Assembly: GCF_000022565.1 (NCBI RefSeq) | Contig: NC_012483.1 | Coordinates: 2,418,001 to 2,482,000, forward strand | Direction of reading: 5' to 3' | DNA: 64,000 nt | Source of the DNA: Acidobacterium capsulatum ATCC 51196 | Lineage (GTDB): Bacteria; Acidobacteriota; Terriglobia; Terriglobales; Acidobacteriaceae | Shown: positions 1 to 64,000 of the stretch, piece by piece | Layout: each line of letters begins with the position of its first letter | Numbering within the stretch: position 1 is the first letter of the stretch | The notes under the pieces: generated by a model | The model's input: only the letters and a program-made list of their open reading frames with translations | What the model was told of the DNA's origin: nothing | Database searches by the model: none | Translations under genes and position numbers: made by a program

Positions 1-414
1 GCGCGCGTAGCGGTCATCGTGCTGATCAAAGTGAAGGCCATACTTGGTGGCCTCATCCGCCCACCAGCTCGAGACCACATTGAGCGTCAGGCGGCCGCCG
101 GAGATGCGGTCAATGTTTGCGGCCTGCTTGGCCAGCAATGCCGGGTTGTGAAAGGTAGGCCGCACGGCAACCATCAGCTCCAGCTTGCGTGTGACGGCAG
201 CGAGCGCGGCCGCAGTGGACCAGGCATCGAGCGAGGGAGCCTCGATGCCCTTGATGTCATTGAGATTCAATTCGGCGATGAGCGTGAGGTCATAGCCGAG
301 ATCTTCGGCGCGCTGGGCCAGGTGCTTCACGTAGTCCCAGGTGGGCTCCATCTGCTCGTCTTCGACGTTGCGGAGCCATCCTCCAAATACCGGCAGCCAG
401 AAGCCGTAGCGCAT
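1..414 (-). CDS. LLM-class flavin-dependent monooxygenase, 3' end missing
   Basis: The first 138 codons are visible; the gene runs off the window. The protein starts MRYGFWLPVFGGWLRN and resembles bacterial luciferase-like FMNH2-dependent monooxygenases of the SsuD/SfnG type, including the family stretch NPALLAKQAANIDRISGGR (about residues 92-110) followed by LNVVSSWW. Family members oxidise sulfonates, sulfones or similar small molecules using reduced flavin from a partner reductase. The ATG at 414 has a good AGGAGA ribosome-binding site in front. It lies 51 nt downstream of the ATP-grasp gene on the same strand, so the two are probably co-transcribed. The substrate cannot be told from the fragment. 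Confidence 0.85.
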   Translation of the reverse strand, partial: MRYGFWLPVFGGWLRNVEDEQMEPTWDYVKHLAQRAEDLGYDLTLIAELNLNDIKGIEAPSLDAWSTAAALAAVTRKLELMVAVRPTFHNPALLAKQAANIDRISGGRLTLNVVSSWWADEATKYGLHFDQHDDRYAR

Positions 415-465
415 CGTTGTTTCTCCTGTCATCGTGGGCTCTTGCCAAATGGGGTGCGTGCGATG

Positions 466-1455
466 CTATACCAACGCTGCGTGCGGTTCGCGCGCATTTT
501 GTGTGGCTGCCTCTGCCTCAAGCCAGTCGACGAGTTTGACAAAGGGATCGAAGCCGATCACACGCGGGCCGTCGGCCACAAAGTTTGAGAGCGCATTCAC
601 GTCGTAGTAGAGGCGCTGCCCGTCGCGATCATCGGTGATGTATTCGATGCCGCCCAGTTCGATGCCGGCGTGCGCCATGATGCGCTCCACATCGGCGACA
701 ACTTGGGGCGGCGGCGTGTAGCCCTCGACGCTGATGCCTGTCTTCGGCGCATCGAGTGCGCAGGCGGCACGGTTGAGCTCAATGCCGGTGGGCGTGCGGC
801 AGATGTCCGCCGGGCACAGATCAAAGGTTTCGCCGGTGATATGTACCTTGATCGCGTACAAATATTTGCCATTCAGCACTTCCACACGCACAATATGCGC
901 GTCGCGGGCGGGTATGAACTCCTGCACCAGCGCCGTGGAATCGAGCCCGAAGGCCAGCTCGCCCGCTTCGGATGCGGCTTGCAGATGCTCTGGCGTGTCA
1001 AAGCGCTTGACGCCCGCGCCGCTGCCGCCGATATTCGGCTTCACGACGACCGGCCAGCGCAGCCCCTCTGTGGCCGGTACGGCCTGCGCCGCGCGATGAA
1101 TGACGCGCGCCCTGGGATAGGGCAGATCAAGGCTGTCGAGCAGCGAGAGCTGCGCAGCCTTCGAAAGCTCATTACGAAATGCCTTCAGCCCATTGATGAC
1201 CCGCACGCCGCGCGCCTGCAGATGCTCCAGATAGCCCTGTGTGTAAAAAATGCAATCGCCATGATTACGATTCCAGGCCGAGGGGCTCATGCGGTTGACC
1301 ACCAGCGAGTAGCGCTCCTCGGGATGATCCTCAATCGACCAGGAGTGATCGGGAGCATGGAGCTTGACGTAGGGGGTTCCGCGACGGTCCAGTTCGGCAA
1401 AGAGCGGTTTGAACCAGTTGGGCTGCTCGTAATAGATGGCAATCGGCCGGGACAT
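466..1455 (-). CDS. ATP-grasp superfamily protein (RimK-like ligase)
   Basis: A 329-residue protein with an ATP-grasp fold. It carries WPVVVKPNIGGSGAGVKRF (the nucleotide-binding lysine and glycine-rich loop), then LVQEFIPARDAHIVRVEVLNG, and ends with YYDVNALSNF, where the D and N are placed like the Mg-binding residues. The family joins a carboxylate to an amine or thiol with ATP. The frame is also open from a TTG at 1464, but AAGGAAGG is well spaced only for the ATG at 1455. It lies upstream of a flavin-dependent monooxygenase on the same strand, suggesting a shared small-molecule pathway. I cannot name the substrate. Confidence 0.8.
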   Translation of the reverse strand: MSRPIAIYYEQPNWFKPLFAELDRRGTPYVKLHAPDHSWSIEDHPEERYSLVVNRMSPSAWNRNHGDCIFYTQGYLEHLQARGVRVINGLKAFRNELSKAAQLSLLDSLDLPYPRARVIHRAAQAVPATEGLRWPVVVKPNIGGSGAGVKRFDTPEHLQAASEAGELAFGLDSTALVQEFIPARDAHIVRVEVLNGKYLYAIKVHITGETFDLCPADICRTPTGIELNRAACALDAPKTGISVEGYTPPPQVVADVERIMAHAGIELGGIEYITDDRDGQRLYYDVNALSNFVADGPRVIGFDPFVKLVDWLEAEAATQNAREPHAALV

Positions 1456-1495
1456 AGATGGCAAATCCTTCCTTGGGCTTCAAATGCATCATAAA

Positions 1496-1534
1496 GCGCG
1501 CACGGCACGGCATTGATAGCCGTGCCGTGCGCGC
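1496..1534 (-). terminator. Strong hairpin terminator after rplI
   Basis: The arms 1496-1511 and 1519-1534 are perfect 16-bp complements around the 7-nt loop ATTGATA. On the minus strand the hairpin is followed by TTTATGATG. It sits between the rplI stop and the ATP-grasp start, so it probably ends the ribosomal-protein operon. Confidence 0.8.
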
Positions 1535-1604
1535 ATACAGTACTGATTTCACCGGAGGAACTCTGACGCGAGTTTTTCAATCGCGGCAAAATCTTTTCCG
1601 GAGA

Positions 1605-2060
1605 CTACGCGGCCGTCTCTTCGCCCTTCACGGTCACCTTGACGTGCGCTGTGACTTCGCGATGCAGCTTGACCGGAATGAGGAACTCGCCGGTCTGCTT
1701 GAGGGGCTCCTCAAGCTGCACCTTGCGGCGGTCGATGTGGAATCCCTGCTGCTCGAGCTGCTGCGCGATGTCAGACGAGGTGACCGAACCGAAGAGGTGG
1801 TCGTGATCGCCAACCTTGCGCTCAAACACCAGCGCCACGGCATCGAGCTGAGCCACAAGCTGCTCGGCCTCTGCCTTTTCCTTGGCGGAGCGGCGGACGG
1901 CCGAAGCCTTCATCTGCTCAATCACGGCCTTGTTGGCAGCCGTCGCCTCCATGGCGAGCTTTTTGGGCAGCAGGTAGTTGCGGCCGTAGCCGTCGGCGAC
2001 CTTGACGATGTCGCCACGGTGGCCGAGGGTTTCAATATCTTCTTTCAGAATGACTTCCAT
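1605..2060 (-). CDS. rplI: 50S ribosomal protein bL9
   Basis: A 151-residue protein starting MEVILKEDIETLGHRGDIV, the classic L9 N-terminal domain that binds 23S rRNA. The conserved DGYGRNYLLPKKLA follows at about residues 23-36, then the long connecting helix and the C-terminal domain. Length matches the family. The frame is open further upstream, but the ATG at 2060 with GGAGAG in front gives the canonical start. It is the last gene of rpsF-rpsR-rplI, a conserved bacterial order, and is followed by a strong terminator. Confidence 0.97.
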   Translation of the reverse strand: MEVILKEDIETLGHRGDIVKVADGYGRNYLLPKKLAMEATAANKAVIEQMKASAVRRSAKEKAEAEQLVAQLDAVALVFERKVGDHDHLFGSVTSSDIAQQLEQQGFHIDRRKVQLEEPLKQTGEFLIPVKLHREVTAHVKVTVKGEETAA

Positions 2061-2136
2061 GTGAGAACTCTCTCCTTGGAGCGCACAGACCTCGCGGCAC
2101 ACGGCCGCGCCGGCTGGTGGCGCACCCGCTGATCTT

Positions 2137-2454
2137 TTAGTAGCGCGCCGCGAAGGGCAGCAGAGCGATGTTGCGAGCCTGCTTGATGGCACGGGTCAGG
2201 CGGCGCTGGTGCGTCGTGCAGACGCCGGTCAGGCGGCGGGGCACAATCTTGCCGCGCTCGGCCACAAACTGCTGCAGCAGACGAACGTCACGATAAGGAA
2301 TCGCGTCGATCTTCTCGGTGCAGAACTTGCAGACCTTCTTGCGGCGGAAAAACTTGCGGCCACCCGAACCGCCACGCGGGCCGGAGGGACGGGAAGTGGG
2401 TTGCGAAGAGCTCGCGCCGCTTTCGGGCGCCTGCTGATTGGTTTCTTCTGCCAT
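2137..2454 (-). CDS. rpsR: 30S ribosomal protein bS18
   Basis: A 105-residue protein. The core [18 protein letters not shown], with [20 protein letters not shown] after it, is typical S18, which binds the central domain of 16S rRNA together with S6. It carries a low-complexity Ser/Pro/Gly N-terminal extension of about 35 residues that is longer than in E. coli. The start at 2454 (MAEETNQQ) is preceded by AGAAGGAT. It sits between rpsF and rplI, with 76 nt to rplI. A 7-bp hairpin (2470-2490) lies just before its ribosome-binding site. Confidence 0.97.
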
Positions 2455-2469
2455 GTTGCGTATCCTTCT

Positions 2470-2490
2470 CCGCCGGCTGTTCTCCGGCGG
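2470..2490 (-). promoter_or_regulatory. Hairpin just upstream of the rpsR ribosome-binding site
   Basis: CCGCCGG and CCGGCGG pair perfectly around the loop AGAACAG. The 3' arm is followed immediately by AGAAGGAT, the rpsR Shine-Dalgarno. It could be an RNA-stability or translation element between rpsF and rpsR. Function is inferred only from position. Confidence 0.4.
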
Positions 2491-2565
2491 TGACAATTTT
2501 TTGATTGCGGACAGCCTGGGCTGTCACCAGTGGCGGCTCGCCCGGGGGCGTGGCCGCCTGTAAAA

Positions 2566-2991
2566 CTAAGCGCTGGCCGGAGCCGACTCTTCCTGAGCCG
2601 CGGGTGCAGCGGGTGCCTCTGCAGCCTCAACGGCAGCCGGCTGATCGCTCACCTTGGTGCGGCTGGCGCGAATGGCCTTGATCTTGTTGAGGCGCTTCTC
2701 TTCCTCATCCATGCGCACGGTGATGAACTTGATCACCTGCTCGGTTACGCGCAGGCGGCGCTCCAGCTCTGCCACCAGCGGGCCATCGGCATCGACGGTG
2801 AGCAGAATATAGTTGCCTTCGCTGAACTTGCGAACGAGATAAGCCAGCTTGCGGCGGCCCATCTTCTCGGTGGAGCGAATTGTACCGCCGCCGTTGGTCA
2901 CCGTCTGTTCGAGGCTGGCGATGATCTTGTCCACTTCTTCTTCCGCCAGGTCGGGGCGGACAATAAACATCACTTCATAAAAACGATCCAT
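2566..2991 (-). CDS. rpsF: 30S ribosomal protein bS6
   Basis: A 141-residue protein starting MDRFYEVMFIVRPDLAEEEV, the standard S6 beginning. GRRKLAYLVRKFSEGNYILL (about residues 45-64) is the family core. The last 40 or so residues are an Ala/Pro/Glu-rich tail common in S6 proteins. S6 pairs with S18 on the 30S platform. The leader has AGGGAAAAGAGAAG before the ATG at 2991, and upstream of that a hairpin resembling the S6:S18 autoregulatory motif. First gene of rpsF-rpsR-rplI; pth is 62 nt upstream on the same strand. Confidence 0.97.
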   Translation of the reverse strand: MDRFYEVMFIVRPDLAEEEVDKIIASLEQTVTNGGGTIRSTEKMGRRKLAYLVRKFSEGNYILLTVDADGPLVAELERRLRVTEQVIKFITVRMDEEEKRLNKIKAIRASRTKVSDQPAAVEAAEAPAAPAAQEESAPASA

Positions 2992-3008
2992 GTGCTTCTC
3001 TTTTCCCT

Positions 3009-3041
3009 GAGAAACCGGCAGCGGTTAGCCGTCTGCTTCTC
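3009..3041 (-). promoter_or_regulatory. Candidate S6:S18 leader motif before rpsF
   Basis: On the minus strand GAGAA (3041-3037) pairs with the TTCTC ending at 3009. Inside it, GCAG pairs with CTGC and CGG with CCG around CTAA. The 3' strand carries an unpaired CGG/CCG stretch between inner and outer stems. The known S6:S18-binding leader RNA is a hairpin with a CCG bulge on the 3' strand, located just upstream of rpsF, as here. The assignment is by hand folding only. Confidence 0.45.
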
Positions 3042-3053
3042 GAATAAATTCTG

Positions 3054-3659
3054 TTACGCCGCCGGGCCGTTGTTTTCCCTGCGGTTGAACTCGTTCATGG
3101 CCACGCCGATACCGCGCGTCACCACTGTTTCCACGGCCCGGGCGGTGCGTTCCAGCGCGCCGTCGAGCGTGGCCAGATCTGCCTTGCGCATGGGCGTCAG
3201 CAGATAATTCTTACCCTTGCGGAAGAGGTCATCCTCCCCCGAAGGTCCTACGCCAATCCGTACCCGCGGCCAGTCCGCAGTGCCAAGCGCCGAACAGATA
3301 GAGCGAGCGCCGTTGTGGCTGGCCGGGCTGCCGCGCTCCCGCACGCGAATGGAACCAATCGGCAGATCCAGCTCGTCATACAGCACGAGCAGGTCGCGCA
3401 CGGGGTCGGCATTCAATTCACGAACCAGAGCGGAGACTGCAACTCCGCTCAGGTTCATATAAGTCTCAGGCTTGGCGAGAATCACTTCGCGTCCCCCGAG
3501 TTGAATCTTGCCGGTGAGCGCCTGGCAGCGGCGATTGCTCACCACTGCATTGTGCTCGGCGGCGATGGCGTCTACCGCGAGAAAGCCGGCATTGTGCGGC
3601 GTGAACTGGTACTCGATGCCCGGATTGCCGAGACCCACCACCAGAAACACACCGGGCAC
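3054..3659 (-). CDS. pth: Peptidyl-tRNA hydrolase
   Basis: A 201-residue protein starting with GTG: MPGVFLVVGLGNPGIEY. GLGNPG and TPHNAGF (His22 matches the catalytic histidine) are Pth signatures, as is LVLYDELDLPIG near residue 95. The enzyme releases tRNA from prematurely dropped peptidyl-tRNA. The GTG at 3659 abuts the rplY stop codon (TAAGTG), so translation is probably coupled. rplY-pth is a common bacterial pair. Confidence 0.95.
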   Translation of the reverse strand: MPGVFLVVGLGNPGIEYQFTPHNAGFLAVDAIAAEHNAVVSNRRCQALTGKIQLGGREVILAKPETYMNLSGVAVSALVRELNADPVRDLLVLYDELDLPIGSIRVRERGSPASHNGARSICSALGTADWPRVRIGVGPSGEDDLFRKGKNYLLTPMRKADLATLDGALERTARAVETVVTRGIGVAMNEFNRRENNGPAA

Positions 3660-4322
3660 TTACTTCTTGGCCTCGTCGGTCTTGCCCTTCTTGGCCACTT
3701 CCGGCTCGGCCGGACCCGCGGCGGCCAGTGCATCGGCCGAAGGGGCTGCTTCTTCCTTGACCGAAACGATATGCGCCACGGTGTTGCTCTCGTCAGAGAT
3801 GTACTTGAGCTTGTCGCCGTGCGGCAGGTCGGCCACGCGCAGAATGGTGCCGAAGGCCAGCTCGGTGATATCGACATCGATGTGGCTGGGAATGTCATTG
3901 GGCAGGCACTCGACTTCGACCTCGCGCAGCACCTGATCGAGAATGCCGCCCTGGGTCTTCACGCCCACCGGCGTACCGGTCAACTGCACTGGCACCGAAA
4001 CACGAATCGGCTTGTCGAGCGCGATGCGCTTGAGGTCGATGTGAATCAGGTTGCCCTTGATGGGCTCATACTGCCAATCGACAATCATGGCCTTGGTCTG
4101 CGTCTTTACGCCGCCAATTTCAAGGTCAAAGATCGAGTTGTGGCCCGTTTCAGAATGCAGAATGCGGGTGATCTGCTTGGGATCAAGCTCGATGGCCTGG
4201 GGCGGCTCGGCCGCGCCGTACACCACGGCGGGGATGCGGCCCCGGACGCGCACGCGGCGCGCTGCGTTTTTGTTGAACTTGCCCTCGCGGGGCGTTGCGG
4301 AAACAACTTCCTGAGTAATCAT
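3660..4322 (-). CDS. rplY: 50S ribosomal protein bL25, long CTC/TL5 form
   Basis: A 220-residue protein. The N-terminal domain has ARRVRVRGRIPAVVYG and GHNSIFDLEIGG, the 5S rRNA-binding L25 domain. A beta-barrel C-terminal domain follows (VECLPNDIPSHIDVDITELA) and then an acidic/lysine-rich tail, making the long form called CTC or TL5. The ATG at 4322 is preceded by AAAGGAA. It sits immediately upstream of pth. Upstream of it lies a 190-nt gap with an inverted pair of 7-nt repeat arrays. Confidence 0.95.
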   Translation of the reverse strand: MITQEVVSATPREGKFNKNAARRVRVRGRIPAVVYGAAEPPQAIELDPKQITRILHSETGHNSIFDLEIGGVKTQTKAMIVDWQYEPIKGNLIHIDLKRIALDKPIRVSVPVQLTGTPVGVKTQGGILDQVLREVEVECLPNDIPSHIDVDITELAFGTILRVADLPHGDKLKYISDESNTVAHIVSVKEEAAPSADALAAAGPAEPEVAKKGKTDEAKK

Positions 4323-4356
4323 GCTCTCGCTTTTTCCTTTCGGGCACGGGAAGAAT

Positions 4357-4512
4357 AGCTTTTAGCTGTTAGCTACTAGCTTTTAGCTGTTAGCTCTCGG
4401 CTCGTTTGCTGTCTCTTTCGTCCGCTCCCTTTGTGTACGCTCTGCTTCCGCAGAAAACGCGTATTTAGTTTTGGCATACCAGCTAATAGCTAAAAGCTAG
4501 TAGCTAACAGCT
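4357..4512. repeat. Inverted pair of AGCTNNT heptanucleotide arrays
   Basis: 4357-4395 is a degenerate 7-nt tandem repeat: AGCTTTT, AGCTGTT, AGCTACT, AGCTTTT, AGCTGTT, AGCT. 4481-4512 is the same array inverted; 4364-4395 and 4481-4512 are reverse complements over 32 nt with one mismatch, separated by 85 nt. It fills the gap between the prs stop and the rplY start. The transcript could form a long stem. Confidence 0.9.
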
Positions 4513-4514
4513 TG

Positions 4515-5597
4515 TTAATTGAACAGCGAACTGACGCTGGTCTCCATGTGAATGCTCTCGATGGTCGCGGCCAGCAGGCCGGAGACCGAACGAACCTTAA
4601 TCTTTGCCACGCGCTGCGCCTCGGGGCGCAACGGAATGGAATCGGTCACGACCAGCTCTTCAAGCCGCGAGTTGGCGATGCGCTCGATGGCCGGGCCGGA
4701 AAGCACGGCGTGCGAAGCGCATGCGTAAACTTTGGTGGCGCCTTCCTGCAGCAGCGCATCGACGGTCTTGACCAGCGTCCCTGCCGTGTCCACGATGTCA
4801 TCGACAATGAGGCAGGTGCGGTCTTTGACGTCGCCGATCACATGCATCACTTCGGTCACATTGATGTCGGTGCGGCGCTTGTCCACGATGGCCATGGGCG
4901 CATCGACCTTCTGCGCAAAGTGCCGGGCGCGCTCGACGCCGCCAGCATCGGGGGAAACCACGGTGAGATTGGGCATGTTCAGCTCACGAAAGTAGCTGAC
5001 CAGCACCGGGCTCGCAAACATGTGGTCTACCGGAATATTGAAGAAGCCCTGAATCTGGGCCGCGTGCAGATCCATGAAGAGCGCGCGGTTGGCCCCGGCG
5101 GTCGTGATGAGGTCGGCGACCAGCTTGGAGGAGATGGCCACGCGAGGGCGGTCCTTGCGGTCTTGCCGGGCATAGCCGTAATAGGGCACCACCACAGTGA
5201 TGCGGCCGGCCGAGGCGCGCTTGAGCGCGTCAATCATGATGAGCAGCTCGACCAGATTTTGATCGACGGGGTAGCAGGTGGGCTGCACCAGGAAGACGTC
5301 AGCGCCGCGCACGTTCTCAAGCAACTGAAAGTAGATTTCGCCATCGGCGAAGCGCTGCAGCTTGGTTTCGCCCAGCGTCACCCCCAGATGCTCGCAGACC
5401 TTTTCTGCCAGGTCGCGATTGGCCGAGCCGGCAAAGATCTTGAAATGCTTGTCACCGCTCAGGCTGAAGCGGCGGCGGCTCGACGTGGCCGCGCTGCCCT
5501 TGGCGCGCGTGGCCTGAGCCGTGGAAGAGCCTGTGGCTTCCTGCATCTCGGTGGTGGTGGTCGTGGGCGTCACTGTTTCCGTTGCTTCCGTCTTCAC
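4515..5597 (-). CDS. prs: Ribose-phosphate pyrophosphokinase (PRPP synthetase)
   Basis: A 360-residue protein that makes PRPP from ribose 5-phosphate and ATP for nucleotide, His and Trp synthesis. Visible signatures are FADGEIYFQLLENVRGADVF, YGYARQDRK, DLHAAQIQGFFNIPVDH, the SPDAGGVERA region and the PRPP loop VDDIVDTAGT. The enzyme core begins near FKIFAGSANRDLAEKV, leaving a Thr/Ala-rich N-terminal extension of about 50 residues that most relatives lack. I chose the GTG at 5597 because GGGAGGA is correctly spaced; an ATG at 5546 lacks such a site. The 190-nt gap downstream holds the inverted heptanucleotide arrays. Confidence 0.93.
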   Translation of the reverse strand: MKTEATETVTPTTTTTEMQEATGSSTAQATRAKGSAATSSRRRFSLSGDKHFKIFAGSANRDLAEKVCEHLGVTLGETKLQRFADGEIYFQLLENVRGADVFLVQPTCYPVDQNLVELLIMIDALKRASAGRITVVVPYYGYARQDRKDRPRVAISSKLVADLITTAGANRALFMDLHAAQIQGFFNIPVDHMFASPVLVSYFRELNMPNLTVVSPDAGGVERARHFAQKVDAPMAIVDKRRTDINVTEVMHVIGDVKDRTCLIVDDIVDTAGTLVKTVDALLQEGATKVYACASHAVLSGPAIERIANSRLEELVVTDSIPLRPEAQRVAKIKVRSVSGLLAATIESIHMETSVSSLFN

Positions 5598-5722
5598 TAG
5601 AGTCCTCCCAAGCTGGTTGGCGTTGGTGTCCCTGCGTTTCACCGGCGTCCTGCTGCCGGAACTTAACATCAGGCAGACCTGGCCGCATGGGTTGCTGCGG
5701 AACAGTATGCCTGTAGCATCAC

Positions 5723-5796
5723 TGGCTGGGCGACTAGGATTCGAACCTAGACAAAGTGCTCCAAAGGCACTTGACCTACCATTAGTCGATCGCCCA
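5723..5796 (-). tRNA. tRNA-Gln (anticodon TTG)
   Basis: The minus strand folds as a tRNA: acceptor TGGGCGA pairs with TCGCCCA, the anticodon loop is CTTTGGA with anticodon TTG, and the T loop is GGTTCGAATCC. CCA is encoded at the 3' end. It lies between ispE and prs. Confidence 0.95.
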
Positions 5797-5813
5797 GTAA
5801 AAACTGGTTTCTG

Positions 5814-6905
5814 CTAGAACTTGTGGCCCGGCGGCGTAGACTGCTCCACCACCATCGAACTCCAGTACTGCCCGCGCGGAAGGGTTTCGGTCCGCAACGA
5901 GCGAATGCCGTGTTCGGTGAGCCGCTGCTCGGCGGCTTTGGCGGCCGCTTCGGTCCGGTAGAGGCCAAACAGGGCCGATCCGGAGCCGGACAACGCGGCA
6001 TAGAGCGCGGACTGCTCCGGGCTGCTGGAATCCGCAAGTATGCGCTTGATAGGACCGAGTGAGGGATGCTGACGAAACACGACTTCTTCAAAGTCGTTTT
6101 CAATCCCGGTACGGACAAGCGCGAGAACTGGATTCTCGGCAAGATCTTCGCCAACAGGCAAGACACCGGAGGAGTGCGGCTCACACATGGCCGAAGCCAG
6201 AGCACGACTCAACTGAGATAGTTTATCGGACGCCTGCAGGTGGGTCAATTTCTTATAGAAAGCCATCCCCGGCGCGGGACCGGCCGGAAGGGTGTACAGC
6301 GCGTCCCAGTCGCGAAAAGCCTGCGGTGTGGATACCCCGACCTCGGGCAGCGCCAGCACGCAGGGCATGGCCGGCAGATCGGGCAGCGGATAGACCTCTT
6401 CGCCGCGACCGACCCCCAGCACCGAGCCGCCGATAAGAAACAGCGGCACATCGGAGCCGACCTCAGAGGCGAGCAGCAGCTTTTCCGGGCCAGACAGGCC
6501 GGCGGCTGCCCACTCGGGCCGAGCGGAGAGCTCGCGCTCCAGCGCCACCAGCGCCGCCGCCGCATTGGCCGAACCAGCGCCGAGACCGCCCTGCACGGGT
6601 AGCCGCTTCTCTATGTGGATGGTCACGTCGGCCGCGATTTCGGTGACCTGGAGAGTCTTCTCGACAATTTTGTAGGCGGTGTTGCGCTCGGCGTCGCCGG
6701 TGGCCGTGGAAGGCACGCGCGCGTCGTTGCTCGTGAGCGTGAGGGTACGCTTGCGGCCAGCGACCGGCGCGGCGGAGACGGTTACCAGATCATGCGCCGC
6801 CACGGTCTGGTAGAGCGTGGTGAGCGCGTGATAGCCGTCAGCGCGGCTGGGTCCGATGGCCAGCCCGAGATTGATCTTGCAGTACGAGCGAACGGTGGTC
6901 GACAT
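5814..6905 (-). CDS. ispE: 4-diphosphocytidyl-2-C-methyl-D-erythritol kinase
   Basis: A 363-residue GHMP kinase of the MEP isoprenoid pathway, phosphorylating CDP-methylerythritol. RSYCKINLGLAIGPSRADGYH at the N-terminus is the IspE signature with the substrate-binding Lys and His. VQGGLGAGSANAAAALVAL is the ATP-binding GHMP loop. GSGSALFGL near the C-terminus is the third conserved motif. It is longer than the usual 285-310 residues, mainly through insertions in the second half. No clear ribosome-binding site precedes the ATG at 6905. Divergent from the GT39 gene. Confidence 0.93.
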   Translation of the reverse strand: MSTTVRSYCKINLGLAIGPSRADGYHALTTLYQTVAAHDLVTVSAAPVAGRKRTLTLTSNDARVPSTATGDAERNTAYKIVEKTLQVTEIAADVTIHIEKRLPVQGGLGAGSANAAAALVALERELSARPEWAAAGLSGPEKLLLASEVGSDVPLFLIGGSVLGVGRGEEVYPLPDLPAMPCVLALPEVGVSTPQAFRDWDALYTLPAGPAPGMAFYKKLTHLQASDKLSQLSRALASAMCEPHSSGVLPVGEDLAENPVLALVRTGIENDFEEVVFRQHPSLGPIKRILADSSSPEQSALYAALSGSGSALFGLYRTEAAAKAAEQRLTEHGIRSLRTETLPRGQYWSSMVVEQSTPPGHKF

Positions 6906-6926
6906 GCAGGTGTGATTGTAATGGCC

Positions 6927-6956
6927 TTACAAGGAGCACGCACACCTGCGTAGAAT
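6927..6956 (+). promoter_or_regulatory. Candidate sigma70 promoter for the GT39 gene
   Basis: TTACAA (6927-6932) and TAGAAT (6951-6956) are separated by 18 nt, about 27 nt before the TTG start at 6983. It overlaps the 5' leader of divergent ispE. Confidence 0.45.
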
Positions 6957-6982
6957 GACCCGGAGTTTTCAGGAGGGCGTTC

Positions 6983-8998
6983 TTGCCGCGGATTCCGGGT
7001 TGGCTCAGGAAGCATTGGGTATCGCTGGCGGTGGTTGCGCTGCTGCTGATTCAGGTGGCGCAATTCACTTATGTAGTGCATCGCGAGTCGCTTACGTTTG
7101 ATGAAGGCGACCACTCCTTCTCGGGCTACATGATGTGGAAGACTGGCGACTATGGGCTGAATCCCGAGCATCCGCCGCTGGTGAAGCTGCTGGCCGCCGT
7201 ACCGACGCTGGGGCGGCAGCTTTGGACGCCGCCCTTGCAGGGCCGCTTCTTCAAGAACGAAGCTTATCTGGATGGCCGCGACTGGCTGGCCCGCAATGAT
7301 GGCGGGAGCCAGCATCTGGTCTTTGAAATGCGCATGATGACGGGGCTGCTCGCCGTGGGGCTTTCGCTGGCGGTCTTTTTTATGGCGCGCGAGTTCTTCG
7401 GGACCGGCGCGGCGCTATTTGCGCTGACGATGGCGAGCTTTGACCCGAACCTGCTGGCGCACTCCGCGCTGGTGACGACGGATATGGGCGTGACGCTGTT
7501 CTTTCTGACGTCGATCTATGCCTTTTACCGCTACGTGAAGAAGCCGGGCTGGGGACGCCTGCTGCTGGCCGCACTCTCGGCCGGGCTGCTGATTGCGAGC
7601 AAGCATTCGGGCATTCTGCTGGCGCCCATGCTGGTGGTGCTGATTGCGTGGGAGGCCATTGCGGCAGCGCGCGGGCAGCGCGGGCGCACGGCATTGCGGC
7701 TGGCGGGAGCGCTGGTATTTATCCTCGTGGGCGGCGTGCTGGTGCTGTGGGCGTTTTATGGCTTCCGGTATGCTGCCCGGCCTGCCGGGCTGGAGCTGCA
7801 TCCCTCGCTGGCGGCGTATGCGGCGGGGCTGAGCCACTTTGACCAGTCGGTGATTTTGACCTTTGCGCACTGGCACCTGCTGCCCGAGTCAGAACTGATG
7901 GGGCTGGTGGACGTGAAGCTGATGGCGCAGGGGTATCCCACCTACATTCTGGGCCACGTGTATGCGCATGCGGTGTGGTGGTACTTCCCGGTGGCGGTGC
8001 TCATCAAGACGACGCTCGGACTGCTGGCGCTGCTGGCCCTGACGGCCTTTGCTCTCGTGACCGGACGCCTGCGCCGGGGGCGCGAGGTGGCTTACCTGGT
8101 GCTGCCTGCGGCGCTCTACTTTGCGATTGCGATGTATGCGGGCATGGACATTGGCGCGCGCCACGTGTTGCCGCTCTATGCGATGGCCGCCGTGCTGGTG
8201 GGCGGGGGTATCATGGCGCTCGCACGGCGCGAGGGGCGATGGGTTCCGGCATGGGCCGCCGTCTGCGGACTGCTGGTTTCGGCGCATGTGGCCTCGGCGC
8301 TTTCGGTGTTTCCGAACTATCTCGCGTATGCCAATCGCGCGTGGGGTGGTCCGGCGAATGTGCATAACCTGCTCAGCGACGCCAATGTGGACTGGGCGCA
8401 GCAGCTCTATCAGGTGAAGGAGTGGCGCGACCGGCATCCGGGGCAGCCCTGCTGGTTTGCCTACTTTGCGAATCCTGAGATCAGGCCCTCGGTGTATGGC
8501 ATCGACTGCCAGATGATGCCCACGGCCGACACCATGTGGATGGGCGGATCGAGCCTGGTGCCGCCGGTGATTCATGGGACGGTCTTTATCAGCGCGGGTG
8601 ATCTGAGCGGCTGCGAGTGGCCGAGCAATCAGTTGAATCCTTACCGGCCTTTTCAGCATGCCAAACCGGTGGCGATGATCGACTACGGCGTGATGGTCTA
8701 TCAGGGCACCTTTGCCGTGCCGCAGGCGGCGGCGATGAGCCGCGCACAACATGCCGAAGCGCTGCTGGGCCAGCACCAGCCGCAGGCCGCGCTCGCCCTG
8801 GCGCAGCAGGCGGTGACGATCGACCCGCAAAGCATGTTTGGGCAGACGGCGCTGGGCGATGCCGAGGCGGCGTTGGGGCAGAAGCAGCAGGCCGTGGCAG
8901 CATGGAGGGCAGCGATAGCGGTCGCGAAGAAGATGAGTCCGGCCGCGCAGAAGGGCTTTGTGCCGGATCTGGAGAAGAAGGTCAAAAGCATGTCGTGA
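6983..8998 (+). CDS. GT39-type membrane glycosyltransferase with TPR-like tail
   Basis: A 671-residue membrane protein. The first helix is followed by LTFDEGDHSFSGYMMW and NPEHPPLVKLLAAVP, the periplasmic acidic motif and loop of ArnT/PMT-type, lipid-carrier-dependent glycosyltransferases. About ten further hydrophobic segments follow, then a soluble stretch with LLSDANVDWAQQLYQVKEW. The last 100 or so residues are Ala/Gln-rich helices that look like TPR repeats (AEALLGQHQPQAALALAQQA). The TTG start at 6983 is supported by AGGAGGG at 6971. The acceptor is unknown; probably cell-envelope or protein glycosylation. Confidence 0.8.
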   Translation: MPRIPGWLRKHWVSLAVVALLLIQVAQFTYVVHRESLTFDEGDHSFSGYMMWKTGDYGLNPEHPPLVKLLAAVPTLGRQLWTPPLQGRFFKNEAYLDGRDWLARNDGGSQHLVFEMRMMTGLLAVGLSLAVFFMAREFFGTGAALFALTMASFDPNLLAHSALVTTDMGVTLFFLTSIYAFYRYVKKPGWGRLLLAALSAGLLIASKHSGILLAPMLVVLIAWEAIAAARGQRGRTALRLAGALVFILVGGVLVLWAFYGFRYAARPAGLELHPSLAAYAAGLSHFDQSVILTFAHWHLLPESELMGLVDVKLMAQGYPTYILGHVYAHAVWWYFPVAVLIKTTLGLLALLALTAFALVTGRLRRGREVAYLVLPAALYFAIAMYAGMDIGARHVLPLYAMAAVLVGGGIMALARREGRWVPAWAAVCGLLVSAHVASALSVFPNYLAYANRAWGGPANVHNLLSDANVDWAQQLYQVKEWRDRHPGQPCWFAYFANPEIRPSVYGIDCQMMPTADTMWMGGSSLVPPVIHGTVFISAGDLSGCEWPSNQLNPYRPFQHAKPVAMIDYGVMVYQGTFAVPQAAAMSRAQHAEALLGQHQPQAALALAQQAVTIDPQSMFGQTALGDAEAALGQKQQAVAAWRAAIAVAKKMSPAAQKGFVPDLEKKVKSMS

Positions 8999-9040
8999 GG
9001 CGGGGAGCGCGGAAGGACGCCTAGTAGAATCGCTCCATTG

Positions 9041-10663
9041 ATGTCCTCTTCCGCGCAGCCTCCGGTGAACTCGCCTGCCCCCGATCCGCGATGGCGGCAG
9101 GCGATGCGCCTGTTGCGGCCCTCGCACAGCCACTCGGCCTTTACCGCGACCGTGCTGCTGATGGCAGCGGCGATGCTGTCGCGCGTGATCGGGCTGGTGC
9201 GGGTGAAGTACATTGCCTGGCTGCTGGGCACGGGCGCGACCGCCGACGCCTTCAACGCGGCCTTCATGCTGCCGGACAAGCTGCAGTACTTTCTGGTGGG
9301 CGGCGCGACTTCGATCATCTTTATCACGATGCTCAACCGATATCGCAGCGAGGGCCGCGAGGCTGAGGGCGAGCGGGTGATGTCGGTGATTCTGAGCACC
9401 ATGCTGGTGGTGCTGGGCACGGCGATTGTGATTGCCGAGTTCGCGGCGCCGGCCTACGTTCACCTGGTGCTGCACGGCTTCAGGAGCGACCCGGGCAAGG
9501 CGGCGCTGTGCGTGCGGCTGACGCGCATTCTGCTGCCGGCGCAGCTCTGCTTTCTGGCCGGAGGCGTCTTCAGCGCCGTGCTGCTGGTGCGCAAGCAGTT
9601 TGCGCTGCAGGCCATTACGCCACTCATCTACAACGTGGGCATCATTGTGGGCGGGCTGCTGCTGGCGCGGCATCTGGGCGCGTCCGCTCTGGCGCTGGGC
9701 GCGGTGGCCGGCGCGTTTCTGGGTCCCTTTCTGCTCAATGCCATCTGGGCGCACCGCGCAGGCATGCGCTTTCGTTTTGAGATCGACCTGAAGAACCCGG
9801 GGCTGCGCGAGTGGGTGGGGCTTTCACTGCCGCTGATGCTGGGCGTCTCGCTGGTAACGGCCGATACCTGGATCATCAACTACTTTGCCTCGAGCACGAA
9901 TGGCGCGGTGACGCTGCTGACGTATGCGAAGCAGTTCTTTAACGCGCCGGTAGCGCTGGGGCAGGCGGCGGGCGCGGCCTCGCTGCCGTTTCTGGCTTCG
10001 CTCTTCACGGAGCGCAATGTGCCGGCCTTCAGCAATGCCGTAAACCGGGCGGTGTCGCGCATTCTGGCCTTTTCACTGCTGCTGACGGGCTTCATGCTGG
10101 CCATGGGGTTTCCGCTGCTCGACCTGATTCTGCGAGGCGGCAAGTTTCAGCGTGCGGACTCTCATGCCATGGCGCTCTACTTCAGCGTCTTCTCGCTCTC
10201 GCTCTGCCTGTGGGCGGCGCAGGCCATCTATGCACGCGCCTTTTATGCGGCAGGCAACACGCTGCTGCCGATGATTGCGGGGACTGCTGTGACGCTGGCC
10301 TCGCTGCCCGTCTATTGGCGGCTGTACCACTCGATGGGGCCGCTGGGGCTGCCGATTGCGTCGGACATCGGCATTCTGCTGCAGACGCTGACGCTGGCCG
10401 TGCTGCTGCACAAGAAGCGGATGGTCTCGATTGCCGAGCTGGAATACGGCGAGATGGGCCGCGCGCTGGCGGCCTCGGCCGTGGCGCTGCTGGTGCTGCT
10501 GGGGCTGCGCCGCGTGATTCCGTTCCATTCAAGGCTCGAAGAGCTGGGCCTACTGGTGCTGGCCACCGTGATCTGGCTGGGGGTGGGCCTGCTGGTGCTG
10601 CGCGTGACCGGGTCGGCGCTGCCCGATCAACTGCTGCGGCGCTTTCGGCGGCGGGCCACGTGA
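9041..10663 (+). CDS. murJ: Lipid II flippase MurJ (MviN family)
   Basis: A 540-residue multi-spanning protein with about 14 hydrophobic segments. FTATVLLMAAAMLSRVIGLV and GTGATADAFNAAFMLPDKL are the MurJ N-terminal signature; DTWIINYFASS and PVALGQAAGAASLPFLA are further family stretches. It flips lipid II across the inner membrane for peptidoglycan synthesis. The ATG at 9041 lacks a Shine-Dalgarno but follows a TAGAAT hexamer (9025-9030) by about ten bases, so the mRNA may be leaderless. Confidence 0.93.
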   Translation: MSSSAQPPVNSPAPDPRWRQAMRLLRPSHSHSAFTATVLLMAAAMLSRVIGLVRVKYIAWLLGTGATADAFNAAFMLPDKLQYFLVGGATSIIFITMLNRYRSEGREAEGERVMSVILSTMLVVLGTAIVIAEFAAPAYVHLVLHGFRSDPGKAALCVRLTRILLPAQLCFLAGGVFSAVLLVRKQFALQAITPLIYNVGIIVGGLLLARHLGASALALGAVAGAFLGPFLLNAIWAHRAGMRFRFEIDLKNPGLREWVGLSLPLMLGVSLVTADTWIINYFASSTNGAVTLLTYAKQFFNAPVALGQAAGAASLPFLASLFTERNVPAFSNAVNRAVSRILAFSLLLTGFMLAMGFPLLDLILRGGKFQRADSHAMALYFSVFSLSLCLWAAQAIYARAFYAAGNTLLPMIAGTAVTLASLPVYWRLYHSMGPLGLPIASDIGILLQTLTLAVLLHKKRMVSIAELEYGEMGRALAASAVALLVLLGLRRVIPFHSRLEELGLLVLATVIWLGVGLLVLRVTGSALPDQLLRRFRRRAT

Positions 10664-10765
10664 GATCGCAGCCGATGATTTGGATAAGAGTGAAGGTAAT
10701 CCGCATTCTGTTACCTGTTGCGAGAAGGATGACGACAGGCACACGCTGAGATGACTGTGAGTGCC

Positions 10766-10771
10766 TATACT
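10766..10771 (+). promoter_or_regulatory. -10-like TATACT close to hemL
   Basis: TATACT lies 8 nt before the hemL ATG at 10780. No convincing -35 hexamer is seen at the expected distance. If used, transcription would begin at or next to the start codon. Confidence 0.35.
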
Positions 10772-10779
10772 GATGGGGT

Positions 10780-12102
10780 ATGACGTTGACTCCCATGACT
10801 GCTCCTCGCAAAATGATTCGTTCTCACATGCTGCGCGAACGCGCGGAGCGTTTGCTGCCAGGCGGGGTGGATTCCCCGGTGCGGGCCTTTCGGGCGGTGG
10901 GCGGCGAGCCGCCCTTTCTGGTAAAGGCCGAAGGCGCCTGCCTGTGGGATGCGGACGGGAACCAGTATCTGGATTATTTCGGCTCGTGGGGGCCGATGAT
11001 TCTGGGCCATGCGTTTCCTCCAGTGATTGAGGCGATTCAGAAGCAGGCGGCCTTCAGCACGAGTTTTGGCGCGTCCACGCCGTCAGAGGGTGATCTGGCG
11101 GAGCTGGTGGTGCGCGCGTATCCCTCGATGGAGAAGCTGCGCTTTGTGAGCTCGGGCACCGAGGCCACGATGTCAGCCCTGCGGCTGGCGCGGGCCTATA
11201 CGAAGCGCAAATACATCGTGAAGTTTGATGGTTGCTATCACGGCCACTCCGATGGCCTGCTGGCCAAGGCCGGCTCAGGGCTGGCGACGTTTGGCATTCC
11301 CGGCTCGGCCGGAGTGCCCGAAGAGATTGCGCAGCTCACGCTGACGCTGCCTTTCAACAACCTCGACGCGGTGGAAGCCGCCTTTGCCGCGCACCGGAAT
11401 GAGATTGCCTGCATTATTGTGGAGCCGGTCGCGGGCAACATGGGCTGCGTGGTTCCGGACGAGGGCTATCTGCAGGGGCTGCGCGAGCTGACCCGGCGCG
11501 AGGGCGCGCTGCTGATTTTTGATGAAGTGATGACGGGTTTTCGCGTGGCCTTTGGCGGCGTGCAGGAGCTGCGCCAGGTGCGGCCGGACCTGACCACACT
11601 GGGCAAGATTGTGGGCGGCGGCATGCCGTGCGGCGCCTTTGGCGGCCCGGCGGAAATTATGGACCTGCTGGCTCCGCTGGGGCCGGTGTATCAGGCGGGC
11701 ACATTGAGCGGCAATCCCCTGGCAATGGCTGCGGGCATGGCGACGGTGAGCCACCTCGAAAGCAGCAAGGAATGGCTGTATCCCCAACTGGAACAGATGA
11801 GTGCAGCGGTGGCGCAGGGCGTGGCCGAGGAAGCTGCGCGGGCGGGGATTCCGCTCACCACGAACCGGCAGGGATCGATGTTCACGTGGTTCTTCACCGG
11901 GCAGCCCGTGCGGGACTATGCCACGGCCGAGAGCTGCGACACGCGGCGGTTTGCGCAGTTCCATCGGGGCATGCTGGATCATGGCGTGTGGCTGCCGCCG
12001 TCGCAGTTTGAGGCGGCTTTTCTGGGCGTGGCGCACACCATGCACCATGTGGAGCAGACGGTGACGGCAGCGCGGGAAGTATTTGCCGCGATGCAGAGCT
12101 AG
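10780..12102 (+). CDS. hemL: Glutamate-1-semialdehyde 2,1-aminomutase
   Basis: A 440-residue PLP enzyme that makes 5-aminolevulinate in the C5 haem pathway. [19 protein letters not shown] is the family start. [28 protein letters not shown] and [11 protein letters not shown] are conserved, and Lys276 in [11 protein letters not shown] is the PLP-binding lysine. The end [16 protein letters not shown] is typical. No ribosome-binding site is evident before the ATG at 10780, and a TATACT hexamer is very near; an ATG at 10795 is the alternative start. Convergent with the HIT gene. Confidence 0.95.
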
Positions 12103-12128
12103 ATTCTTGGGTTCGGAACACGGACCCG

Positions 12129-12147
12129 GGGCACATAGCCTGTGCCC
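12129..12147. terminator. Hairpin between convergent hemL and HIT genes
   Basis: GGGCACA (12129-12135) pairs with TGTGCCC (12141-12147) around TAGCC. It may serve both directions; no marked T-run follows. Confidence 0.4.
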
Positions 12148-12162
12148 GAACGGCCAGTTCTT

Positions 12163-12501
12163 CTAGCCTGGGGGCCAGTGCATGGCGCGTCCGCCGAGGA
12201 CGTGCATGTGCAGGTGATCGACGGTCTGGCCGCCATCGGGGCCGGTGTTGATGACGGTGCGGAAGCCTTTGCCGAGTCCCTGCTGGTGGGCGATTTCGCT
12301 GGCAACGTTGAGCAGGTGGCCGAGCAGAGAGGCGTCAGAGCGGGTGGCCTGCGCATGCGACGAGATGTGGCGGCGCGGCACGATCAGCACATGCACGGGA
12401 GCCTGCGGGCTGATGTCAGCAAAGGCGATGGCGTGCTCATCTTCATAGAGCTTCTTTGCGGGAATCTCTCCGGCGATGATCTTGCAAAAAAGACAGTCCA
12501 T
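12163..12501 (-). CDS. HIT family protein (nucleotide hydrolase/transferase)
   Basis: A 112-residue histidine-triad protein. It starts MDCLFCKIIAGEIPAKKLYE, as in the HinT branch, and ends with the triad VDHLHMHVLGG. Such proteins hydrolyse adenosine phosphoramidates or aminoacyl-adenylates. The frame is open to 12642, but the canonical MDCLFCKI begins at 12501. Two cysteines near the start (CLFC) resemble the Zn-linked HIT form. Convergent with hemL. Confidence 0.93.
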   Translation of the reverse strand: MDCLFCKIIAGEIPAKKLYEDEHAIAFADISPQAPVHVLIVPRRHISSHAQATRSDASLLGHLLNVASEIAHQQGLGKGFRTVINTGPDGGQTVDHLHMHVLGGRAMHWPPG

Positions 12502-12672
12502 GGCACTGGTTGTATCACGGTGCGGGCGGGTGCGGCTGGGCGACTCTGGAGACGGGCGGCCGGGTGCCTCATAATAGAGGAGGTTCAGATTTCCGGAGCG
12601 CGGACACTCCCTCGAACCGCGCACCCGCTGCGCGAACTCCACTTATAGATCAGCGAGCACTCAAAGAACAGC

Positions 12673-13770
12673 ATGGCATTGAACTGCGGAATTGTCGGAC
12701 TGCCCAACGTGGGCAAGAGCACCATCTTTAACGCGCTGACGGCGGCCAAGGCCCAGGCGGCGAACTATCCTTTTTGCACCATCGACCCGAACGTGGGCGT
12801 GGTGACGGTGCCGGATGAGCGGCTCGACAAGATATCCGCTATCTGCAAGACCAAGCGCACGGTGCCGACGACGATGGAGTTCATCGACATTGCCGGCCTG
12901 GTGGCCGGAGCGAGCAAGGGCGAGGGGCTGGGAAACCAGTTTCTGGGGCACATTCGCTCGACCGACGCGGTGGTGCATGTGGTGCGCTGCTTTGATGACC
13001 CGAACGTGATTCACGTGGCGGGCGGAGTGAATCCGCTGAGCGACATCGACGTGATCAATACGGAGCTGCTGCTGGCGGATCTGGATTCAGTGGAAAAGCG
13101 CTACGCCAAGGTGGAGAAAGCCGCCAAGAGCAGCAGCGACCACAAGGTGAAGGTGGAAGCCTCATGCCTGGCCAAGCTGCTGGCCGCGCTGCAGGAGGGC
13201 AAGCCCGCCCGCACGGTGGAGCTGACCGACGAAGAGAAGCCGGTGGCGCGCGATCTGTTTTTGATCACCGCGAAGCCGATGCTGTACGTCGCCAACGTGG
13301 ATGACGCGGGCCTGAGCGGACACAACCCGTATGTGGATGCTGTGGAGAAGCGGGCCGCCGAGGAGAACAGCCAGGTGGTGCGGCTCTCGGGCGCGATGGA
13401 AGCCGAGATTGCGCTGCTGGAGCCGGCCGAGCGCGCCGAGTTTCTGGCCGAGATGGGATTGCAGGAGCCGGGATTGAACCGGCTGATCCATGCGGGCTAC
13501 CGGCTGCTGGACCTGATCACGTATTTCACGGCGGGCGAGCAGGAGTGCCGGGCGTGGACGATTCGGCGCGGGACGAAGGCGCCGGGCGCGGCGGGGGTGA
13601 TTCACTCGGATTTTGAGCGCGGGTTCATTCGCGCGGAAGCCTACCACTGCGACGACCTGTTCACGCTGGGCAGCGAGCAGGCGATCAAGGACAAGGGCCT
13701 GTACCGGTCGGAAGGCAAGGAATACGTGGTGAAGGATGGCGATGTGCTGTTCTTCAAGTTCAATGTCTAG
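12673..13770 (+). CDS. ychF: Ribosome-binding ATPase YchF/OLA1
   Basis: A 365-residue TRAFAC P-loop protein. GLPNVGKSTIFNAL is the G1 loop, ANYPFCTIDPNVG is typical of YchF, and IDIAGLVAGASKGEGLGNQFL is G3 with its flank. The C-terminal TGS domain includes TIRRGTKAPGAAGVIHSDFE. The family binds ribosomes, prefers ATP to GTP and affects stress responses. Length matches. A 7-nt repeat array directly follows the stop codon. Confidence 0.96.
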   Translation: MALNCGIVGLPNVGKSTIFNALTAAKAQAANYPFCTIDPNVGVVTVPDERLDKISAICKTKRTVPTTMEFIDIAGLVAGASKGEGLGNQFLGHIRSTDAVVHVVRCFDDPNVIHVAGGVNPLSDIDVINTELLLADLDSVEKRYAKVEKAAKSSSDHKVKVEASCLAKLLAALQEGKPARTVELTDEEKPVARDLFLITAKPMLYVANVDDAGLSGHNPYVDAVEKRAAEENSQVVRLSGAMEAEIALLEPAERAEFLAEMGLQEPGLNRLIHAGYRLLDLITYFTAGEQECRAWTIRRGTKAPGAAGVIHSDFERGFIRAEAYHCDDLFTLGSEQAIKDKGLYRSEGKEYVVKDGDVLFFKFNV

Positions 13771-13823
13771 TTGCCAGTTGTCAGTTTTCAGTCCCCAGTT
13801 TTCAGTTGCCGGTGATCAGTGAA
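13770..13823. repeat. CAGTNNN heptanucleotide array
   Basis: After the ychF stop the sequence runs as a degenerate 7-nt tandem: CAGTTGT, CAGTTTT, CAGTCCC, CAGTTTT, CAGTTGC, CGGTGAT, CAGTGAA. The unit differs from the AGCTNNT arrays near 4400 but the period is the same. It fills most of the ychF-mfd gap. Confidence 0.85.
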
Positions 13824-13875
13824 CGGACAGCCCCGGCGCCCCGAGGCTGTCCGTTTCCGGGTAAACTAGCACTGC

Positions 13876-16800
13876 ATGATCCTGCCGTTTGTCCGCGATC
13901 TGCTTGCGGATCTGGAACACACTGCCTCGTTTGAACAGGCGCAGCGGCATCTTTCGCTGAGCCGTGGGCGCAGACGTGTGTCTGGACTCACCTCGACGGC
14001 ACGCTCCCTTTACATTCCTCTGCTGGCCCGGGCGGCCAAGGTGCCGGTGGTGCTGCTGGTGGCCGACAACAAGGCCGCCGATGCGATGCACCTGGCGCTG
14101 CGGGCCGGGTGCGAGCTGACGGGTGCGATTGCCGCGGAGCGCGTGCTGAAGCTGCCGGCGCATGATGTGCTTCCCTTTGAAAACATGTCGCCGCACCCGG
14201 AGGTGCAGGAGCAGCGCGCCACGACGCTGTGGAAGATTGCCACGGGCGATGCCGCGATTGTGATTGCGCCGGTCGAAGCGGCGGCGATGAAGCTCTTCCC
14301 TGCCCCGTTTTATGGCGGCCTGGCGCAGGTGCTGCGGCGCGGCGAAGAGATCGACGTAGACATGCTGCTGACACACCTGGCCTCGGTGGGCTACGAGCAG
14401 GTGGACGTGGTGGAGATGCCGGGGCAGTACACACGGCGGGGCGGCATTCTGGATGTGTATTCGCCCGAGGCCGACCGGCCGGTGCGCATGGAGTTTTTTG
14501 GCGATGAGATTGAGACGATGCGCAAGTTTGACCCCGAGTCGCAGCGCTCGCAATCGCCGCTGGATGAGGCGCGGCTGCTGCCGCTGACGGAGACTCCGGT
14601 GACGGAGCGTCTGCTGGCGGCGGTGCATGCGCGGCTGAGCGGCGCGCGCTTTGAGACGAATGACGAAGGGGAGATGGTCGCCGAGATGGTGGCGGCGGGC
14701 GGCGTTTCGGTGTTTCCGGGCTGGGAGTTTTTTGCCGGAGTAGCCGGAGCGAACAAGACGCTGCTTGATCTGTTCCCGCGCTGCGTGCTGTTTGTGGAAG
14801 AGCCTGGGATGATCAAGAACCAGGTGGAGCGCTGGTGGAACAAGGTAGAGCAGCGCCATGACCGGTCGAGCATCGGTACGCTGATTCGCCCGGAAGACAT
14901 TTATCTGCGGCCGGAGTTGCTGGAGGCGCAGCGGAAGTCGCATCCGGGGCTGGACATTGATCAACTGGGCGCGGTGGATGTGCTGGAAGACGATGAGACG
15001 CTGGGGGAGATTGCCTTCTCGTCACGTCCGACGCTGCGTTTTCATGGATCGATTCCGGCATTTGTAGAGCAGATAAAAAACCTGATGCAGCAGGAGACGC
15101 GCATGCTGCTGGCCGCGCCCAACCAGGGCGAGGTGGAGCGGCTGGCGACGCTGCTGCGCGAGTATGAACTGCCCTACCGGCTGGGCAGCCGCGTGATGCA
15201 CACGGGCAGCGAAACCATGTATGACGAGGCCAGCCACCTGGGCGGCGATCTGCGCACGCCGATTATTTTGCGCGCGCCGATCGCGACGGGCGTGAGCCTG
15301 CCGGACGCAAATCTGGTGGTGTTTGGCGCGAACGACCTGAATGACGAAGCCGATGTGACGGCGCGGCCGGCGGCGCGCAAGTCAAAGACGGCGGCGTTTA
15401 TCTCGGACTTTCGCGATCTGGCCGTGGGCGACTACGTGGTGCACGTGGAGCACGGCATTGCGCGCTATCTGGGCCTGAAAGAGATTGCGCAGGACGGCAC
15501 GACGCTCGAGTTCATGATTCTCGAGTTCGCCGAAGAGGCGAAGCTGTATGTTCCGCTGACGCGGCTGGACCTGATTCAGAAATACCGCTCGACGGAGTCG
15601 GGCCCGGCGCCGGTACTGCATCGGCTGGGCACGCAGCAGTGGGCCAAGACCAAGGCCCGCGTGAAGAAGGCCATGCAGGACATGGCCGATGAGCTGCTGA
15701 AGCTGTATGCGCAGCGCAAGGCGGCGCAAGGGCACGCGTACTCGGCTGACAATGAGTTTCAGCGCGAGTTTGAGGATTCCTTCGACTACAACGAGACGGA
15801 CGACCAGCTCTCGGCGATTGCCGACATCAAGCGCGACATGGAATCGACCACGCCGATGGACCGCCTGCTGTGCGGCGACGTGGGCTACGGCAAGACCGAA
15901 GTGGCGATGCGCGCCGCGTTCAAAGCCGTGCAGGATGGCAAACAGGTGGCGGTGCTGACGCCGACGACGGTGTTGAGCTTTCAGCATTACGAGACGTTCA
16001 AGAAACGCTTCCGGCAGTTTCCGATTCACATCGAGATGCTGTCGCGTTTTCGCACGGCCAAGGAACAGAAGTTGATTGTGGAACGTGTGGAAGCCGGCGA
16101 GATTGACATTCTGATTGGCACGCACCGGCTGCTCTCAAAGGATCTGAAGTTTCATGACATCGGCCTGCTGATTGTGGATGAAGAGCAGCGCTTTGGCGTG
16201 CGCCATAAGGAACGTCTGAAGCAGTTGCGCGCGCAGCTCGATGTGCTGACGATGTCAGCGACGCCGATTCCGCGCACGCTGCATATGTCGCTGGTGGGGC
16301 TGCGCGACATGAGCGTGATTGAGACTCCGCCGAAGGACCGCATGGCGATTCAGACCATCGTGGCGAAGTTTGATGAAAAGCTGGTGCGCTCTGCCGTCGA
16401 AGTGGAGCTGGAGCGCGGCGGGCAGATCTATTTCGTTCACAATCGCGTGGAGACGATCTATGAGATTGCCGCGAAGATCCAGGAGCTGGTGCCGCATGCC
16501 CGCATCACGGTGGGGCATGGGCAGATGGGCGAAGCAGAACTCGAAAAGGTGATGCTCGCCTTCATGAATCACGAGTACGACGTGCTGGTGGCGACGTCGA
16601 TTATTGAGAACGGGCTGGATATTCCGCTGGCGAATACGATTCTGATCAATCGCGCGGACCGGCATGGACTCTCAGAGCTGTACCAGTTGCGCGGGCGCGT
16701 GGGACGGTCAAACCGGCGGGCGTATGCGTACCTGATGATTCCGCCGGAGCAGGAGCTGACCGAGATTGCGCGGCGCAGGCTGGCGGCGCTGAAGGAGTTC

Positions 16801-17445
16801 AGCGACCTGGGAGCGGGCTTCAAAATTGCGGCGCTTGATCTGGAACTGCGCGGCGCGGGCAACATGCTGGGCGGCGAGCAGAGCGGGCACATCGAGGCTG
16901 TGGGCTTTGAGCTTTACACCACGATGCTCGAAGAGGCCGTGAACAAGATGAAGGGCCAGGAGACGGTGGAGCGTCCGGTGACGCAGTTGAGCCTTGGCAT
17001 TCCGCTGCGCATTGATGACAGCTACATTCCGGAAGAGAATCAGCGGCTGCGCATGTACAAGCACATTGCGGGCGCGCAGGATGAGCGCGCAATTGCGGGC
17101 ATTCGCGCGGAGCTGGTAGACCGCTACGGCGCGCTGCCCACGGGCGTGCGGCACCTGCTCGATGCCGCCGAGCTGCGCATTGCGTGCGAGCACATGGGCG
17201 TGGCCCAGGTGGATCGCAAGCGCGACCAGATTCACCTGAAATTTACAGAGAAGGCTAGCATCGATCCCGGCATCCTGATGAAGCTGGTGTCAAAGAACGC
17301 GAAACGCGGCGCGCAGTTCACGCCGCAGGGCGTGCTGCGCTTCCCACTGAGCGGGACTGATCCGGAGAGCATCTTTACGGAACTGCGTGTGCTGCTGGAT
17401 GATCTGGCCACCCAGCCAGCAGCGGCGCGCCAGGGTGCATCCTAA
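13876..17445 (+). CDS. mfd: Transcription-repair coupling factor
   Basis: A 1189-residue SF2 ATPase that removes stalled RNA polymerase and recruits UvrA. The N-terminal UvrB-like module has [20 protein letters not shown] and [20 protein letters not shown]. The RNAP-binding domain includes [17 protein letters not shown]. The helicase motifs are [16 protein letters not shown] (Walker A), [16 protein letters not shown] (DEEQ box), [11 protein letters not shown] and [16 protein letters not shown]. The C-terminal D7 domain is present. A TAAACT hexamer lies 8 nt before the ATG and there is no ribosome-binding site, so this may be a leaderless mRNA. Confidence 0.97.
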
Positions 17446-17496
17446 GTAAATTGCAAAGCGGCGGCGCAGAGTTGCCGCAGCCGGATGGTATGCCTG

Positions 17497-17525
17497 TGGG
17501 CAACCGCTAAGATGTTCGATAGAAT
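17497..17525 (+). promoter_or_regulatory. Candidate promoter for galU
   Basis: TGGGCA (17497-17502), a 17-nt spacer and TAGAAT (17520-17525) resemble a sigma70 promoter, 55 nt before the galU ATG. The -35 is two bases off consensus. Confidence 0.45.
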
Positions 17526-17580
17526 CCTCTGTCGCCGCACGCAAGGGCAGCACCGATGGAAAGGGTGAACCAAAAGCACA

Positions 17581-18456
17581 ATGAAGAGCAGAGTACGCAA
17601 AGCAGTTTTTCCCGCCGCGGGTTTCGGAACCCGCTTTTTGCCGGCAACCAAGTCCATCCCCAAGGAGATGCTGCCGCTGGTTGATAAGCCGATCATTCAG
17701 TACGGCGTGGAAGAAGCCATTGCCGCCGGCTGCGACCAGATCGTGATTGTGACCGGGCGCGGCAAGTCGGCCATCGAAGATCACTTTGATATCAGCTATG
17801 AGCTTGAGAACACGCTGGAAAAGCGCGGCAAGAAAGAGCTGCTTGCGGTCTCTCGCAATGTGTCCAATATGGTGCGCCTCTCGTATGTGCGCCAGAAGGA
17901 AGCGATGGGCCTGGGACACGCTGTGCTGATGGCGCGCGATCTGATTGGGGATGAGCCGTTTGCGGTGATCCTGCCCGATGACGTGATTGATGCGAAGGTG
18001 CCTTGCCTGAAGCAGATGATTGACCAGTACGACAAACTGCAGGGCTCGATTCTGGCCACGCAGGTGGTGGAAGGACCGGCCATCTCTTCGTATGGCGTGA
18101 TTGACGGCACGCCGCTCAAGGATGATCCGCGGGTGATGGAAGTGAAGGGGCTGGTCGAGAAGCCGAAGATGGAAGAGGCTCCGTCGAAGAATGCCATTAT
18201 CGGCCGGTATGTGCTGACGCCCAAGATCTTTGAACTGCTCGAGAAGACGCCTCTGGGCGCGGGCGGCGAGCTGCAGTTGACCGATGGCATCAAGGGCCTG
18301 CTGCAGAGCGAGAAGGTCTACGGCTACACCTTCGAAGGCAAGCGGTACGATGCGGGCGACAAGGTGGGCATGCTGACAGCTACGGTGGATTTTGCGCTGA
18401 AGCGCGACGATCTCGGCCCGAAGCTGCGCGAGCATATCCAGTCGCTGGGCCTGTAG
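17581..18456 (+). CDS. galU: UTP-glucose-1-phosphate uridylyltransferase
   Basis: A 291-residue nucleotidyltransferase that forms UDP-glucose for envelope polysaccharides. AVFPAAGFGTRFLPATKSIP and KEMLPLVDKPIIQYGVEEA are the GalU signature with the nucleotide loop. VRQKEAMGLGHAVLMA, LPDDVIDA and GLVEKPKMEEAPS are also conserved. Length matches the family. AAAGGGTGA precedes the ATG at 17581. A perfect hairpin terminator follows the stop codon. Confidence 0.96.
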   Translation: MKSRVRKAVFPAAGFGTRFLPATKSIPKEMLPLVDKPIIQYGVEEAIAAGCDQIVIVTGRGKSAIEDHFDISYELENTLEKRGKKELLAVSRNVSNMVRLSYVRQKEAMGLGHAVLMARDLIGDEPFAVILPDDVIDAKVPCLKQMIDQYDKLQGSILATQVVEGPAISSYGVIDGTPLKDDPRVMEVKGLVEKPKMEEAPSKNAIIGRYVLTPKIFELLEKTPLGAGGELQLTDGIKGLLQSEKVYGYTFEGKRYDAGDKVGMLTATVDFALKRDDLGPKLREHIQSLGL

Positions 18457-18475
18457 AAATTCCAGCAGCAGAAAG

Positions 18476-18506
18476 CAGAAGACCCGGCGCGCAGCCGGGT
18501 CTTCTG
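18476..18506 (+). terminator. Hairpin terminator after galU
   Basis: CAGAAGACCCGGC (18476-18488) and GCCGGGTCTTCTG (18494-18506) form a perfect 13-bp stem with loop GCGCA, 20 nt after the galU stop. Confidence 0.7.
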
Positions 18507-18565
18507 CGTCTGGTTGTGGTTTTCGAAGCCTGAGCATTTCACGGCGACGCTTCGTGGAAGTGAAA

Positions 18566-18650
18566 AAGGTAAGGCACAGGGGCTAAAGCCCGCTGATTAT
18601 TTCGCCGATATTACGGCACGGCTGAAGCCGTGCCCTGATACAGCGCGAGG
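18566..18650. repeat. REP-like element of small imperfect palindromes
   Basis: The stretch contains GGGGCTAAAGCCC and then ACGGCACGGCTGAAGCCGTG, two GC-rich dyads with a shared GGCTNAAGCC core about 30 nt apart. A related GGGGCTGCACGCCCC lies at about 18714-18728. It is in the convergent gap between galU and ruvB. Such dyads in intergenic DNA suggest a dispersed REP/BIME-type repeat. Confidence 0.55.
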
Positions 18651-18731
18651 CGTGCCGCAGACTGCCGCGTGGTGTTCCGCGAGCCAACGCTGCGTCGCGC
18701 TTTCAGCCAGACGGGGCTGCACGCCCCCCCT

Positions 18732-19802
18732 CTAAAACAGCAGGTTTCCTTTGCGCGGCAAGGGCAAGCCGAAGTGCTCATAAGCAGCGCGCGTGGCGAC
18801 GCGGCCGCGCGGCGTACGGTCAAGAAATCCATGCTGAATGAGGAACGGCTCGTAGACCTCTTCGAGCGCATCCTGCTCTTCGGCGAGGGTGGCGGCGAGC
18901 GTGTTCAAGCCTACGGGTCCGCCATCATATTTCTCAATGATGGTGAGCAGGAGGCGGCGGTCGAGATCATCGAATCCGTGCGCATCCACTTCGAGCAGTT
19001 CGAGCGCCTGCATGGCGGTTTCACGATTGATTTCGCCGGTGCCGCGCACCTGGGCAAAGTCGCGCACGCGGCGCAGCAGGCGGTTGGCGATGCGGGGTGT
19101 GCCGCGCGAGCGCATGGCGATTTCAGCCGCGCCATCGGCATCGATGGGCACGTGCAGCACCTCGGCCGAGCGCTGCACGATCACGCGCAGGTCGTCGTCG
19201 GTGTAGAACTCCAGACGCAGCAGAATGCCGAAGCGCGAGCGCAGGGGCGAGGACAGAAGCCCGGGCCGCGTGGTGGCGGCGACGAAGGTGAAGGGCTTGA
19301 TGTCCATGACATGGGTGCGCGCGGCCGGGCCCTGGCCGATGATGATGTCGAGTTTGTAGTCTTCGAGCGCGGTGTAGAGCTTCTCTTCGAGCACCGGCTG
19401 CAGGCGATGGATTTCATCGAGAAAGAGCACCTGCTTCTCGCGCAGGTTGGTGAGGATGGCCGTGAGGTCGCCCTGAATCTGGAGCGCCGGGCCGGAGGTC
19501 TGCTGAAAGCCGACGGAGAGTTCATTGGCAATGATGGTGGCGAGCGTCGTCTTGCCCAAGCCCGGAGGTCCGAAGAGCAGTACGTGATCGAGGGCCTCGC
19601 CGCGCGAGCGGGCGGCTTCGAGAGCAATGGCTAGCTGCTCCTTGGCCTTGTTCTGCCCGATGAATTCGCGCAGGTGGGTGGGGCGCAGCTTGAGCTCAAA
19701 GGAATCCTCCTCATCCGCGCGGGCCGCGCTGATGAGCCGCTCCGTATCGAGGGATTGCTTGCGGGCCGGGTCCCGGCCGGGGGTGGAAGAACTGCGGACC
19801 AT
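18732..19802 (-). CDS. ruvB: Holliday junction branch migration helicase subunit RuvB
   Basis: A 356-residue AAA+ ATPase. [16 protein letters not shown], the Walker [19 protein letters not shown] (about residues 78-95), [11 protein letters not shown] (Walker B) and [17 protein letters not shown] are RuvB signatures. The C-terminal winged helix includes [20 protein letters not shown]. It drives branch migration together with RuvA. The frame extends upstream, but the ATG at 19802 fits family length. ruvA and ruvC are not in the window. Confidence 0.96.
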
Positions 19803-19870
19803 TTGTCCCGAGTCTAACGGCAGCCGGAGACGATGGGAAGAGTTGGATAGAAACGGCGCAATGACGAGGC

Positions 19871-21955
19871 TCAGGAGATGCGGGGCGTTCTGGGCGCCAT
19901 GGCCCGCCGCGCCGCTGACGTGGAGCCACCGGCCGGTGTCTTCAAAGTGGAGAATGCGGCGGGCGGCGGCGAATCCACGCAACAGATAGGGCCGGCCTCC
20001 ATAATGGTCATGACGCTGCCGAGCACATCGCTGTGGCGGCTGAAGATGGGCGCGGCCGTGAGGCAGAGGGAGACGCGAGTTCCATCGGCCTGACGGTAGT
20101 CCAGTTTTTCAAAACGCACCATGCGCGCCTCGCGCATGGCCCGCATCAGCGGGAGGGTGCCCCAGTCGAGAGGCTGGCCCTCTTCACTCAGCGCGTGCCA
20201 ACAGGCACCGGCGGCGGGCTCGTCAGGATGCAGGATGGGGTGACCGAGCAGCAACTCTGCGCGGGCATTCGCGAGTAGCACCCGGCCTTCAGGAGCTGTC
20301 GCCGTGACAATGCCGACCGGAACCGCATGGAAGACGGCGAGCAGGCTGGCCTGCGACTGCTGGAGCAGCTCTTCGGCACGCTTGAGATCATCGATGTCTT
20401 CGACCACTCCGTACCAGCGAATGATGCGGCCCTGTTCGTCGCGGCGAGGCGCGCCGCGGCCCCGCACCCACTTGAACTTTCCGTGTGGGGTACGAATGCG
20501 GTACTGGCGGTACTGAATGTCTACAGGTGCGCCGGTAGCAACAGAGTGTAGCCAGAGAGGCTGAATGCGCGGCAGATCCTCGGGATGCACGGCGGTGAGC
20601 CAGCCGTGGCCCATGGATTGCTCCGGTGTAAGCCCGGTCAGCTCTTGCCACCGGTGGTTGGCTGTCATGAGATTCCCTGCTGCATCGCAGGTCCAGTTCA
20701 CCTGCGGATTGAGCTCGACGGTGTGCCGGTAGTGATCCTCGCTCTCACGCAGGGCATTCTGCGCAAGCCTGCGTTCGGTGATGTCGATGAAGGAGAGAGA
20801 GACGCCCACAACCTCATTGGCCTCGTCGCGGGCTGGCTGAAAAGACACCAGCGCGGTACCGGCTTCCTCGGGCGTGCAGACGCGGGAAAGCGGCACTTCC
20901 AGATCGCTGATGCATTCGCCATCGAGCGCGCGCTGGATGGAGGGCTTCATCTCTGCGGCAATCCGAGGCATGGCCTCGTCAATATTCCGGCCCACAAAGC
21001 TGATGGCGGAGGTGCCCATCATCTGCGCCAAGCGCTTGTTCACGCTGGTGAAGCGCATTTCACGATCAAGAAAGCAGAGACCGACAGGCGCGGCGTCATA
21101 GAGCGCCTGCAAGTGCGCGAGACGGCGCGAGGCGGAGTTGTCGAGACGGAACTCCTCATCAGTGGAAAGCGCGCCGGAGCCGCTCATAACAGGCGGAGTC
21201 AGCTCCATGCGCTCAAGAAAGACACCGAGGTGCGCGGCGGGCATGGGACGGCCAAAGAGCCAGCCCTGGCCGACGTCGCAGCCGAGCCACTGCAGCATGC
21301 GCTCCTGGTCGGGAGTTTCGACGCCCTCGGCGACGGTTCTCAAGCCGAGTGTCTGGCCGAGGCCGAGCACGGCAGAGACGATCTTGCGGCTCTCTCGCCG
21401 CTCGACCATGCAACGCACGAAACTCTGATCGACTTTAATGACATCGAAGGGTAGCGCCTGCAGGTGCTTCAGACTGGAATAGCCGGTGCCAAAATCATCG
21501 ACGGCAAGCAGCAGACCGAGCGATTTCAAGTCAGCGGCAATGCTGGCGGCGCGATCAAGATTGTCAATGAGCGCGCTTTCGGTGATCTCCACCGTCATGC
21601 GCTGTAAAGGATATTGCGCGGCGGAAGCCGCAGCTTCAAACATTTGCGGCAAGGTGTCGTCGCGCAACTGCAGCGGAGAGACATTGACGCTGAAATGCAG
21701 ATGGTCGGGCAGTTCGACGGCGGCGGCCATGACATGACGCAGGAGATTCCGGGTGAGGGGCGTGATCAGGCCGGAACGTTCTGCGAGAGGAATGAACCGG
21801 TCTGGCAGAATCAGCTCTCCGCTGGGATGTTGCCAGCGAATCAGCGCCTCAAAACCGACCACCCGGCCAGTCTTCATCTCAAAATAAGGCTGGAAATGGG
21901 GGACAAGCTCGTCCCGCTCCAAGGCCCGTTCAAGATCTGACTTCTTCAAAGCCAT
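19871..21955 (-). CDS. EAL-domain c-di-GMP phosphodiesterase with C-terminal PAS domains
   Basis: A 694-residue soluble protein. Residues about 5-250 are an EAL domain with apparently intact catalytic motifs: [47 protein letters not shown] and [11 protein letters not shown]. Three PAS/PAC-type modules follow, with [40 protein letters not shown] and [12 protein letters not shown]. No GGDEF domain is seen. It should degrade c-di-GMP in response to signals sensed by PAS. The order EAL first, PAS after, is reversed from the usual. The last 35 or so residues are Pro/Ala/Arg-rich and unlike a folded domain. Confidence 0.88.
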
Positions 21956-22091
21956 CAGAAACCTTCTACGTCGTGAACAAAAACCACCAAGCCTATTACG
22001 AATATCGAAGGGTTGATGATTTTCCTATGGCTAATTCAGGGGAGTAGGGATGACGCTGTTAGCTCGGAAGTGCGCGCGAAGAGCTGAGGCC

Positions 22092-23282
22092 CTACGGTAA
22101 CCACTTTGCAATCAGCACGGAAAGACTGCCGAGGCTAAGAACGGCTTGCGCCGCCAACAGCGTGGCGGACAACACAAAAAATGGCTTGCGAAGGCGGCTC
22201 TCGAGCGCGTCCGCCCAGACTCCGCCTAAAAACGTCAGGAGAAAGGGCAGAGCCCAGAGCCAGGGACTGCCCTCCATGGCGGGCAGACGCAAGAGAGCCA
22301 ACAGCAACAAGAGGACAAGAGGCACGGTGTTGCCGAAGTATCGCGAGCGGGGAAAGATTCCATAAAGGATTAAGGCGATAGCGAACGCGGCGGTCAAAGA
22401 TAGTAATTGGGGCAACCACTGGCCGCTGGACAAAGCCTCTGGCAAGGGACGCAGAGAAAAGCCAACATGCGCGAAAGCATGCGTAAACACTGCGGCGAAA
22501 ACCGATGAGCGAAAGCCGGTCTCTGCCCAGAGGAGCAGCAGTGCGCCGGCCGTCCAGGTAAATACCAGTCCGGGCAGGTATTTGCGCTGCTTCTCTGCCA
22601 ACCAGATGAGCAGCAGCGTGCCGGGAATGATGGCCACCAGAAATGCGACCAGATGCGCGGCCGCCGTGAAGCCGAGCGTAACGGTCAACAGCAGGATGCG
22701 CTTGCGCCACTTGCGGCGCGGCCCTTGCATGGCATGAGCCACGCCAATCGCGGTGTAGAGCGAGGCGAAGAGTCCGAAGGCCGCGAGGATTTCATTGTTG
22801 GGCGTGGCGCTGGCGGCCAAAAGGGGCGGGGTGAAGCAGTAGAAGCCGAGCGCGATGTATCCGCCGGGGTTGCCGTAGAGCCGGCGCGTGACCCACCAGA
22901 GGCATCCGCCGAGAGCGAGGCCCGCCAGCATAAAAGGCAGGCGTATGAAGAAGGCCAGAGATGTGACGCCGGTCGAGGCTGCGGCCAAAGCGGCGGAAGC
23001 GCGGCCCGTCGCGAGCTGATCGAGCGCGACCGGCAAACCGGCCAGCCGGTAGCCCAGGGTGCCGTCATAAACAGGAGCGCATGGCGTCGCGGATGCCGGC
23101 TGAGGCGCGACTCCCCAAAGGCTTGCTCCGCAGGCGGCGAATTGGCGCGCCCGGGGTGTGAGTGGAGTGTGCGTGCTGATCCAGAAGCCCTGCCCGAGGA
23201 AGAAAAGCAGCAGCAGCGCAGCCACGCGCTGCGGAAAATTGAACCGGAATTTGCGCAGCCGCTGGGCAGGTAAATGAGACAT
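22092..23282 (-). CDS. Polytopic membrane protein, GT39/GT87-like, function unknown
   Basis: A 396-residue protein with about nine hydrophobic segments. After a first helix there is a periplasmic-type loop (PVYDGTLGYRLAGLP) and later GGYIALGFYCFTPPLLAASATPNNEI, a layout reminiscent of membrane glycosyltransferases with lipid-linked sugar donors. The usual DE motif of GT39 is not evident, so I cannot assign activity. It is on the same strand as the downstream EAL-PAS gene (137-nt gap) and the upstream fic gene. No ribosome-binding site is obvious before the ATG at 23282. Confidence 0.6.
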   Translation of the reverse strand: MSHLPAQRLRKFRFNFPQRVAALLLLFFLGQGFWISTHTPLTPRARQFAACGASLWGVAPQPASATPCAPVYDGTLGYRLAGLPVALDQLATGRASAALAAASTGVTSLAFFIRLPFMLAGLALGGCLWWVTRRLYGNPGGYIALGFYCFTPPLLAASATPNNEILAAFGLFASLYTAIGVAHAMQGPRRKWRKRILLLTVTLGFTAAAHLVAFLVAIIPGTLLLIWLAEKQRKYLPGLVFTWTAGALLLLWAETGFRSSVFAAVFTHAFAHVGFSLRPLPEALSSGQWLPQLLSLTAAFAIALILYGIFPRSRYFGNTVPLVLLLLLALLRLPAMEGSPWLWALPFLLTFLGGVWADALESRLRKPFFVLSATLLAAQAVLSLGSLSVLIAKWLP

Positions 23283-23324
23283 TGCGATGAGATCGACAAG
23301 GGCCAGTGTAATACGCAGGGATTG

Positions 23325-24518
23325 CTAGAGTTCTGTACCCTCGTTCAACATTGCGACGTATTCCGTGTAGCGATACACCCTATTTCGATTGCGCCCGCTG
23401 ATTTCATGAAGAATGTTCAAACGAATCAACTCTTCGAGGGCGCGGTTCACTGTGGGCAGGCTGAGCCTGGTCTGCCGCACTAATTGATTCGCCGTTGTGA
23501 AGGGCGTGTACTGCAAGGATTTCAAAACCAATAGCAGGGATGCCTGCTTGACTCCTTTGTTGGTAAGCCGGCCTTCATCTGCGCGAAATAATTGCAGCAC
23601 CCGTTTTGAGAGTTCCACGGCCTGTTCAGCCGTAACCGCGATCGCTTCAAGAAAAAACTCGATCCACTGCTCCCAGTTACCCTCCAAGCGAACCTGCTGT
23701 AGAAGTTCGTAGTAGCGGGTCCGGTTTCGTTTGAGATAGAGCGATGGATAGAGCAGTGGCTCCGACAATACCTGCCGTTCGACGAGGAGAAGAGTTACCA
23801 GCAATCTGCCCATTCTTCCATTCCCATCCAGAAACGGGTGGATGGACTCAAACTGCAGGTGCAGCATGGCCGCATGAATCAGCGTTGGGAACTCCTGCTG
23901 GCCGTCATGGAGAAACTTTTCGAATGCATTCAATGCATCGTGCATTTCATTCACAGGCGGAGGAACGTAGGTTGCATTGCCCGGCCGGCTGCCGCCAAAC
24001 CAGTTCTGCGTCGTTCGGAATTCGCCCGGAGTCTTGTCGCTCCCCCGGCCGGTTCGCAAGAGCCGCTCATGCATTTCCCGTATCAATCGAAGCGACAGAG
24101 GAAATCCACCCTGTAGGCGCTCCAGACCATGCCGCATGGCGTCCAGATAGTTGAATACCTCGCGAATCTCCTGCTGATGCTCGGGGAAAAATTCATCTGC
24201 CTCAAACAAGAGCAATTCGGAAAGGGTGGATTGCGTTCCCTCAATTTGAGAGGAGAGCACAGCCTCTTTTCTGCTGTAGAACGAGATGAAGAGATTGGTA
24301 TCCGGAAGAACCCTGCTGATGCCGTCCAGGCGACCCAGCATACTGTCTGCTCTTGAAAGCGCGTTGCGAATCTCTGGAGTCCACTGGATTGGAGGATCAG
24401 GAGGCAGCGGCGAAGGGAAGAAGGCGTTGAAGGGTTCCTCCGACTTCGGGAGTTGCTTTAAGAACCGGCCCTGTAAGCCTCGCATCACAGGGCTATCGTA
24501 AATTAAAAAATAGAACAT
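23325..24518 (-). CDS. Fic family protein (class II, with C-terminal winged helix)
   Basis: A 397-residue Fic/DOC protein, probably an AMP-transferase. The Fic motif HPFLDGNGRMGR is complete (about residues 227-238) with the catalytic His. An N-terminal inhibitory helix motif SSQIEGT (residues 89-95) makes it a class II, self-inhibited Fic protein. Residues about 310-390 look like a winged helix (TTANQLVRQTRLSLPTVNRALEELIRL), so it may bind DNA. The ATG at 24518 lies inside a perfect 14-bp inverted repeat. An ATG at 24485 is an alternative start. Base composition is visibly less GC-rich than its neighbours, suggesting transfer. Confidence 0.9.
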   Translation of the reverse strand: MFYFLIYDSPVMRGLQGRFLKQLPKSEEPFNAFFPSPLPPDPPIQWTPEIRNALSRADSMLGRLDGISRVLPDTNLFISFYSRKEAVLSSQIEGTQSTLSELLLFEADEFFPEHQQEIREVFNYLDAMRHGLERLQGGFPLSLRLIREMHERLLRTGRGSDKTPGEFRTTQNWFGGSRPGNATYVPPPVNEMHDALNAFEKFLHDGQQEFPTLIHAAMLHLQFESIHPFLDGNGRMGRLLVTLLLVERQVLSEPLLYPSLYLKRNRTRYYELLQQVRLEGNWEQWIEFFLEAIAVTAEQAVELSKRVLQLFRADEGRLTNKGVKQASLLLVLKSLQYTPFTTANQLVRQTRLSLPTVNRALEELIRLNILHEISGRNRNRVYRYTEYVAMLNEGTEL

Positions 24519-24531
24519 TTTTTAATTTACG
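24497..24531. promoter_or_regulatory. Perfect palindrome over the fic start codon, candidate operator
   Basis: CGTAAATTAAAAAA (24497-24510) and TTTTTTAATTTACG (24518-24531) are exact reverse complements around the 7-nt centre TAGAACA. The fic start codon on the minus strand overlaps the edge of the centre. The Fic protein carries a winged helix, so autorepression is plausible. Confidence 0.5.
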
Positions 24532-24592
24532 AGCCTCGCTAGTAACTTTTTTTTATTAGAGAGCTGCCTGGCAACCGCAGCGCGCCGTAACC

Positions 24593-24610
24593 CACTGATT
24601 CCAGTGGGCC
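24593..24610. repeat. Short hairpin between fic and gyrA
   Basis: CCCACTG (24593-24599) and CAGTGGG (24604-24610) pair around ATTC. It lies in the divergent fic-gyrA gap; role unknown. Confidence 0.35.
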
Positions 24611-24715
24611 GCCAAGCCCGCTGTACGCGAGCTAAGCCATGATTTATCATAGAGATAGTCTTCGCCGCGGCCAGCTCACTCCATTGGCGGCATAGGGCGA
24701 TTCTCAGCAAACGAT

Positions 24716-27382
24716 ATGGCAGACGATCAGAATCCTCAGCTTCCGCTCGGTAATGGTTCGGGCGGCGACTCCACGGGCGGCCCTAACGGCGGCGCCATGA
24801 ACCTGGTGCCCATCAACATTGAAGAGGAGATGCGGCGCTCGTATCTCGACTACTCGATGTCGGTGATCATCGGCCGCGCGCTGCCCGACGTGCGCGACGG
24901 CTTCAAGCCCGTGCATCGCCGCATTCTCTATGCCATGCACGAGATGGGGCTGCAGCATAACAAGAAGTACACCAAGTGCGCGAAGGTGGTTGGCCAGGCG
25001 ATGGGTGTGTACCACCCCCACGGCGACTCTGCCATTTATGACACGCTGGTGCGCCTGGCGCAGCCCTTCAGCCTTCGCTATCCGATGATCGATGGCCAGG
25101 GCAACTTCGGGTCAGTGGACGGCGATCCGCCGGCAGCGATGCGCTATACCGAGTGCCGCATGATGCGCATTGCCGGGGAGATGCTGGCCGATATCGACAT
25201 GGAGACGGTGGACTTTACCCCGAACTATGACGAGTCGACGCTCGAGCCCACCGTGCTGCCCACAAAGATTCCCAACCTGATCGTGAACGGCTCGAATGGC
25301 ATCGCGGTCGGCATGGCGACGAATATTCCGCCGCACAACCTGACCGAGGTGATCAACGCCACGATCGAGATGGTGAACAATCCGCATGCCGGGCTGGCCG
25401 AAGTGCTCCAGCACGTGCAGGGGCCGGACTTCCCGACGGGCGGATTTATCTATGGGCGCAGCGGCATTGCCAATGCTTACCGGACTGGGCGCGGCCGCTT
25501 CCTGATGCGGGCCAAGGCCTCGATTGAGCAGTTGCCGCAGGGCCGCAGCGCGATCATCGTGACCGAGATTCCTTACCAGGTGAACAAGGCCAAGCTCATT
25601 GAGCGCGTGGCCGACCTGGTGAACGACAAGGTGATTGACGAGATCTCGGACATTCGCGATGAGAGCGACCGCGACGGCATGCGCATTGTGATCGAGCTGA
25701 AGCGCGGCGCCGAAGCGCAGATTGTGCTCAACCAGCTTTACAAGCACACGCAGATGCAGGAGAGCTTCTCGATGATCTTTCTGGCCGTGGTCAATGGCCA
25801 GCCGCGCGAGCTGCCTCTGCCGGATGCGATTCGCCACTTTATCGATCACCGCGTCGATGTGGTGCGCCGCCGCACGGCCTACCTGCTGCGCAAGGCGCGC
25901 GAGCGCGAGCATATTCTGCTCGGCTACCAGATTGCGCTCGACCATCTCGATCACGTCATCAAGATCATTCGCGGGTCGAGCTCCCGCGCCGACGCACGCG
26001 AGAACCTCTTCCAGTTCTTCTCAGGCCGCACGATCACGGTGCGCGACGAGGCGCTGGCCGGGGTCAAGCTCGATCCTCAGAAGTATGCGATTGACCCGGC
26101 CACGATGATCGAGGCCACGCTGACATTGAGCTATCGCCAGATTGACGCGATCCTCGAACTGCAGCTCTACCGCCTCACCCAGCTCTCGATTGACGAGCTG
26201 CTCAAGGAACTGGCCGAAGTTCGCGAGCGCATTGCCGAGTACGAGTCGATTCTGGCCTCGGAGAAGAAGCTGCGTTCGGTCATCGTGAAGGAGCTCGAAG
26301 ACGTTCGCAAGGCCTACGGCGATGAGCGCCGCACGCAGATTGTGGACGAGACCGCCGAGTTGCAGCTCGAAGACCTGATTGCCGATGAGCAGGTGGCGGT
26401 GACGGTTTCGCACTCCGGCTACCTGAAGCGGACGCCCATCTCGACCTACCGCCAGCAGAAGCGCGGCGGCACGGGCCGCATGGGCATGAAGACGCGCGAA
26501 GAAGACTTTGTGCAGCAGTTGCTGGTGGACTCCACACACGCCTACCTGCTGTGCTTCACCAACACGGGACGCGTGTACTGGCTCAAGATTTACGAGATTC
26601 CTGACGTGGGCGCGGCCGGCAAGGGCAAGTCGATTGCCAGCCTGCTCAACCTGCAGCCGGGCGAGCAGGTGCGCGCCATCATGGCCGTGCGCGACCTCAC
26701 GGAAGAGGGCAAGTTCATCTTCTTTGCGACGCGCAACGGCACGGTGAAGAAGACGCCGCTCAAGGACTTCTCCAATGTCATGGCGCGCGGCATCATCGCC
26801 ATCGGCATTGACGAAGAAGATGAGCTGATGGGCGCGACGATTACCGATGGCAGCCAGATCGTTTTTCTGGCGACGCACGAAGGCATGGCGATTCGCTTTG
26901 ATGAGAACGATGTGCGCTCGATGGGCCGGCCGGCCCGCGGCGTGCGCGGCATCGACCTCGGCAAAAAGGATCACGTGGTCGGCATGGCCGCCACGCCCAA
27001 GGATCGCGGCGTGGGCGATGATGGCAAGGCCTGCGCCTGTCTGATTCTGAGCGTGACCCAAAATGGCTACGGCAAGCGCACCGATGTGGATGAGTACCGT
27101 CTGCAGACCCGCGGCGGCAAGGGCGTAATCAACGTGAAGACGACGGCCAAGAACGGCAAGGTCGTCTCGATTCAACTGGTGGATGACACCTCGGAGCTGA
27201 TGGTGATCAGCCAGTACGGCAAGATCATCCGCATTGACACCAAGGGCGTGCGCGCGGCCGGACGCTCGACGCAGGGCGTGCGCCTGCTGAATCTGGATAC
27301 GGAAGACAAGGTGGCCGCGGCCGTCGTGATTCCGCCGGAAGAGGCCAAGGAAGAGCCGGAGACCGGCACGCTGCTGCAGTAA
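24716..27382 (+). CDS. gyrA: DNA gyrase subunit A
   Basis: An 888-residue type II topoisomerase A subunit. The winged helix holds [20 protein letters not shown], with Ser105 and Asp109 at the quinolone-determining positions (E. coli 83 and 87 equivalents), both in the sensitive state. Tyr144 in AAMRYTE is the DNA-cleaving tyrosine. The C-terminal pinwheel has a GyrA-box variant QKRGGTG near residue 582, the mark of gyrase rather than topoisomerase IV, and ends near [12 protein letters not shown] glycine-rich N-terminal extension of about 25 residues precedes the core. gyrB is not in this window. A hairpin terminator follows. Confidence 0.97.
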
Positions 27383-27405
27383 TGGCAGGGTGGTTTCACC
27401 CGATT

Positions 27406-27435
27406 AAAAAGGGCGCCTCGAAAGGTGCCCTTTTT
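27406..27435 (+). terminator. Intrinsic terminator after gyrA
   Basis: AAAAAGGGCGCC pairs with GGTGCCCTTTTT (one G-T pair) around TCGAAA. The 3' arm ends in a T-run, 23 nt after the gyrA stop. Confidence 0.85.
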
Positions 27436-27500
27436 ACTTTGCAGCGGGATGGCATCTGAGAGAGTGGAGTAGCACCAAGAATTTCATGCAGGAGCATCGT

Positions 27501-27905
27501 ATGTTTGACACTGTGAATCTGGAAGACGCGCGCCGCGTGATCGCCGCCGCCGAGAAGAAAGCGGCCGCCATTGGCCAGCCCATGAACATTGCCGTGGCCG
27601 ATGCCGGAGGCAACCTGGTGGCGCATGTCCGGATGGATGGAGCGTGGCTTGGCTCGATCGATATTTCGATCAAGAAGGCTTACACCTCCCGCGCCTTTGA
27701 CATTGCCACGAAAGATCTGGCGACACACTCGCAATCGGGCAACCAGTTTTTCGGCATTCACGCCTCAAACAACGGCAAGATCATGATTTTTGCCGGCGGC
27801 ATTCCCCTCAAGCGCGACGGGCGCGTGGTGGGCGCGATTGGCGTGAGCGGCGGCTCGGGCGAGCAGGATCACGCGGTGGCCGAAGCAGGAGCCGCGGCCC
27901 TGTAA
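27501..27905 (+). CDS. GlcG/HbpS-like (DUF336) protein
   Basis: A 134-residue protein of the GlcG/HbpS family. MNIAVADAGGNLVAHVRMDGA is the family core, followed by the SIDISIKKAYTSRAF stretch and GGIPLKRDGRVVGAIGVSGG near the C-terminus. Relatives bind haem or act as cofactors, but the exact role is usually unknown. I chose the ATG at 27501 because GCAGGAGC precedes it; an in-frame ATG at 27486 overlaps that site. It is isolated between gyrA and hrcA. Confidence 0.88.
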   Translation: MFDTVNLEDARRVIAAAEKKAAAIGQPMNIAVADAGGNLVAHVRMDGAWLGSIDISIKKAYTSRAFDIATKDLATHSQSGNQFFGIHASNNGKIMIFAGGIPLKRDGRVVGAIGVSGGSGEQDHAVAEAGAAAL

Positions 27906-28022
27906 TTTTGGCGGCTGCGCTGGAGCACTTAGGCTTTGGCGCGGCCTGCCCGGAAGAGTGTAGATCGCGCAAGAGGCGGAAACCGGAGTAACCATGGCTC
28001 CGGGAAGCGGACGATCCGCTCA

Positions 28023-28051
28023 TTGACCCTGCAAAACCACACTCCTACACT
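28023..28051 (+). promoter_or_regulatory. Sigma70-type promoter for hrcA-grpE-dnaJ
   Basis: TTGACC (28023-28028), 17-nt spacer, TACACT (28046-28051), about 40 nt before the hrcA ATG. The match is good. I do not see a convincing CIRCE operator. Confidence 0.65.
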
Positions 28052-28091
28052 AGAGTTGGAGACCTGTCCCGCAGGGCAGGCTGAGACGCCC

Positions 28092-29189
28092 ATGGCACCG
28101 GAAACCCGCATCAGCCCTCGCGAGCGGCTGGTGCTCACCTCGATCATCGAGCATTACATCGAAACCGGCGATCCGGTGTCGTCGCAGGCGGTTGCGCGCG
28201 ATTTTGCGCATCGCAACGGGATGAGTTCGGCGACGATTCGCAATGTGATGGCTTCGCTGGCGGAGAACGGCCTGCTGGAGCAGCCGCATACGTCCGCAGG
28301 GCGCATTCCGACGCCGCGCGCTTTCCGCTACTACGTGGAGCATCTGGGCGCGGTGGGCGCGCTGGCTGGTCATATCGTGGGCGCTCCTCTGGGACAACAG
28401 CCCGTGGCGCTCTCTGACAACCGGCGCGAACAGATTGATGAGAGCTTTTCGGGCGTCCACACGAGCCAGCAGTTTCTGGAGCGCACCTCACACGTGCTGG
28501 CGCTGCTCTCGAGCGGCGTAGGCATTGCCTTTGCGGCTCTGCGAGAGACGCATGCGCTGGAGCACATTCACTTCTCGCGCCTTGCGCCCAATCGCGTACT
28601 CGCCGTGGTGGTGACGGTCAGCGGAGTGGTGCTGGACCGCATGCTGCTGCTGGACCACGACCTGTCGAGCGCGGAGCTGGAAGTCTCAAGCCGCTTTTTG
28701 AATGAGAACTTTCATGGCTGGCCGATTGACTCCATTCGGACCGAGCTGAACACGCGGCTGGAATCGGAGCGGAATGAATATGACCGGCTGATGCAGTCGC
28801 TGCGCGAGCTGCACCGCAAGGGCGCGCTCGACAACGCCGCCGAGCCGGTGATTTTTGTGGAAGGCGTGGGAAACCTGCTCGATCACGAGGCAGACCGCGA
28901 CCGGCTGCGTGCCATGCTGGCGGCGCTGGAGACCAAGCAGCGGCTGATCGAGCTGCTGACGGCTTATCTCGACGCGCGGCAGAAGAACGTGCGTGTGGTG
29001 GTGGGCCTGGAAGAAGCCATGCCGGAGATGGAAAACCTGGTGCTGATTGGCGCGCCGGCCCGCGTGGGCGAAGAGAGTATGGGCACGGTTGCTGTGCTGG
29101 CCCCGACGCGCATCCATTATCAGGAGACGATTGGAGCCGTCTCCTACATTGCCCAGTTGTCTGCCCGTCTGCTGCAGCCGCCGCAATAG
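28092..29189 (+). CDS. hrcA: Heat-inducible transcription repressor HrcA
   Basis: A 365-residue repressor of class I heat-shock genes. The winged helix is RERLVLTSIIEHYIETGDPV then SSATIRNVMASLAENGLLEQPHTSAGRIPT, the signature HrcA DNA-binding segment. The GAF-like domain ends with VLAPTRIHYQETIGAVSYIA. The frame is open from 27936, but the ATG at 28092 fits family length. It leads a hrcA-grpE-dnaJ cluster. HrcA normally binds CIRCE, but none is obvious upstream. Confidence 0.95.
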   Translation: MAPETRISPRERLVLTSIIEHYIETGDPVSSQAVARDFAHRNGMSSATIRNVMASLAENGLLEQPHTSAGRIPTPRAFRYYVEHLGAVGALAGHIVGAPLGQQPVALSDNRREQIDESFSGVHTSQQFLERTSHVLALLSSGVGIAFAALRETHALEHIHFSRLAPNRVLAVVVTVSGVVLDRMLLLDHDLSSAELEVSSRFLNENFHGWPIDSIRTELNTRLESERNEYDRLMQSLRELHRKGALDNAAEPVIFVEGVGNLLDHEADRDRLRAMLAALETKQRLIELLTAYLDARQKNVRVVVGLEEAMPEMENLVLIGAPARVGEESMGTVAVLAPTRIHYQETIGAVSYIAQLSARLLQPPQ

Positions 29190-29294
29190 GCGCTGTTTTG
29201 TTGCGCGGGGGTTACGCAGCGGATTTGGGCGGCGGCTCTCGATTCCAGAGTGCCATTTAGACTGAAACCAGAACCGAATCACGGGAAAACGACT

Positions 29295-29912
29295 ATGAGC
29301 CGTAAATTGCACGAAGAAGAACTGACTCCGGAAGGCATGGACGCCGCACAGAACGCAGATCCAGCCGGCGATCCGGTAAGCGAGAACGAAGGCGCGCTAC
29401 CTGCCGCCGAGCCACAGGCACAGATTTTGCAGGAAGAGGTCGAGCGCCTGCGCGCTGAGCGCGATGCGGCGCTGGCCGACCGCGAGGCCTTTCAGGATCG
29501 CCTGGCGCGCCTGCAGGCGGAGTTTGACAATGCCCGCAAGCGCGAGGCCAAGGAACGCAGCGAGTTCCGCGACTACTCCGTGGCGAGCACGGCAGAGGCA
29601 TTTTTGCCGGTGCTGGACAACTTTCAACTGGCGCTGGCCTCGACCGGCACGGCCGAGCAGTTGCGCATGGGCGTCGAGCTGATTGTGAAGCAGATGGATG
29701 AGGCGCTGCGTTCGCTTTCAATTATCCCCATCGAGACGGTGGGCGCGCAGTTTGATCCGCGCGTGCATGAAGCGCTCGAAATGGTGGAGCGCGAGGACGT
29801 GCCCGATCATCAGGTAATTGAGGAAGTTCGCCGCGGCTACCGCATCCGGGAGCGCCTGATGCGCCCGGCGTTGGTGCGCATCGCGAGCAACTCCAAACAG
29901 ACACAGGCATGA
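29295..29912 (+). CDS. grpE: Nucleotide exchange factor GrpE
   Basis: A 205-residue co-chaperone that releases ADP from DnaK. The N-terminal half is acidic and disordered with coiled-coil helices ([20 protein letters not shown]). [19 protein letters not shown] is the GrpE core, and [20 protein letters not shown] the C-terminal beta domain signature. The upstream in-frame start at 29250 is less likely. Its stop overlaps the dnaJ start (ATGA). Confidence 0.95.
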
Positions 29913-31060
29913 GCAGAACGGCAAACGTGACCAAACTCGACTATTACGAAGTCCTCGGCGTAGAACGGACCGCGAACGATCAGGAGCTGAAGACGGCTTA
30001 TCGCAAGCTGGCGCTGCAGTATCATCCTGACCGAAACCCGGGCAATCCTGAGGCGGAAGAGCAATTCAAGGCCTGCAGCGAGGCTTACCAGGTGCTCAGC
30101 GATCCCCAAAAGCGAGCGGCCTATGACCGCTTTGGCCATGCCGGGGTGAATGGCGGCGGCCCGGCGGCGGGCGGCTTTGACGGCTCGCCTTTTGGCGGCT
30201 TTGAGGACCTGGGCGACATTTTTGGCGACCTGTTTGGCTTCAATGTCGGCGGGCGCGGCAGCCGGGGCGGCAACTCGCGCGTGCAAAAGGGCCGCGATGT
30301 GCGCTGCGACCTCACGCTGGCCTTTGAAGAGGCGGTGTTCGGCAAGGAGACGCACGTCACCATTCATCGCCGCGAGGCGTGCGGAGACTGCAACGGCACG
30401 GGCGCGGCGGCCGGGCGCGGACCCGTCACCTGCGGCCAGTGCCAGGGACGCGGCCAGGTGCGCTATCAGCAGGGCTTCTTCTCGATTGCGCGCACGTGCA
30501 GCGCCTGCGGCGGTTCCGGACAGGTGATCAGCGACCCGTGCCCTACCTGCCGGGGCGATGGGCGCGTGGACAAGCAGCGCAACATCGCTGTGCATGTGCC
30601 GGCGGGCGTGGAAGACGGCACGCGCATTCGCTACCAGGGTGAAGGCGATGTGGGCCGCTTTGGCGGTCCGGCGGGCGACCTGTACGTGGTGCTGTCAGTG
30701 CAGCCGCACAAGTTTTTTGAGCGCGACGGCAATGACCTGCACTGTGCGATTCCCATCTCGTTTCCTCAAGCCTCGCTGGGCACCGAGCTGACGCTGCCCT
30801 CGCTCGACGGCGAGGTACGGCTGAAGATTCCCGAGGGCACGCAAAGCGGCAAGGAGTTTCGCGTGCGCGGCAAGGGCGTGCCGCACCTCAACGAGCATGG
30901 ACGGGGCGACCTGATTGTGCAGATTGTTGTGCAGACGCCGACCAAGCTCAGCAAGGTGCAGAAGGAACTGATGCGCCAGTTGAGCGACTCGCTCACGGTG
31001 GAGAACACGCCGACCTCGCGCAGCAGCCTGTTTGAGAAGGTGAAAGAGATCTTCTCGTAG
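29909..31060 (+). CDS. dnaJ: Chaperone DnaJ (type I Hsp40)
   Basis: A 383-residue co-chaperone. The J domain holds YHPDRNPG (HPD at residues 39-41). A Gly/Phe-rich region follows, then four zinc-finger repeats: [24 protein letters not shown] and CPTCRGDG. The C-terminal substrate-binding domain includes [17 protein letters not shown]. It stimulates DnaK ATPase. It overlaps grpE by four bases. dnaK, which usually sits between grpE and dnaJ, is absent from this cluster. A hairpin terminator follows. Confidence 0.97.
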
Positions 31061-31080
31061 CGATTCGATTTACGACATCC

Positions 31081-31112
31081 GCGCCCGGCCTTTGAAGAAA
31101 GGGGCCGGGCGC
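31081..31112 (+). terminator. Hairpin terminator after dnaJ
   Basis: GCGCCCGGCC (31081-31090) and GGCCGGGCGC (31103-31112) pair perfectly over a 12-nt loop and are followed by ATTGTTTT. Confidence 0.8.
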
Positions 31113-31211
31113 ATTGTTTTATGGGAGTGAATTTCGCTGCCTGCCGCGCTTTCCTCCGCACCTTCGACGGGGTGGCTCACATCCAAAAAAGGCAGAAGGA
31201 GTACATGCATC

Positions 31212-32207
31212 ATGCCGAAGATTGTTCGCTTTCATGCATTGGGAGGCCCGGAAAACCTGCGCATCGAAGAAGCCGCGACGCAGCAGCCGGGCGAAGGAGA
31301 AGTTCGTTTGCGCGTGCAGGCCGTGGGCCTGAATCGCGCCGAGTCGATGTACTATCACGGCTACTATCTGGAGCAGCCGGCGCTGCCCTCGCGGATCGGC
31401 TACGAAGTTTCGGGCATCGTCGAGGCAGTGGGTACCGGTGTCGATGCCGAGTGGGTGGGCCAGCGTGTTTCCACCGTACCGGGCTTTTCGCAGAACCGCT
31501 ACGGCTCGCTTGGCGAAGAAGCCATTGTGCCCGCTTACAGCGTGCAGCGCTACCCGGAGAAGCTATCTCCGGTGGAAGGTGCGGCCATCTGGATGCAGTA
31601 CCTGACCGCCTACGGCGCGCTGGTGCCGCTGGGCAAAATTGGCAAGGGCGACTTCGTGCTCATCACTGCAGCATCGAGCAGCGTGGGCCTGGCGGCGATT
31701 CAGATCGTTAAGGCAGAAGGTGCGGTTGCCATTGCCACCACCCGCACCTCGGCCAAGAAAGCGGAACTGCTCGCGCTCGGCGCGGACCATGTGATCGCCA
31801 CGGAAGAAGAAGATTTGCCCGCGCGCGTGCACGAAATTACAGGCGGCAAGGGAGCTCGGGTGATCTTTGATCCCGTCGCCGGGCCCTATGTGGAGAAGCT
31901 GGCCGAAGCCGCTGCCGACCATGGAATCATCATCGAGTATGGCGCGCTGTCGATGGGGCCCACACCGTTTCCGCTCATTCCGGCGCTGCACAAGGGCTTG
32001 ACAGTGCGCGGTTACACGCTGCATGAGTTCACGCTTGACCCGGCAAAGCTGGGCGAGGCGGTGCGCTATGTTAACGAGCGGCTGAACGACGGACGCCTTA
32101 CGTTGAAGATCGCGAAGGTCTTTCCGTTTGAAAAGACGGTCGAGGCTTATCAGTACCTGGAATCGAACCAGCAGATCGGCAAGATCGTGATTCAGGTGAG
32201 CGAATAG
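31212..32207 (+). CDS. Quinone oxidoreductase-like MDR family protein
   Basis: A 331-residue medium-chain dehydrogenase/reductase. MPKIVRFHALGGPENLRIEE, GYEVSGIVEAVGTGV and LITAASSSVGLAAIQIVKAE (the NADPH-binding glycine loop, SSVG) are family stretches. The structural-zinc cysteine cluster of classic alcohol dehydrogenases is not seen, so a zinc-free quinone/enone reductase of the QOR branch is likely. Substrate unknown. It appears monocistronic and converges with the molybdoenzyme operon. Confidence 0.85.
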   Translation: MPKIVRFHALGGPENLRIEEAATQQPGEGEVRLRVQAVGLNRAESMYYHGYYLEQPALPSRIGYEVSGIVEAVGTGVDAEWVGQRVSTVPGFSQNRYGSLGEEAIVPAYSVQRYPEKLSPVEGAAIWMQYLTAYGALVPLGKIGKGDFVLITAASSSVGLAAIQIVKAEGAVAIATTRTSAKKAELLALGADHVIATEEEDLPARVHEITGGKGARVIFDPVAGPYVEKLAEAAADHGIIIEYGALSMGPTPFPLIPALHKGLTVRGYTLHEFTLDPAKLGEAVRYVNERLNDGRLTLKIAKVFPFEKTVEAYQYLESNQQIGKIVIQVSE

Positions 32208-32222
32208 CTCAAGCTCGGGCAA

Positions 32223-32252
32223 ACCGGGGCGCGGTCACGTCCGGGCCCCGGT
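32223..32252. terminator. Hairpin between convergent MDR and molybdoenzyme genes
   Basis: ACCGGGGC (32223-32230) pairs with GCCCCGGT (32245-32252) over a 14-nt loop in the 50-nt convergent gap. Confidence 0.4.
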
Positions 32253-32257
32253 CTGAA

Positions 32258-33016
32258 TCAGATACCGGCAAACCAGGCATAGCCGCCATCGGCCGCGCCT
32301 GATCCCTTACCGTAGCCCTTAAGGCTGCTGACCACGGTAATCTGCGAGAGAAATTCGACGCTTTTGTAGCCGATCTGACGCGGCAGGCGCAGGCGCAAGG
32401 GAGCACCGGTGAGCGGGGTCATGTCACTGCCATTGATGCCATAAGCAATCAGGGTCTGCGGATGCATCGCCTCGTACATGTCGATGCTGTCCCAGTCCCA
32501 CTGCCCCTGAAAGGAACGGTAGACGACGTAGCGTGCTTCGGGTTTGACACCCACAGCCTTCAGTAGATGCGAGAGCGGTGCGCCGGTCCATTCTCCGATG
32601 TAAGACCATCCCTCCTCGCAGGAGAGCATGGTGACTTGGGAGCGCGCAGGCAGAGCGCGAATGTCTGACACGGAGAAAGAGGCAGGTTCGGCGACCAGGC
32701 CATCCACCTTGAGACGCCAATCGCGAAAGCCATTCCTCTCCATCTGGAAATACTCCGGAGTGAGGGCGGGAGCGATCTCATTGCGAAACGGTGGCCGCGT
32801 AATCTGGCTGGGCGAAAATTCACGGGCCAGGGCATTGCGCTCAAAGAGCCGCTGCGTGGCGTAGCTGAGCGTCTCTCCCGGACCATAGAGCGTGCCGGCA
32901 TCGGGCGGAATCAACCCAAACCTGTCCGCCAACTTGCCGGCGAGGGCCAGACCTCCGACTCCCGCAGTGGCGGCCACGCCCGCGGTAAGAAATTTGCGGC
33001 GATTCATCCGGCTCAT
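32258..33016 (-). CDS. Tat-exported molybdopterin oxidoreductase (sulfite-oxidase fold)
   Basis: A 252-residue precursor. MSRMNRRKFLTAGVAATAG has a twin-arginine motif (RRKFLT) and a hydrophobic stretch. The mature part matches the sulfite oxidase / MsrP molybdopterin fold; Cys133 in TMLSCEEGWSYIGEWTGAPL is placed as the Mo-ligand cysteine. The family catalyses oxygen-atom transfer in the periplasm. The ATG overlaps the cytochrome b stop (ATGA) and AGGAGG precedes it, so the two are translationally coupled. It probably takes or gives electrons through that cytochrome b. The substrate is not shown by sequence. Confidence 0.88.
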   Translation of the reverse strand: MSRMNRRKFLTAGVAATAGVGGLALAGKLADRFGLIPPDAGTLYGPGETLSYATQRLFERNALAREFSPSQITRPPFRNEIAPALTPEYFQMERNGFRDWRLKVDGLVAEPASFSVSDIRALPARSQVTMLSCEEGWSYIGEWTGAPLSHLLKAVGVKPEARYVVYRSFQGQWDWDSIDMYEAMHPQTLIAYGINGSDMTPLTGAPLRLRLPRQIGYKSVEFLSQITVVSSLKGYGKGSGAADGGYAWFAGI

Positions 33017-33786
33017 GCTGCCTCCTGATTGCTTTTGCCGCCGCTGACCCGGCCCGTGATCATGGCGCAGGTGCGGCGCAGGAATCCGGCGCGGGCCACC
33101 ATCAGCAGATGGAAAAATACGAAGAGCGTGAGCGCGATGGAATCAAAGAAGTGCAACGTGCGCGCCGATTGCTGGCCGCCCAGCAGCTCCACTGCCCAGG
33201 GAAAGGCCGCGTCAAAGCTCAGCGACATCGCAAGGCCGGTCCAGACCACGAGCGGCACCAGCCCGAAGATGACCGCGAGATAGGCGATGCGCTGCAGGGG
33301 ATTGTAAGAGTGCGCCTCGGCCTCGGCGGGCTTGCGAAAACCGAGGTGGACGCGCAGAGCGGCCCGCCAGCCACTGCGGTTCTCTGCAGGCCATAGGTTT
33401 CCGCGGAAGTGGCCGCTCCACAAACCCCAGGCCACATAGATCAATCCTGTGAAGACGAGCAGCCATGCGGCTTCAAAGTGCAGATAGCGGCTCCAGCCGT
33501 TCTGATCGGGAAGCACGAAATGGTAGCGGGTGGGCACCATGTCCCGGGAAGAAGGCACGGGCAACTGGAAGAGCGGCTTGCTCCAGTCATCGCCCGTCTC
33601 GCCCCAGTAGAAACGCGGATGTGAGAGGAGAATTTCAACACCGGAGAGCAATAGCGCAAAGAAGCACAGGGCCGTGGCCCAATGCGTCACCCGCACCAGC
33701 AGGGCATGCCGCTCTGGGGCGTGCGCCGCTTCGCCTGCGGATTGCGGGGCTCTCAGAGCGCTGGCGGTGATGGCTGAGTCTCCCAT
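33013..33786 (-). CDS. Membrane cytochrome b subunit
   Basis: A 257-residue protein with about four or five membrane segments, of the formate-dehydrogenase-gamma / Ni-hydrogenase b-type family. RVTHWATALCFFALLLSGVEI carries a likely haem histidine, HFEAAWLLVFTGLIYVAWGLW another, and RTLHFFDSIALTLFVFFHLLM two more. It is the likely quinone-linked partner of the periplasmic molybdoenzyme downstream, with which it overlaps by four bases. The frame is open from a GTG at 33804; I chose the ATG at 33786. Neither has a convincing ribosome-binding site. Confidence 0.85.
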   Translation of the reverse strand: MGDSAITASALRAPQSAGEAAHAPERHALLVRVTHWATALCFFALLLSGVEILLSHPRFYWGETGDDWSKPLFQLPVPSSRDMVPTRYHFVLPDQNGWSRYLHFEAAWLLVFTGLIYVAWGLWSGHFRGNLWPAENRSGWRAALRVHLGFRKPAEAEAHSYNPLQRIAYLAVIFGLVPLVVWTGLAMSLSFDAAFPWAVELLGGQQSARTLHFFDSIALTLFVFFHLLMVARAGFLRRTCAMITGRVSGGKSNQEAA

Positions 33787-33863
33787 AGCTGAGGATGGTA
33801 GCACTCAGAAATTGCCGAGGACAGGGAGAAATCGTGTTGGGAGAATTGCCGGAGGCAAAGCAA

Positions 33864-33891
33864 AAAGCCGCGCACAGGGGTGCGCGGCTTT
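33864..33891. terminator. Bidirectional hairpin between cytochrome b and tatA
   Basis: AAAGCCGCGCAC (33864-33875) and GTGCGCGGCTTT (33880-33891) pair perfectly around AGGG with A/T flanks, so it can terminate on either strand. On minus it lies 22 nt after the tatA stop. Confidence 0.8.
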
Positions 33892-33912
33892 GTTGTGGAA
33901 TCCTGCAGGCGC

Positions 33913-34131
33913 CTAGGCCTTGGTCTGCGTTTGTGTGGTGGTCACCGCATCGGTCTTGGCGGCGGCGTTCTCCTGCTTGGCGGCATCGGGCTGGCCCTTG
34001 ATGCCATCCTTGAAGCCGCGAAGACCTTCGCCCAGGCCCTTACCGAGTTCGGGCAGTTTGCGCGGGCCAAAGATCAGCAGCGCGATCACGAGGACGATGA
34101 TCAGGTGAGTCGGTGTAAAGAGATTGTCCAT
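33913..34131 (-). CDS. tatA: Sec-independent protein translocase TatA/E
   Basis: A 72-residue protein with one membrane helix, [20 protein letters not shown], in which [11 protein letters not shown] is the TatA signature hinge, followed by an amphipathic helix ([13 protein letters not shown]) and a polar tail. It builds the Tat pore for folded proteins. Its position just upstream of a Tat substrate gene on the same strand is fitting, although a strong hairpin separates them. tatB and tatC are not in the window. Confidence 0.93.
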
Positions 34132-34278
34132 TATTGAGAATGCCTCCCGCGCTCTGTGTTGCCCCGGGCGCGATGGGTGTAACCCTGCGAATATTGTCTC
34201 ACACGGCCGGACGGCAACAGGGCGTATTGGTTATACGCGGTTTTGATGGCAGCCGGATTCCTGCACGGCCTTGCCGGC

Positions 34279-34713
34279 TCAGTTTGCCTTGGCGCGAGCC
34301 TGAAGCGCGGCGGAAACCTTGGCGTAGAAGCTGGCCAGATCTTCGGCGGGGCCCATCGTGAGGCGTCGCTGCACCTTGAGCAGGGGGTAGAGCTGGGAGC
34401 CGCTGACCTCAATGACCGGCATGGACAGGTCACTGCCCGGATACACCGCCATCACCCAGTTGCCGGGATGATTGTGCCGGAAGACCTCGCCGAAATAGCC
34501 GCCCCAGAGCCTGGTGGCCCATTCGAGGTCGCTGCCGGTGCCGGGCTTTTCGGCCGCCAGAACGGTGTCGAGCCGCGCGACCGACTCGGGCGAAAAGTCG
34601 AGCATCATGCCGTGCGACTCGGCCGCCTGCCGCACTGCCTCCTGGGCAAAGGCGCCCATCATCTCGTCCAGGGACCCGAACTGTTGTTGTTGAAGCCTGT
34701 CTTTGGCGCTCAT
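34279..34713 (-). CDS. Hypothetical protein, possibly DUF3806-like
   Basis: A 144-residue soluble protein. The middle and end contain GGYFGEVFRHNHPGNWVMAV and PVIEVSGSQLYPLLKVQRRL, a pattern that recalls DUF3806-type proteins; I hold that loosely. No signal peptide or membrane helix. Codon usage looks like its neighbours, supporting a real gene. Divergent from the outer-membrane gene at 34890; 147 nt from tatA, same strand. I do not know its function. Confidence 0.6.
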   Translation of the reverse strand: MSAKDRLQQQQFGSLDEMMGAFAQEAVRQAAESHGMMLDFSPESVARLDTVLAAEKPGTGSDLEWATRLWGGYFGEVFRHNHPGNWVMAVYPGSDLSMPVIEVSGSQLYPLLKVQRRLTMGPAEDLASFYAKVSAALQARAKAN

Positions 34714-34889
34714 TTCCTTTAAGATTATCGTGAATCGCCCCTTTGGCTCGAAAGAATGGCTGCCGGTCCTTTCACGGGACAGCAGACGAGAGGGGCATGT
34801 ATCTTGAAATTGGATTCGCAGTTCGGCAACGCCGCCGGCCCTGTGGGCTTCTGGCTGGGTCGTGGTGCAGTCCCGGAGGTCTCACCGTT

Positions 34890-35663
34890 TTGAAATCCTT
34901 GCGCACGATGCTTTTCGCGCTGCTTCCCGGAGCTGTTCTGGGCACGGCCAGCCTGCTGACGCCCGCCGCCTTTGCGGCTGCACCCGCGGCACCCGCTCCG
35001 CAATATGTGCCCCCCACCGTAGCGGTGACCAACCCGCTCGCCGACGTGAAGTACAACAACAAGTGGGAGATCTATGGCGGCATGGCCTACTCACACTTTG
35101 ATGCCGGCCCGCAGTTGATTCAGGGCGCGAGCCTCGGCGGCGTGGATGCGCAGGTGGCCCGCTTCTTCAATAAGCGCTGGGCGGCCGTGGCCAACTATCG
35201 CGGCTACTTTGGCACCAGCGGCGTGCAGCCGAATGTGTACAACATTCGCGGGCCGTTTGTGGCCGAGCACATGTTCGTTTTTGGGCCGGAGTACCGCGCC
35301 ATCTATAACCAGCACCTCTCGCTGAACTTTCACGCCTACGCAGGCGGAGCCTATGGCGACTTTCAGCGTGCAACGGCTCCGCTGACCAACCCAGAGGTGC
35401 AGAGCCAGCTCGGCCTTTACACCAATCAGTTCAGCATTGCCAGCGTGATCGGCGGCTCGCTGGACCTGAACCGCTCGGCGCGCTGGGCCTTCCGCATTGA
35501 GCCGGATGCGACGCTGACCCGCTTCAACAATCCGGGCGGCCCGACGGGCATTCAGCAGCAGTTTGCGCTCTCGGTGGGCGTGGTCTACCGTATTGTTCCG
35601 CACCCGAAGGGCTACAAGAAGCCGGTGCACCCGCACCATCACCGCCGCTTCGGCGTCTTTTAA
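34890..35663 (+). CDS. Outer-membrane beta-barrel-like protein
   Basis: A 257-residue precursor. TTG at 34890 is the best start because GGAGGT ends 9 nt before it. A signal peptide follows (LLPGAVLGTASLLTPAAFA, cleavage after AFA). The rest alternates hydrophobic and aromatic residues as in 8- to 10-stranded barrels: KWEIYGGMAYSHFDAGP, WAAVANYRGYFGTSG, LSLNFHAYAGGAYGDF. It ends with a His-rich tail (HPHHHRRFGVF). The nearest label is an OmpA-like porin or envelope protein; ligand unknown. A hairpin terminator follows. Confidence 0.7.
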   Translation: MKSLRTMLFALLPGAVLGTASLLTPAAFAAAPAAPAPQYVPPTVAVTNPLADVKYNNKWEIYGGMAYSHFDAGPQLIQGASLGGVDAQVARFFNKRWAAVANYRGYFGTSGVQPNVYNIRGPFVAEHMFVFGPEYRAIYNQHLSLNFHAYAGGAYGDFQRATAPLTNPEVQSQLGLYTNQFSIASVIGGSLDLNRSARWAFRIEPDATLTRFNNPGGPTGIQQQFALSVGVVYRIVPHPKGYKKPVHPHHHRRFGVF

Positions 35664-35689
35664 GCTGCTCGCCAATACAGAGAAACCAG

Positions 35690-35720
35690 CACCCGGCCTG
35701 ATGCGCCGGGTGTTTCTTTT
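35690..35720 (+). terminator. Intrinsic terminator after the beta-barrel gene
   Basis: CACCCGG (35690-35696) pairs with CCGGGTG (35706-35712) and is followed by TTTCTTTT. Confidence 0.8.
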
Positions 35721-35786
35721 GCGTGCCGTAAGCGCCATGCACGGCTGCTCGTGAAGGGCTTGCGGAGCGCTGATAATTTCCTCACA

Positions 35787-35815
35787 TTGACCCCCATTCC
35801 GGCTGGATTTACCGT
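35787..35815 (+). promoter_or_regulatory. Candidate promoter for the gcv operon
   Basis: TTGACC (35787-35792), 17-nt spacer, TACCGT (35810-35815), ahead of gcvT. I see no glycine riboswitch in the short leader. Confidence 0.5.
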
Positions 35816-35853
35816 AAAAGGTTCACACTTCTTCTTTTCAGGGTCATCTTCCA

Positions 35854-36990
35854 GTGTCTACTTCCGCACCTGCCGCTCTTCGCAAGACCGCCCTCAATGC
35901 CGTACACCGCCGCCTCGGCGCCAAAATGGTCGACTTTGGCGGATGGGATATGCCGGTCGAATACTCCGGCCTGATTGCCGAGCACATGGCTGTGCGCACA
36001 GGCGTGGGCCTGTTTGACGTGAGCCACATGGGCGACATTCAACTGCGCGGCCCGGGCTCGCTCGATGCCGTGCAGCATATCTGCATGAATGACGCCTCAA
36101 AGCTCGCCGTGGGCCAGGCGCATTATTCGGCCATGCTCTACCCGCAAGGCACCTTCGTGGATGACGTGATCGTGCACAAGTTCAGTGATAACGACTACCT
36201 GATCGTCATCAATGCCGGCACGCGAGAGAAAGACTACGAGTGGATTCGCTCGCACGCGCAGCCCTTTCACTGCCACGTGAGCAACTACAGCGACCTGTAT
36301 ACGCAGCTCGCCATTCAAGGGCCGCGTGCCGCTGAAACGCTGGCCAAACTGACCAGCGTGGACCTGGCGGCCATCAAGAACTACCGCTTCACCTGGGGCA
36401 CGGTCTGCAACCTGCACAATACGCTGATTGCCCGCACCGGCTACACCGGCGAAGACGGCTTTGAGATTTATATTCCCTCAGACGAAGCGACCAGCGAGCG
36501 CGTGTGGAACGAAGTGCTCGAAGCCGGCAAGGAATTTGGCATTGTGCCCTGCGGCCTGGGCGCGCGCAACACGCTGCGGCTGGAGTCGGCCATGGCGCTG
36601 TATGGGCATGAGATTTCGCAGGATATCGACGTTTTTGAGGCGGGTCTTGACCGCTACTGCAAACTGGACAAGGGCACCTTTGTAGGCTCTGAGGCGCTCA
36701 AGCAGGTGGTGGCGCAGGGCGGCCCGAAGCGCAAGCTGGTGGGCCTGGAGATGATTGACCGCGGCATTGCCCGCGACGGATACCGCGTGCTCAATGACAC
36801 ACAGCAGGCAGTGGGCTATGTAACCAGCGGATCGCCTGCCCCGTTTCTCAAAAAGAACATTGCCCTGGCCTACGTTCCCACGGAGCTGGCCACACTCGAC
36901 CGCGAAGTTTTCGTTGAGATTCGCAACAATCCGGTGAAAGCACGCATCGTCCCCACACCTTTTTACCGCCGGCCCAAAAAGCAGGCGTAA
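35854..36990 (+). CDS. gcvT: Aminomethyltransferase, glycine cleavage T protein
   Basis: A 378-residue folate-dependent enzyme that takes the methylamine carbon from lipoyl-GcvH to tetrahydrofolate. [20 protein letters not shown] and [19 protein letters not shown] (with the Asp of the active site) are GcvT signatures. [14 protein letters not shown] and [18 protein letters not shown] are also conserved. Start is GTG at 35854. First gene of gcvT-gcvH-gcvPA-gcvPB. Confidence 0.96.
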
Positions 36991-37041
36991 CGTCATCGGC
37001 AGCAGCGTTGCATCGACTCTAGAATTGGAGAAAGACCGGAT

Positions 37042-37431
37042 ATGGCATATCCCGCGAATTACCGTTACACCCGCGAGCATGAGTGGATTGAGATCGACGG
37101 CAAAACAGGCACCGTCGGCATCACCGATTACGCGCAGAACTCGCTCGGCGACATCGTGTTTGTGGAGTCGCCCAAGGTTGGCGACAAGATTGAAAAGGGC
37201 AAGGTATTTGGCAGCGTGGAGTCAGTGAAGGCTGTCTCGGATCTTTACGCGCCTGTCTCCGGCACCGTAACGGCCGTGAATGAAGAGCTGGCCAACGCGC
37301 CCGAGAAGATCAACACCGATGCGCACACCGCATGGATCATGAAGATTGAGCTGAGCGACGCCGCCGAGGCCGAGAGCCTGCTCGACGCCACCGCTTACGA
37401 AGCATTTGTGAAGGAAGAGACGGGCCACTAA
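37042..37431 (+). CDS. gcvH: Glycine cleavage system H protein
   Basis: A 129-residue lipoyl carrier. [21 protein letters not shown] is the family start, and Lys63 in [15 protein letters not shown] is the lipoylation site. Length is normal. GGAGAAAG precedes the ATG at 37042. It shuttles the aminomethyl group between GcvP and GcvT. Confidence 0.97.
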
Positions 37432-37460
37432 GCCCGTCTTTTGCCAACAGAAGGATCAGA

Positions 37461-38819
37461 ATGCGTTATCTGCCCAAATCTCCGGCCGATCGCGAGGCAA
37501 TGCTGCGCGAAATCGGCGCTGCCTCGATCGACGAACTCTTCGCCATCATTCCGGAAGAGTTTCGCCTCACGCGCGACCTCGCGATTCCCCGCCAGATGGG
37601 CGAATCAGAGATTGTCGACCACTTTCAGGCCGCCGCGGCCCGCAACGCCAATGGCTATGCCAGCTTTCTGGGCGCCGGCGCTTACCGGCACTACCGCCCG
37701 GTACTGATTGACACGATTGTGCAGCGCGGCGAGTTCCTCACCTCGTACACGCCCTATCAGGCGGAGATCACACAGGGCACGCTGCAGGCCATCTTTGAGT
37801 TTCAGACGATGATCTGCGAGCTGACCGGCATGGACATTGCCAATGCGTCGATGTATGACGGCTCGACCGGAGCGGCGGAAGCTGTGATGATGGCGATTCG
37901 CGTCACCGGACGCGACAAGGTACTGGTGTCCCGCTCGGTGCATCCGGAGTATCGCGAGGTGATGCACACCTACGCGCAGCACCAGGGCCATGACGCGGCG
38001 GAAGTCGAGTACATTCGTGAAGGCGCGCAGGCGGGCCGCGTGGATCTGGCCGCGCTGGAAGCTGCCGTGACCGAAGAGACCGCGTGCGTGCTGGTGCAGT
38101 CGCCCAACTTCTTTGGCGTGATTGAAGACATTCCGGCCATTGCTGAAATTGCTCACAAGAAGGGCGCGCTGCTGATCGTCTCCATTGCAGAGGCGCTCTC
38201 GCTTGGCGCGGTGCGGCCTCCGGTCGAGGCTGACATTGTTTCGCTCGAAGCGCAGTCGTTTGGCGTGGCGCTCAGCTATGGCGGCCCCTATTGCGGCGTG
38301 CTGGCCGCAAAGGAAAAATACCTGCGCCAGATGCCCGGCCGGCTGGTGGGAGAGACCAAAGACTCCCAGGGACGCCGCGGCTTTGTGCTGACGCTTTCAA
38401 CGCGCGAGCAGCATATTCGCCGCGAGAAGGCGACCTCAAATATCTGCACCAACCAGGCACTGGTGGCGCTGATGGCGACCGTCTACATGACGATCTACGG
38501 CAAGCAGGGTATCAAGGATCTGGCCCTGCAGAATCTGGCCAAGGCGGATTATGCCGCGAAGACTCTGGGCCAATCGGGCAAGCTGCTCTTTGCGGGGTCG
38601 CCGCGCTTTCACGAGTTTGTGCTTGAAACCAGCGAGACGCCGGCACAGGTGAACGAGCGGCTGCTCGAAGAGAAGATCATCGGCGGACTGCCGCTCGGCA
38701 AGTGGTATCCCGAACTCGGCCATGCGGCGCTGTGGTGCGCCACCGAGGTGACCACACGCGAGCAGATTGACCGCGCCGCACAGGTATTGGCCCACGCACC
38801 GGCGCTGGCTGCCCGGTAA
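37461..38819 (+). CDS. gcvPA: Glycine dehydrogenase (decarboxylating) subunit 1
   Basis: A 452-residue protein, the N-terminal half of the split P protein. [34 protein letters not shown] and [20 protein letters not shown] are typical of GcvPA. It forms a heterodimer with GcvPB, which carries PLP. The two-subunit form is common in many phyla outside the proteobacteria, where gcvP is one gene. AGAAGGATCAG precedes the start. Confidence 0.96.
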
Positions 38820-38833
38820 AGAAGGGATTTGCA

Positions 38834-40393
38834 ATGTCTACTGTTACAGAAGAGAAGTTCACCGGCACGCCGCGCAAGGTGACGCCGCACATCACGCAGA
38901 ACGAGCCCCTGAGCTTTGAGAAATCATCGCCGGGCAAGAAGGCCTATCGCCTCGCCCCGCTGGACGTGCCCGAGGTAGACGCGAAAGCCTTGCTGGGCGA
39001 TGCCGCACGCGAAGACACCGGCACGCTGCCGGAGCTGAGCGAAATTGAGATCATCCGCCACTTCACGCGGCTCTCCACCTGGAATTACGCCATCGATCTT
39101 GGCATGTATCCGCTGGGTAGCTGCACCATGAAGTACAATCCGCGCGTGAACGAGTTTGTGTCACGGCTCGCGGGTATCGCGGAGGCGCATCCTTACCAGC
39201 CCGAGGCTCTTTCACAGGGCGCGCTGGAGGTCATGCAACTCTTGCAGGACTGCCTCATCGAGATCACCGGCATGGATGCGATCACGCTGCAGCCGGCGGC
39301 GGGCGCGCATGGCGAGTTCACCGGAATCCTGCTGATTCGCGCGTATCACGAGTCGAAGGGCAACGCGCGCAAGCACGTGATTGTGCCTGACTCGGCGCAC
39401 GGCACCAACCCGGCCACCGCGGCGGTTTGCGGCTACGAGGTTATCAACCTCAAATCGAACCCTGATGGCGGCATTGATGTGGCCGCGCTCGAAGCCATTG
39501 TGAATGAGGAGACGGCAGCGCTGATGCTGACCAACCCCTCGACCATTGGCGTTTTTGAAAATCAGATTCACAAGATTGCCGACATTCTGCATGCCAAGGG
39601 CGCGCTGCTCTATATGGACGGCGCGAATATGAATGCGCTGGTGGGCAAGACCCGCCCCGGCGACTTTGGCGCGGATGTGATGCACCTGAACCTGCACAAG
39701 ACCTTCTCAACGCCGCATGGCGGAGGCGGTCCTGGTTCCGGGCCGGTGGCCTGCAAGAAAATTCTTGAGCCGTTTTTGCCCACGCCCGTGGTCGAGCGCG
39801 GCACGGATGGATTGTTGCACCTGAACTATGACCGTCCGCAGAGCGTGGGCCGCGTGCGCATGTTCTATGGCAACTTCGGCATGTTTGTGCGCGCGCTCGC
39901 CTACATTCTGGCCAATGGGCCGGACGGTCTGCGCCAGACCACCGAAGATGCGGTGCTCAATGCGAACTACATTCGCGCCAAGCTCGAAGATTTGTATGAG
40001 CTGCCGTACAAGACACCGTCCATGCATGAGGTGGTCTTCAGCGACAAGCGCCAGACGAAGAATGGCGTGAAGACGGGCGACCTTGCCAAGCGGCTCATCG
40101 ATTACGGATTTCATCCGTACACGACATCGTTTCCGCTGATCGTGCCGGGGGCGTTGATGATTGAGCCGACGGAGAGCGAATCCCGCGAAGAGCTGGACCT
40201 CTTCATCGACGCCATGCGCCAGATCGCGCGCGAGGCAGAGGAGAATCCTGAGCTGATCACGAGCGCTCCGCACTCGACGCGCATCTCGCGGCTGGATGAA
40301 ACCACCGCGGCCCGCAAGCCGGTGCTGCGCTGGAAGGGTCCTGCCGCGGGTACGCCGCTCACGCCGGACAACTCTCCGGCGAAGGAGTGGTAG
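38834..40393 (+). CDS. gcvPB: Glycine dehydrogenase (decarboxylating) subunit 2
   Basis: A 519-residue PLP-dependent half of the P protein. MYPLGSCTMKYNPRVNE, LQPAAGAHGEFTGILLI and DSAHGTNPATAAVCGYEV are family signatures. Lys289 in HLNLHKTFSTPHGGGGPGSG is the PLP-binding lysine. It starts 14 nt after the gcvPA stop with AAGGGATTTGCA before the ATG. It decarboxylates glycine and hands the aminomethyl group to GcvH. Confidence 0.96.
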   Translation: MSTVTEEKFTGTPRKVTPHITQNEPLSFEKSSPGKKAYRLAPLDVPEVDAKALLGDAAREDTGTLPELSEIEIIRHFTRLSTWNYAIDLGMYPLGSCTMKYNPRVNEFVSRLAGIAEAHPYQPEALSQGALEVMQLLQDCLIEITGMDAITLQPAAGAHGEFTGILLIRAYHESKGNARKHVIVPDSAHGTNPATAAVCGYEVINLKSNPDGGIDVAALEAIVNEETAALMLTNPSTIGVFENQIHKIADILHAKGALLYMDGANMNALVGKTRPGDFGADVMHLNLHKTFSTPHGGGGPGSGPVACKKILEPFLPTPVVERGTDGLLHLNYDRPQSVGRVRMFYGNFGMFVRALAYILANGPDGLRQTTEDAVLNANYIRAKLEDLYELPYKTPSMHEVVFSDKRQTKNGVKTGDLAKRLIDYGFHPYTTSFPLIVPGALMIEPTESESREELDLFIDAMRQIAREAEENPELITSAPHSTRISRLDETTAARKPVLRWKGPAAGTPLTPDNSPAKEW

Positions 40394-40399
40394 CTTCTG

Positions 40400-40684
40400 A
40401 TGTCGATTTTTCATGAGCGGCGCGACGAGCTGGAGAAGCATGAATTCATGATGGGCACGGCGCGCGGCCGTCTGGCGGTCGCGCTCGATACCCTCACGGA
40501 TGCACTGATCCTCGTCGGGCAGCACGGCGTGTATTGCATCTCGAATCGCAACCCTTCGAAGCCCGCGCTCGATCTGCAGACCGTGACCAGCGAAATCAAT
40601 GGGGCGAAGGAACTGATTCAATCCGTGATGGAAGAGCTGCGGCAGGCTCGCGAAAAAGAGCTTGGCGAGCAGTCATCGTCGTGA
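40400..40684 (+). CDS. Small helical protein of unknown function
   Basis: A 94-residue protein predicted to be mostly helical: an amphipathic N-terminus (MSIFHERRDELEKHEFMMG), a hydrophobic middle (LTDALILVGQHGVYCI) and a charged C-terminal helix (LIQSVMEELRQAREKELGEQ). I do not recognise a family. It starts 6 nt after gcvPB, with AAGGAG in the end of gcvPB, so it is the last gene of the gcv operon. Its stop abuts the stop of the opposing BtaA-like gene with no gap. Confidence 0.6.
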   Translation: MSIFHERRDELEKHEFMMGTARGRLAVALDTLTDALILVGQHGVYCISNRNPSKPALDLQTVTSEINGAKELIQSVMEELRQAREKELGEQSSS

Positions 40685-41659
40685 CTATGCCAGCTCGCCG
40701 GTAAAGTCGCGCGCGGGTCGCACATCGACGATTCCCCACAGCATGGCGCGATCCTCTTCCGCAAGGTTTGTGTCGCTTATGCTGTGCGGTTCTGCAAAGC
40801 TGCGCCAGACCACCACGGCATGCTCGCTGGCGGCGTGGCGCACGGCGCAGGCCAAACGCGCACGGTATGCCGGGGTTGCCCCGTCCATGATGTTGGAGAG
40901 GCTCAGCCCGTCAAAGCTGCCAGCAGGGCACGACTCAAGATACGACGCCGCATCGCTATGCATAAACGTGATGCGGGTGGAGTGCTCGCAGGGTAGCCCC
41001 ATCAGCTCGCCCAGCAGCAGCATGCGAGCGTAGGGGTTCCATGCGTTTTCGTGGCGTGCAAAGCCTCGCGCCAACCTGCGCCGCAGTACCTGGCCGAAAT
41101 GCGGCGGCAGGACCTCAAGAAATTTCGCAGAATAGACGGCGCGAAGCACCGGATGGGAGAGCAGCACATCGCACCCGGTGCGAAAGAGCGGCGTGTCGAG
41201 TTGCTGCCGCCAGAAGAGCGTCTGCTCTTCAAGATTCTGCATGGCGAGAAATTTCTCCAGCCTGCGGGTTTGCCATCCGGCCAAGGGAGCTAATTGCCGG
41301 GCCATGCGAATGGTGCGCTCGGCATCACCAGGGCGCAGCCGCGCACCATGCACGCGAGCCTGCGCATACTGCAGCTGCACAGGATTCAGATCGCACGCCA
41401 CCACCGGATGCCGGCCTGCCAGCCGCAAGGCTGTATCTCCGGCAGACGCAATGCAGAAGACGCGCTCTGCTGCTGCGAAAGCGGCGCACTCGATCTCAAC
41501 ATCTTCGTACATCTGACCGAAGAGCAAACGGAAGGGCGCAGTGCGCCATCCTCGCGGCGCCCCCTGAGGCGAAACTGGGGGCGCATGGAACGTACCCTGC
41601 TCCCAGGCTGTCATCGGCATCTCTGGAGTGGCTTTTGTCACCATCTTCGTCTCTCGCAC
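40685..41659 (-). CDS. BtaA-like (DUF3419) SAM-dependent 3-amino-3-carboxypropyltransferase
   Basis: A 324-residue protein of the DUF3419/BtaA family. RLLFGQMYEDVEIECAAF and RVFCIASAGDTALRLAGRHP with VVACDLNPVQLQYAQARV form the SAM-binding start typical of the family, and SFDGLSLSNIMDG is the conserved middle. BtaA moves the aminocarboxypropyl group of SAM to diacylglycerol, the first step of betaine-lipid synthesis; whether this one does so is unknown. The GTG at 41659 abuts the previous stop (TAAGTG) with GGGAG before it. No BtaB-type N-methyltransferase is in the window. Confidence 0.8.
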   Translation of the reverse strand: MRETKMVTKATPEMPMTAWEQGTFHAPPVSPQGAPRGWRTAPFRLLFGQMYEDVEIECAAFAAAERVFCIASAGDTALRLAGRHPVVACDLNPVQLQYAQARVHGARLRPGDAERTIRMARQLAPLAGWQTRRLEKFLAMQNLEEQTLFWRQQLDTPLFRTGCDVLLSHPVLRAVYSAKFLEVLPPHFGQVLRRRLARGFARHENAWNPYARMLLLGELMGLPCEHSTRITFMHSDAASYLESCPAGSFDGLSLSNIMDGATPAYRARLACAVRHAASEHAVVVWRSFAEPHSISDTNLAEEDRAMLWGIVDVRPARDFTGELA

Positions 41660-42046
41660 TTATCTCCCGGACCATGCGCCGCCAATCCAGACCAGCAGCA
41701 GAAAAGCGACGTTCTTGATCACCATGCCCGCTGGGTCATGAATGAGATGCCGCGCCCAGAAAATTCCATTGGCGTTGAGCGCCAGCAGCAGCCCGGCCTG
41801 CGTCAGCGCGCAGGCTGCCGGAGCGTCACCGCTCAACACCCACAGTGCAAGCGACATTTCCACCAGCCCCAGCAGGCGCAATAGCAACACGGCCCGCTCG
41901 GCGGTGCAGCCGGGCAGCTCAATCATCATGGCAAATTGCGAGGGCATGCGCCCCAGCAGCTTGCACCAGAGGCCTTCGTAGGCCCACACGGCTGCGATGC
42001 TGACATGAATCAGCGCTAATGTGGGCATGGGCAACAAGGGCAGCAT
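41660..42046 (-). CDS. DoxX-like small membrane protein
   Basis: A 128-residue protein with four hydrophobic segments (ALIHVSIAAVWAYEGLWCKL, AVLLLRLLGLVEMSLALWVL, ALTQAGLLLALNANGIFWA, MVIKNVAFLLLVWIGGAW). It fits the DoxX-like superfamily of unknown enzymology. The ATG at 42046 overlaps the stop of the SRPBCC gene (TGATG), with GGAGAG before it, and its stop abuts the BtaA-like start. Tight coupling points to one functional unit of three genes. Confidence 0.75.
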   Translation of the reverse strand: MLPLLPMPTLALIHVSIAAVWAYEGLWCKLLGRMPSQFAMMIELPGCTAERAVLLLRLLGLVEMSLALWVLSGDAPAACALTQAGLLLALNANGIFWARHLIHDPAGMVIKNVAFLLLVWIGGAWSGR

Positions 42047-42663
42047 CAGGTGCGGCTCTCCTGCCGCTCGCAAGTGCGCTCATTTTGGGTTTGCATGCTG
42101 GCCAGAATGTGGCGGTGCAACTGCGTGAGAAAGTATTTCTCCAGCGGCCTCCAGAGCCACCGGGGATGCATGCGGGACTCGTAATGGGTCGCCAGCGTCA
42201 CGCTGCAGCCCTCTAGCTGCGGCGCAAGCTCATAATAGCCATCGAGGGCACGTACGCCGTCTTCGATGCCCAGGTTCTGGTCAAGCACTCGAAAGCAGAG
42301 GGTGCGAGGCGGAGCCATGACGGTCACCTGCTTCATCAGCGAACCGCCCCGGTAGACGCACTGCACCAGCGCACCGGCTCCGTTCTTCTCGCCTCGCACC
42401 CCGAGCGGCTGTGGCAGCACAGCGCGCAATGGCCAGCGCAGGGGTGCCGGGGCTTCCTCATAAAACACGATGCGCCGCCATGCCTCCGGCTGCGAGACCG
42501 TGAAAAGGCTCTGGGTTTCGACCAGCTCTGTCGCCGTGCGCCCGGCAAAGACACGCGCCATGCGGTTGCGCCAACCAGTGCCCGGAACCGGTGTAGGCAT
42601 CATTGGAGGCGGTGCTGCCGATGGCGAGGAAGCCTCTTCGCGCAGTGTCTCGTGCAGGGTCAT
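42046..42663 (-). CDS. SRPBCC-fold protein (START-like ligand binding)
   Basis: A 205-residue protein with a helix-grip pattern: RRIVFYEEAPAPLRWPLRAV, then VYRGGSLMKQVTVMAPPRTL, VRALDGYYELAPQLEGCSV and a long C-terminal helix (PLEKYFLTQLHRHILASMQT). SRPBCC domains bind hydrophobic ligands. The ATG at 42663 has AGGAA before it; the frame is open to 42765. First gene of the SRPBCC/DoxX/BtaA-like operon; the upstream 100 nt hold a CRP-type dyad. Confidence 0.75.
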   Translation of the reverse strand: MTLHETLREEASSPSAAPPPMMPTPVPGTGWRNRMARVFAGRTATELVETQSLFTVSQPEAWRRIVFYEEAPAPLRWPLRAVLPQPLGVRGEKNGAGALVQCVYRGGSLMKQVTVMAPPRTLCFRVLDQNLGIEDGVRALDGYYELAPQLEGCSVTLATHYESRMHPRWLWRPLEKYFLTQLHRHILASMQTQNERTCERQESRT

Positions 42664-42757
42664 GGCCGTTCCTGCCGGGGATGGCCTGCTTCCGGGTGAT
42701 AAGAAGCGGGCCGATCTCAGGCGTAGGCTCAACTTGCCACGAGACGGTTCGCGGAGA

Positions 42758-42809
42758 TGTGACACGGGTCACGGAAGCGGGTGCTGTGACACAAACTTCA
42801 TTTGTGACG
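42758..42809. promoter_or_regulatory. Candidate CRP/FNR-type site and GTCAC dyad before the SRPBCC operon
   Basis: TGTGA-CACGGG-TCACG (42758-42773) matches TGTGA-N6-TCACA but for the last base. About 15 nt further, the minus strand has CACAAA-TGAAG-TTTGTG within a longer GTCAC-flanked dyad. Both lie 95-150 nt upstream of the SRPBCC start. Confidence 0.4.
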
Positions 42810-42846
42810 GTGAAAGACGAAAATATCAGAATGGGAGAAGAAGGAA

Positions 42847-42923
42847 TGGTGCGCCCGGAGAGATTCGAACTCCCGACCTAATGCTCCGGAGGCATTCGCT
42901 CTATCCAGCTGAGCTACGGGCGC
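42847..42923 (-). tRNA. tRNA-Arg (anticodon CCG)
   Basis: The minus strand has acceptor GCGCCCG paired with CGGGCGC, D arm GCTCAGCTGGATAGAGC, anticodon stem AATGC/GCATT with loop CTCCGGA (anticodon CCG), T loop GTTCGAATC and encoded CCA. Confidence 0.96.
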
Positions 42924-43190
42924 GCTCTTTCAGCATACTACGGGTCGCGGAAGCCGGTCAGCAGAAGCGGGCTCGGGGAAAGAGCAATCAGGCCGCAGCA
43001 CTGTGGCGGGTTGCCGGGCCGGGAAAGTCGCTCGGGCAATACAGAGATGCCGACATGCCCCGCGTGAAGCGCTCTGAAGCGGCGGCGTACTCCGAAACCC
43101 GGGCCTTTCTGCTACACTCAAGAAAGCCTGTGGCATAAACGAGGGCCCAATACCAGGGTGGCCGTCGCACAGGTTCCTCACCAACAAAAT

Positions 43191-43267
<77 letters not shown>

Positions 43268-43321
43268 TTCTTTTTCGCGGCAGTCAACTTCTTCTTGATG
43301 GTCAATTTATTTCAGAACCAT

Positions 43322-43358
43322 TAGGACAGCATCCAGCGAGCGCGTAGATGCTGTCCTA
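43322..43358 (-). terminator. Hairpin terminator after the second GT39-type gene
   Basis: TAGGACAGCATC (43322-43333) and GATGCTGTCCTA (43347-43358) form a perfect 12-bp stem, 7 nt after the stop codon on the minus strand. Confidence 0.7.
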
Positions 43359-43365
43359 TGGCTGC

Positions 43366-44988
43366 TCAACCGCGTGTACCCGACGGATATGGCCGAGGCG
43401 TGGTCGTCGCCGGGGAATGACCGGCGTCCACGCCTCCGGTGGCCGGGCTTGTGGGCACTGACTTGTAAATCAATGCATTCCCTTTCTCGCTCACAAGCTG
43501 AATCAGATGCCTGCTGAGCAGATAATCGGCCTGCGTCGCATCGGAGCCTTTCATGTTGATGGCGAAGTTGACGGCGTAGAATTTGGGATTCTGCCTGAGA
43601 AATTTCGAAACCCCTTCTACCGGGAGGTCGGGATTGATTGCCTTCCAACGCTCGACCTGATGTTCGTTAGTGGGGTCTCCAAATCGAACGTTCGTGGGTA
43701 AAGTCAAATAGACGATGCGGTTACGCTGCGCAGCAGGAAGTTGCTCCATAAGCGCGAACCACGTGTCTCCATTGATGATCACAATTGGGCAGGTTCCGGG
43801 GATGCTTGCTACTGCGGGCTCATAGTTGAACCTGTTTTCGAGTCCGCGCATATAGCCGAGATCCAGCACCAGCGCCACAGCAAGGATGGCGGGAATCGTG
43901 CGCCGAAAGAAACGGTTGATCCGAATGGATCCGCAGACGATAGCTACTGCACCAATGATGGTTGCAATGCAGTAGCGCGCGTTGAAGGTTTTGGTGACCA
44001 CCACGCTGAAGGCAAACACGATCAGGGGAAAGAGCATGATCCCCGTCCCAATCGCCCAGAATCCTACCTGGTCTTTTTGAAGGTCCGGCTCTTCTACCGC
44101 ATGCTCGCGTCCCAAAAGGCGCCCCACTCCGATCAGAACTAGCGCAAAGATGACAATCACCGTGTAAGGAATGCCGTCCATGAATATTCTTTTTGTTGAC
44201 TGAAGCAAACTTGCGATCGTTGGATGCGCATAGTAGCTGGGACTTCCTGAGTCATTGGCAACAAAATGGCTCATGGTCGAAATCAAGGGGAGCCATGCAA
44301 AGATGGATGCCCCCGCGAAAAAGAGTGCGATCCAGACTCCGGGCCGGAAGGTGCGGCGTTTCAGTGAATAGAAGATCTCGATGCCTCCCAGACACGGCAC
44401 CAGCAACACAGCATAGAAATGAAGCGATATACCAAGAGCTAAGAAAAGAACAATGGCGACATAGCGCCACCATGATTTCTTTTGTTCAAGGTCATTCCAG
44501 AAGACAAGGGCCACCGCAAAGCATGCGGTAACAAGATCGTACGGTCTGATATTGAGCACGTATGGAAGAAGCCCCTCGAGCAACAAGCAAAAGCCGAGCG
44601 CGCCTAGCGCAAGCCCAAAATACCGGCGGATAAGAATGAACGCGCAGAAGCCTGTGACGAAAACGCTTGTGATCTCTGGAATACGCAACACACGGTAGCC
44701 GCCGCCCAACCCCTTCGCCAGAAAATGCAACAACAGAGGAAAGACGGGCGGAGCAAATTCTGAGCCGTGCGCGATGGCCGAGTAGACCGCTTTTGCCGAA
44801 GGCTGGCGGCTAGCCCACACCGAGAGAACCTCGTCCATCCACAGCACGGTATGTCCTGCAAAGTACAGACTGCAAGCCAGATAACCGATCGCGAAGATCG
44901 CCAGCGAACTATATATGAGCAGATTTTCCGATCTTTTTGAACTCATGCCGTTCAATTCGCGTTTTTCCATTTTGCCAGTCAATCTCAT
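43366..44988 (-). CDS. GT39-like membrane glycosyltransferase
   Basis: A 540-residue protein with about eleven hydrophobic segments. VLWMDEVLSVWASRQPS after the first helix is the acidic DE motif of PMT/ArnT-type enzymes, and GGGYRVLRIPEITSVFVTGF and FNARYCIATIIGAVAI fit the family. The last 110 residues are soluble, probably periplasmic. The ATG at 44988 follows GGAGAAGAGGAGC. Codon use is visibly less GC-biased than its neighbours, and it sits next to two tRNA genes, which hints at acquisition, but no integrase or att repeats are seen. Confidence 0.75.
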   Translation of the reverse strand: MRLTGKMEKRELNGMSSKRSENLLIYSSLAIFAIGYLACSLYFAGHTVLWMDEVLSVWASRQPSAKAVYSAIAHGSEFAPPVFPLLLHFLAKGLGGGYRVLRIPEITSVFVTGFCAFILIRRYFGLALGALGFCLLLEGLLPYVLNIRPYDLVTACFAVALVFWNDLEQKKSWWRYVAIVLFLALGISLHFYAVLLVPCLGGIEIFYSLKRRTFRPGVWIALFFAGASIFAWLPLISTMSHFVANDSGSPSYYAHPTIASLLQSTKRIFMDGIPYTVIVIFALVLIGVGRLLGREHAVEEPDLQKDQVGFWAIGTGIMLFPLIVFAFSVVVTKTFNARYCIATIIGAVAIVCGSIRINRFFRRTIPAILAVALVLDLGYMRGLENRFNYEPAVASIPGTCPIVIINGDTWFALMEQLPAAQRNRIVYLTLPTNVRFGDPTNEHQVERWKAINPDLPVEGVSKFLRQNPKFYAVNFAINMKGSDATQADYLLSRHLIQLVSEKGNALIYKSVPTSPATGGVDAGHSPATTTPRPYPSGTRG

Positions 44989-45287
44989 GCTCCTCTTCTC
45001 CGGCCAATCCTTGCTGGAGGGCAGCTACAGCGGCCCACCCCATAGCTCAGTCGACCACTTACATCAAGATGGGCCGCAGCATGAATGGTGCCAACCAAGT
45101 CTCTGGATATTTATAACAACGATTCATTTCTGAAGACGCAATCCGGCGGCCAAAGCACATGGAAATCTCCCGAAGCTGCCTCGCGCTGCTACCGCATGTG
45201 ATCTACATAGGCGCAGACGCGATGGATTGCGCCGTCGCCTCGTCAGAATATGGGACACCGGGGCAGGAGTTTAGCCGTACTAACAGG
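44989..45287. other. Gene-free stretch upstream of the GT39-like gene
   Basis: No convincing gene, RNA or repeat is visible here. It presumably holds the promoter of the GT39-like gene (minus). At the 45288 side lies the hairpin of the GH3 gene. Confidence 0.5.
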
Positions 45288-45321
45288 CGATGCCGCTTCT
45301 CGTTTGAGAGAAGCGGCATCG
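45288..45321 (-). terminator. Hairpin terminator after the GH3 gene
   Basis: CGATGCCGCTTCTC (45288-45301) and GAGAAGCGGCATCG (45308-45321) form a perfect 14-bp stem with loop GTTTGA, 26 nt after the stop on the minus strand. No T-run follows. Confidence 0.65.
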
Positions 45322-45347
45322 GGGTGGAGTGTTGAGGATGAACCGGC

Positions 45348-47600
45348 TCAGTGCAGGTCCACCGTGGCATGCAAGGGCGTCGCCGCGGACGAAGGTCCGG
45401 CGTAGACACGGTAGGTGCCGGGCAGCAGTTTCCAGCCAGACTTCTGCACGTCGTAGACCTTGAGCATCTGCTCAGGAATCGTGACGCTGACGGTCTTGGA
45501 CTGTCCGGGTTCGAGGCTCACGCGGTCCCAACCCACCAGGCGGCGATAGTGCTCGCCGGCTGCTGCGGGCAGCGATGCGTAGACCTGGGCAATTTCGGTG
45601 CCCGCGCGGTCGCCCGTGTTCTTCACGGTGAAGGTGGCGACCGGCTGGCTGCCGCTGTTCTCCAGCTTGAGCCCCGAGTAGGCATAGGTGGTGTAGGAAA
45701 GGCCAAAGCCAAAGGGGAACAGCACCGGCTTGTGCTCGGCCTGATACCACTTGTAGCCCACCTTCGCGCCCTCAAAGTAGTTCACCGAGTAGGTGGAGGC
45801 AACGTCTGTCTTGCCATTTACCGCGCCCGTACCCTGCCCCTTGTCTCGGGCCGGCAACGGAGCAATGACCGGACGGGGAAGCTCCTGCTCATTGAGCGGG
45901 AAGGTAATCGCCAGCTTCGCCGAGGGGTTCACGTTGCCCACCAGCACGGCTGCCAGAGCCCGCTGACCGCTGCTGCCGGCGTACCAGGCATCCACTACGC
46001 CCTGTACCTTGCTGATCCACGGCATGGTGACGGCGCTTCCATTTTCGAGCACCACAATGGTGTGGGGATTGGCCGCCGCCACGCGCTCGATGAGCTCATT
46101 CTGATTGCCCGGCAGCGAGAGGTTCGGCAGGTCCATGCCCTCGGACTCCCACTGGTGAGCAAAGACAATCGCCACATCGGCGCTGCTGGCCAGTTTCGCC
46201 GCCGAAGCCAGATCGGTGCCAGGATCATAGTTGATCTGCGTGCCCGGCATGGCCTTGCGCAGAGCCTTCAGGGGCGAGGTCGGGAACCAGATATGCGCCT
46301 GCCAGTAGGTGAAGCGGCGTCCTGGAGGAGCAATGGCGTTGCCGCCCGGAGGGTCAACCTGCGCGGAACCGCCGCCGGAGAGCATGGCGATATCGGCGTG
46401 ACCGCCGATGAGCGCAATCTTATGTACATGCGCGCTGTTCAGCGGCAGAATGTGGTTGTCATTCTTGAGCAGAACGATGCTCTTCTCTTCCACCTTCTGC
46501 GCGACGTGGAAGCCCTTCATAACGTTCACGACGCTCTTTTGAATCGGATGATCGACGACGCCGGAGACAAACTCGGCATAGAGCACGCGGCGCGCGCTGT
46601 CATTGATCTCAGCCATGGAAACCTGGCCATCTTCGACTGCCTGCTTGAGCTTGGCGCCGAAGTAGGTATCCATGGGCTCTTCGTTGTCGAGACCGGCCTT
46701 GATGGCCTTGACCGTGCTGTGCGTGCCACCCCAATCTGACAACACAAAGCCCTTGAAGTCCCATGCATCCTTGAGGGTGTCGCGCAGCAGATATTTGTTT
46801 TCGCAGGCAAAGTCGCCATTGACGCGGTTGTATGAGCACATAACCGCGCCGGGGTGCGCAATACCAATGGCGATATGGAAGGCGAGCAGATCGCTTTCCT
46901 GCATGCCCTTCTTCGAGATGATCGCGTTGACGATGTTGCGGCCCGTCTCCTGATCGTTCATGGCATAGTGCTTGATGTCGCCAATCACGTGCTGGGCCTG
47001 TTCGCACTTCATCAGGTGGCCGACCATGGTGCCAGCCAGCAGCGGATCTTCGCCTGCATACTCAAAGTCGCGTCCGTCGCGCGGATCGCGCGTCAGATCG
47101 ACGCCGCCGCCGAGCGTCATATCATAGCCCTGCGCGCGCAGCTCGCTGCCGATCACGCCGCCATACTGGCAGGCCAGTTGAGGGTCCCAGCTCGCGGCCA
47201 GACCGAGATCAGAAGGCAGCGCCGTCGAGTAACGGCCATTCGCGCCGCTGCCCCGCACGCCATACGCCGCGTCTGACATCACGATGGGAGGAATGCCGAG
47301 CCGCGGCACGCCCGGCACATACCCGGCGCCACCGTTGGCAAAGCGCGTGAGCGGCATCTGCCAGTTGGGCACACCGGCCATACCGTTGCCGTGCAGCAGC
47401 GCCAGCTTTTCATCGAGCGTCATCTGCTTGAGCGCCAGATCGGCGCGCTGGCTGGCCGAGAGCGATGGATTCATCCAGGGACCCGTCGGCTTTGGCGACG
47501 GAGCCTGGCCAAGGGCGCTGGAAATCATCAGCGGCAACGCCACCGTGACAGCCAGGGCCTGCCATAAACTTTTTTTAAGAGCGAGCATACGGTTCTGCAT
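45348..47600 (-). CDS. Secreted glycoside hydrolase family 3 (beta-glucosidase-like)
   Basis: A 750-residue precursor. A signal peptide (LWQALAVTVALPLMISSALG) is followed by the GH3 N-terminal barrel (LTRFANGGAGYVPGVPRLGIP, GDIKHYAMNDQETGR, VMCSYNRVNGDFACENKYLL). The nucleophile Asp is in FKGFVLSDWGGTHST. The GH3 C-terminal domain (VAIVFAHQWESEGMDLPNLS) and a fibronectin-III-like tail (GTEIAQVYASLPAAAGEHYRRLVGW) follow. It releases glucose or related sugars from plant or microbial glucans. The ATG at 47600 follows GAGGGGAAG; an upstream in-frame ATG at 47663 lacks one. Confidence 0.93.
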   Translation of the reverse strand: MQNRMLALKKSLWQALAVTVALPLMISSALGQAPSPKPTGPWMNPSLSASQRADLALKQMTLDEKLALLHGNGMAGVPNWQMPLTRFANGGAGYVPGVPRLGIPPIVMSDAAYGVRGSGANGRYSTALPSDLGLAASWDPQLACQYGGVIGSELRAQGYDMTLGGGVDLTRDPRDGRDFEYAGEDPLLAGTMVGHLMKCEQAQHVIGDIKHYAMNDQETGRNIVNAIISKKGMQESDLLAFHIAIGIAHPGAVMCSYNRVNGDFACENKYLLRDTLKDAWDFKGFVLSDWGGTHSTVKAIKAGLDNEEPMDTYFGAKLKQAVEDGQVSMAEINDSARRVLYAEFVSGVVDHPIQKSVVNVMKGFHVAQKVEEKSIVLLKNDNHILPLNSAHVHKIALIGGHADIAMLSGGGSAQVDPPGGNAIAPPGRRFTYWQAHIWFPTSPLKALRKAMPGTQINYDPGTDLASAAKLASSADVAIVFAHQWESEGMDLPNLSLPGNQNELIERVAAANPHTIVVLENGSAVTMPWISKVQGVVDAWYAGSSGQRALAAVLVGNVNPSAKLAITFPLNEQELPRPVIAPLPARDKGQGTGAVNGKTDVASTYSVNYFEGAKVGYKWYQAEHKPVLFPFGFGLSYTTYAYSGLKLENSGSQPVATFTVKNTGDRAGTEIAQVYASLPAAAGEHYRRLVGWDRVSLEPGQSKTVSVTIPEQMLKVYDVQKSGWKLLPGTYRVYAGPSSAATPLHATVDLH

Positions 47601-47884
47601 CTTCCCCTCAAGTGAGTTCGGGTCCACGCAGAAGTCTGCTGCGGCTTGCGACATGAGAAGCAAACAACATCTTCTTACCGGGTGGTCCCGTGATCTTGGT
47701 TGCGATTCCGGCCGTGGCAGGAACCGCCAGTCAATCGATTAACTATTAAAGCGAATCGAGCGAGCAAAAGCTATTAAGAATTATTCACAGAGTTGGCTGG
47801 GGCGCCTGCTTTCGACTAAAAACCCATCCTACTCTGTGCCCGGATAGAGCCCTCGGACCACGAGACAACAACGTGCGGGAGCGC

Positions 47885-48739
47885 TCATTGCCAGACCGAG
47901 CCGTCTTTGCGAATGCGGGCGTCCATGTAAATCATCATCAAGCCGATCCCGTAAATGGGTACGCTCAACAGGGTCAGGACAAATCCAGTGACCAGTTCAT
48001 ATACCCTGGCCGCAAGCGGCAGATGCCCGGGCAGATGCGGAAAAGCTTCAAGTACCGGCACTGAAGCAGCAAAGCGAAACACCATGCTCAGCACATAGAC
48101 CAGCAGCACGAGCAGGAATATCTTGAGCCGAAGCCCTTCAGAGAGGCGAACACTGCGCCGCATGGAAGCCGCAATCCCCTGCTTCTCGACCACGCAGACC
48201 GTCATGCACAGGGCATAGCGGCACAACAGCCAGATACAGGCTGGAATGGCAATCAGATACTCCAGAAGCAGCCATGGCCACGAGACCGCGCCGGGCATGG
48301 CCCAGGCCTGCCACGCCGCAAAGGCCACGAGCAGCGCCAGAAGCGGCCACGTCATTCCCAACGCCGCCACGGCACTCAGACGCAGATAACAAAATGCGCG
48401 GGGCCATACCTGCAGGTATGAGGTTGCCATTCCGATGTGCTTGCCCCGCAGCAGCGCGGCCGTTGCAAAGGTCATTGCAGCCAAGGGAAGCGCATACGCC
48501 AGCAGCGCCACGTATACATCCAATAGCGAGCAGGCTCCCTGCCAAACGGCGGCTGGTCCCGGAGCGGAAAACTCAGCGGACCATCGATGGGTGCCGAACT
48601 CCCGCCATGCGGCCTCTGCCGTACACACGACGGCCGCGACCACCGCACAAGAAGCGAATAAACGAAACTGCGCCCGATATATCTGAAAGGTGCGCTCCAG
48701 CACCTCCCCGGCCGTCAGTGGGTGCCATTCCTGTTCCAT
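47885..48739 (-). CDS. Multi-spanning membrane protein of unknown function
   Basis: A 284-residue protein with about six hydrophobic segments. It begins HPLTAGEVLERTFQIYRAQFRLF, as in a family of membrane proteins whose start is GEVLDRTFxxYRxxF; these are sometimes related to the membrane domain of glycerophosphodiesterases, but I cannot assign a role. YALCMTVCVVEKQGIAASMRRS precedes the fourth and fifth helices. Start is either the GTG at 48748 or the ATG at 48739; I chose the ATG. It lies alone between the GH3 gene and the nrd operon. Confidence 0.65.
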   Translation of the reverse strand: MEQEWHPLTAGEVLERTFQIYRAQFRLFASCAVVAAVVCTAEAAWREFGTHRWSAEFSAPGPAAVWQGACSLLDVYVALLAYALPLAAMTFATAALLRGKHIGMATSYLQVWPRAFCYLRLSAVAALGMTWPLLALLVAFAAWQAWAMPGAVSWPWLLLEYLIAIPACIWLLCRYALCMTVCVVEKQGIAASMRRSVRLSEGLRLKIFLLVLLVYVLSMVFRFAASVPVLEAFPHLPGHLPLAARVYELVTGFVLTLLSVPIYGIGLMMIYMDARIRKDGSVWQ

Positions 48740-48835
48740 TCCATTCACTCACAGCAAACTAAATGCGCCTCAGCGTAACACATGCGAAGGCGCGGCGTGG
48801 ATGACGGAGAACTGCATAAGCCGGGTAAAAGCAGC

Positions 48836-48873
48836 GAGGCTCGTGCCGCCAGGTTACCAACAGCACGAGCCTC
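48836..48873 (-). terminator. Terminator after nrdB
   Basis: GAGGCTCGTGC (48836-48846) and GCACGAGCCTC (48863-48873) pair perfectly over a 16-nt loop, and on the minus strand are followed by GCTGCTTTTACC. It ends the nrdA-nrdB transcript. Confidence 0.75.
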
Positions 48874-48907
48874 TGGATGGTGTTTTGAAGGCTGCCCGAA
48901 AATCTTC

Positions 48908-49930
48908 TTAGAAATCTTCGTGAAAGGCGACTTCTCCCGCCACAGCGGTCTGATAGGCCGAGACGCGGCGCTCAAAGAAGTTGGTTAGCTCCTGCACATC
49001 TTGCAGTTCCATGAAGGAGAAAGGATTCTTCACGCCAAAGGCCGGCGCAATGCCCAGCCGTTGCAGGCGCGAGTCCGCCACATAGCCGAGATACTGGCGC
49101 ATGTCACGGACGGAAAGCCCAGCGACTCCACCACTCAGCAGATCCTCAGCAAATTGCGTCTCGGCATCGACGGCCTCATGCAGCATCTCGACAATGTCGG
49201 CCTCCAGTTGCGCGTCCCACAGGTCGGGTTCCTGGCTGCGGACCACGTTCACGACTTCAAAGGCAAACTCCAGATGGCAGCTTTCGTCGCGAAATACCCA
49301 GTTGGTGCCCGACGCCAGCCCATGCAGCAGACCCTTGGAGCGCAGAAAGTAGACATAAGCGAACGCCGCAAAGAAGAAGAGCCCTTCAATGCAGGCCGCG
49401 AAGCAGATCAGGTTGAGCAGGAACTGCCTGCGGTGCTCGCGCGTCTTCAACTCGTCGAGTTGCTGAATCGAGTCCATCCATTTCATGCAGAAGTCAGCCT
49501 TCTTTGAAATGGAAGGAATATTTTCGACCGCCGCAAAGGCTGCCGCGCGCGCTTCCGGGTCAGGCACATAGTTGTCGAGCAGCGTGAGATAAAACTGCAC
49601 GTGCACGGCCTCTTCATACAACTGCCGCGACAGGTAAAGCCGGGCCTCAGGCGAATTGATGTGCTTATAGAGATTCAGCACCAGATTGTTCGAAACAATC
49701 GAGTCGCCCGTGGCAAAAAATGCCACCAGCCGCTGAATCAGGTGCACTTCGGCCGGGCTCAACCGCTGCTTCAGGTCCACCAGATCGGTCTGAAAATCCA
49801 CTTCCTCGACCGTCCAGGTGTTCTTGATGCCATCGCGGAACATGTCGTAGAACACCGGATACCGCATTGGCCGCAGTGTCAGGCAGAGGCCCGGATCGAG
49901 AATCGCTTCTGGCGCTTGTACAGAGGACAT
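48908..49930 (-). CDS. nrdB: Class I ribonucleotide reductase beta subunit
   Basis: A 340-residue di-iron protein. Metal ligands appear as Asp76, Glu107, His110, Glu182, Glu216 and His219 (FFATGDSIV, EEAVHVQFY, IEGLFF, RDESCHLEF). A tyrosine at residue 114, four after His110, sits where E. coli has its radical Tyr122, so a tyrosyl-radical enzyme is likely. It generates the radical for NrdA. GGAG precedes the ATG at 49930, 12 nt after the nrdA stop. It is downstream of a cobalamin riboswitch that should silence the operon when B12 is plentiful. Confidence 0.95.
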   Translation of the reverse strand: MSSVQAPEAILDPGLCLTLRPMRYPVFYDMFRDGIKNTWTVEEVDFQTDLVDLKQRLSPAEVHLIQRLVAFFATGDSIVSNNLVLNLYKHINSPEARLYLSRQLYEEAVHVQFYLTLLDNYVPDPEARAAAFAAVENIPSISKKADFCMKWMDSIQQLDELKTREHRRQFLLNLICFAACIEGLFFFAAFAYVYFLRSKGLLHGLASGTNWVFRDESCHLEFAFEVVNVVRSQEPDLWDAQLEADIVEMLHEAVDAETQFAEDLLSGGVAGLSVRDMRQYLGYVADSRLQRLGIAPAFGVKNPFSFMELQDVQELTNFFERRVSAYQTAVAGEVAFHEDF

Positions 49931-49942
49931 CACCAACTCCTT

Positions 49943-52321
49943 TTACTGGCAGGCTTCGCAGGAGCCTGGATTTTCAAGAGAACACGCTACGGCGGCTGTG
50001 GCATTCTTGGCGCTGGCCACCGTCGTCTTCGCAATGCGGGTCGCCGGACGTGAACGCAGATAGTAGGTCGTCTTCAGGCCGCTCTTCCACGCATACATAT
50101 ACATCGAGCTGAGGCGGCCGATATTCGGCGACTCGGCAAAGAGATTCAGCGACTGGCTCTGGTCAATGAAGGGGCTGCGTTCGCGGGCCAGATCGATGAT
50201 GGCGCGCATCGGCAGCTCCCAGACGGTGCGGTAAATCTGCTTCAGGTCGTCGGGAATTCCATCGATGGCCTGCACCGAACCCTCGCCCAGCTTCAGGCGC
50301 ATGCGCAGTTCCTCGTTCCACAGGCCGCGCTCCTTCAGGTCTGTAACCAGATAGCGGTTGACCTGCAGGAACTCGCCCGAGAGGGTCTCGCGCTTGAAGA
50401 GGTTCGACACCTGCGGCTCCGTGCACTCGTAGCAGCCCACGATGGAGGCAATCGTCGCTGTCGGCGCAATGGCGATCAGCAGCGAGTTGCGCACGCCATG
50501 CTGCTGGATGCGCGCGCGCAGCGTGTTCCAGCGCGCTTCATCCGCCGGCTTCACACCCCACAGATCAAACTGCAGTTGTCCGGCCGCCAGACGCGTTTCC
50601 GCAAAGGCAGGATGTGCACCCTGCTTCTCGGCCAGTTCGCAGGAGGCCGCGAGCGCGTGATAGTAGATCTCCTCCTGAATGTGCGTGGAAAGCTGCTGTG
50701 CTTCAGGCGAATCAAATGGCATCCGCAACTGGAAGAACACGTCCTGCAGGCCCATCAACCCAAGGCCCACGGGCCGCCAGCGTGAATTTGCGCTCGCTGC
50801 CTGATGCACGGGGTAGTAGTTGATGTCGATGACGCGATCGAGCATCGGCACGGCCACGCGCACCGTCTCGGCCAGCTTCTCAAAGTCAAAAGCGCCATTG
50901 GCCACGTGCCGCGCCAGGTTGATGGAGCCGAGGTTGCACACCGCCGTCTCGTCGCGTGAGGTCACTTCAGTGATCTCGGTACAGAGGTTGGAGAGATGCA
51001 CCACATTGCCCGGTTTGCCGGTCTGGTTGCACTTCAGGTTGCAGGCGTCCTTGAAGGTCATCCAGCCGTTGCCCGTCTCGGCCAGGCTGCGCATCATGCG
51101 CGCATACAGGTCGCGCGCCTTGATCTGGCGGGCGTAGAGCTGCTCGGCCTCGGCCTTTTCATAGGCCGCGTCAAACTCCACGCCATACAGATCGGGCAAC
51201 TGTGGCACCACCTTGGGATCAAACAGCGACCACATGCCGTCTTCTTCCACACGCCGCATGAAAAGGTCGGGAATCCAGTTCGCGAGATTCAGATTGTAGG
51301 TGCGGCGCGAAAGATCCCCCGTGTTCTCGCGCAGTTCGAGAAACTGCTCCACGTCGGCGTGCCACGGCTCCAGATAGACGCAGCATGCACCCTTGCGCTT
51401 GCCGCCCTGGTTGACTGCGGCCACGGAACTGTCGAGCGTGCGCAGCCACGGCACAATGCCATTCGACAAGCCGTTGGTGGCACGAATCAGCGACCCCTCG
51501 GAGCGCACGCGGTGAAAGGCCAGCCCGATGCCACCGGAGAACTTCGACAGCAGCGCCACGTCTTTGTAAGTGTCGTAGATCGATTCGAGCGAGTCAGACG
51601 GCGAATCATGCAGATAGCAGGACGACATCTGCGGATGCTTGGTGCCGGAGTTGAACAGCGTCGGCGAACTCGGCATATAGTCATGCGAGGCGATCAACCG
51701 GTAGAACTCGATGGCCTCATGCGGCGTGCCCGCGAGCCCGCAGGCCACACGCAAAAAGAAGTACTGCGGCGTCTCAATCACCTTGCGCGAGAGCGGGTCG
51801 CGCAGCAGATACCGGTCATAGACCGTGCGCAGGCCAAAGAACTCAAAGCGGTCAGAGAGCTGCTCATCAATCGCGTAATTCAGCTTGCGAGCATGGGTAC
51901 GCACAAACTCAGCCGTCGCCGCATTCACCACGCCTTCCTGATGCGCATATTCAATAGACTGCGAGAACGAGTGCAGGTTCTGCCCGGCGACCTCTTTCAA
52001 AATCGTGCCCAGCAGCAGCCGTGCCGCGAGCTTGGAGTACTGCGGCTCCTCGGCGATCAGTGAGGCCGCCGTATCAATCGAGATGGCATCCAATTCGCGC
52101 GTCGTGGCTCCGTCATAGAGGCCGCCAATCGTCTTGCTGGCCACGCGAATGGCGTCCACCTGCGACAGCCCGGCGCTGCATCGCTGCACGGCACGCACAA
52201 TCTTGTTCACGTCCACGGGCTCAAGCTCGCCGTTGCGCTTGCGAACGTGCATTACCGGAATTTCTTCCTTGGCCGGGAAACCGGGCAGAGTGCCCGATAC
52301 GCTGGGGTGGGTGGTCGCCAT
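49943..52321 (-). CDS. nrdA: Class I ribonucleotide reductase alpha subunit
   Basis: A 792-residue catalytic subunit that reduces ribonucleoside diphosphates to deoxy forms. An ATP-cone domain begins at residue 25 (MHVRKRNGELEPVDVNKIVRA), giving dATP feedback control. The active-site cysteines are in QMSSCYLHDSPSDS, SNLCTEITEVTSRD (radical cysteine) and ETAVCNLGSINLARHV. The C-terminus ends NPGSCEACQ, the re-reducible cysteine pair. The ATG at 52321 follows GAAGGAGAGCAGTA. The leader has a cobalamin riboswitch and a hairpin that can mask this ribosome-binding site. Confidence 0.96.
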   Translation of the reverse strand: MATTHPSVSGTLPGFPAKEEIPVMHVRKRNGELEPVDVNKIVRAVQRCSAGLSQVDAIRVASKTIGGLYDGATTRELDAISIDTAASLIAEEPQYSKLAARLLLGTILKEVAGQNLHSFSQSIEYAHQEGVVNAATAEFVRTHARKLNYAIDEQLSDRFEFFGLRTVYDRYLLRDPLSRKVIETPQYFFLRVACGLAGTPHEAIEFYRLIASHDYMPSSPTLFNSGTKHPQMSSCYLHDSPSDSLESIYDTYKDVALLSKFSGGIGLAFHRVRSEGSLIRATNGLSNGIVPWLRTLDSSVAAVNQGGKRKGACCVYLEPWHADVEQFLELRENTGDLSRRTYNLNLANWIPDLFMRRVEEDGMWSLFDPKVVPQLPDLYGVEFDAAYEKAEAEQLYARQIKARDLYARMMRSLAETGNGWMTFKDACNLKCNQTGKPGNVVHLSNLCTEITEVTSRDETAVCNLGSINLARHVANGAFDFEKLAETVRVAVPMLDRVIDINYYPVHQAASANSRWRPVGLGLMGLQDVFFQLRMPFDSPEAQQLSTHIQEEIYYHALAASCELAEKQGAHPAFAETRLAAGQLQFDLWGVKPADEARWNTLRARIQQHGVRNSLLIAIAPTATIASIVGCYECTEPQVSNLFKRETLSGEFLQVNRYLVTDLKERGLWNEELRMRLKLGEGSVQAIDGIPDDLKQIYRTVWELPMRAIIDLARERSPFIDQSQSLNLFAESPNIGRLSSMYMYAWKSGLKTTYYLRSRPATRIAKTTVASAKNATAAVACSLENPGSCEACQ

Positions 52322-52326
52322 TACTG

Positions 52327-52362
52327 CTCTCCTTCATCTCCACACGACAAAAGAAGGAAGAG
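52327..52362 (-). promoter_or_regulatory. Hairpin able to sequester the nrdA Shine-Dalgarno
   Basis: On the minus strand CTCTTCCTTC (52362-52353) pairs with GAAGGAGAG (52335-52327), nine base pairs with one bulged T and a 17-nt loop. The second arm contains the nrdA ribosome-binding site. It lies between the riboswitch and the ATG, so it could be the expression platform. Confidence 0.6.
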
Positions 52363-52434
52363 ACAGCGCATGCCCGTGCTGCAGGCACATGACACCACTG
52401 CCACATCCTCTCCCCTCGGAGATTCCGCGAATGT

Positions 52435-52606
52435 CTTCGTGGCAGGTCTTCGGACTCGCAGGCTGCCTATTTGCTCCCGCTTCCCAGCCCATGCCCGGGC
52501 CAGTGCTTACCCTTGGAGCTTTCGTTCCTGCTTACCGCTGCGGGGCAGTTCCGGAATTGCACCGGATTCCCTTTTCAGCCGGATTTCTCGATCCGGCACC
52601 GCGAAG
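52435..52606 (-). promoter_or_regulatory. Cobalamin (B12) riboswitch controlling nrdA-nrdB
   Basis: The minus strand carries the aptamer core: GGGAATCCGGTGCAATTCCGG, then AACTGCCCCGCAGCGGTAAGC (the B12-box region of the ligand core), and near the 3' end GCGAGTCCGAAGACCTGCC, the conserved closing element. CTTCG (52606-52602) pairs with CGAAG (52439-52435) as the closing P1 stem. It sits 114 nt upstream of the nrdA ATG. Known B12 riboswitches in this place repress B12-independent class I reductase genes in organisms that also have a B12-dependent class II enzyme. Confidence 0.92.
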
Positions 52607-52613
52607 TAAAACC

Positions 52614-52642
52614 ACCGTATCAGGCACATCTGGGTGAGTCAA
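52614..52642 (-). promoter_or_regulatory. Promoter of the riboswitch-nrdA-nrdB transcript
   Basis: On the minus strand TTGACT (52642-52637), 17-nt spacer, TACGGT (52619-52614). Transcription would begin about at the 5' edge of the riboswitch (52606), as expected. Confidence 0.6.
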
Positions 52643-52803
52643 ACGCTAAATATTGTGGTGCTTGTGCAAATGTGGAAGCCCCTGTGTGAATCGCGTCCAT
52701 GTGCTTTCAGTGGCGCAGTTTGCGCAAAATGTGTCGCGCGGCCAAGGCTTCATGCAGAGCGCCGCAGCCTCGGCTGTGTACCATGGCGAGAGCATTGCCC
52801 CGC

Positions 52804-55800
52804 ATGAATTCTTCGCTGCATCTGCGCCGCCTTTTGTTTGCGCTTGCCCTCACGCTGAGCGCCTGTGCCGCTCGCGCGCTCGACCCGCGCGTGCCGCTGC
52901 GGCAGGATGGCGCGCAGGTCTGGCAGACCGAGAGCGGATTGCCGCAAAACACTGTCCATTCGATTTTGCAGACGCGTGACGGCTTTCTATGGGCTGCCAC
53001 TGAAGGAGGACTGGTGCGCTTTGACGGCGAGCAGTTCACCGCCTTCACCAGCCGGAAGAATAAGGGCTTGCCGAGCGACCTCATCTATCACCTCATGCAG
53101 AGCCGAGACGGCTCGCTCTCAGACACACTCTGGATCAGCACGGCAGCCGGCGTCGCCCGCGAGCGCAATGGGCACTTTCACTCCTGGCCCACCGGCGAGA
53201 CCTATGCCACCTTTCAGGACCGCGCCGGAGACATCTGGGCGCTGACAGCTTCCGGCATTGAGCGCTTCACCGGGGGCCGCTTCATGCTGGCCACCGAGGC
53301 CACGCTCACCGAGGCCAGCAGCATGCTGCAAACGCCGGATGGCGCGCTCTGGGTGAGCAGCAGCGAGGGCCTGCTGCGCGCCGCAGCCGGGTCCAGCCAT
53401 TTCGTGGTGGTGGGCGCGCGTGTCCCGGTGCAGGCGATGGCGCCCGGCCCCGGGCACACACTCTGGGCTGGCACCCCCACGGGCGTAGAAGTATGCACGG
53501 CAAAAGACTGCAGCACGCTGCACGTGTTGGGTCTGTCCGGTCCTTTTTTTGTCTCCGCGCTCGCGCCTTCGACAACTTCGCCAGACAACATGTGGGTCGG
53601 CACGGATGAAGGCCTCTTCCTCGTGGGCCACCATCACGCCCGCCGTTACGGAATAAAAGATGGCCTGCCCTCGGGCCAGATCAATTTTCTCTTTCATGAT
53701 CGTGAAGGCGCGCTGTGGATCGGCACCAATCGCGGCCTGGCGCGCTTTGCCAACGGCCTGATGGAATCGCTGCCGAGCCGCAGCGAAGTGGCCGGCAACA
53801 TCGTGCTCTCAGCTTATGAAGACCGCGAGGGCGATCTGTGGCTCGGCTTTGAATCCAATGGACTCGGCGTGCTGCGCAGTCTGGCCTTCTCCAGCCTCAC
53901 GGTTCGCGATGGCCTGGCCGGCAATTATGTGCTCTCGGTCACGCAGGACACTCATGGCACCCTTTGGGCAGGCACCAACGGAGCCGGGCTCAGCGGCGAC
54001 AGTGACGGTCACTTCACCACGCTCACCACCGCGCAGGGACTTTCCAGCAACATCGTCATGGCGCTTGCGCCGGGCCGCGACGGCACCCTATGGGCAGGCA
54101 CTCCCGATGGGCTGGATGAGATTCGTAACCATCACGTGCGCATTTTCACCACGGCCGATGGCCTGCCTGATGATTTTGTGCGCTCGCTCTTCGTCGATGC
54201 ACTGGGGACGCTCTGGATCGGCACCCGCCGGGGACTCACGCGGTACTCCGGCGGACAATTCACCACGTATACCGATCTGGACGGCCTCGGCGGCAACCTG
54301 ATCGGCGCCATGCTTGAAGACCGCCGCGACCATGCCCTGTGGGTTGCCACGCTGGGCGGTCTCTCCCGGCTGCGCAACGGAAAATTCCAGAACTTCACAA
54401 CCGCCGATGGCCTCTCCAGCAACATTGTCACCGCGCTTTATCAGGATGCGCAGGGCACGCTCTGGATCGCCACCAAGGGCGGCGGCCTCGACCGCTACCA
54501 GAACGGCCATTTCACCAGCATCTCGTCCAAAGCCACGGGTCTGCCCGAAAGCATCTACGGCATTCTTGGCGACACGCGCGGCTACCTGTGGCTCAGCTCG
54601 ACGCATGGCATTGATCGCGTCAGCGAGGAAGCACTCAACCGCTTCGCCGCGCACCAGATTCGCAACCTGCCGATCGCCACATTTGGCGCGTCAGACGGCA
54701 TGGGCATCAGCGAGTGCAGCAGCGGCGGACATCCGGCAGCGTGGCGCGCGGCAAATGGAACGCTCTGGTTCGCAACTCTCAAGGGGCTGGCCACGGTGAA
54801 TCCCGCGCACATGGCCATGGATCGCGTGCCGCCGCTGGTCGCGCTCGAGAGTGTGCGCATCGATGATGCACCTGTGCCGCTCGCTGCGCATCTGCGCGTG
54901 CCGCCGGGCCGCACGCGCGTGGCCTTCCACTATGCGGGCCTCAGCTTTGCCGCGCCGCAAAAGGTGCGCTACCGCTATCAGCTCAGCGGCTTTGACCCCC
55001 GCTGGATCAACGCCGGAAACCAGCGCACCGCCTACTACACCAACCTGCCGCCCGGGCGTTACACCTTTCGCGTGCTGGCCTCAAATCAGGACGGCCTCTG
55101 GTCGCAGAACGCTGCAGTGGTCGCGATCACCGTGGAGCCGCAGGTTTACCAGACATGGTGGTTCCGCCTGTTGCTGGTGCTCGGCGTGGCCTTGCTGATC
55201 TACCTTGAATATCGCCGCCGCGTGCGCCGTGTGCGCTCAGAGTTTCAGGCCGTATTGCGCGAGCGCACCCGCATCGCACGCGAAATTCACGACACGCTGG
55301 CCCAGGGCTTCGCGGCAGTCTCGGTGCAGCTTGAGGTGGTTTCGCGCCTGCTGCCCAACGCCACCGAAGGCGCGCGTCACGCCCTCGACACCGCTCGTTC
55401 GCTTGCACGCAGCAGCCTGCAGGACGCCCGCACCTCCATCTGGGACCTGCGCTCGCAGAGCAGCGAGCAGGAAGATCTCGCCACGCGCCTGCGCAAACTG
55501 GCCGATCATCTTTGCGCGCCCGCAAATATCAAGGCGCAGCTAGAGGTGAATGGAGCCTATCGCCCGCTGACTCCGGAAGTGGAAACCGAGCTGACGCGCA
55601 TCGCGCAGGAAGCGATCGTCAACGCTGTTCGCCACTCCGAAACCGCATCGATTGCCCTGCGTCTCAGCTTTCATGAGCGACAAATTGAGCTCTCCGTGCG
55701 GGATAATGGCAGAGGATTCTCCGGCGCACCGCCTGCCGCGCGTCCCGGGCACTATGGCATCACGGGGATGCACGAGCGCGCCGAACGCATCGGAGGCAAG

Positions 55801-55881
55801 CTGACCATCGAGAGCCGCCCCGGCGAAGGCACCGAGGTACATCTGACGCTGCCTTTGAAAAGGGACGGAGGAGAAAAATGA
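52804..55881 (+). CDS. Hybrid beta-propeller sensor histidine kinase
   Basis: A 1025-residue kinase. After a signal or lipobox-like start (LALTLSACAARALD) come many two-component-propeller repeats of about 40-45 residues, each with patterns such as DGLPSGQINFLFHDREGALWIGTNRGL, then a Y_Y_Y domain, one membrane helix (WWFRLLLVLGVALLIYLEY, about residue 785), a HisKA_3 helix (REIHDTLAQGFAAVS, phospho-His about residue 829) and a HATPase domain with NGRGFSG. It senses a periplasmic signal, possibly a carbohydrate, and phosphorylates the NarL-type regulator that overlaps its end (ATGATG). Start chosen at 52804; an ATG at 52783 is possible. Confidence 0.9.
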   Translation: MNSSLHLRRLLFALALTLSACAARALDPRVPLRQDGAQVWQTESGLPQNTVHSILQTRDGFLWAATEGGLVRFDGEQFTAFTSRKNKGLPSDLIYHLMQSRDGSLSDTLWISTAAGVARERNGHFHSWPTGETYATFQDRAGDIWALTASGIERFTGGRFMLATEATLTEASSMLQTPDGALWVSSSEGLLRAAAGSSHFVVVGARVPVQAMAPGPGHTLWAGTPTGVEVCTAKDCSTLHVLGLSGPFFVSALAPSTTSPDNMWVGTDEGLFLVGHHHARRYGIKDGLPSGQINFLFHDREGALWIGTNRGLARFANGLMESLPSRSEVAGNIVLSAYEDREGDLWLGFESNGLGVLRSLAFSSLTVRDGLAGNYVLSVTQDTHGTLWAGTNGAGLSGDSDGHFTTLTTAQGLSSNIVMALAPGRDGTLWAGTPDGLDEIRNHHVRIFTTADGLPDDFVRSLFVDALGTLWIGTRRGLTRYSGGQFTTYTDLDGLGGNLIGAMLEDRRDHALWVATLGGLSRLRNGKFQNFTTADGLSSNIVTALYQDAQGTLWIATKGGGLDRYQNGHFTSISSKATGLPESIYGILGDTRGYLWLSSTHGIDRVSEEALNRFAAHQIRNLPIATFGASDGMGISECSSGGHPAAWRAANGTLWFATLKGLATVNPAHMAMDRVPPLVALESVRIDDAPVPLAAHLRVPPGRTRVAFHYAGLSFAAPQKVRYRYQLSGFDPRWINAGNQRTAYYTNLPPGRYTFRVLASNQDGLWSQNAAVVAITVEPQVYQTWWFRLLLVLGVALLIYLEYRRRVRRVRSEFQAVLRERTRIAREIHDTLAQGFAAVSVQLEVVSRLLPNATEGARHALDTARSLARSSLQDARTSIWDLRSQSSEQEDLATRLRKLADHLCAPANIKAQLEVNGAYRPLTPEVETELTRIAQEAIVNAVRHSETASIALRLSFHERQIELSVRDNGRGFSGAPPAARPGHYGITGMHERAERIGGKLTIESRPGEGTEVHLTLPLKRDGGEK

Positions 55882-56522
55882 TGGACGACACTACCCACAC
55901 CGCAACCATCCGCATTCTTGTGGTGGATGACCATCACATCGTCCGCCAGGGGCTGGTCGCGCTGCTGAACACGTTGCCCGGCTTTGAAGTCATTGCCGAG
56001 GCCGGCGACGGCGTCGAGGCCATCGCGCTGCATCGTGAGCATCAGCCCGACATCACCATCATGGACCTGCGACTGCCGCGGATGAATGGCGTCGAGGCCA
56101 TCACGCGCATTCGGGAGGAATCTCCGGGCGCTCGCATCGTGGTGCTCACCACTTTTGACGGCGATGAGGATATCTATCGTGCCCTGCAGGCAGGTGCCCG
56201 AGGCTACCTGCTCAAGGGCATGGACGCGGACGACCTTACCGCCGCCATCCGCTCGGTGCATGCGGGCAAATCACGCATTCCCACGGTGGTGGCCGAGCGA
56301 CTCGCCGAACGCATGAGCGGCTCTGAACTGACCGCCCGCGAACTCGATGTGCTGCGCCTCATCGTGCAGGGCCGCAGCAACCGCGAAATCGCGGCCGATC
56401 TGCACATCTCTGAGGCCACCGTGAAAACCCACATCAACAACCTGCTCAGCAAGCTGGGCGTGAGCGACCGCACGCAGGCAGCCACCACGGCGCTGCAACG
56501 CGGCCTCGTGCATCTGGAGTAG
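55878..56522 (+). CDS. NarL/FixJ-type response regulator
   Basis: A 214-residue regulator. The receiver has Asp17-Asp18, the phosphoacceptor Asp63 (ITIMDLRLP) and Lys113 (YLLKGMD). The LuxR-type HTH is LTARELDVLRLIVQGRSNRE then IAADLHISEATVKTHINNLL. The ATG at 55878 overlaps the kinase stop with GGAGGAG before it, so the pair is coupled. Target genes are not evident; the next gene, for an exported protein, is on the same transcript. Confidence 0.95.
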   Translation: MMDDTTHTATIRILVVDDHHIVRQGLVALLNTLPGFEVIAEAGDGVEAIALHREHQPDITIMDLRLPRMNGVEAITRIREESPGARIVVLTTFDGDEDIYRALQAGARGYLLKGMDADDLTAAIRSVHAGKSRIPTVVAERLAERMSGSELTARELDVLRLIVQGRSNREIAADLHISEATVKTHINNLLSKLGVSDRTQAATTALQRGLVHLE

Positions 56523-56539
56523 TGCTCAAAAGAGGCTTG

Positions 56540-57112
56540 ATGCGAATTCTTCGTCCCTTGCTCGTCTTCGCTGTTTGTGTCCCGCTCTTCGCGCTGCCCA
56601 CTGCAATCGTCTGGGCTGTGCCCCGCGCCTTCGCCCAGTCCTCGCCGGCCGAGGCTGCCGCGTGGCACGCCGCAAGCCGCAGCGAGCTGCAAACTTATCT
56701 GCCCGCCCGCGCGCCGGTTGTGACCGAGCGCATTGAGACAGAGATGCCCGCCGCTTCGGGCATCATCAACAACAAAGACCAGTTCATCGGCGGCGTTGTG
56801 CTCATCACCGCCGGCTATTCGGCAGACGGCAAATACTCGCACTACTTTGTGACGCAGGTGCCTCTGGAACTCGGCTCGGCCAGCCACCCCGTGAAGCTGG
56901 CGCCGGGCAATTATCTGATCGGCTACGTGCGCCAGGATGAGGCGCTGCAGGTTCGCATTTATGAAGCCGCCAGCGGCAAGCCTGCCGGCGACGTGAAAGC
57001 CGTGCTCGACCCCGCCATTCACGGCGTGACGGCCTTCCGCATCTGGCCGCCGTCAATGCACCGGCTCATCCAGATTGGCCGGTTCACGTTCCCCTATCGC
57101 ATTTTGAAGTAG
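56540..57112 (+). CDS. Exported protein of unknown function
   Basis: A 190-residue precursor. A signal peptide (LLVFAVCVPLFALPTAIVW, cleavage likely after RAFA) is followed by a compact mature domain with FIGGVVLITAGYSADGKYSH and VKLAPGNYLIGYVRQDEAL; no family recognised. AGAGG precedes the ATG at 56540, 17 nt after the regulator stop. It is the third gene of the propeller-kinase operon, so it may be an effector or accessory binding protein. Confidence 0.65.
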   Translation: MRILRPLLVFAVCVPLFALPTAIVWAVPRAFAQSSPAEAAAWHAASRSELQTYLPARAPVVTERIETEMPAASGIINNKDQFIGGVVLITAGYSADGKYSHYFVTQVPLELGSASHPVKLAPGNYLIGYVRQDEALQVRIYEAASGKPAGDVKAVLDPAIHGVTAFRIWPPSMHRLIQIGRFTFPYRILK

Positions 57113-57179
57113 GGGTCAACCGAAATAGACGTCACACAGTTACATATAAAAACTGGCGGAAAACTATCATTTTGGGTGC

Positions 57180-57205
57180 CCCGGGTCCGTGTGTCCGGAC
57201 CCGGG
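57180..57205. terminator. Hairpin between the convergent exported-protein and AIM24 genes
   Basis: CCCGGGTCCG (57180-57189) and CGGACCCGGG (57196-57205) form a perfect 10-bp stem around TGTGTC in the convergent gap; no T-run. Confidence 0.5.
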
Positions 57206-57214
57206 TAGAATCCT

Positions 57215-57973
57215 CTACCGCATGCCGTCGAGCAACGAGCCCACAATGCCGCCCACCACGCCGGCTTCCGCCACCTGACGATTCTCGCCCTGCGGCAGAT
57301 ACTCCATCAACGCATGCGCCAGATTTGCCAGCGGAAGCGTCTGCAACCACACACGGCCAGGGCCGGTGAGCGCCGCCAGAAAGATGCCGTCGCCGCCGAA
57401 GATCATGTTTTTGATGCCGGGCACGCGTGTGATCTGGAACGACACACTGTTCTCAAACGCGCCCACATGGCCCGGATGCACCCGCAGCGTCTCGCCCGGC
57501 CGCAGGTCTTTCACCACCACCTCGCCAGAAAGCTCGAGCCACGCGACGCCGTTGCCGCCCACCTTCTGCAGTAGAAATCCGTCGCCGCCGAAGATGCCCG
57601 CGCCGAGCGACTGCTGAAAGCCAACACCCAGCGTGACCTGCTCAGTCCCGCACAAAAATCCATGGCGATGAATATAAAACTCGCGGCCTTGTCCTACTTC
57701 CACCGGGACAATGTGTCCCGGCACCTTGGTGGCAAAGGCGACCTCGCCTGGAGCGCCGATGGCGCGATACTCGGTCATGAACAGCGATCCGCCGCCGGCC
57801 ATGCGCTTGATGGCGCCAAAGATTCCGCCGCCGCCGCCCATCTGCGTGTGCGTGCGCATCTGAATCGGCGCGGTCATCCACGACAGTTCGCCAGACTCGG
57901 AGATGATGACCTCGTTCGGTTCAAGAAGAAACTCAATGGCGGGCATCGTCGTGCCCAGAATGCGGTTTTGCAT
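57215..57973 (-). CDS. AIM24/TIGR00266 family protein
   Basis: A 252-residue beta-rich protein with the family layout: GELSWMTAPIQMRTHTQMGGG, GGSLFMTEYRAIGAPGEVAFATKVPGHIVP, SLGAGIFGGDGFLLQKVGG, IFLAALTGPGRVWLQTLPLANLAH. AAGGAG precedes the ATG at 57973. The family (yeast AIM24 relatives) has no settled bacterial function; some are envelope or stress linked. The gene is alone, between the exported-protein gene and the DUF4396 gene. Confidence 0.88.
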   Translation of the reverse strand: MQNRILGTTMPAIEFLLEPNEVIISESGELSWMTAPIQMRTHTQMGGGGGIFGAIKRMAGGGSLFMTEYRAIGAPGEVAFATKVPGHIVPVEVGQGREFYIHRHGFLCGTEQVTLGVGFQQSLGAGIFGGDGFLLQKVGGNGVAWLELSGEVVVKDLRPGETLRVHPGHVGAFENSVSFQITRVPGIKNMIFGGDGIFLAALTGPGRVWLQTLPLANLAHALMEYLPQGENRQVAEAGVVGGIVGSLLDGMR

Positions 57974-58046
57974 GCAGCGCTCCTTATCGCTAGGAGTATA
58001 TCTCCGTCCTGTTGTTACGGAATTCGCCAGCCTGCGGTTCCCGCGT

Positions 58047-58760
58047 TCAGCCCATGGCCTCCTTGATGCCCTTGCCCACCAGCCAGCGGTTCATGGGAGC
58101 CGTCGTCAAAAATCCGCACACCATCGCAATTTGCATCATGAGCCAATATTGCGGTTGCAGCGGGGTGAGATGCGGCGCGGGGAAAAACACAAAATACGAG
58201 AGTGCCATCCAGCCATACATGCCTACCTGAAAGGCTGCAATCGAGAGCGTATCGGCCTTGATCGCCTCTGCCAGGGCCTGGCCCACCGGCAAGTGCCGCA
58301 TCGGCTGAATGGAGAAGTACTGAAAGGCAATCCCCAGCAGCCACGCACCGCCGAAGTCGATGATGTACTTGGTCAGCAAGTCGCTGCCAAAGAGCGTGAG
58401 CCCGGCGAAGAAAACGCCAAAGTCGCACACCACGTCGGCTAACGTGCAGCCTGCTCCGCAATGGCTGGCCGCCATCGCAATTTGTTGCCAGGTTGGATCG
58501 CGGCGTGCCATCTTCATATCATCGTCATTTCCTTCCCAACTGCTGTGATGGCTCATCTCATGATGATGCCCGTGGCCGCTCTTGTTTCTGCCAAAGCTGA
58601 AATAACCCCAGAGGGCAAAGACGCTCAGGTAGAGCGCGGTGATGGGCCACACCAGATTCATCACGCCCATCTTTTGCGGATGCCGCACCTCATCCAGCGC
58701 AATGATCAGGGCACAGGCAAAGGCAACGCCCAGCGAAATCCACGCAATCTCCGCCAACAT
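58047..58760 (-). CDS. DUF4396 membrane protein with His-rich loop
   Basis: A 237-residue protein with about six hydrophobic segments. The family motif SHCGAGCTLADVVCDFGVFF (CxxxC near residue 100) is present and a His-rich loop (GHGHHHEMSHHSS) precedes it, suggesting metal binding. Function unknown in general. AAGGAG precedes the ATG at 58760. Downstream, 73 nt away on the same strand, is the AIM24 gene. Confidence 0.8.
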   Translation of the reverse strand: MLAEIAWISLGVAFACALIIALDEVRHPQKMGVMNLVWPITALYLSVFALWGYFSFGRNKSGHGHHHEMSHHSSWEGNDDDMKMARRDPTWQQIAMAASHCGAGCTLADVVCDFGVFFAGLTLFGSDLLTKYIIDFGGAWLLGIAFQYFSIQPMRHLPVGQALAEAIKADTLSIAAFQVGMYGWMALSYFVFFPAPHLTPLQPQYWLMMQIAMVCGFLTTAPMNRWLVGKGIKEAMG

Positions 58761-58850
58761 TCGATTCGCTCCTTTCCTGACTGTTGTGATGCACGAGAGC
58801 GCATCTCAAAAGCACGCCCTAAAGGCCAGCCCCGGAAGCCTGCAAAGAAA

Positions 58851-58879
58851 AGAGCGGACGGGGAATCCCCGTCCGCTCT
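58851..58879 (-). terminator. Terminator after yidC
   Basis: AGAGCGGACGGGG (58851-58863) and CCCCGTCCGCTCT (58867-58879) form a perfect 13-bp stem; on the minus strand a T-rich TTTTCTTTGC follows. It lies 22 nt after the yidC stop. Confidence 0.85.
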
Positions 58880-58901
58880 CTGTGAGGAGTGCAATTCGCA
58901 G

Positions 58902-60719
58902 CTAGCGCCGCGCGTTGATCACCTTGCCGCCTTGCGCTCGTTTTCTTGCGGCGCGCTTTGCGGCCAGCTCCTTCATTTCGCGGCCCATGCCAGTGCTGTT
59001 CATCACCCACTGCTGGCCCACGCCGAGAATGTTGCCGCCGGCCCAGTAGAGTGCCACGCCTGAGCCGATGTGCAACATCATGAAGCCGAAGAAGGCCGGC
59101 ATCATGAAGGCCATCATCCGCTGTTGGGCCGGGTCCACGCCGGGCGACGGCGTAAAGAACTGCACCAGGAACATCGACACCACCACGAAGATGGGCAGGA
59201 TGTAATACGGATCGGGCGCTGAAAGATCGGGCAGCCACATCCAGTGCGCGTGCCGCAAGGCAATCGTGACCTCAAGCATGCGGTAGAAGCCGATCAGCAG
59301 GGGGTACTGCAGCAGCATTGGCAGGCAGCCGGCAAACATGTTGATGCCTTCCCGCTTCTGCAGGTCCATCATCTCCTTGTTCATTTCCTGCTTGCGCGGA
59401 TCGGTCGCCTTGTACTTGGCATACTTGGCCTTGATGGCGTCCATCTGCGGCTGAATGCGCATCATGGCCAGCGACTTCTTCATCATGGTCACGCGGGTCG
59501 GCATCATGGCCGCATTCAGAATCAGTGTGAGCAGCAGAATCGCCCAGCCCCAATTCGGAATGCCGTGATTATGGAAGAACTGCAGCACCAGGAACATCGG
59601 CTTCGCAATCCAGCCCCAGAAGCCATAGTGCACAATGCCTTCAAGATTGAAGTGGTACGCCGTGTGAATCGACTTCAGCACATCGAGCGCCTTGGGCCCC
59701 ACAAACAGGCGGTCATGCACCTCACCAGTTGTGCTGCCCACGGCCGCGCCCAGCACCGGCACCTGGTCCATCTTTGAGGTTTTCGGATGCGCGGGGTCGC
59801 GCGGCAGTTCGAGCGCGTGATGCAGCGTAACCATTAAGGCGTTATCGGGGTTCGGCGGCAGAAAGATGCTCGCGAAGTAAAGATCGCTCACGCCCGCATA
59901 ATCGAGCGGCCCCTGCACGGTGTCACCGCCGGAGACCTTCTTCGGCTCGATCTGCTTCACATTAGGGCCGCCCGCCAGATGAAAGCCCGTCTTCGCGCCG
60001 GTCTCCTGGTCAATCTGCGCGTTCTGGTACTGAGGCAGCGTCTCCTGATCGCCAAAGCCGGAGGGCCACGCCAGCAGCGCGGTGACTGGGGCGCCATTGC
60101 GCGTCACCTTCACGTCCGTCTCAAGCACATAGCTCTTTTCAAAACGGAAGGTCTTCTCCACCGTCAGGCCATTGGCCGAGTAGCGGAAGGTCAAGGTAGC
60201 CGGCGCCTGAATGGTTCCCGTTGCCGAAGGCACGTACATCGCCTGATTCAGCTGCTGCGTCAGGGCCGCATCGTAGGTGTAAAGCGACAGGGGATAGCCG
60301 AACTGCTGCGCCGCCTTGTCATTCACCATGTCGAGCGGGCGATTCTGGGCGTCATTGGTGTACTTCTTCAGAATCCACGACTTCGCCACGCCACCGCGGT
60401 TGGTGAAGGTCACGCGATAAAGCGGGCTCTCAACGGTCGTGGTGGTCTCGGCCGCAGCCAGCACGGCCGGGGTGGTCGCGGCTGCAGGTGCGTTGCCCGA
60501 GGCTGTCTGTCCTGGCGCGCTTGCCGGCGCGGCAGATGGCGCAGGGCTGTTCTTCTGCGCGGCAGGCGTGTGCTTCCCGTTGGGCGGCGCAGGTGGGGCG
60601 TTCTTCGAGCGGAAATACTGCAGCCCAAGGAAGATGGCGAGGAAAATGACGGCATAGATGAGCAGCGTCCGCGAGTCCGGTCCACCGCTCTGCTGATTGG
60701 GATTCTGTATTTCTGGCAA
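58902..60719 (-). CDS. yidC: Membrane protein insertase YidC
   Basis: A 605-residue insertase. An N-terminal helix (TLLIYAVIFLAIFLGLQYF) is followed by a long Ala/Pro linker, a periplasmic beta domain (YRVTFTNRGGVAKSWILKKY) and the conserved C-terminal core (GIPNWGWAILLLTLILNAAMMPT, AGCLPMLLQYPLLIGFYRML). A TTG at 60719 is the start, supported by AGGAAAAGG. It inserts and folds inner-membrane proteins with Sec. It is the last gene of rpmH-rnpA-yidD-yidC, the usual cluster next to dnaA. Confidence 0.95.
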   Translation of the reverse strand: MPEIQNPNQQSGGPDSRTLLIYAVIFLAIFLGLQYFRSKNAPPAPPNGKHTPAAQKNSPAPSAAPASAPGQTASGNAPAAATTPAVLAAAETTTTVESPLYRVTFTNRGGVAKSWILKKYTNDAQNRPLDMVNDKAAQQFGYPLSLYTYDAALTQQLNQAMYVPSATGTIQAPATLTFRYSANGLTVEKTFRFEKSYVLETDVKVTRNGAPVTALLAWPSGFGDQETLPQYQNAQIDQETGAKTGFHLAGGPNVKQIEPKKVSGGDTVQGPLDYAGVSDLYFASIFLPPNPDNALMVTLHHALELPRDPAHPKTSKMDQVPVLGAAVGSTTGEVHDRLFVGPKALDVLKSIHTAYHFNLEGIVHYGFWGWIAKPMFLVLQFFHNHGIPNWGWAILLLTLILNAAMMPTRVTMMKKSLAMMRIQPQMDAIKAKYAKYKATDPRKQEMNKEMMDLQKREGINMFAGCLPMLLQYPLLIGFYRMLEVTIALRHAHWMWLPDLSAPDPYYILPIFVVVSMFLVQFFTPSPGVDPAQQRMMAFMMPAFFGFMMLHIGSGVALYWAGGNILGVGQQWVMNSTGMGREMKELAAKRAARKRAQGGKVINARR

Positions 60720-60767
60720 GACTACCTTTTCCTGACTGTCGTTGGATTCCAGTCTGACACTTCTATG

Positions 60768-61088
60768 TTAACGGGCATCGCGGCTTCGCGGTTCCCTGCG
60801 AGAGGCCTTTGCCTCGAAATTTGAGCCATTCGCACGCAGATGTGGGCCGCCAGGCTTTGGCCTCAGCGGCACAGGATCAAACCCTCCCCGGCTCAACGGA
60901 TGGCAGCGCAACAGCCGCCACATCGCCATAACTGCACCTCGCGCGAGTCCCCACTCCGCCACGGCGATCGCGGCATACTCCGAACACGTTGGCTGAAAGC
61001 GGCAGCCTCCGGGAGCCAGCGCATGCAGCGTGGGCGAGACCGCGCCGCGATAGAACGCCAGTCCTGCCGCCGCCAGCCTCTCACGCAT
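60768..61088 (-). CDS. yidD: Membrane protein insertion efficiency factor YidD
   Basis: A 106-residue protein with the YidD signature [20 protein letters not shown] and [15 protein letters not shown] (conserved cysteines). Length is a little longer than usual due to a charged tail. It starts two bases after the rnpA stop, so the pair is probably coupled. It helps YidC-dependent insertion. Confidence 0.93.
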
Positions 61089-61090
61089 TT

Positions 61091-61597
61091 TCACGGCTTT
61101 GCCTGCTTCTGAGGGGTGGGCTTGCGGGCTCGCCCGGGCCATGGTTTCCGTGGCTCGGCCAGTTGCCGCTCCTGCTCGGCGCGCAGGGCGTCCACGCCTT
61201 CGCGCTCGATGCGGGCCGCAATCTTCGCAAAAATCTCGGCAACTTCACGCGAGAGCGCGGTAAACTCCATCGTCATGACACTCTTGCGGGGATGCAGCAC
61301 CACGTCCACGCAGCCCGGCAGCAGTTGCAGATGCTCGCGCACCGCCTCACGCATGCGCCGCTTGATGCGGTTGCGCTCCACTGCCTTGCCCATCACGCGG
61401 CCGGCCGTGAGCCCCACGCGCGGAATTGCCGCAGAAGGGAGCACCGGGGGCGCGTCCGCAGGGCGCACGCGGCAAAAGTAGGTCATCGAAGCGGAAAACT
61501 GCTTGCGGCTCGCCGCATACACGCTCTGATAGTCGGCGTGCTTGCGCAGACGCGCCTCACGCCAGGAGTTCATCGCATGCTGGGCCACAGGGTTCAT
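61091..61597 (-). CDS. rnpA: Ribonuclease P protein component
   Basis: About 168 residues. [20 protein letters not shown] and [20 protein letters not shown] with [10 protein letters not shown] are the RnpA signature. The C-terminus is extended with basic residues ([19 protein letters not shown]). The start is uncertain: ATG at 61597 or 61573, or a TTG at 61684; none has a clear ribosome-binding site. It lies 96 nt downstream of rpmH, the expected partner. Confidence 0.9.
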
Positions 61598-61693
61598 CGC
61601 AGAGAAAAAGGCAGCCGGCTCATCGGGAGCCGCTGCCTTGGGTAAAACACATAAACTGGCTTTGCGCACCAGTAATGGGCGCAAAGGCTGGGA

Positions 61694-61849
61694 CTAGTCG
61701 CGGTAGCCCGCGCTCACGGCAATCTTGTGACGGCCCTTGGCGCGACGGCGCGACAGAACGGCGGCACCGTTCTTGGTCTTCATGCGGCTGCGGAAACCAT
61801 GCACCTTGGCACGGCGGCGGCGGTTCGGTTGAAATGTGCGCTTCGGCAT
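61694..61849 (-). CDS. rpmH: 50S ribosomal protein bL34
   Basis: A 51-residue, very basic protein: [19 protein letters not shown], then [20 protein letters not shown] and an Ala-Gly-Tyr tail. It is slightly longer than the usual 44-47 residues. It heads rpmH-rnpA-yidD-yidC and is divergent from dnaA. Confidence 0.96.
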
Positions 61850-62463
61850 AAAACGGCGCTCCTGAATCTTTAATCTTGAGAATCTTGCGGCCCGTGGGCC
61901 TCAGTCCGTGCCCGTGGCTACTGTGACAAAACAGCGAATGCGGACAGAACTTGAGTATATCGCAAATCCGGCCCAATCACCAAGCATCTGCCAGCCGACC
62001 CCGCTTTGCGAGCCGCTGCATCACAACCTGCGGCGGCCACCTGCCGGGGTCTGACGCCACGCCGTCTCTCAACCACTCGCAGCACACCCGCAAAATGGCG
62101 TCAAATCACCATCGTGCGCCTCGAAATGTGCAGAATCGCTAATATTGATGCGGCTCCGCGGGTTTTCACCAGGAATGGTGCAACTTGCCGGGTACCACAG
62201 ATTCCGAGGCAAAACCACATTCAAAAGCACGGTCTGACTGTGCTAGTATCGCCTCCGTTCAAGTTATTTTTTTTCGACGCCTCGCGGCAGTCAAAAAGGA
62301 ATTCAGACCAGACGCCGAAACGTGACAGTTCGGCGCTTATCCCGGCCAGCGAAATACGCTCCCTCCGCCCGATTCTCCACAGCCGGGCGTGGCCTGCGCA
62401 TTCCTCAAAGGCCAGCTTGTGTCATTTTCCTCCCCCTCCGCGGGCGTGTGGTAAGGAAACCGC
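61850..62463. other. rpmH-dnaA divergent intergenic region, possible origin zone
   Basis: No gene is visible in these 614 bases. They hold the rpmH promoter (TATACT at 61959-61954, minus, with TGGTGA 17 nt upstream), a weak -10 for dnaA (TAGTAT, 62244-62249), an A/T tract TTATTTTTTTT at 62264-62274, and three DnaA-box-like 9-mers with one mismatch each to TTWTNCACA: TGTGACAAA (61922), TGTGCAGAA (62127) and TTCTCCACA (62373). There is no perfect box and no iteron cluster, so an origin here is only possible. Confidence 0.45.
61954..61982 (-). promoter_or_regulatory. Promoter for the rpmH operon
   Basis: On the minus strand TGGTGA is followed after 17 nt by TATACT (61959-61954), about 105 nt before the rpmH start. 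The -10 is near consensus. Confidence 0.5.
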
Positions 62464-63900
62464 ATGTCATCGTTCGCAACCGCACCGGCGGCTCCCCTGA
62501 ACCCATGGGTTCGCATCCTCGGAGCGCTCGAGAAGAAGGTCAATCGTCAGTCGTATGACACATGGCTCAAGCCCACCCGCTTCAGTCACGTCAAAGACCG
62601 CACGCTCATTGTTCGCATTCCCACGACGGATTTCCGTTATATCGCTGATCGCTACGATGACCTGATCCACGAGGCCATCGAGAACCTGCAGCTTGAGTTC
62701 GACGAAGTCAGCTTCGTCACGCCGGAAGAAGATCCCATGCTGGCCCGTGCCCGCGAAGACGGTGGCTTTGCTCCCGCCCCGGCGCACGCGCCCAACACAC
62801 CGGGCAATGCCGGTGCCCAACGGCCTGCACAGCGCCTCAACGGAGCAATGCCCCAGCAGAGCCGCTTCGACTGGTCCACCGCGGCGCAGCTCAACCCGCG
62901 CTACACGTTCGACGCCTTTGTGATTGGCTCTGGCAACCAGTTCGCGCGCGCCGCAGCCGAGGCCGTGGCGGAGCGCCCCTCCAAGGCCTACAACCCGCTC
63001 TTCCTCTACGGCGGAGTGGGCATGGGCAAGACGCATCTCATGCATGCCATTGGCCACGAGGTAAAGCTGCGCAATCCCAGCGCCTCCATTTGCTATGTGT
63101 CGGTGGAGAAGTTCACCAACGAGATGATCAGCTCTCTGCGCTATGACAAGATGACGACCTTCCGCGACAAGTTCCGCTCGGTCGATCTTCTGCTCATTGA
63201 CGACATCCAGTTCCTCTCGCAGAAAGAGCGCACGCAGGAGGAGTTCTTCCACACCTTCAACGCGCTGCACGAGAACATGAAGCAGATCGTCATCGCCTCT
63301 GACCGCCCGCCCAAAGAGCTGCCGGAGATCGAAGACCGCTTGCGCTCGCGCTTTGAATGGGGTCTCATTGCCGACATTCAGCCGCCCGATCTTGAAACCA
63401 AGGTCGCTATTCTGCAGAAGAAGGCCGAGAGCGAACATGTTCTGCTGCCCACCGACGTCGCGCTCTTCATCGCTTCGAACGTACGCACCAACGTGCGCGA
63501 GCTTGAGGGCGCGCTGACGCGCTTGTTTGCCTGGTCACAGCTCAACGGCGTTGAGATCTCTCTGGCCACCACACAGCAGTGCCTGAAGCAGTTCATTGAC
63601 ACGCAGGTGCGCAAGATCACGATTGAGGCCATTCAGCGCGCCGTTGCCGAGCAGTTCGGTATGCGTGTTGTCGAGCTCAAGCAGAAGAACAACTCGCGCG
63701 CTGTCGTCGTGCCCCGCCAGATTGCCATGTACCTGGCCAAGCAGATGACCGAGGCCTCGCTGCCCGAGATCGGCCGCCAGTTCGGCGGCAAGCATCACAC
63801 CACTGTCATGCATTCCATCGGCAAAATCGATGAGCAGCGCCGCACCGACAAGAACCTGAACAGCACCCTCAACAAGCTGCAGGAGACACTGAACAGCTAG
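62464..63900 (+). CDS. dnaA: Chromosomal replication initiator DnaA
   Basis: A 478-residue AAA+ initiator. Domain I ([20 protein letters not shown]) is followed by a Pro/Ala-rich linker, the Walker [15 protein letters not shown] (183-196), Walker [20 protein letters not shown], and [16 protein letters not shown]. The DNA-binding domain ends with [17 protein letters not shown], the DnaA signature contacting DnaA boxes. AAGGAAACCGC precedes the ATG at 62464. It faces away from rpmH as in the conserved origin cluster. Confidence 0.98.
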
Positions 63901-63941
63901 GCAACTGCCGTCCAGCCGCACGCGCATTGGGCGCAGCACAG

Positions 63942-63972
63942 AGCCCGCATCCCAGGATTCAGGATGCGGGCT
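63942..63972 (+). terminator. Terminator after dnaA
   Basis: AGCCCGCATCC (63942-63952) and GGATGCGGGCT (63962-63972) form a perfect 11-bp stem and are followed by TTCCTTCT, 41 nt after the dnaA stop. Confidence 0.8.
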
Positions 63973-64000
63973 TTCCTTCTGCGACAGGGCGCCGTCATTG

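Follow-up and report, generated by a model that had tools for sequence, protein, structure and literature searches.

Among the regulons of cobalamin riboswitches, isozymes of B12-dependent enzymes form a recognised category (PMC3766115). It is established for Streptomyces that a B12 riboswitch controls the class Ia genes nrdABS and that nrdJ provides the alternative reductase (Borovok et al. 2006, cited in PMC4991794). As relayed in that citing article, the S. coelicolor system resembles the locus studied here in combining a cobalamin riboswitch on class Ia nrdAB with an AdoCbl-dependent nrdJ in the same genome, but control of transcription is reported there, whereas the platform described below, from the Acidobacteriaceae, looks translational, with masking of the Shine–Dalgarno (SD) sequence coupled to the P13 hairpin. 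In delta-proteobacteria endowed with nrdJ, B12 elements have been reported ahead of the B12-independent nrdDG (PMC545781); the isozyme logic is alike, even though the target is NrdDG (class III, anaerobic) instead of a class I enzyme. Regarding the expression platform, it was proposed for Priestia megaterium metE, and tested by mutation, that the 3' side of P13 frees or blocks a downstream OFF hairpin (PMC10653944). There, as predicted here, L5–L13 kissing stabilises P13, while the 3' side of the ligand-free P13 pairs with the 5' side of the OFF hairpin; yet the OFF hairpin is a transcription terminator and the target metE, whereas our locus would use an SD-masking hairpin to control nrdAB. 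Finally, the genome under study has a metE riboswitch of its own, which shares its aptamer family with that of nrdAB and likewise precedes a B12-independent isozyme, though a different gene.

Among the papers searched, none described B12-riboswitch control of nrdAB in Acidobacteria. The type of switch is known from Streptomyces; what is new here is the lineage and the details of the expression platform. Our main reading, to which we assign a probability of roughly 0.78, is that a class-I cobalamin riboswitch would repress the translation of nrdAB when adenosylcobalamin (AdoCbl) is plentiful.

Aptamer and Target Genes

The window, i.e., the whole 64-kb stretch of DNA that was analysed, carries the leader and both genes on its minus strand (−), to which all coordinates below refer unless otherwise indicated. 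From the sequence alone, the original prediction had placed a full B12 aptamer with matching P1 ends in the leader. The covariance search bears this out, since the Rfam Cobalamin model (RF00174) matches positions 52618-52424 with 116.6 bits (E 1.4e-28; gathering score 31.5) and all of its positions (1-189/189) are covered, which makes the element a full-length class-I cobalamin riboswitch aptamer, while the P1 ends are complementary by eye (CUUCG near 52605 and CGAAG at 52439-52435). The span initially proposed runs from the promoter to the SD; P13/L13, P14 and the NrdR box (see below) were not mentioned in the prediction. We infer that the nrdAB leader holds a genuine vitamin B12 sensor, with AdoCbl as the predicted ligand. 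A small hairpin may also form from CGAAGACAUUCG (52439-52428), which would compete with the 3' strand of P1; similar sequences occur in the sister leaders L148-L150, and this hairpin is possibly a component of the switch.

About 100 nt separate the aptamer from the start codon of nrdA (52321). On its 3' side, nrdA and nrdB form an apparent operon: nrdA (49943-52321) encodes the alpha subunit of an oxygen-dependent class I reductase with an ATP-cone (792 aa; PF02867, PF00317 and PF03477; TIGR02506 over its cut-off), and nrdB (48908-49936) the beta subunit (342 aa; PF00268, E 1.3e-77). By these matches, the reductase linked to the riboswitch is B12-independent. The closest named relatives of this NrdA belong to Terriglobus, Edaphobacter and other Acidobacteriaceae.

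Expression Platform

Immediately 3' of the aptamer lies a conserved hairpin, P13 (UCUCCGAGGGGAGA, 52422-52409), the loop of which (L13) faces the CCCC of L5 (52545-52542), the aptamer half of a kissing loop. A comparison of 47 unique leaders ahead of related nrdA genes shows that the L5 base at 52545 (C or U, the first of the loop) changes in step with its counterpart in L13 at 52413 (G or A): the combination is C-G in 40 leaders and U-A in seven, and no mixed pair was observed. On the NrdA tree, the leaders with U-A fall into separate groups (L151/L152; L176; L168-L171/L228). Moreover, 98% of the P13 cells are paired in an alignment of 17 leaders, versus 41-74% when the arms are slid. The predicted L5–L13 contact is the kissing loop known from corrinoid riboswitches (PMC9600662, PMC10653944).

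In the same 17 leaders, the RNAalifold consensus features a second helix, the anti-sequester P14, in which the 5' arm GAUGUGGCAGUG (52407-52396) pairs with the 3' arm CGCUGUCUCUUC (52368-52357). Here too the computation reveals covariation, with 94% of pairing versus 48-74% when slid and three pairs showing double changes; permuting the 3' arms among leaders matched this level in 11 of 500 trials. The 3' arm overlaps the SD-masking (anti-SD) strand CUGUCUCUUCCUUC (52366-52353), which in the predicted fold pairs with GAAGGAGAGCAG (52335-52324), the SD-bearing 3' arm of the masking hairpin, just ahead of the AUG at 52321. Adjacent to the latter arm, GGAGAU (52341-52336) is the predicted partner, in the ON fold, of the 5' arm of P13 (AUCUCC, 52423-52418).

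A hairpin with the SD in its 3' arm, as originally predicted, is present (CUGUCUCUUCCUUC with GAAGGAGAGCAG), but its stability as a plain hairpin is ordinary (z -1.12; 33 of 200 shuffles equally stable), and we dropped thermodynamic stability by itself as evidence. Nor do we count the complementarity between the 5' arm of P13 and the SD-proximal sequence as an element conserved in its own right, since its z averages just -0.43 across the 47 leaders and is -0.35 for the window. The coupling of SD masking to P13 behaves differently from chance. Using the formation of P13 as a stand-in for ligand binding, the cost of opening the SD is 10.4 kcal/mol with P13 and 5.1 when P13 is forbidden. While 4 of 160 shuffled versions of the intervening sequence equal the occlusion reached with P13 formed, none of the 160 attains its dependence on P13 (5.4 kcal/mol, vs. 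-0.1 +/- 1.35 in shuffles). If the folded RNA ends at the start codon, two folds lie no more than 0.2 kcal/mol apart, and opening the SD costs 6.7 kcal/mol with P13 vs. 1.2 without. With about 70 nt of the open reading frame folded in, the effect of P13 falls to about 1 kcal/mol, so that the energy balance varies with the amount of coding sequence included. On paper, the nrdAB leader is thus predicted to be a bistable switch. Across the 47 leaders, the coupling between P13 and the SD persists in a weaker form (1.39 versus 0.47; Wilcoxon p 0.004, a value that ignores the kinship of the leaders), while occlusion of the SD, taken by itself, does not exceed that of shuffles. In its details, the predicted OFF hairpin varies across the family, and its best support comes from the window, L010 and L150.

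According to the mechanism that we propose, in which we infer the identity of the ligand, the direction of the response and the translational mode, bound AdoCbl would let L5 kiss L13 and fix the P13 hairpin, the arms of which would then no longer be free to lengthen P14. CUGUCUCUUCCUUC would pair with GAAGGAGAGCAG, hiding the SD and turning nrdAB off, and the B12-dependent NrdJ would be used instead. Without AdoCbl, the arms of P13 would extend P14, and together they would engage both the masking strand and GGAGAU; this ligand-free fold would leave the SD open for NrdAB to be made.

The main rival reading keeps a genuine aptamer but has it act chiefly on transcription, either through Rho, which can terminate untranslated leaders, or through attenuation, and not by hiding the SD. 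B12 control of nrdABS transcription is indeed what is reported for Streptomyces (Borovok et al. 2006, as cited in PMC4991794), and a strong hairpin (52388-52370) followed by a pyrimidine-rich tract is available in our leader. However, this tract is just moderately rich in U and also serves as the SD-masking strand, while the P13-coupled masking described above exceeds chance. Moreover, a scan of the minus strand across the leader (52200-52800) detected no intrinsic terminator, which makes translation the likelier level of control. We consider a mainly transcriptional switch unlikely, though worth keeping in mind, and favour translational repression, as the original prediction had done; the lack of a terminator on this strand and the two near-isoenergetic folds differing in SD exposure both speak for that mode.

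Promoter and Probable NrdR Box

The promoter predicted on the minus strand corresponds to a -35 hexamer TTGACT (52642-52637) and, 17 nt away, a weak -10 hexamer TACGGT (52619-52614). A generic sigma-70 scan did not call it at the nrdA leader, and its identification rests on the TTGACT hexamer and on the relatives, many of which feature TTGACC/T-17-TATAGT at the same place. The intergenic region is shared with a divergent two-component pair (window 52699-55881 and 55878-56522, plus strand), composed of a Reg_prop/Y_Y_Y histidine kinase and a LuxR-type response regulator.

Directly upstream of the -35 hexamer lies a probable NrdR box, CCACAATATTTAGCGT (52658-52643). It is the only site within three mismatches of ACACWATATATWGTGT, which we take to be the NrdR box consensus, in the 64-kb window (0.06 expected), and itself shows three mismatches. 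In many relatives, NrdR-like boxes occur at an equal offset, and frequently another such box lies 30-31 bp downstream, over the -10 hexamer; in the window, this second tandem box is degenerate. The genome encodes nrdR (191.8 bits). NrdR probably controls the transcription of nrdAB alongside the riboswitch, and dual control by NrdR and B12 appears likely from the sequence. An NrdR-like box (four mismatches) also precedes nrdJ (L005:695-710).

Association with nrdJ

The original prediction implied a class II nrdJ elsewhere in the genome, which consists of one contig of 4.13 Mb. The RNR barrel domain has exactly two matches there, NrdA and a class II NrdJ at C1:1899004, the latter over the cut-offs of both NF005122 (1500.7 bits vs. 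859) and TIGR02504 (546.6 vs. 400). RF00174 identifies three sites in this genome: nrdAB, metE (aptamer at L007:10158-9957), which codes for the methionine synthase that needs no B12, and a TonB receptor, for which the best NCBIfam match, below its cut-off, is a B12 receptor (BtuB-like). metE and BtuB-like receptors are classical repressed targets of cobalamin riboswitches. The B12-dependent MetH was found as well. In contrast, the family CbiC/CobH was searched in the genome and not found, and the cell therefore probably imports (scavenges) its B12, a conclusion that rests on this single marker family.

To what extent aptamer and nrdJ go together was read from a family sample of 348 genomes, 90 of which have an NrdA-like match at E <= 1e-180. 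Most sampled genomes, including both of the same genus, lack a close NrdA match, and this patchy distribution of class I nrdAB in the family suggests repeated gain or loss. A close NrdA together with a readable leader was available for 66 genomes, of which 51 have both aptamer and nrdJ, none has the aptamer alone, one has nrdJ alone and 14 have neither. All 51 aptamers were confirmed with Rfam models (46 by RF00174 and five by RF01689, AdoCbl-II). The sole exception, G174, has kept nrdJ, while the aptamer of its nrdA leader has decayed (19.6 bits, L156:4123-4015, minus strand). Mapped onto the NrdA tree, the absences of the aptamer need two changes only, both concordant with the loss of nrdJ. 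The association is consistent, but rests on about two independent evolutionary losses. In one relative, the opposite strand carries a second, divergent RF00174 aptamer (L159:4626-4824), located some 390 nt upstream of the nrdA leader.

These distributions bear on the possibility that the aptamer is a relic without present effect and that nrdAB answers to NrdR alone. Such a situation would fit the probable NrdR box, the presence of nrdR and the decayed aptamer of G174, but we regard it as very improbable: in the window the conserved core and the kissing loop, co-varying in the relatives, are intact, and the aptamer is absent from the two lineages without nrdJ. As for the opposite sign, i.e., activation of nrdAB by B12, as described for one corrinoid riboswitch (PMC10653944), we hardly credit it, the SD being less accessible once P13, which kissing would stabilise, has formed, and repression being the response that fits a B12-independent isozyme in a genome where metE also lies behind a cobalamin aptamer. 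Repression remains our preferred direction: as the cell can fall back on a B12-dependent enzyme, nrdAB is most likely silenced in the presence of B12.

The five RF01689 sites (L168:1277-1352, L169:4082-4158, L170:4081-4157, L171:1277-1353 and L177:406-482; 54.7-60.5 bits) all lie in the nrdA leaders of genomes of one genus (g32), which have kept nrdJ and the kissing-loop hairpin. With RF00174 in the 46 other relatives, the aptamer class was apparently swapped at a conserved site in these genomes. It is conceivable, although we would not wager on it, that the nrdAB genes of Acidobacteriaceae share a hitherto undescribed translational platform, in which P13 and the co-varying P14 are set against the SD-masking hairpin, under RF00174 in most genomes or RF01689 in the five of that genus. 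Since this P13/L13 platform would lie beneath two aptamer classes, with the aptamer absent where nrdJ is absent, the regulatory site would have outlived a change of sensor.

Discussion

Our results extend the B12-gated choice between ribonucleotide reductases, known mainly from Streptomyces, to the Acidobacteriaceae. Rfam-confirmed aptamers were also found ahead of nrdA in Rhodanobacter, Dyella, Lysobacter, Micromonospora, Nonomuraea, Nocardioides, Acidothermus and Bryobacteraceae; judging by the presence of the aptamer, the extension also reaches nrdA of Rhodanobacter, Dyella, Lysobacter and further actinobacteria. For the leader itself, we supply a testable model with defined strands, while the aptamer missing from two nrdJ-less lineages provides natural evidence for the logic of an isozyme switch. 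Altogether, this suggests that B12 supply may shape the synthesis of DNA precursors in bacteria that appear to scavenge the vitamin.
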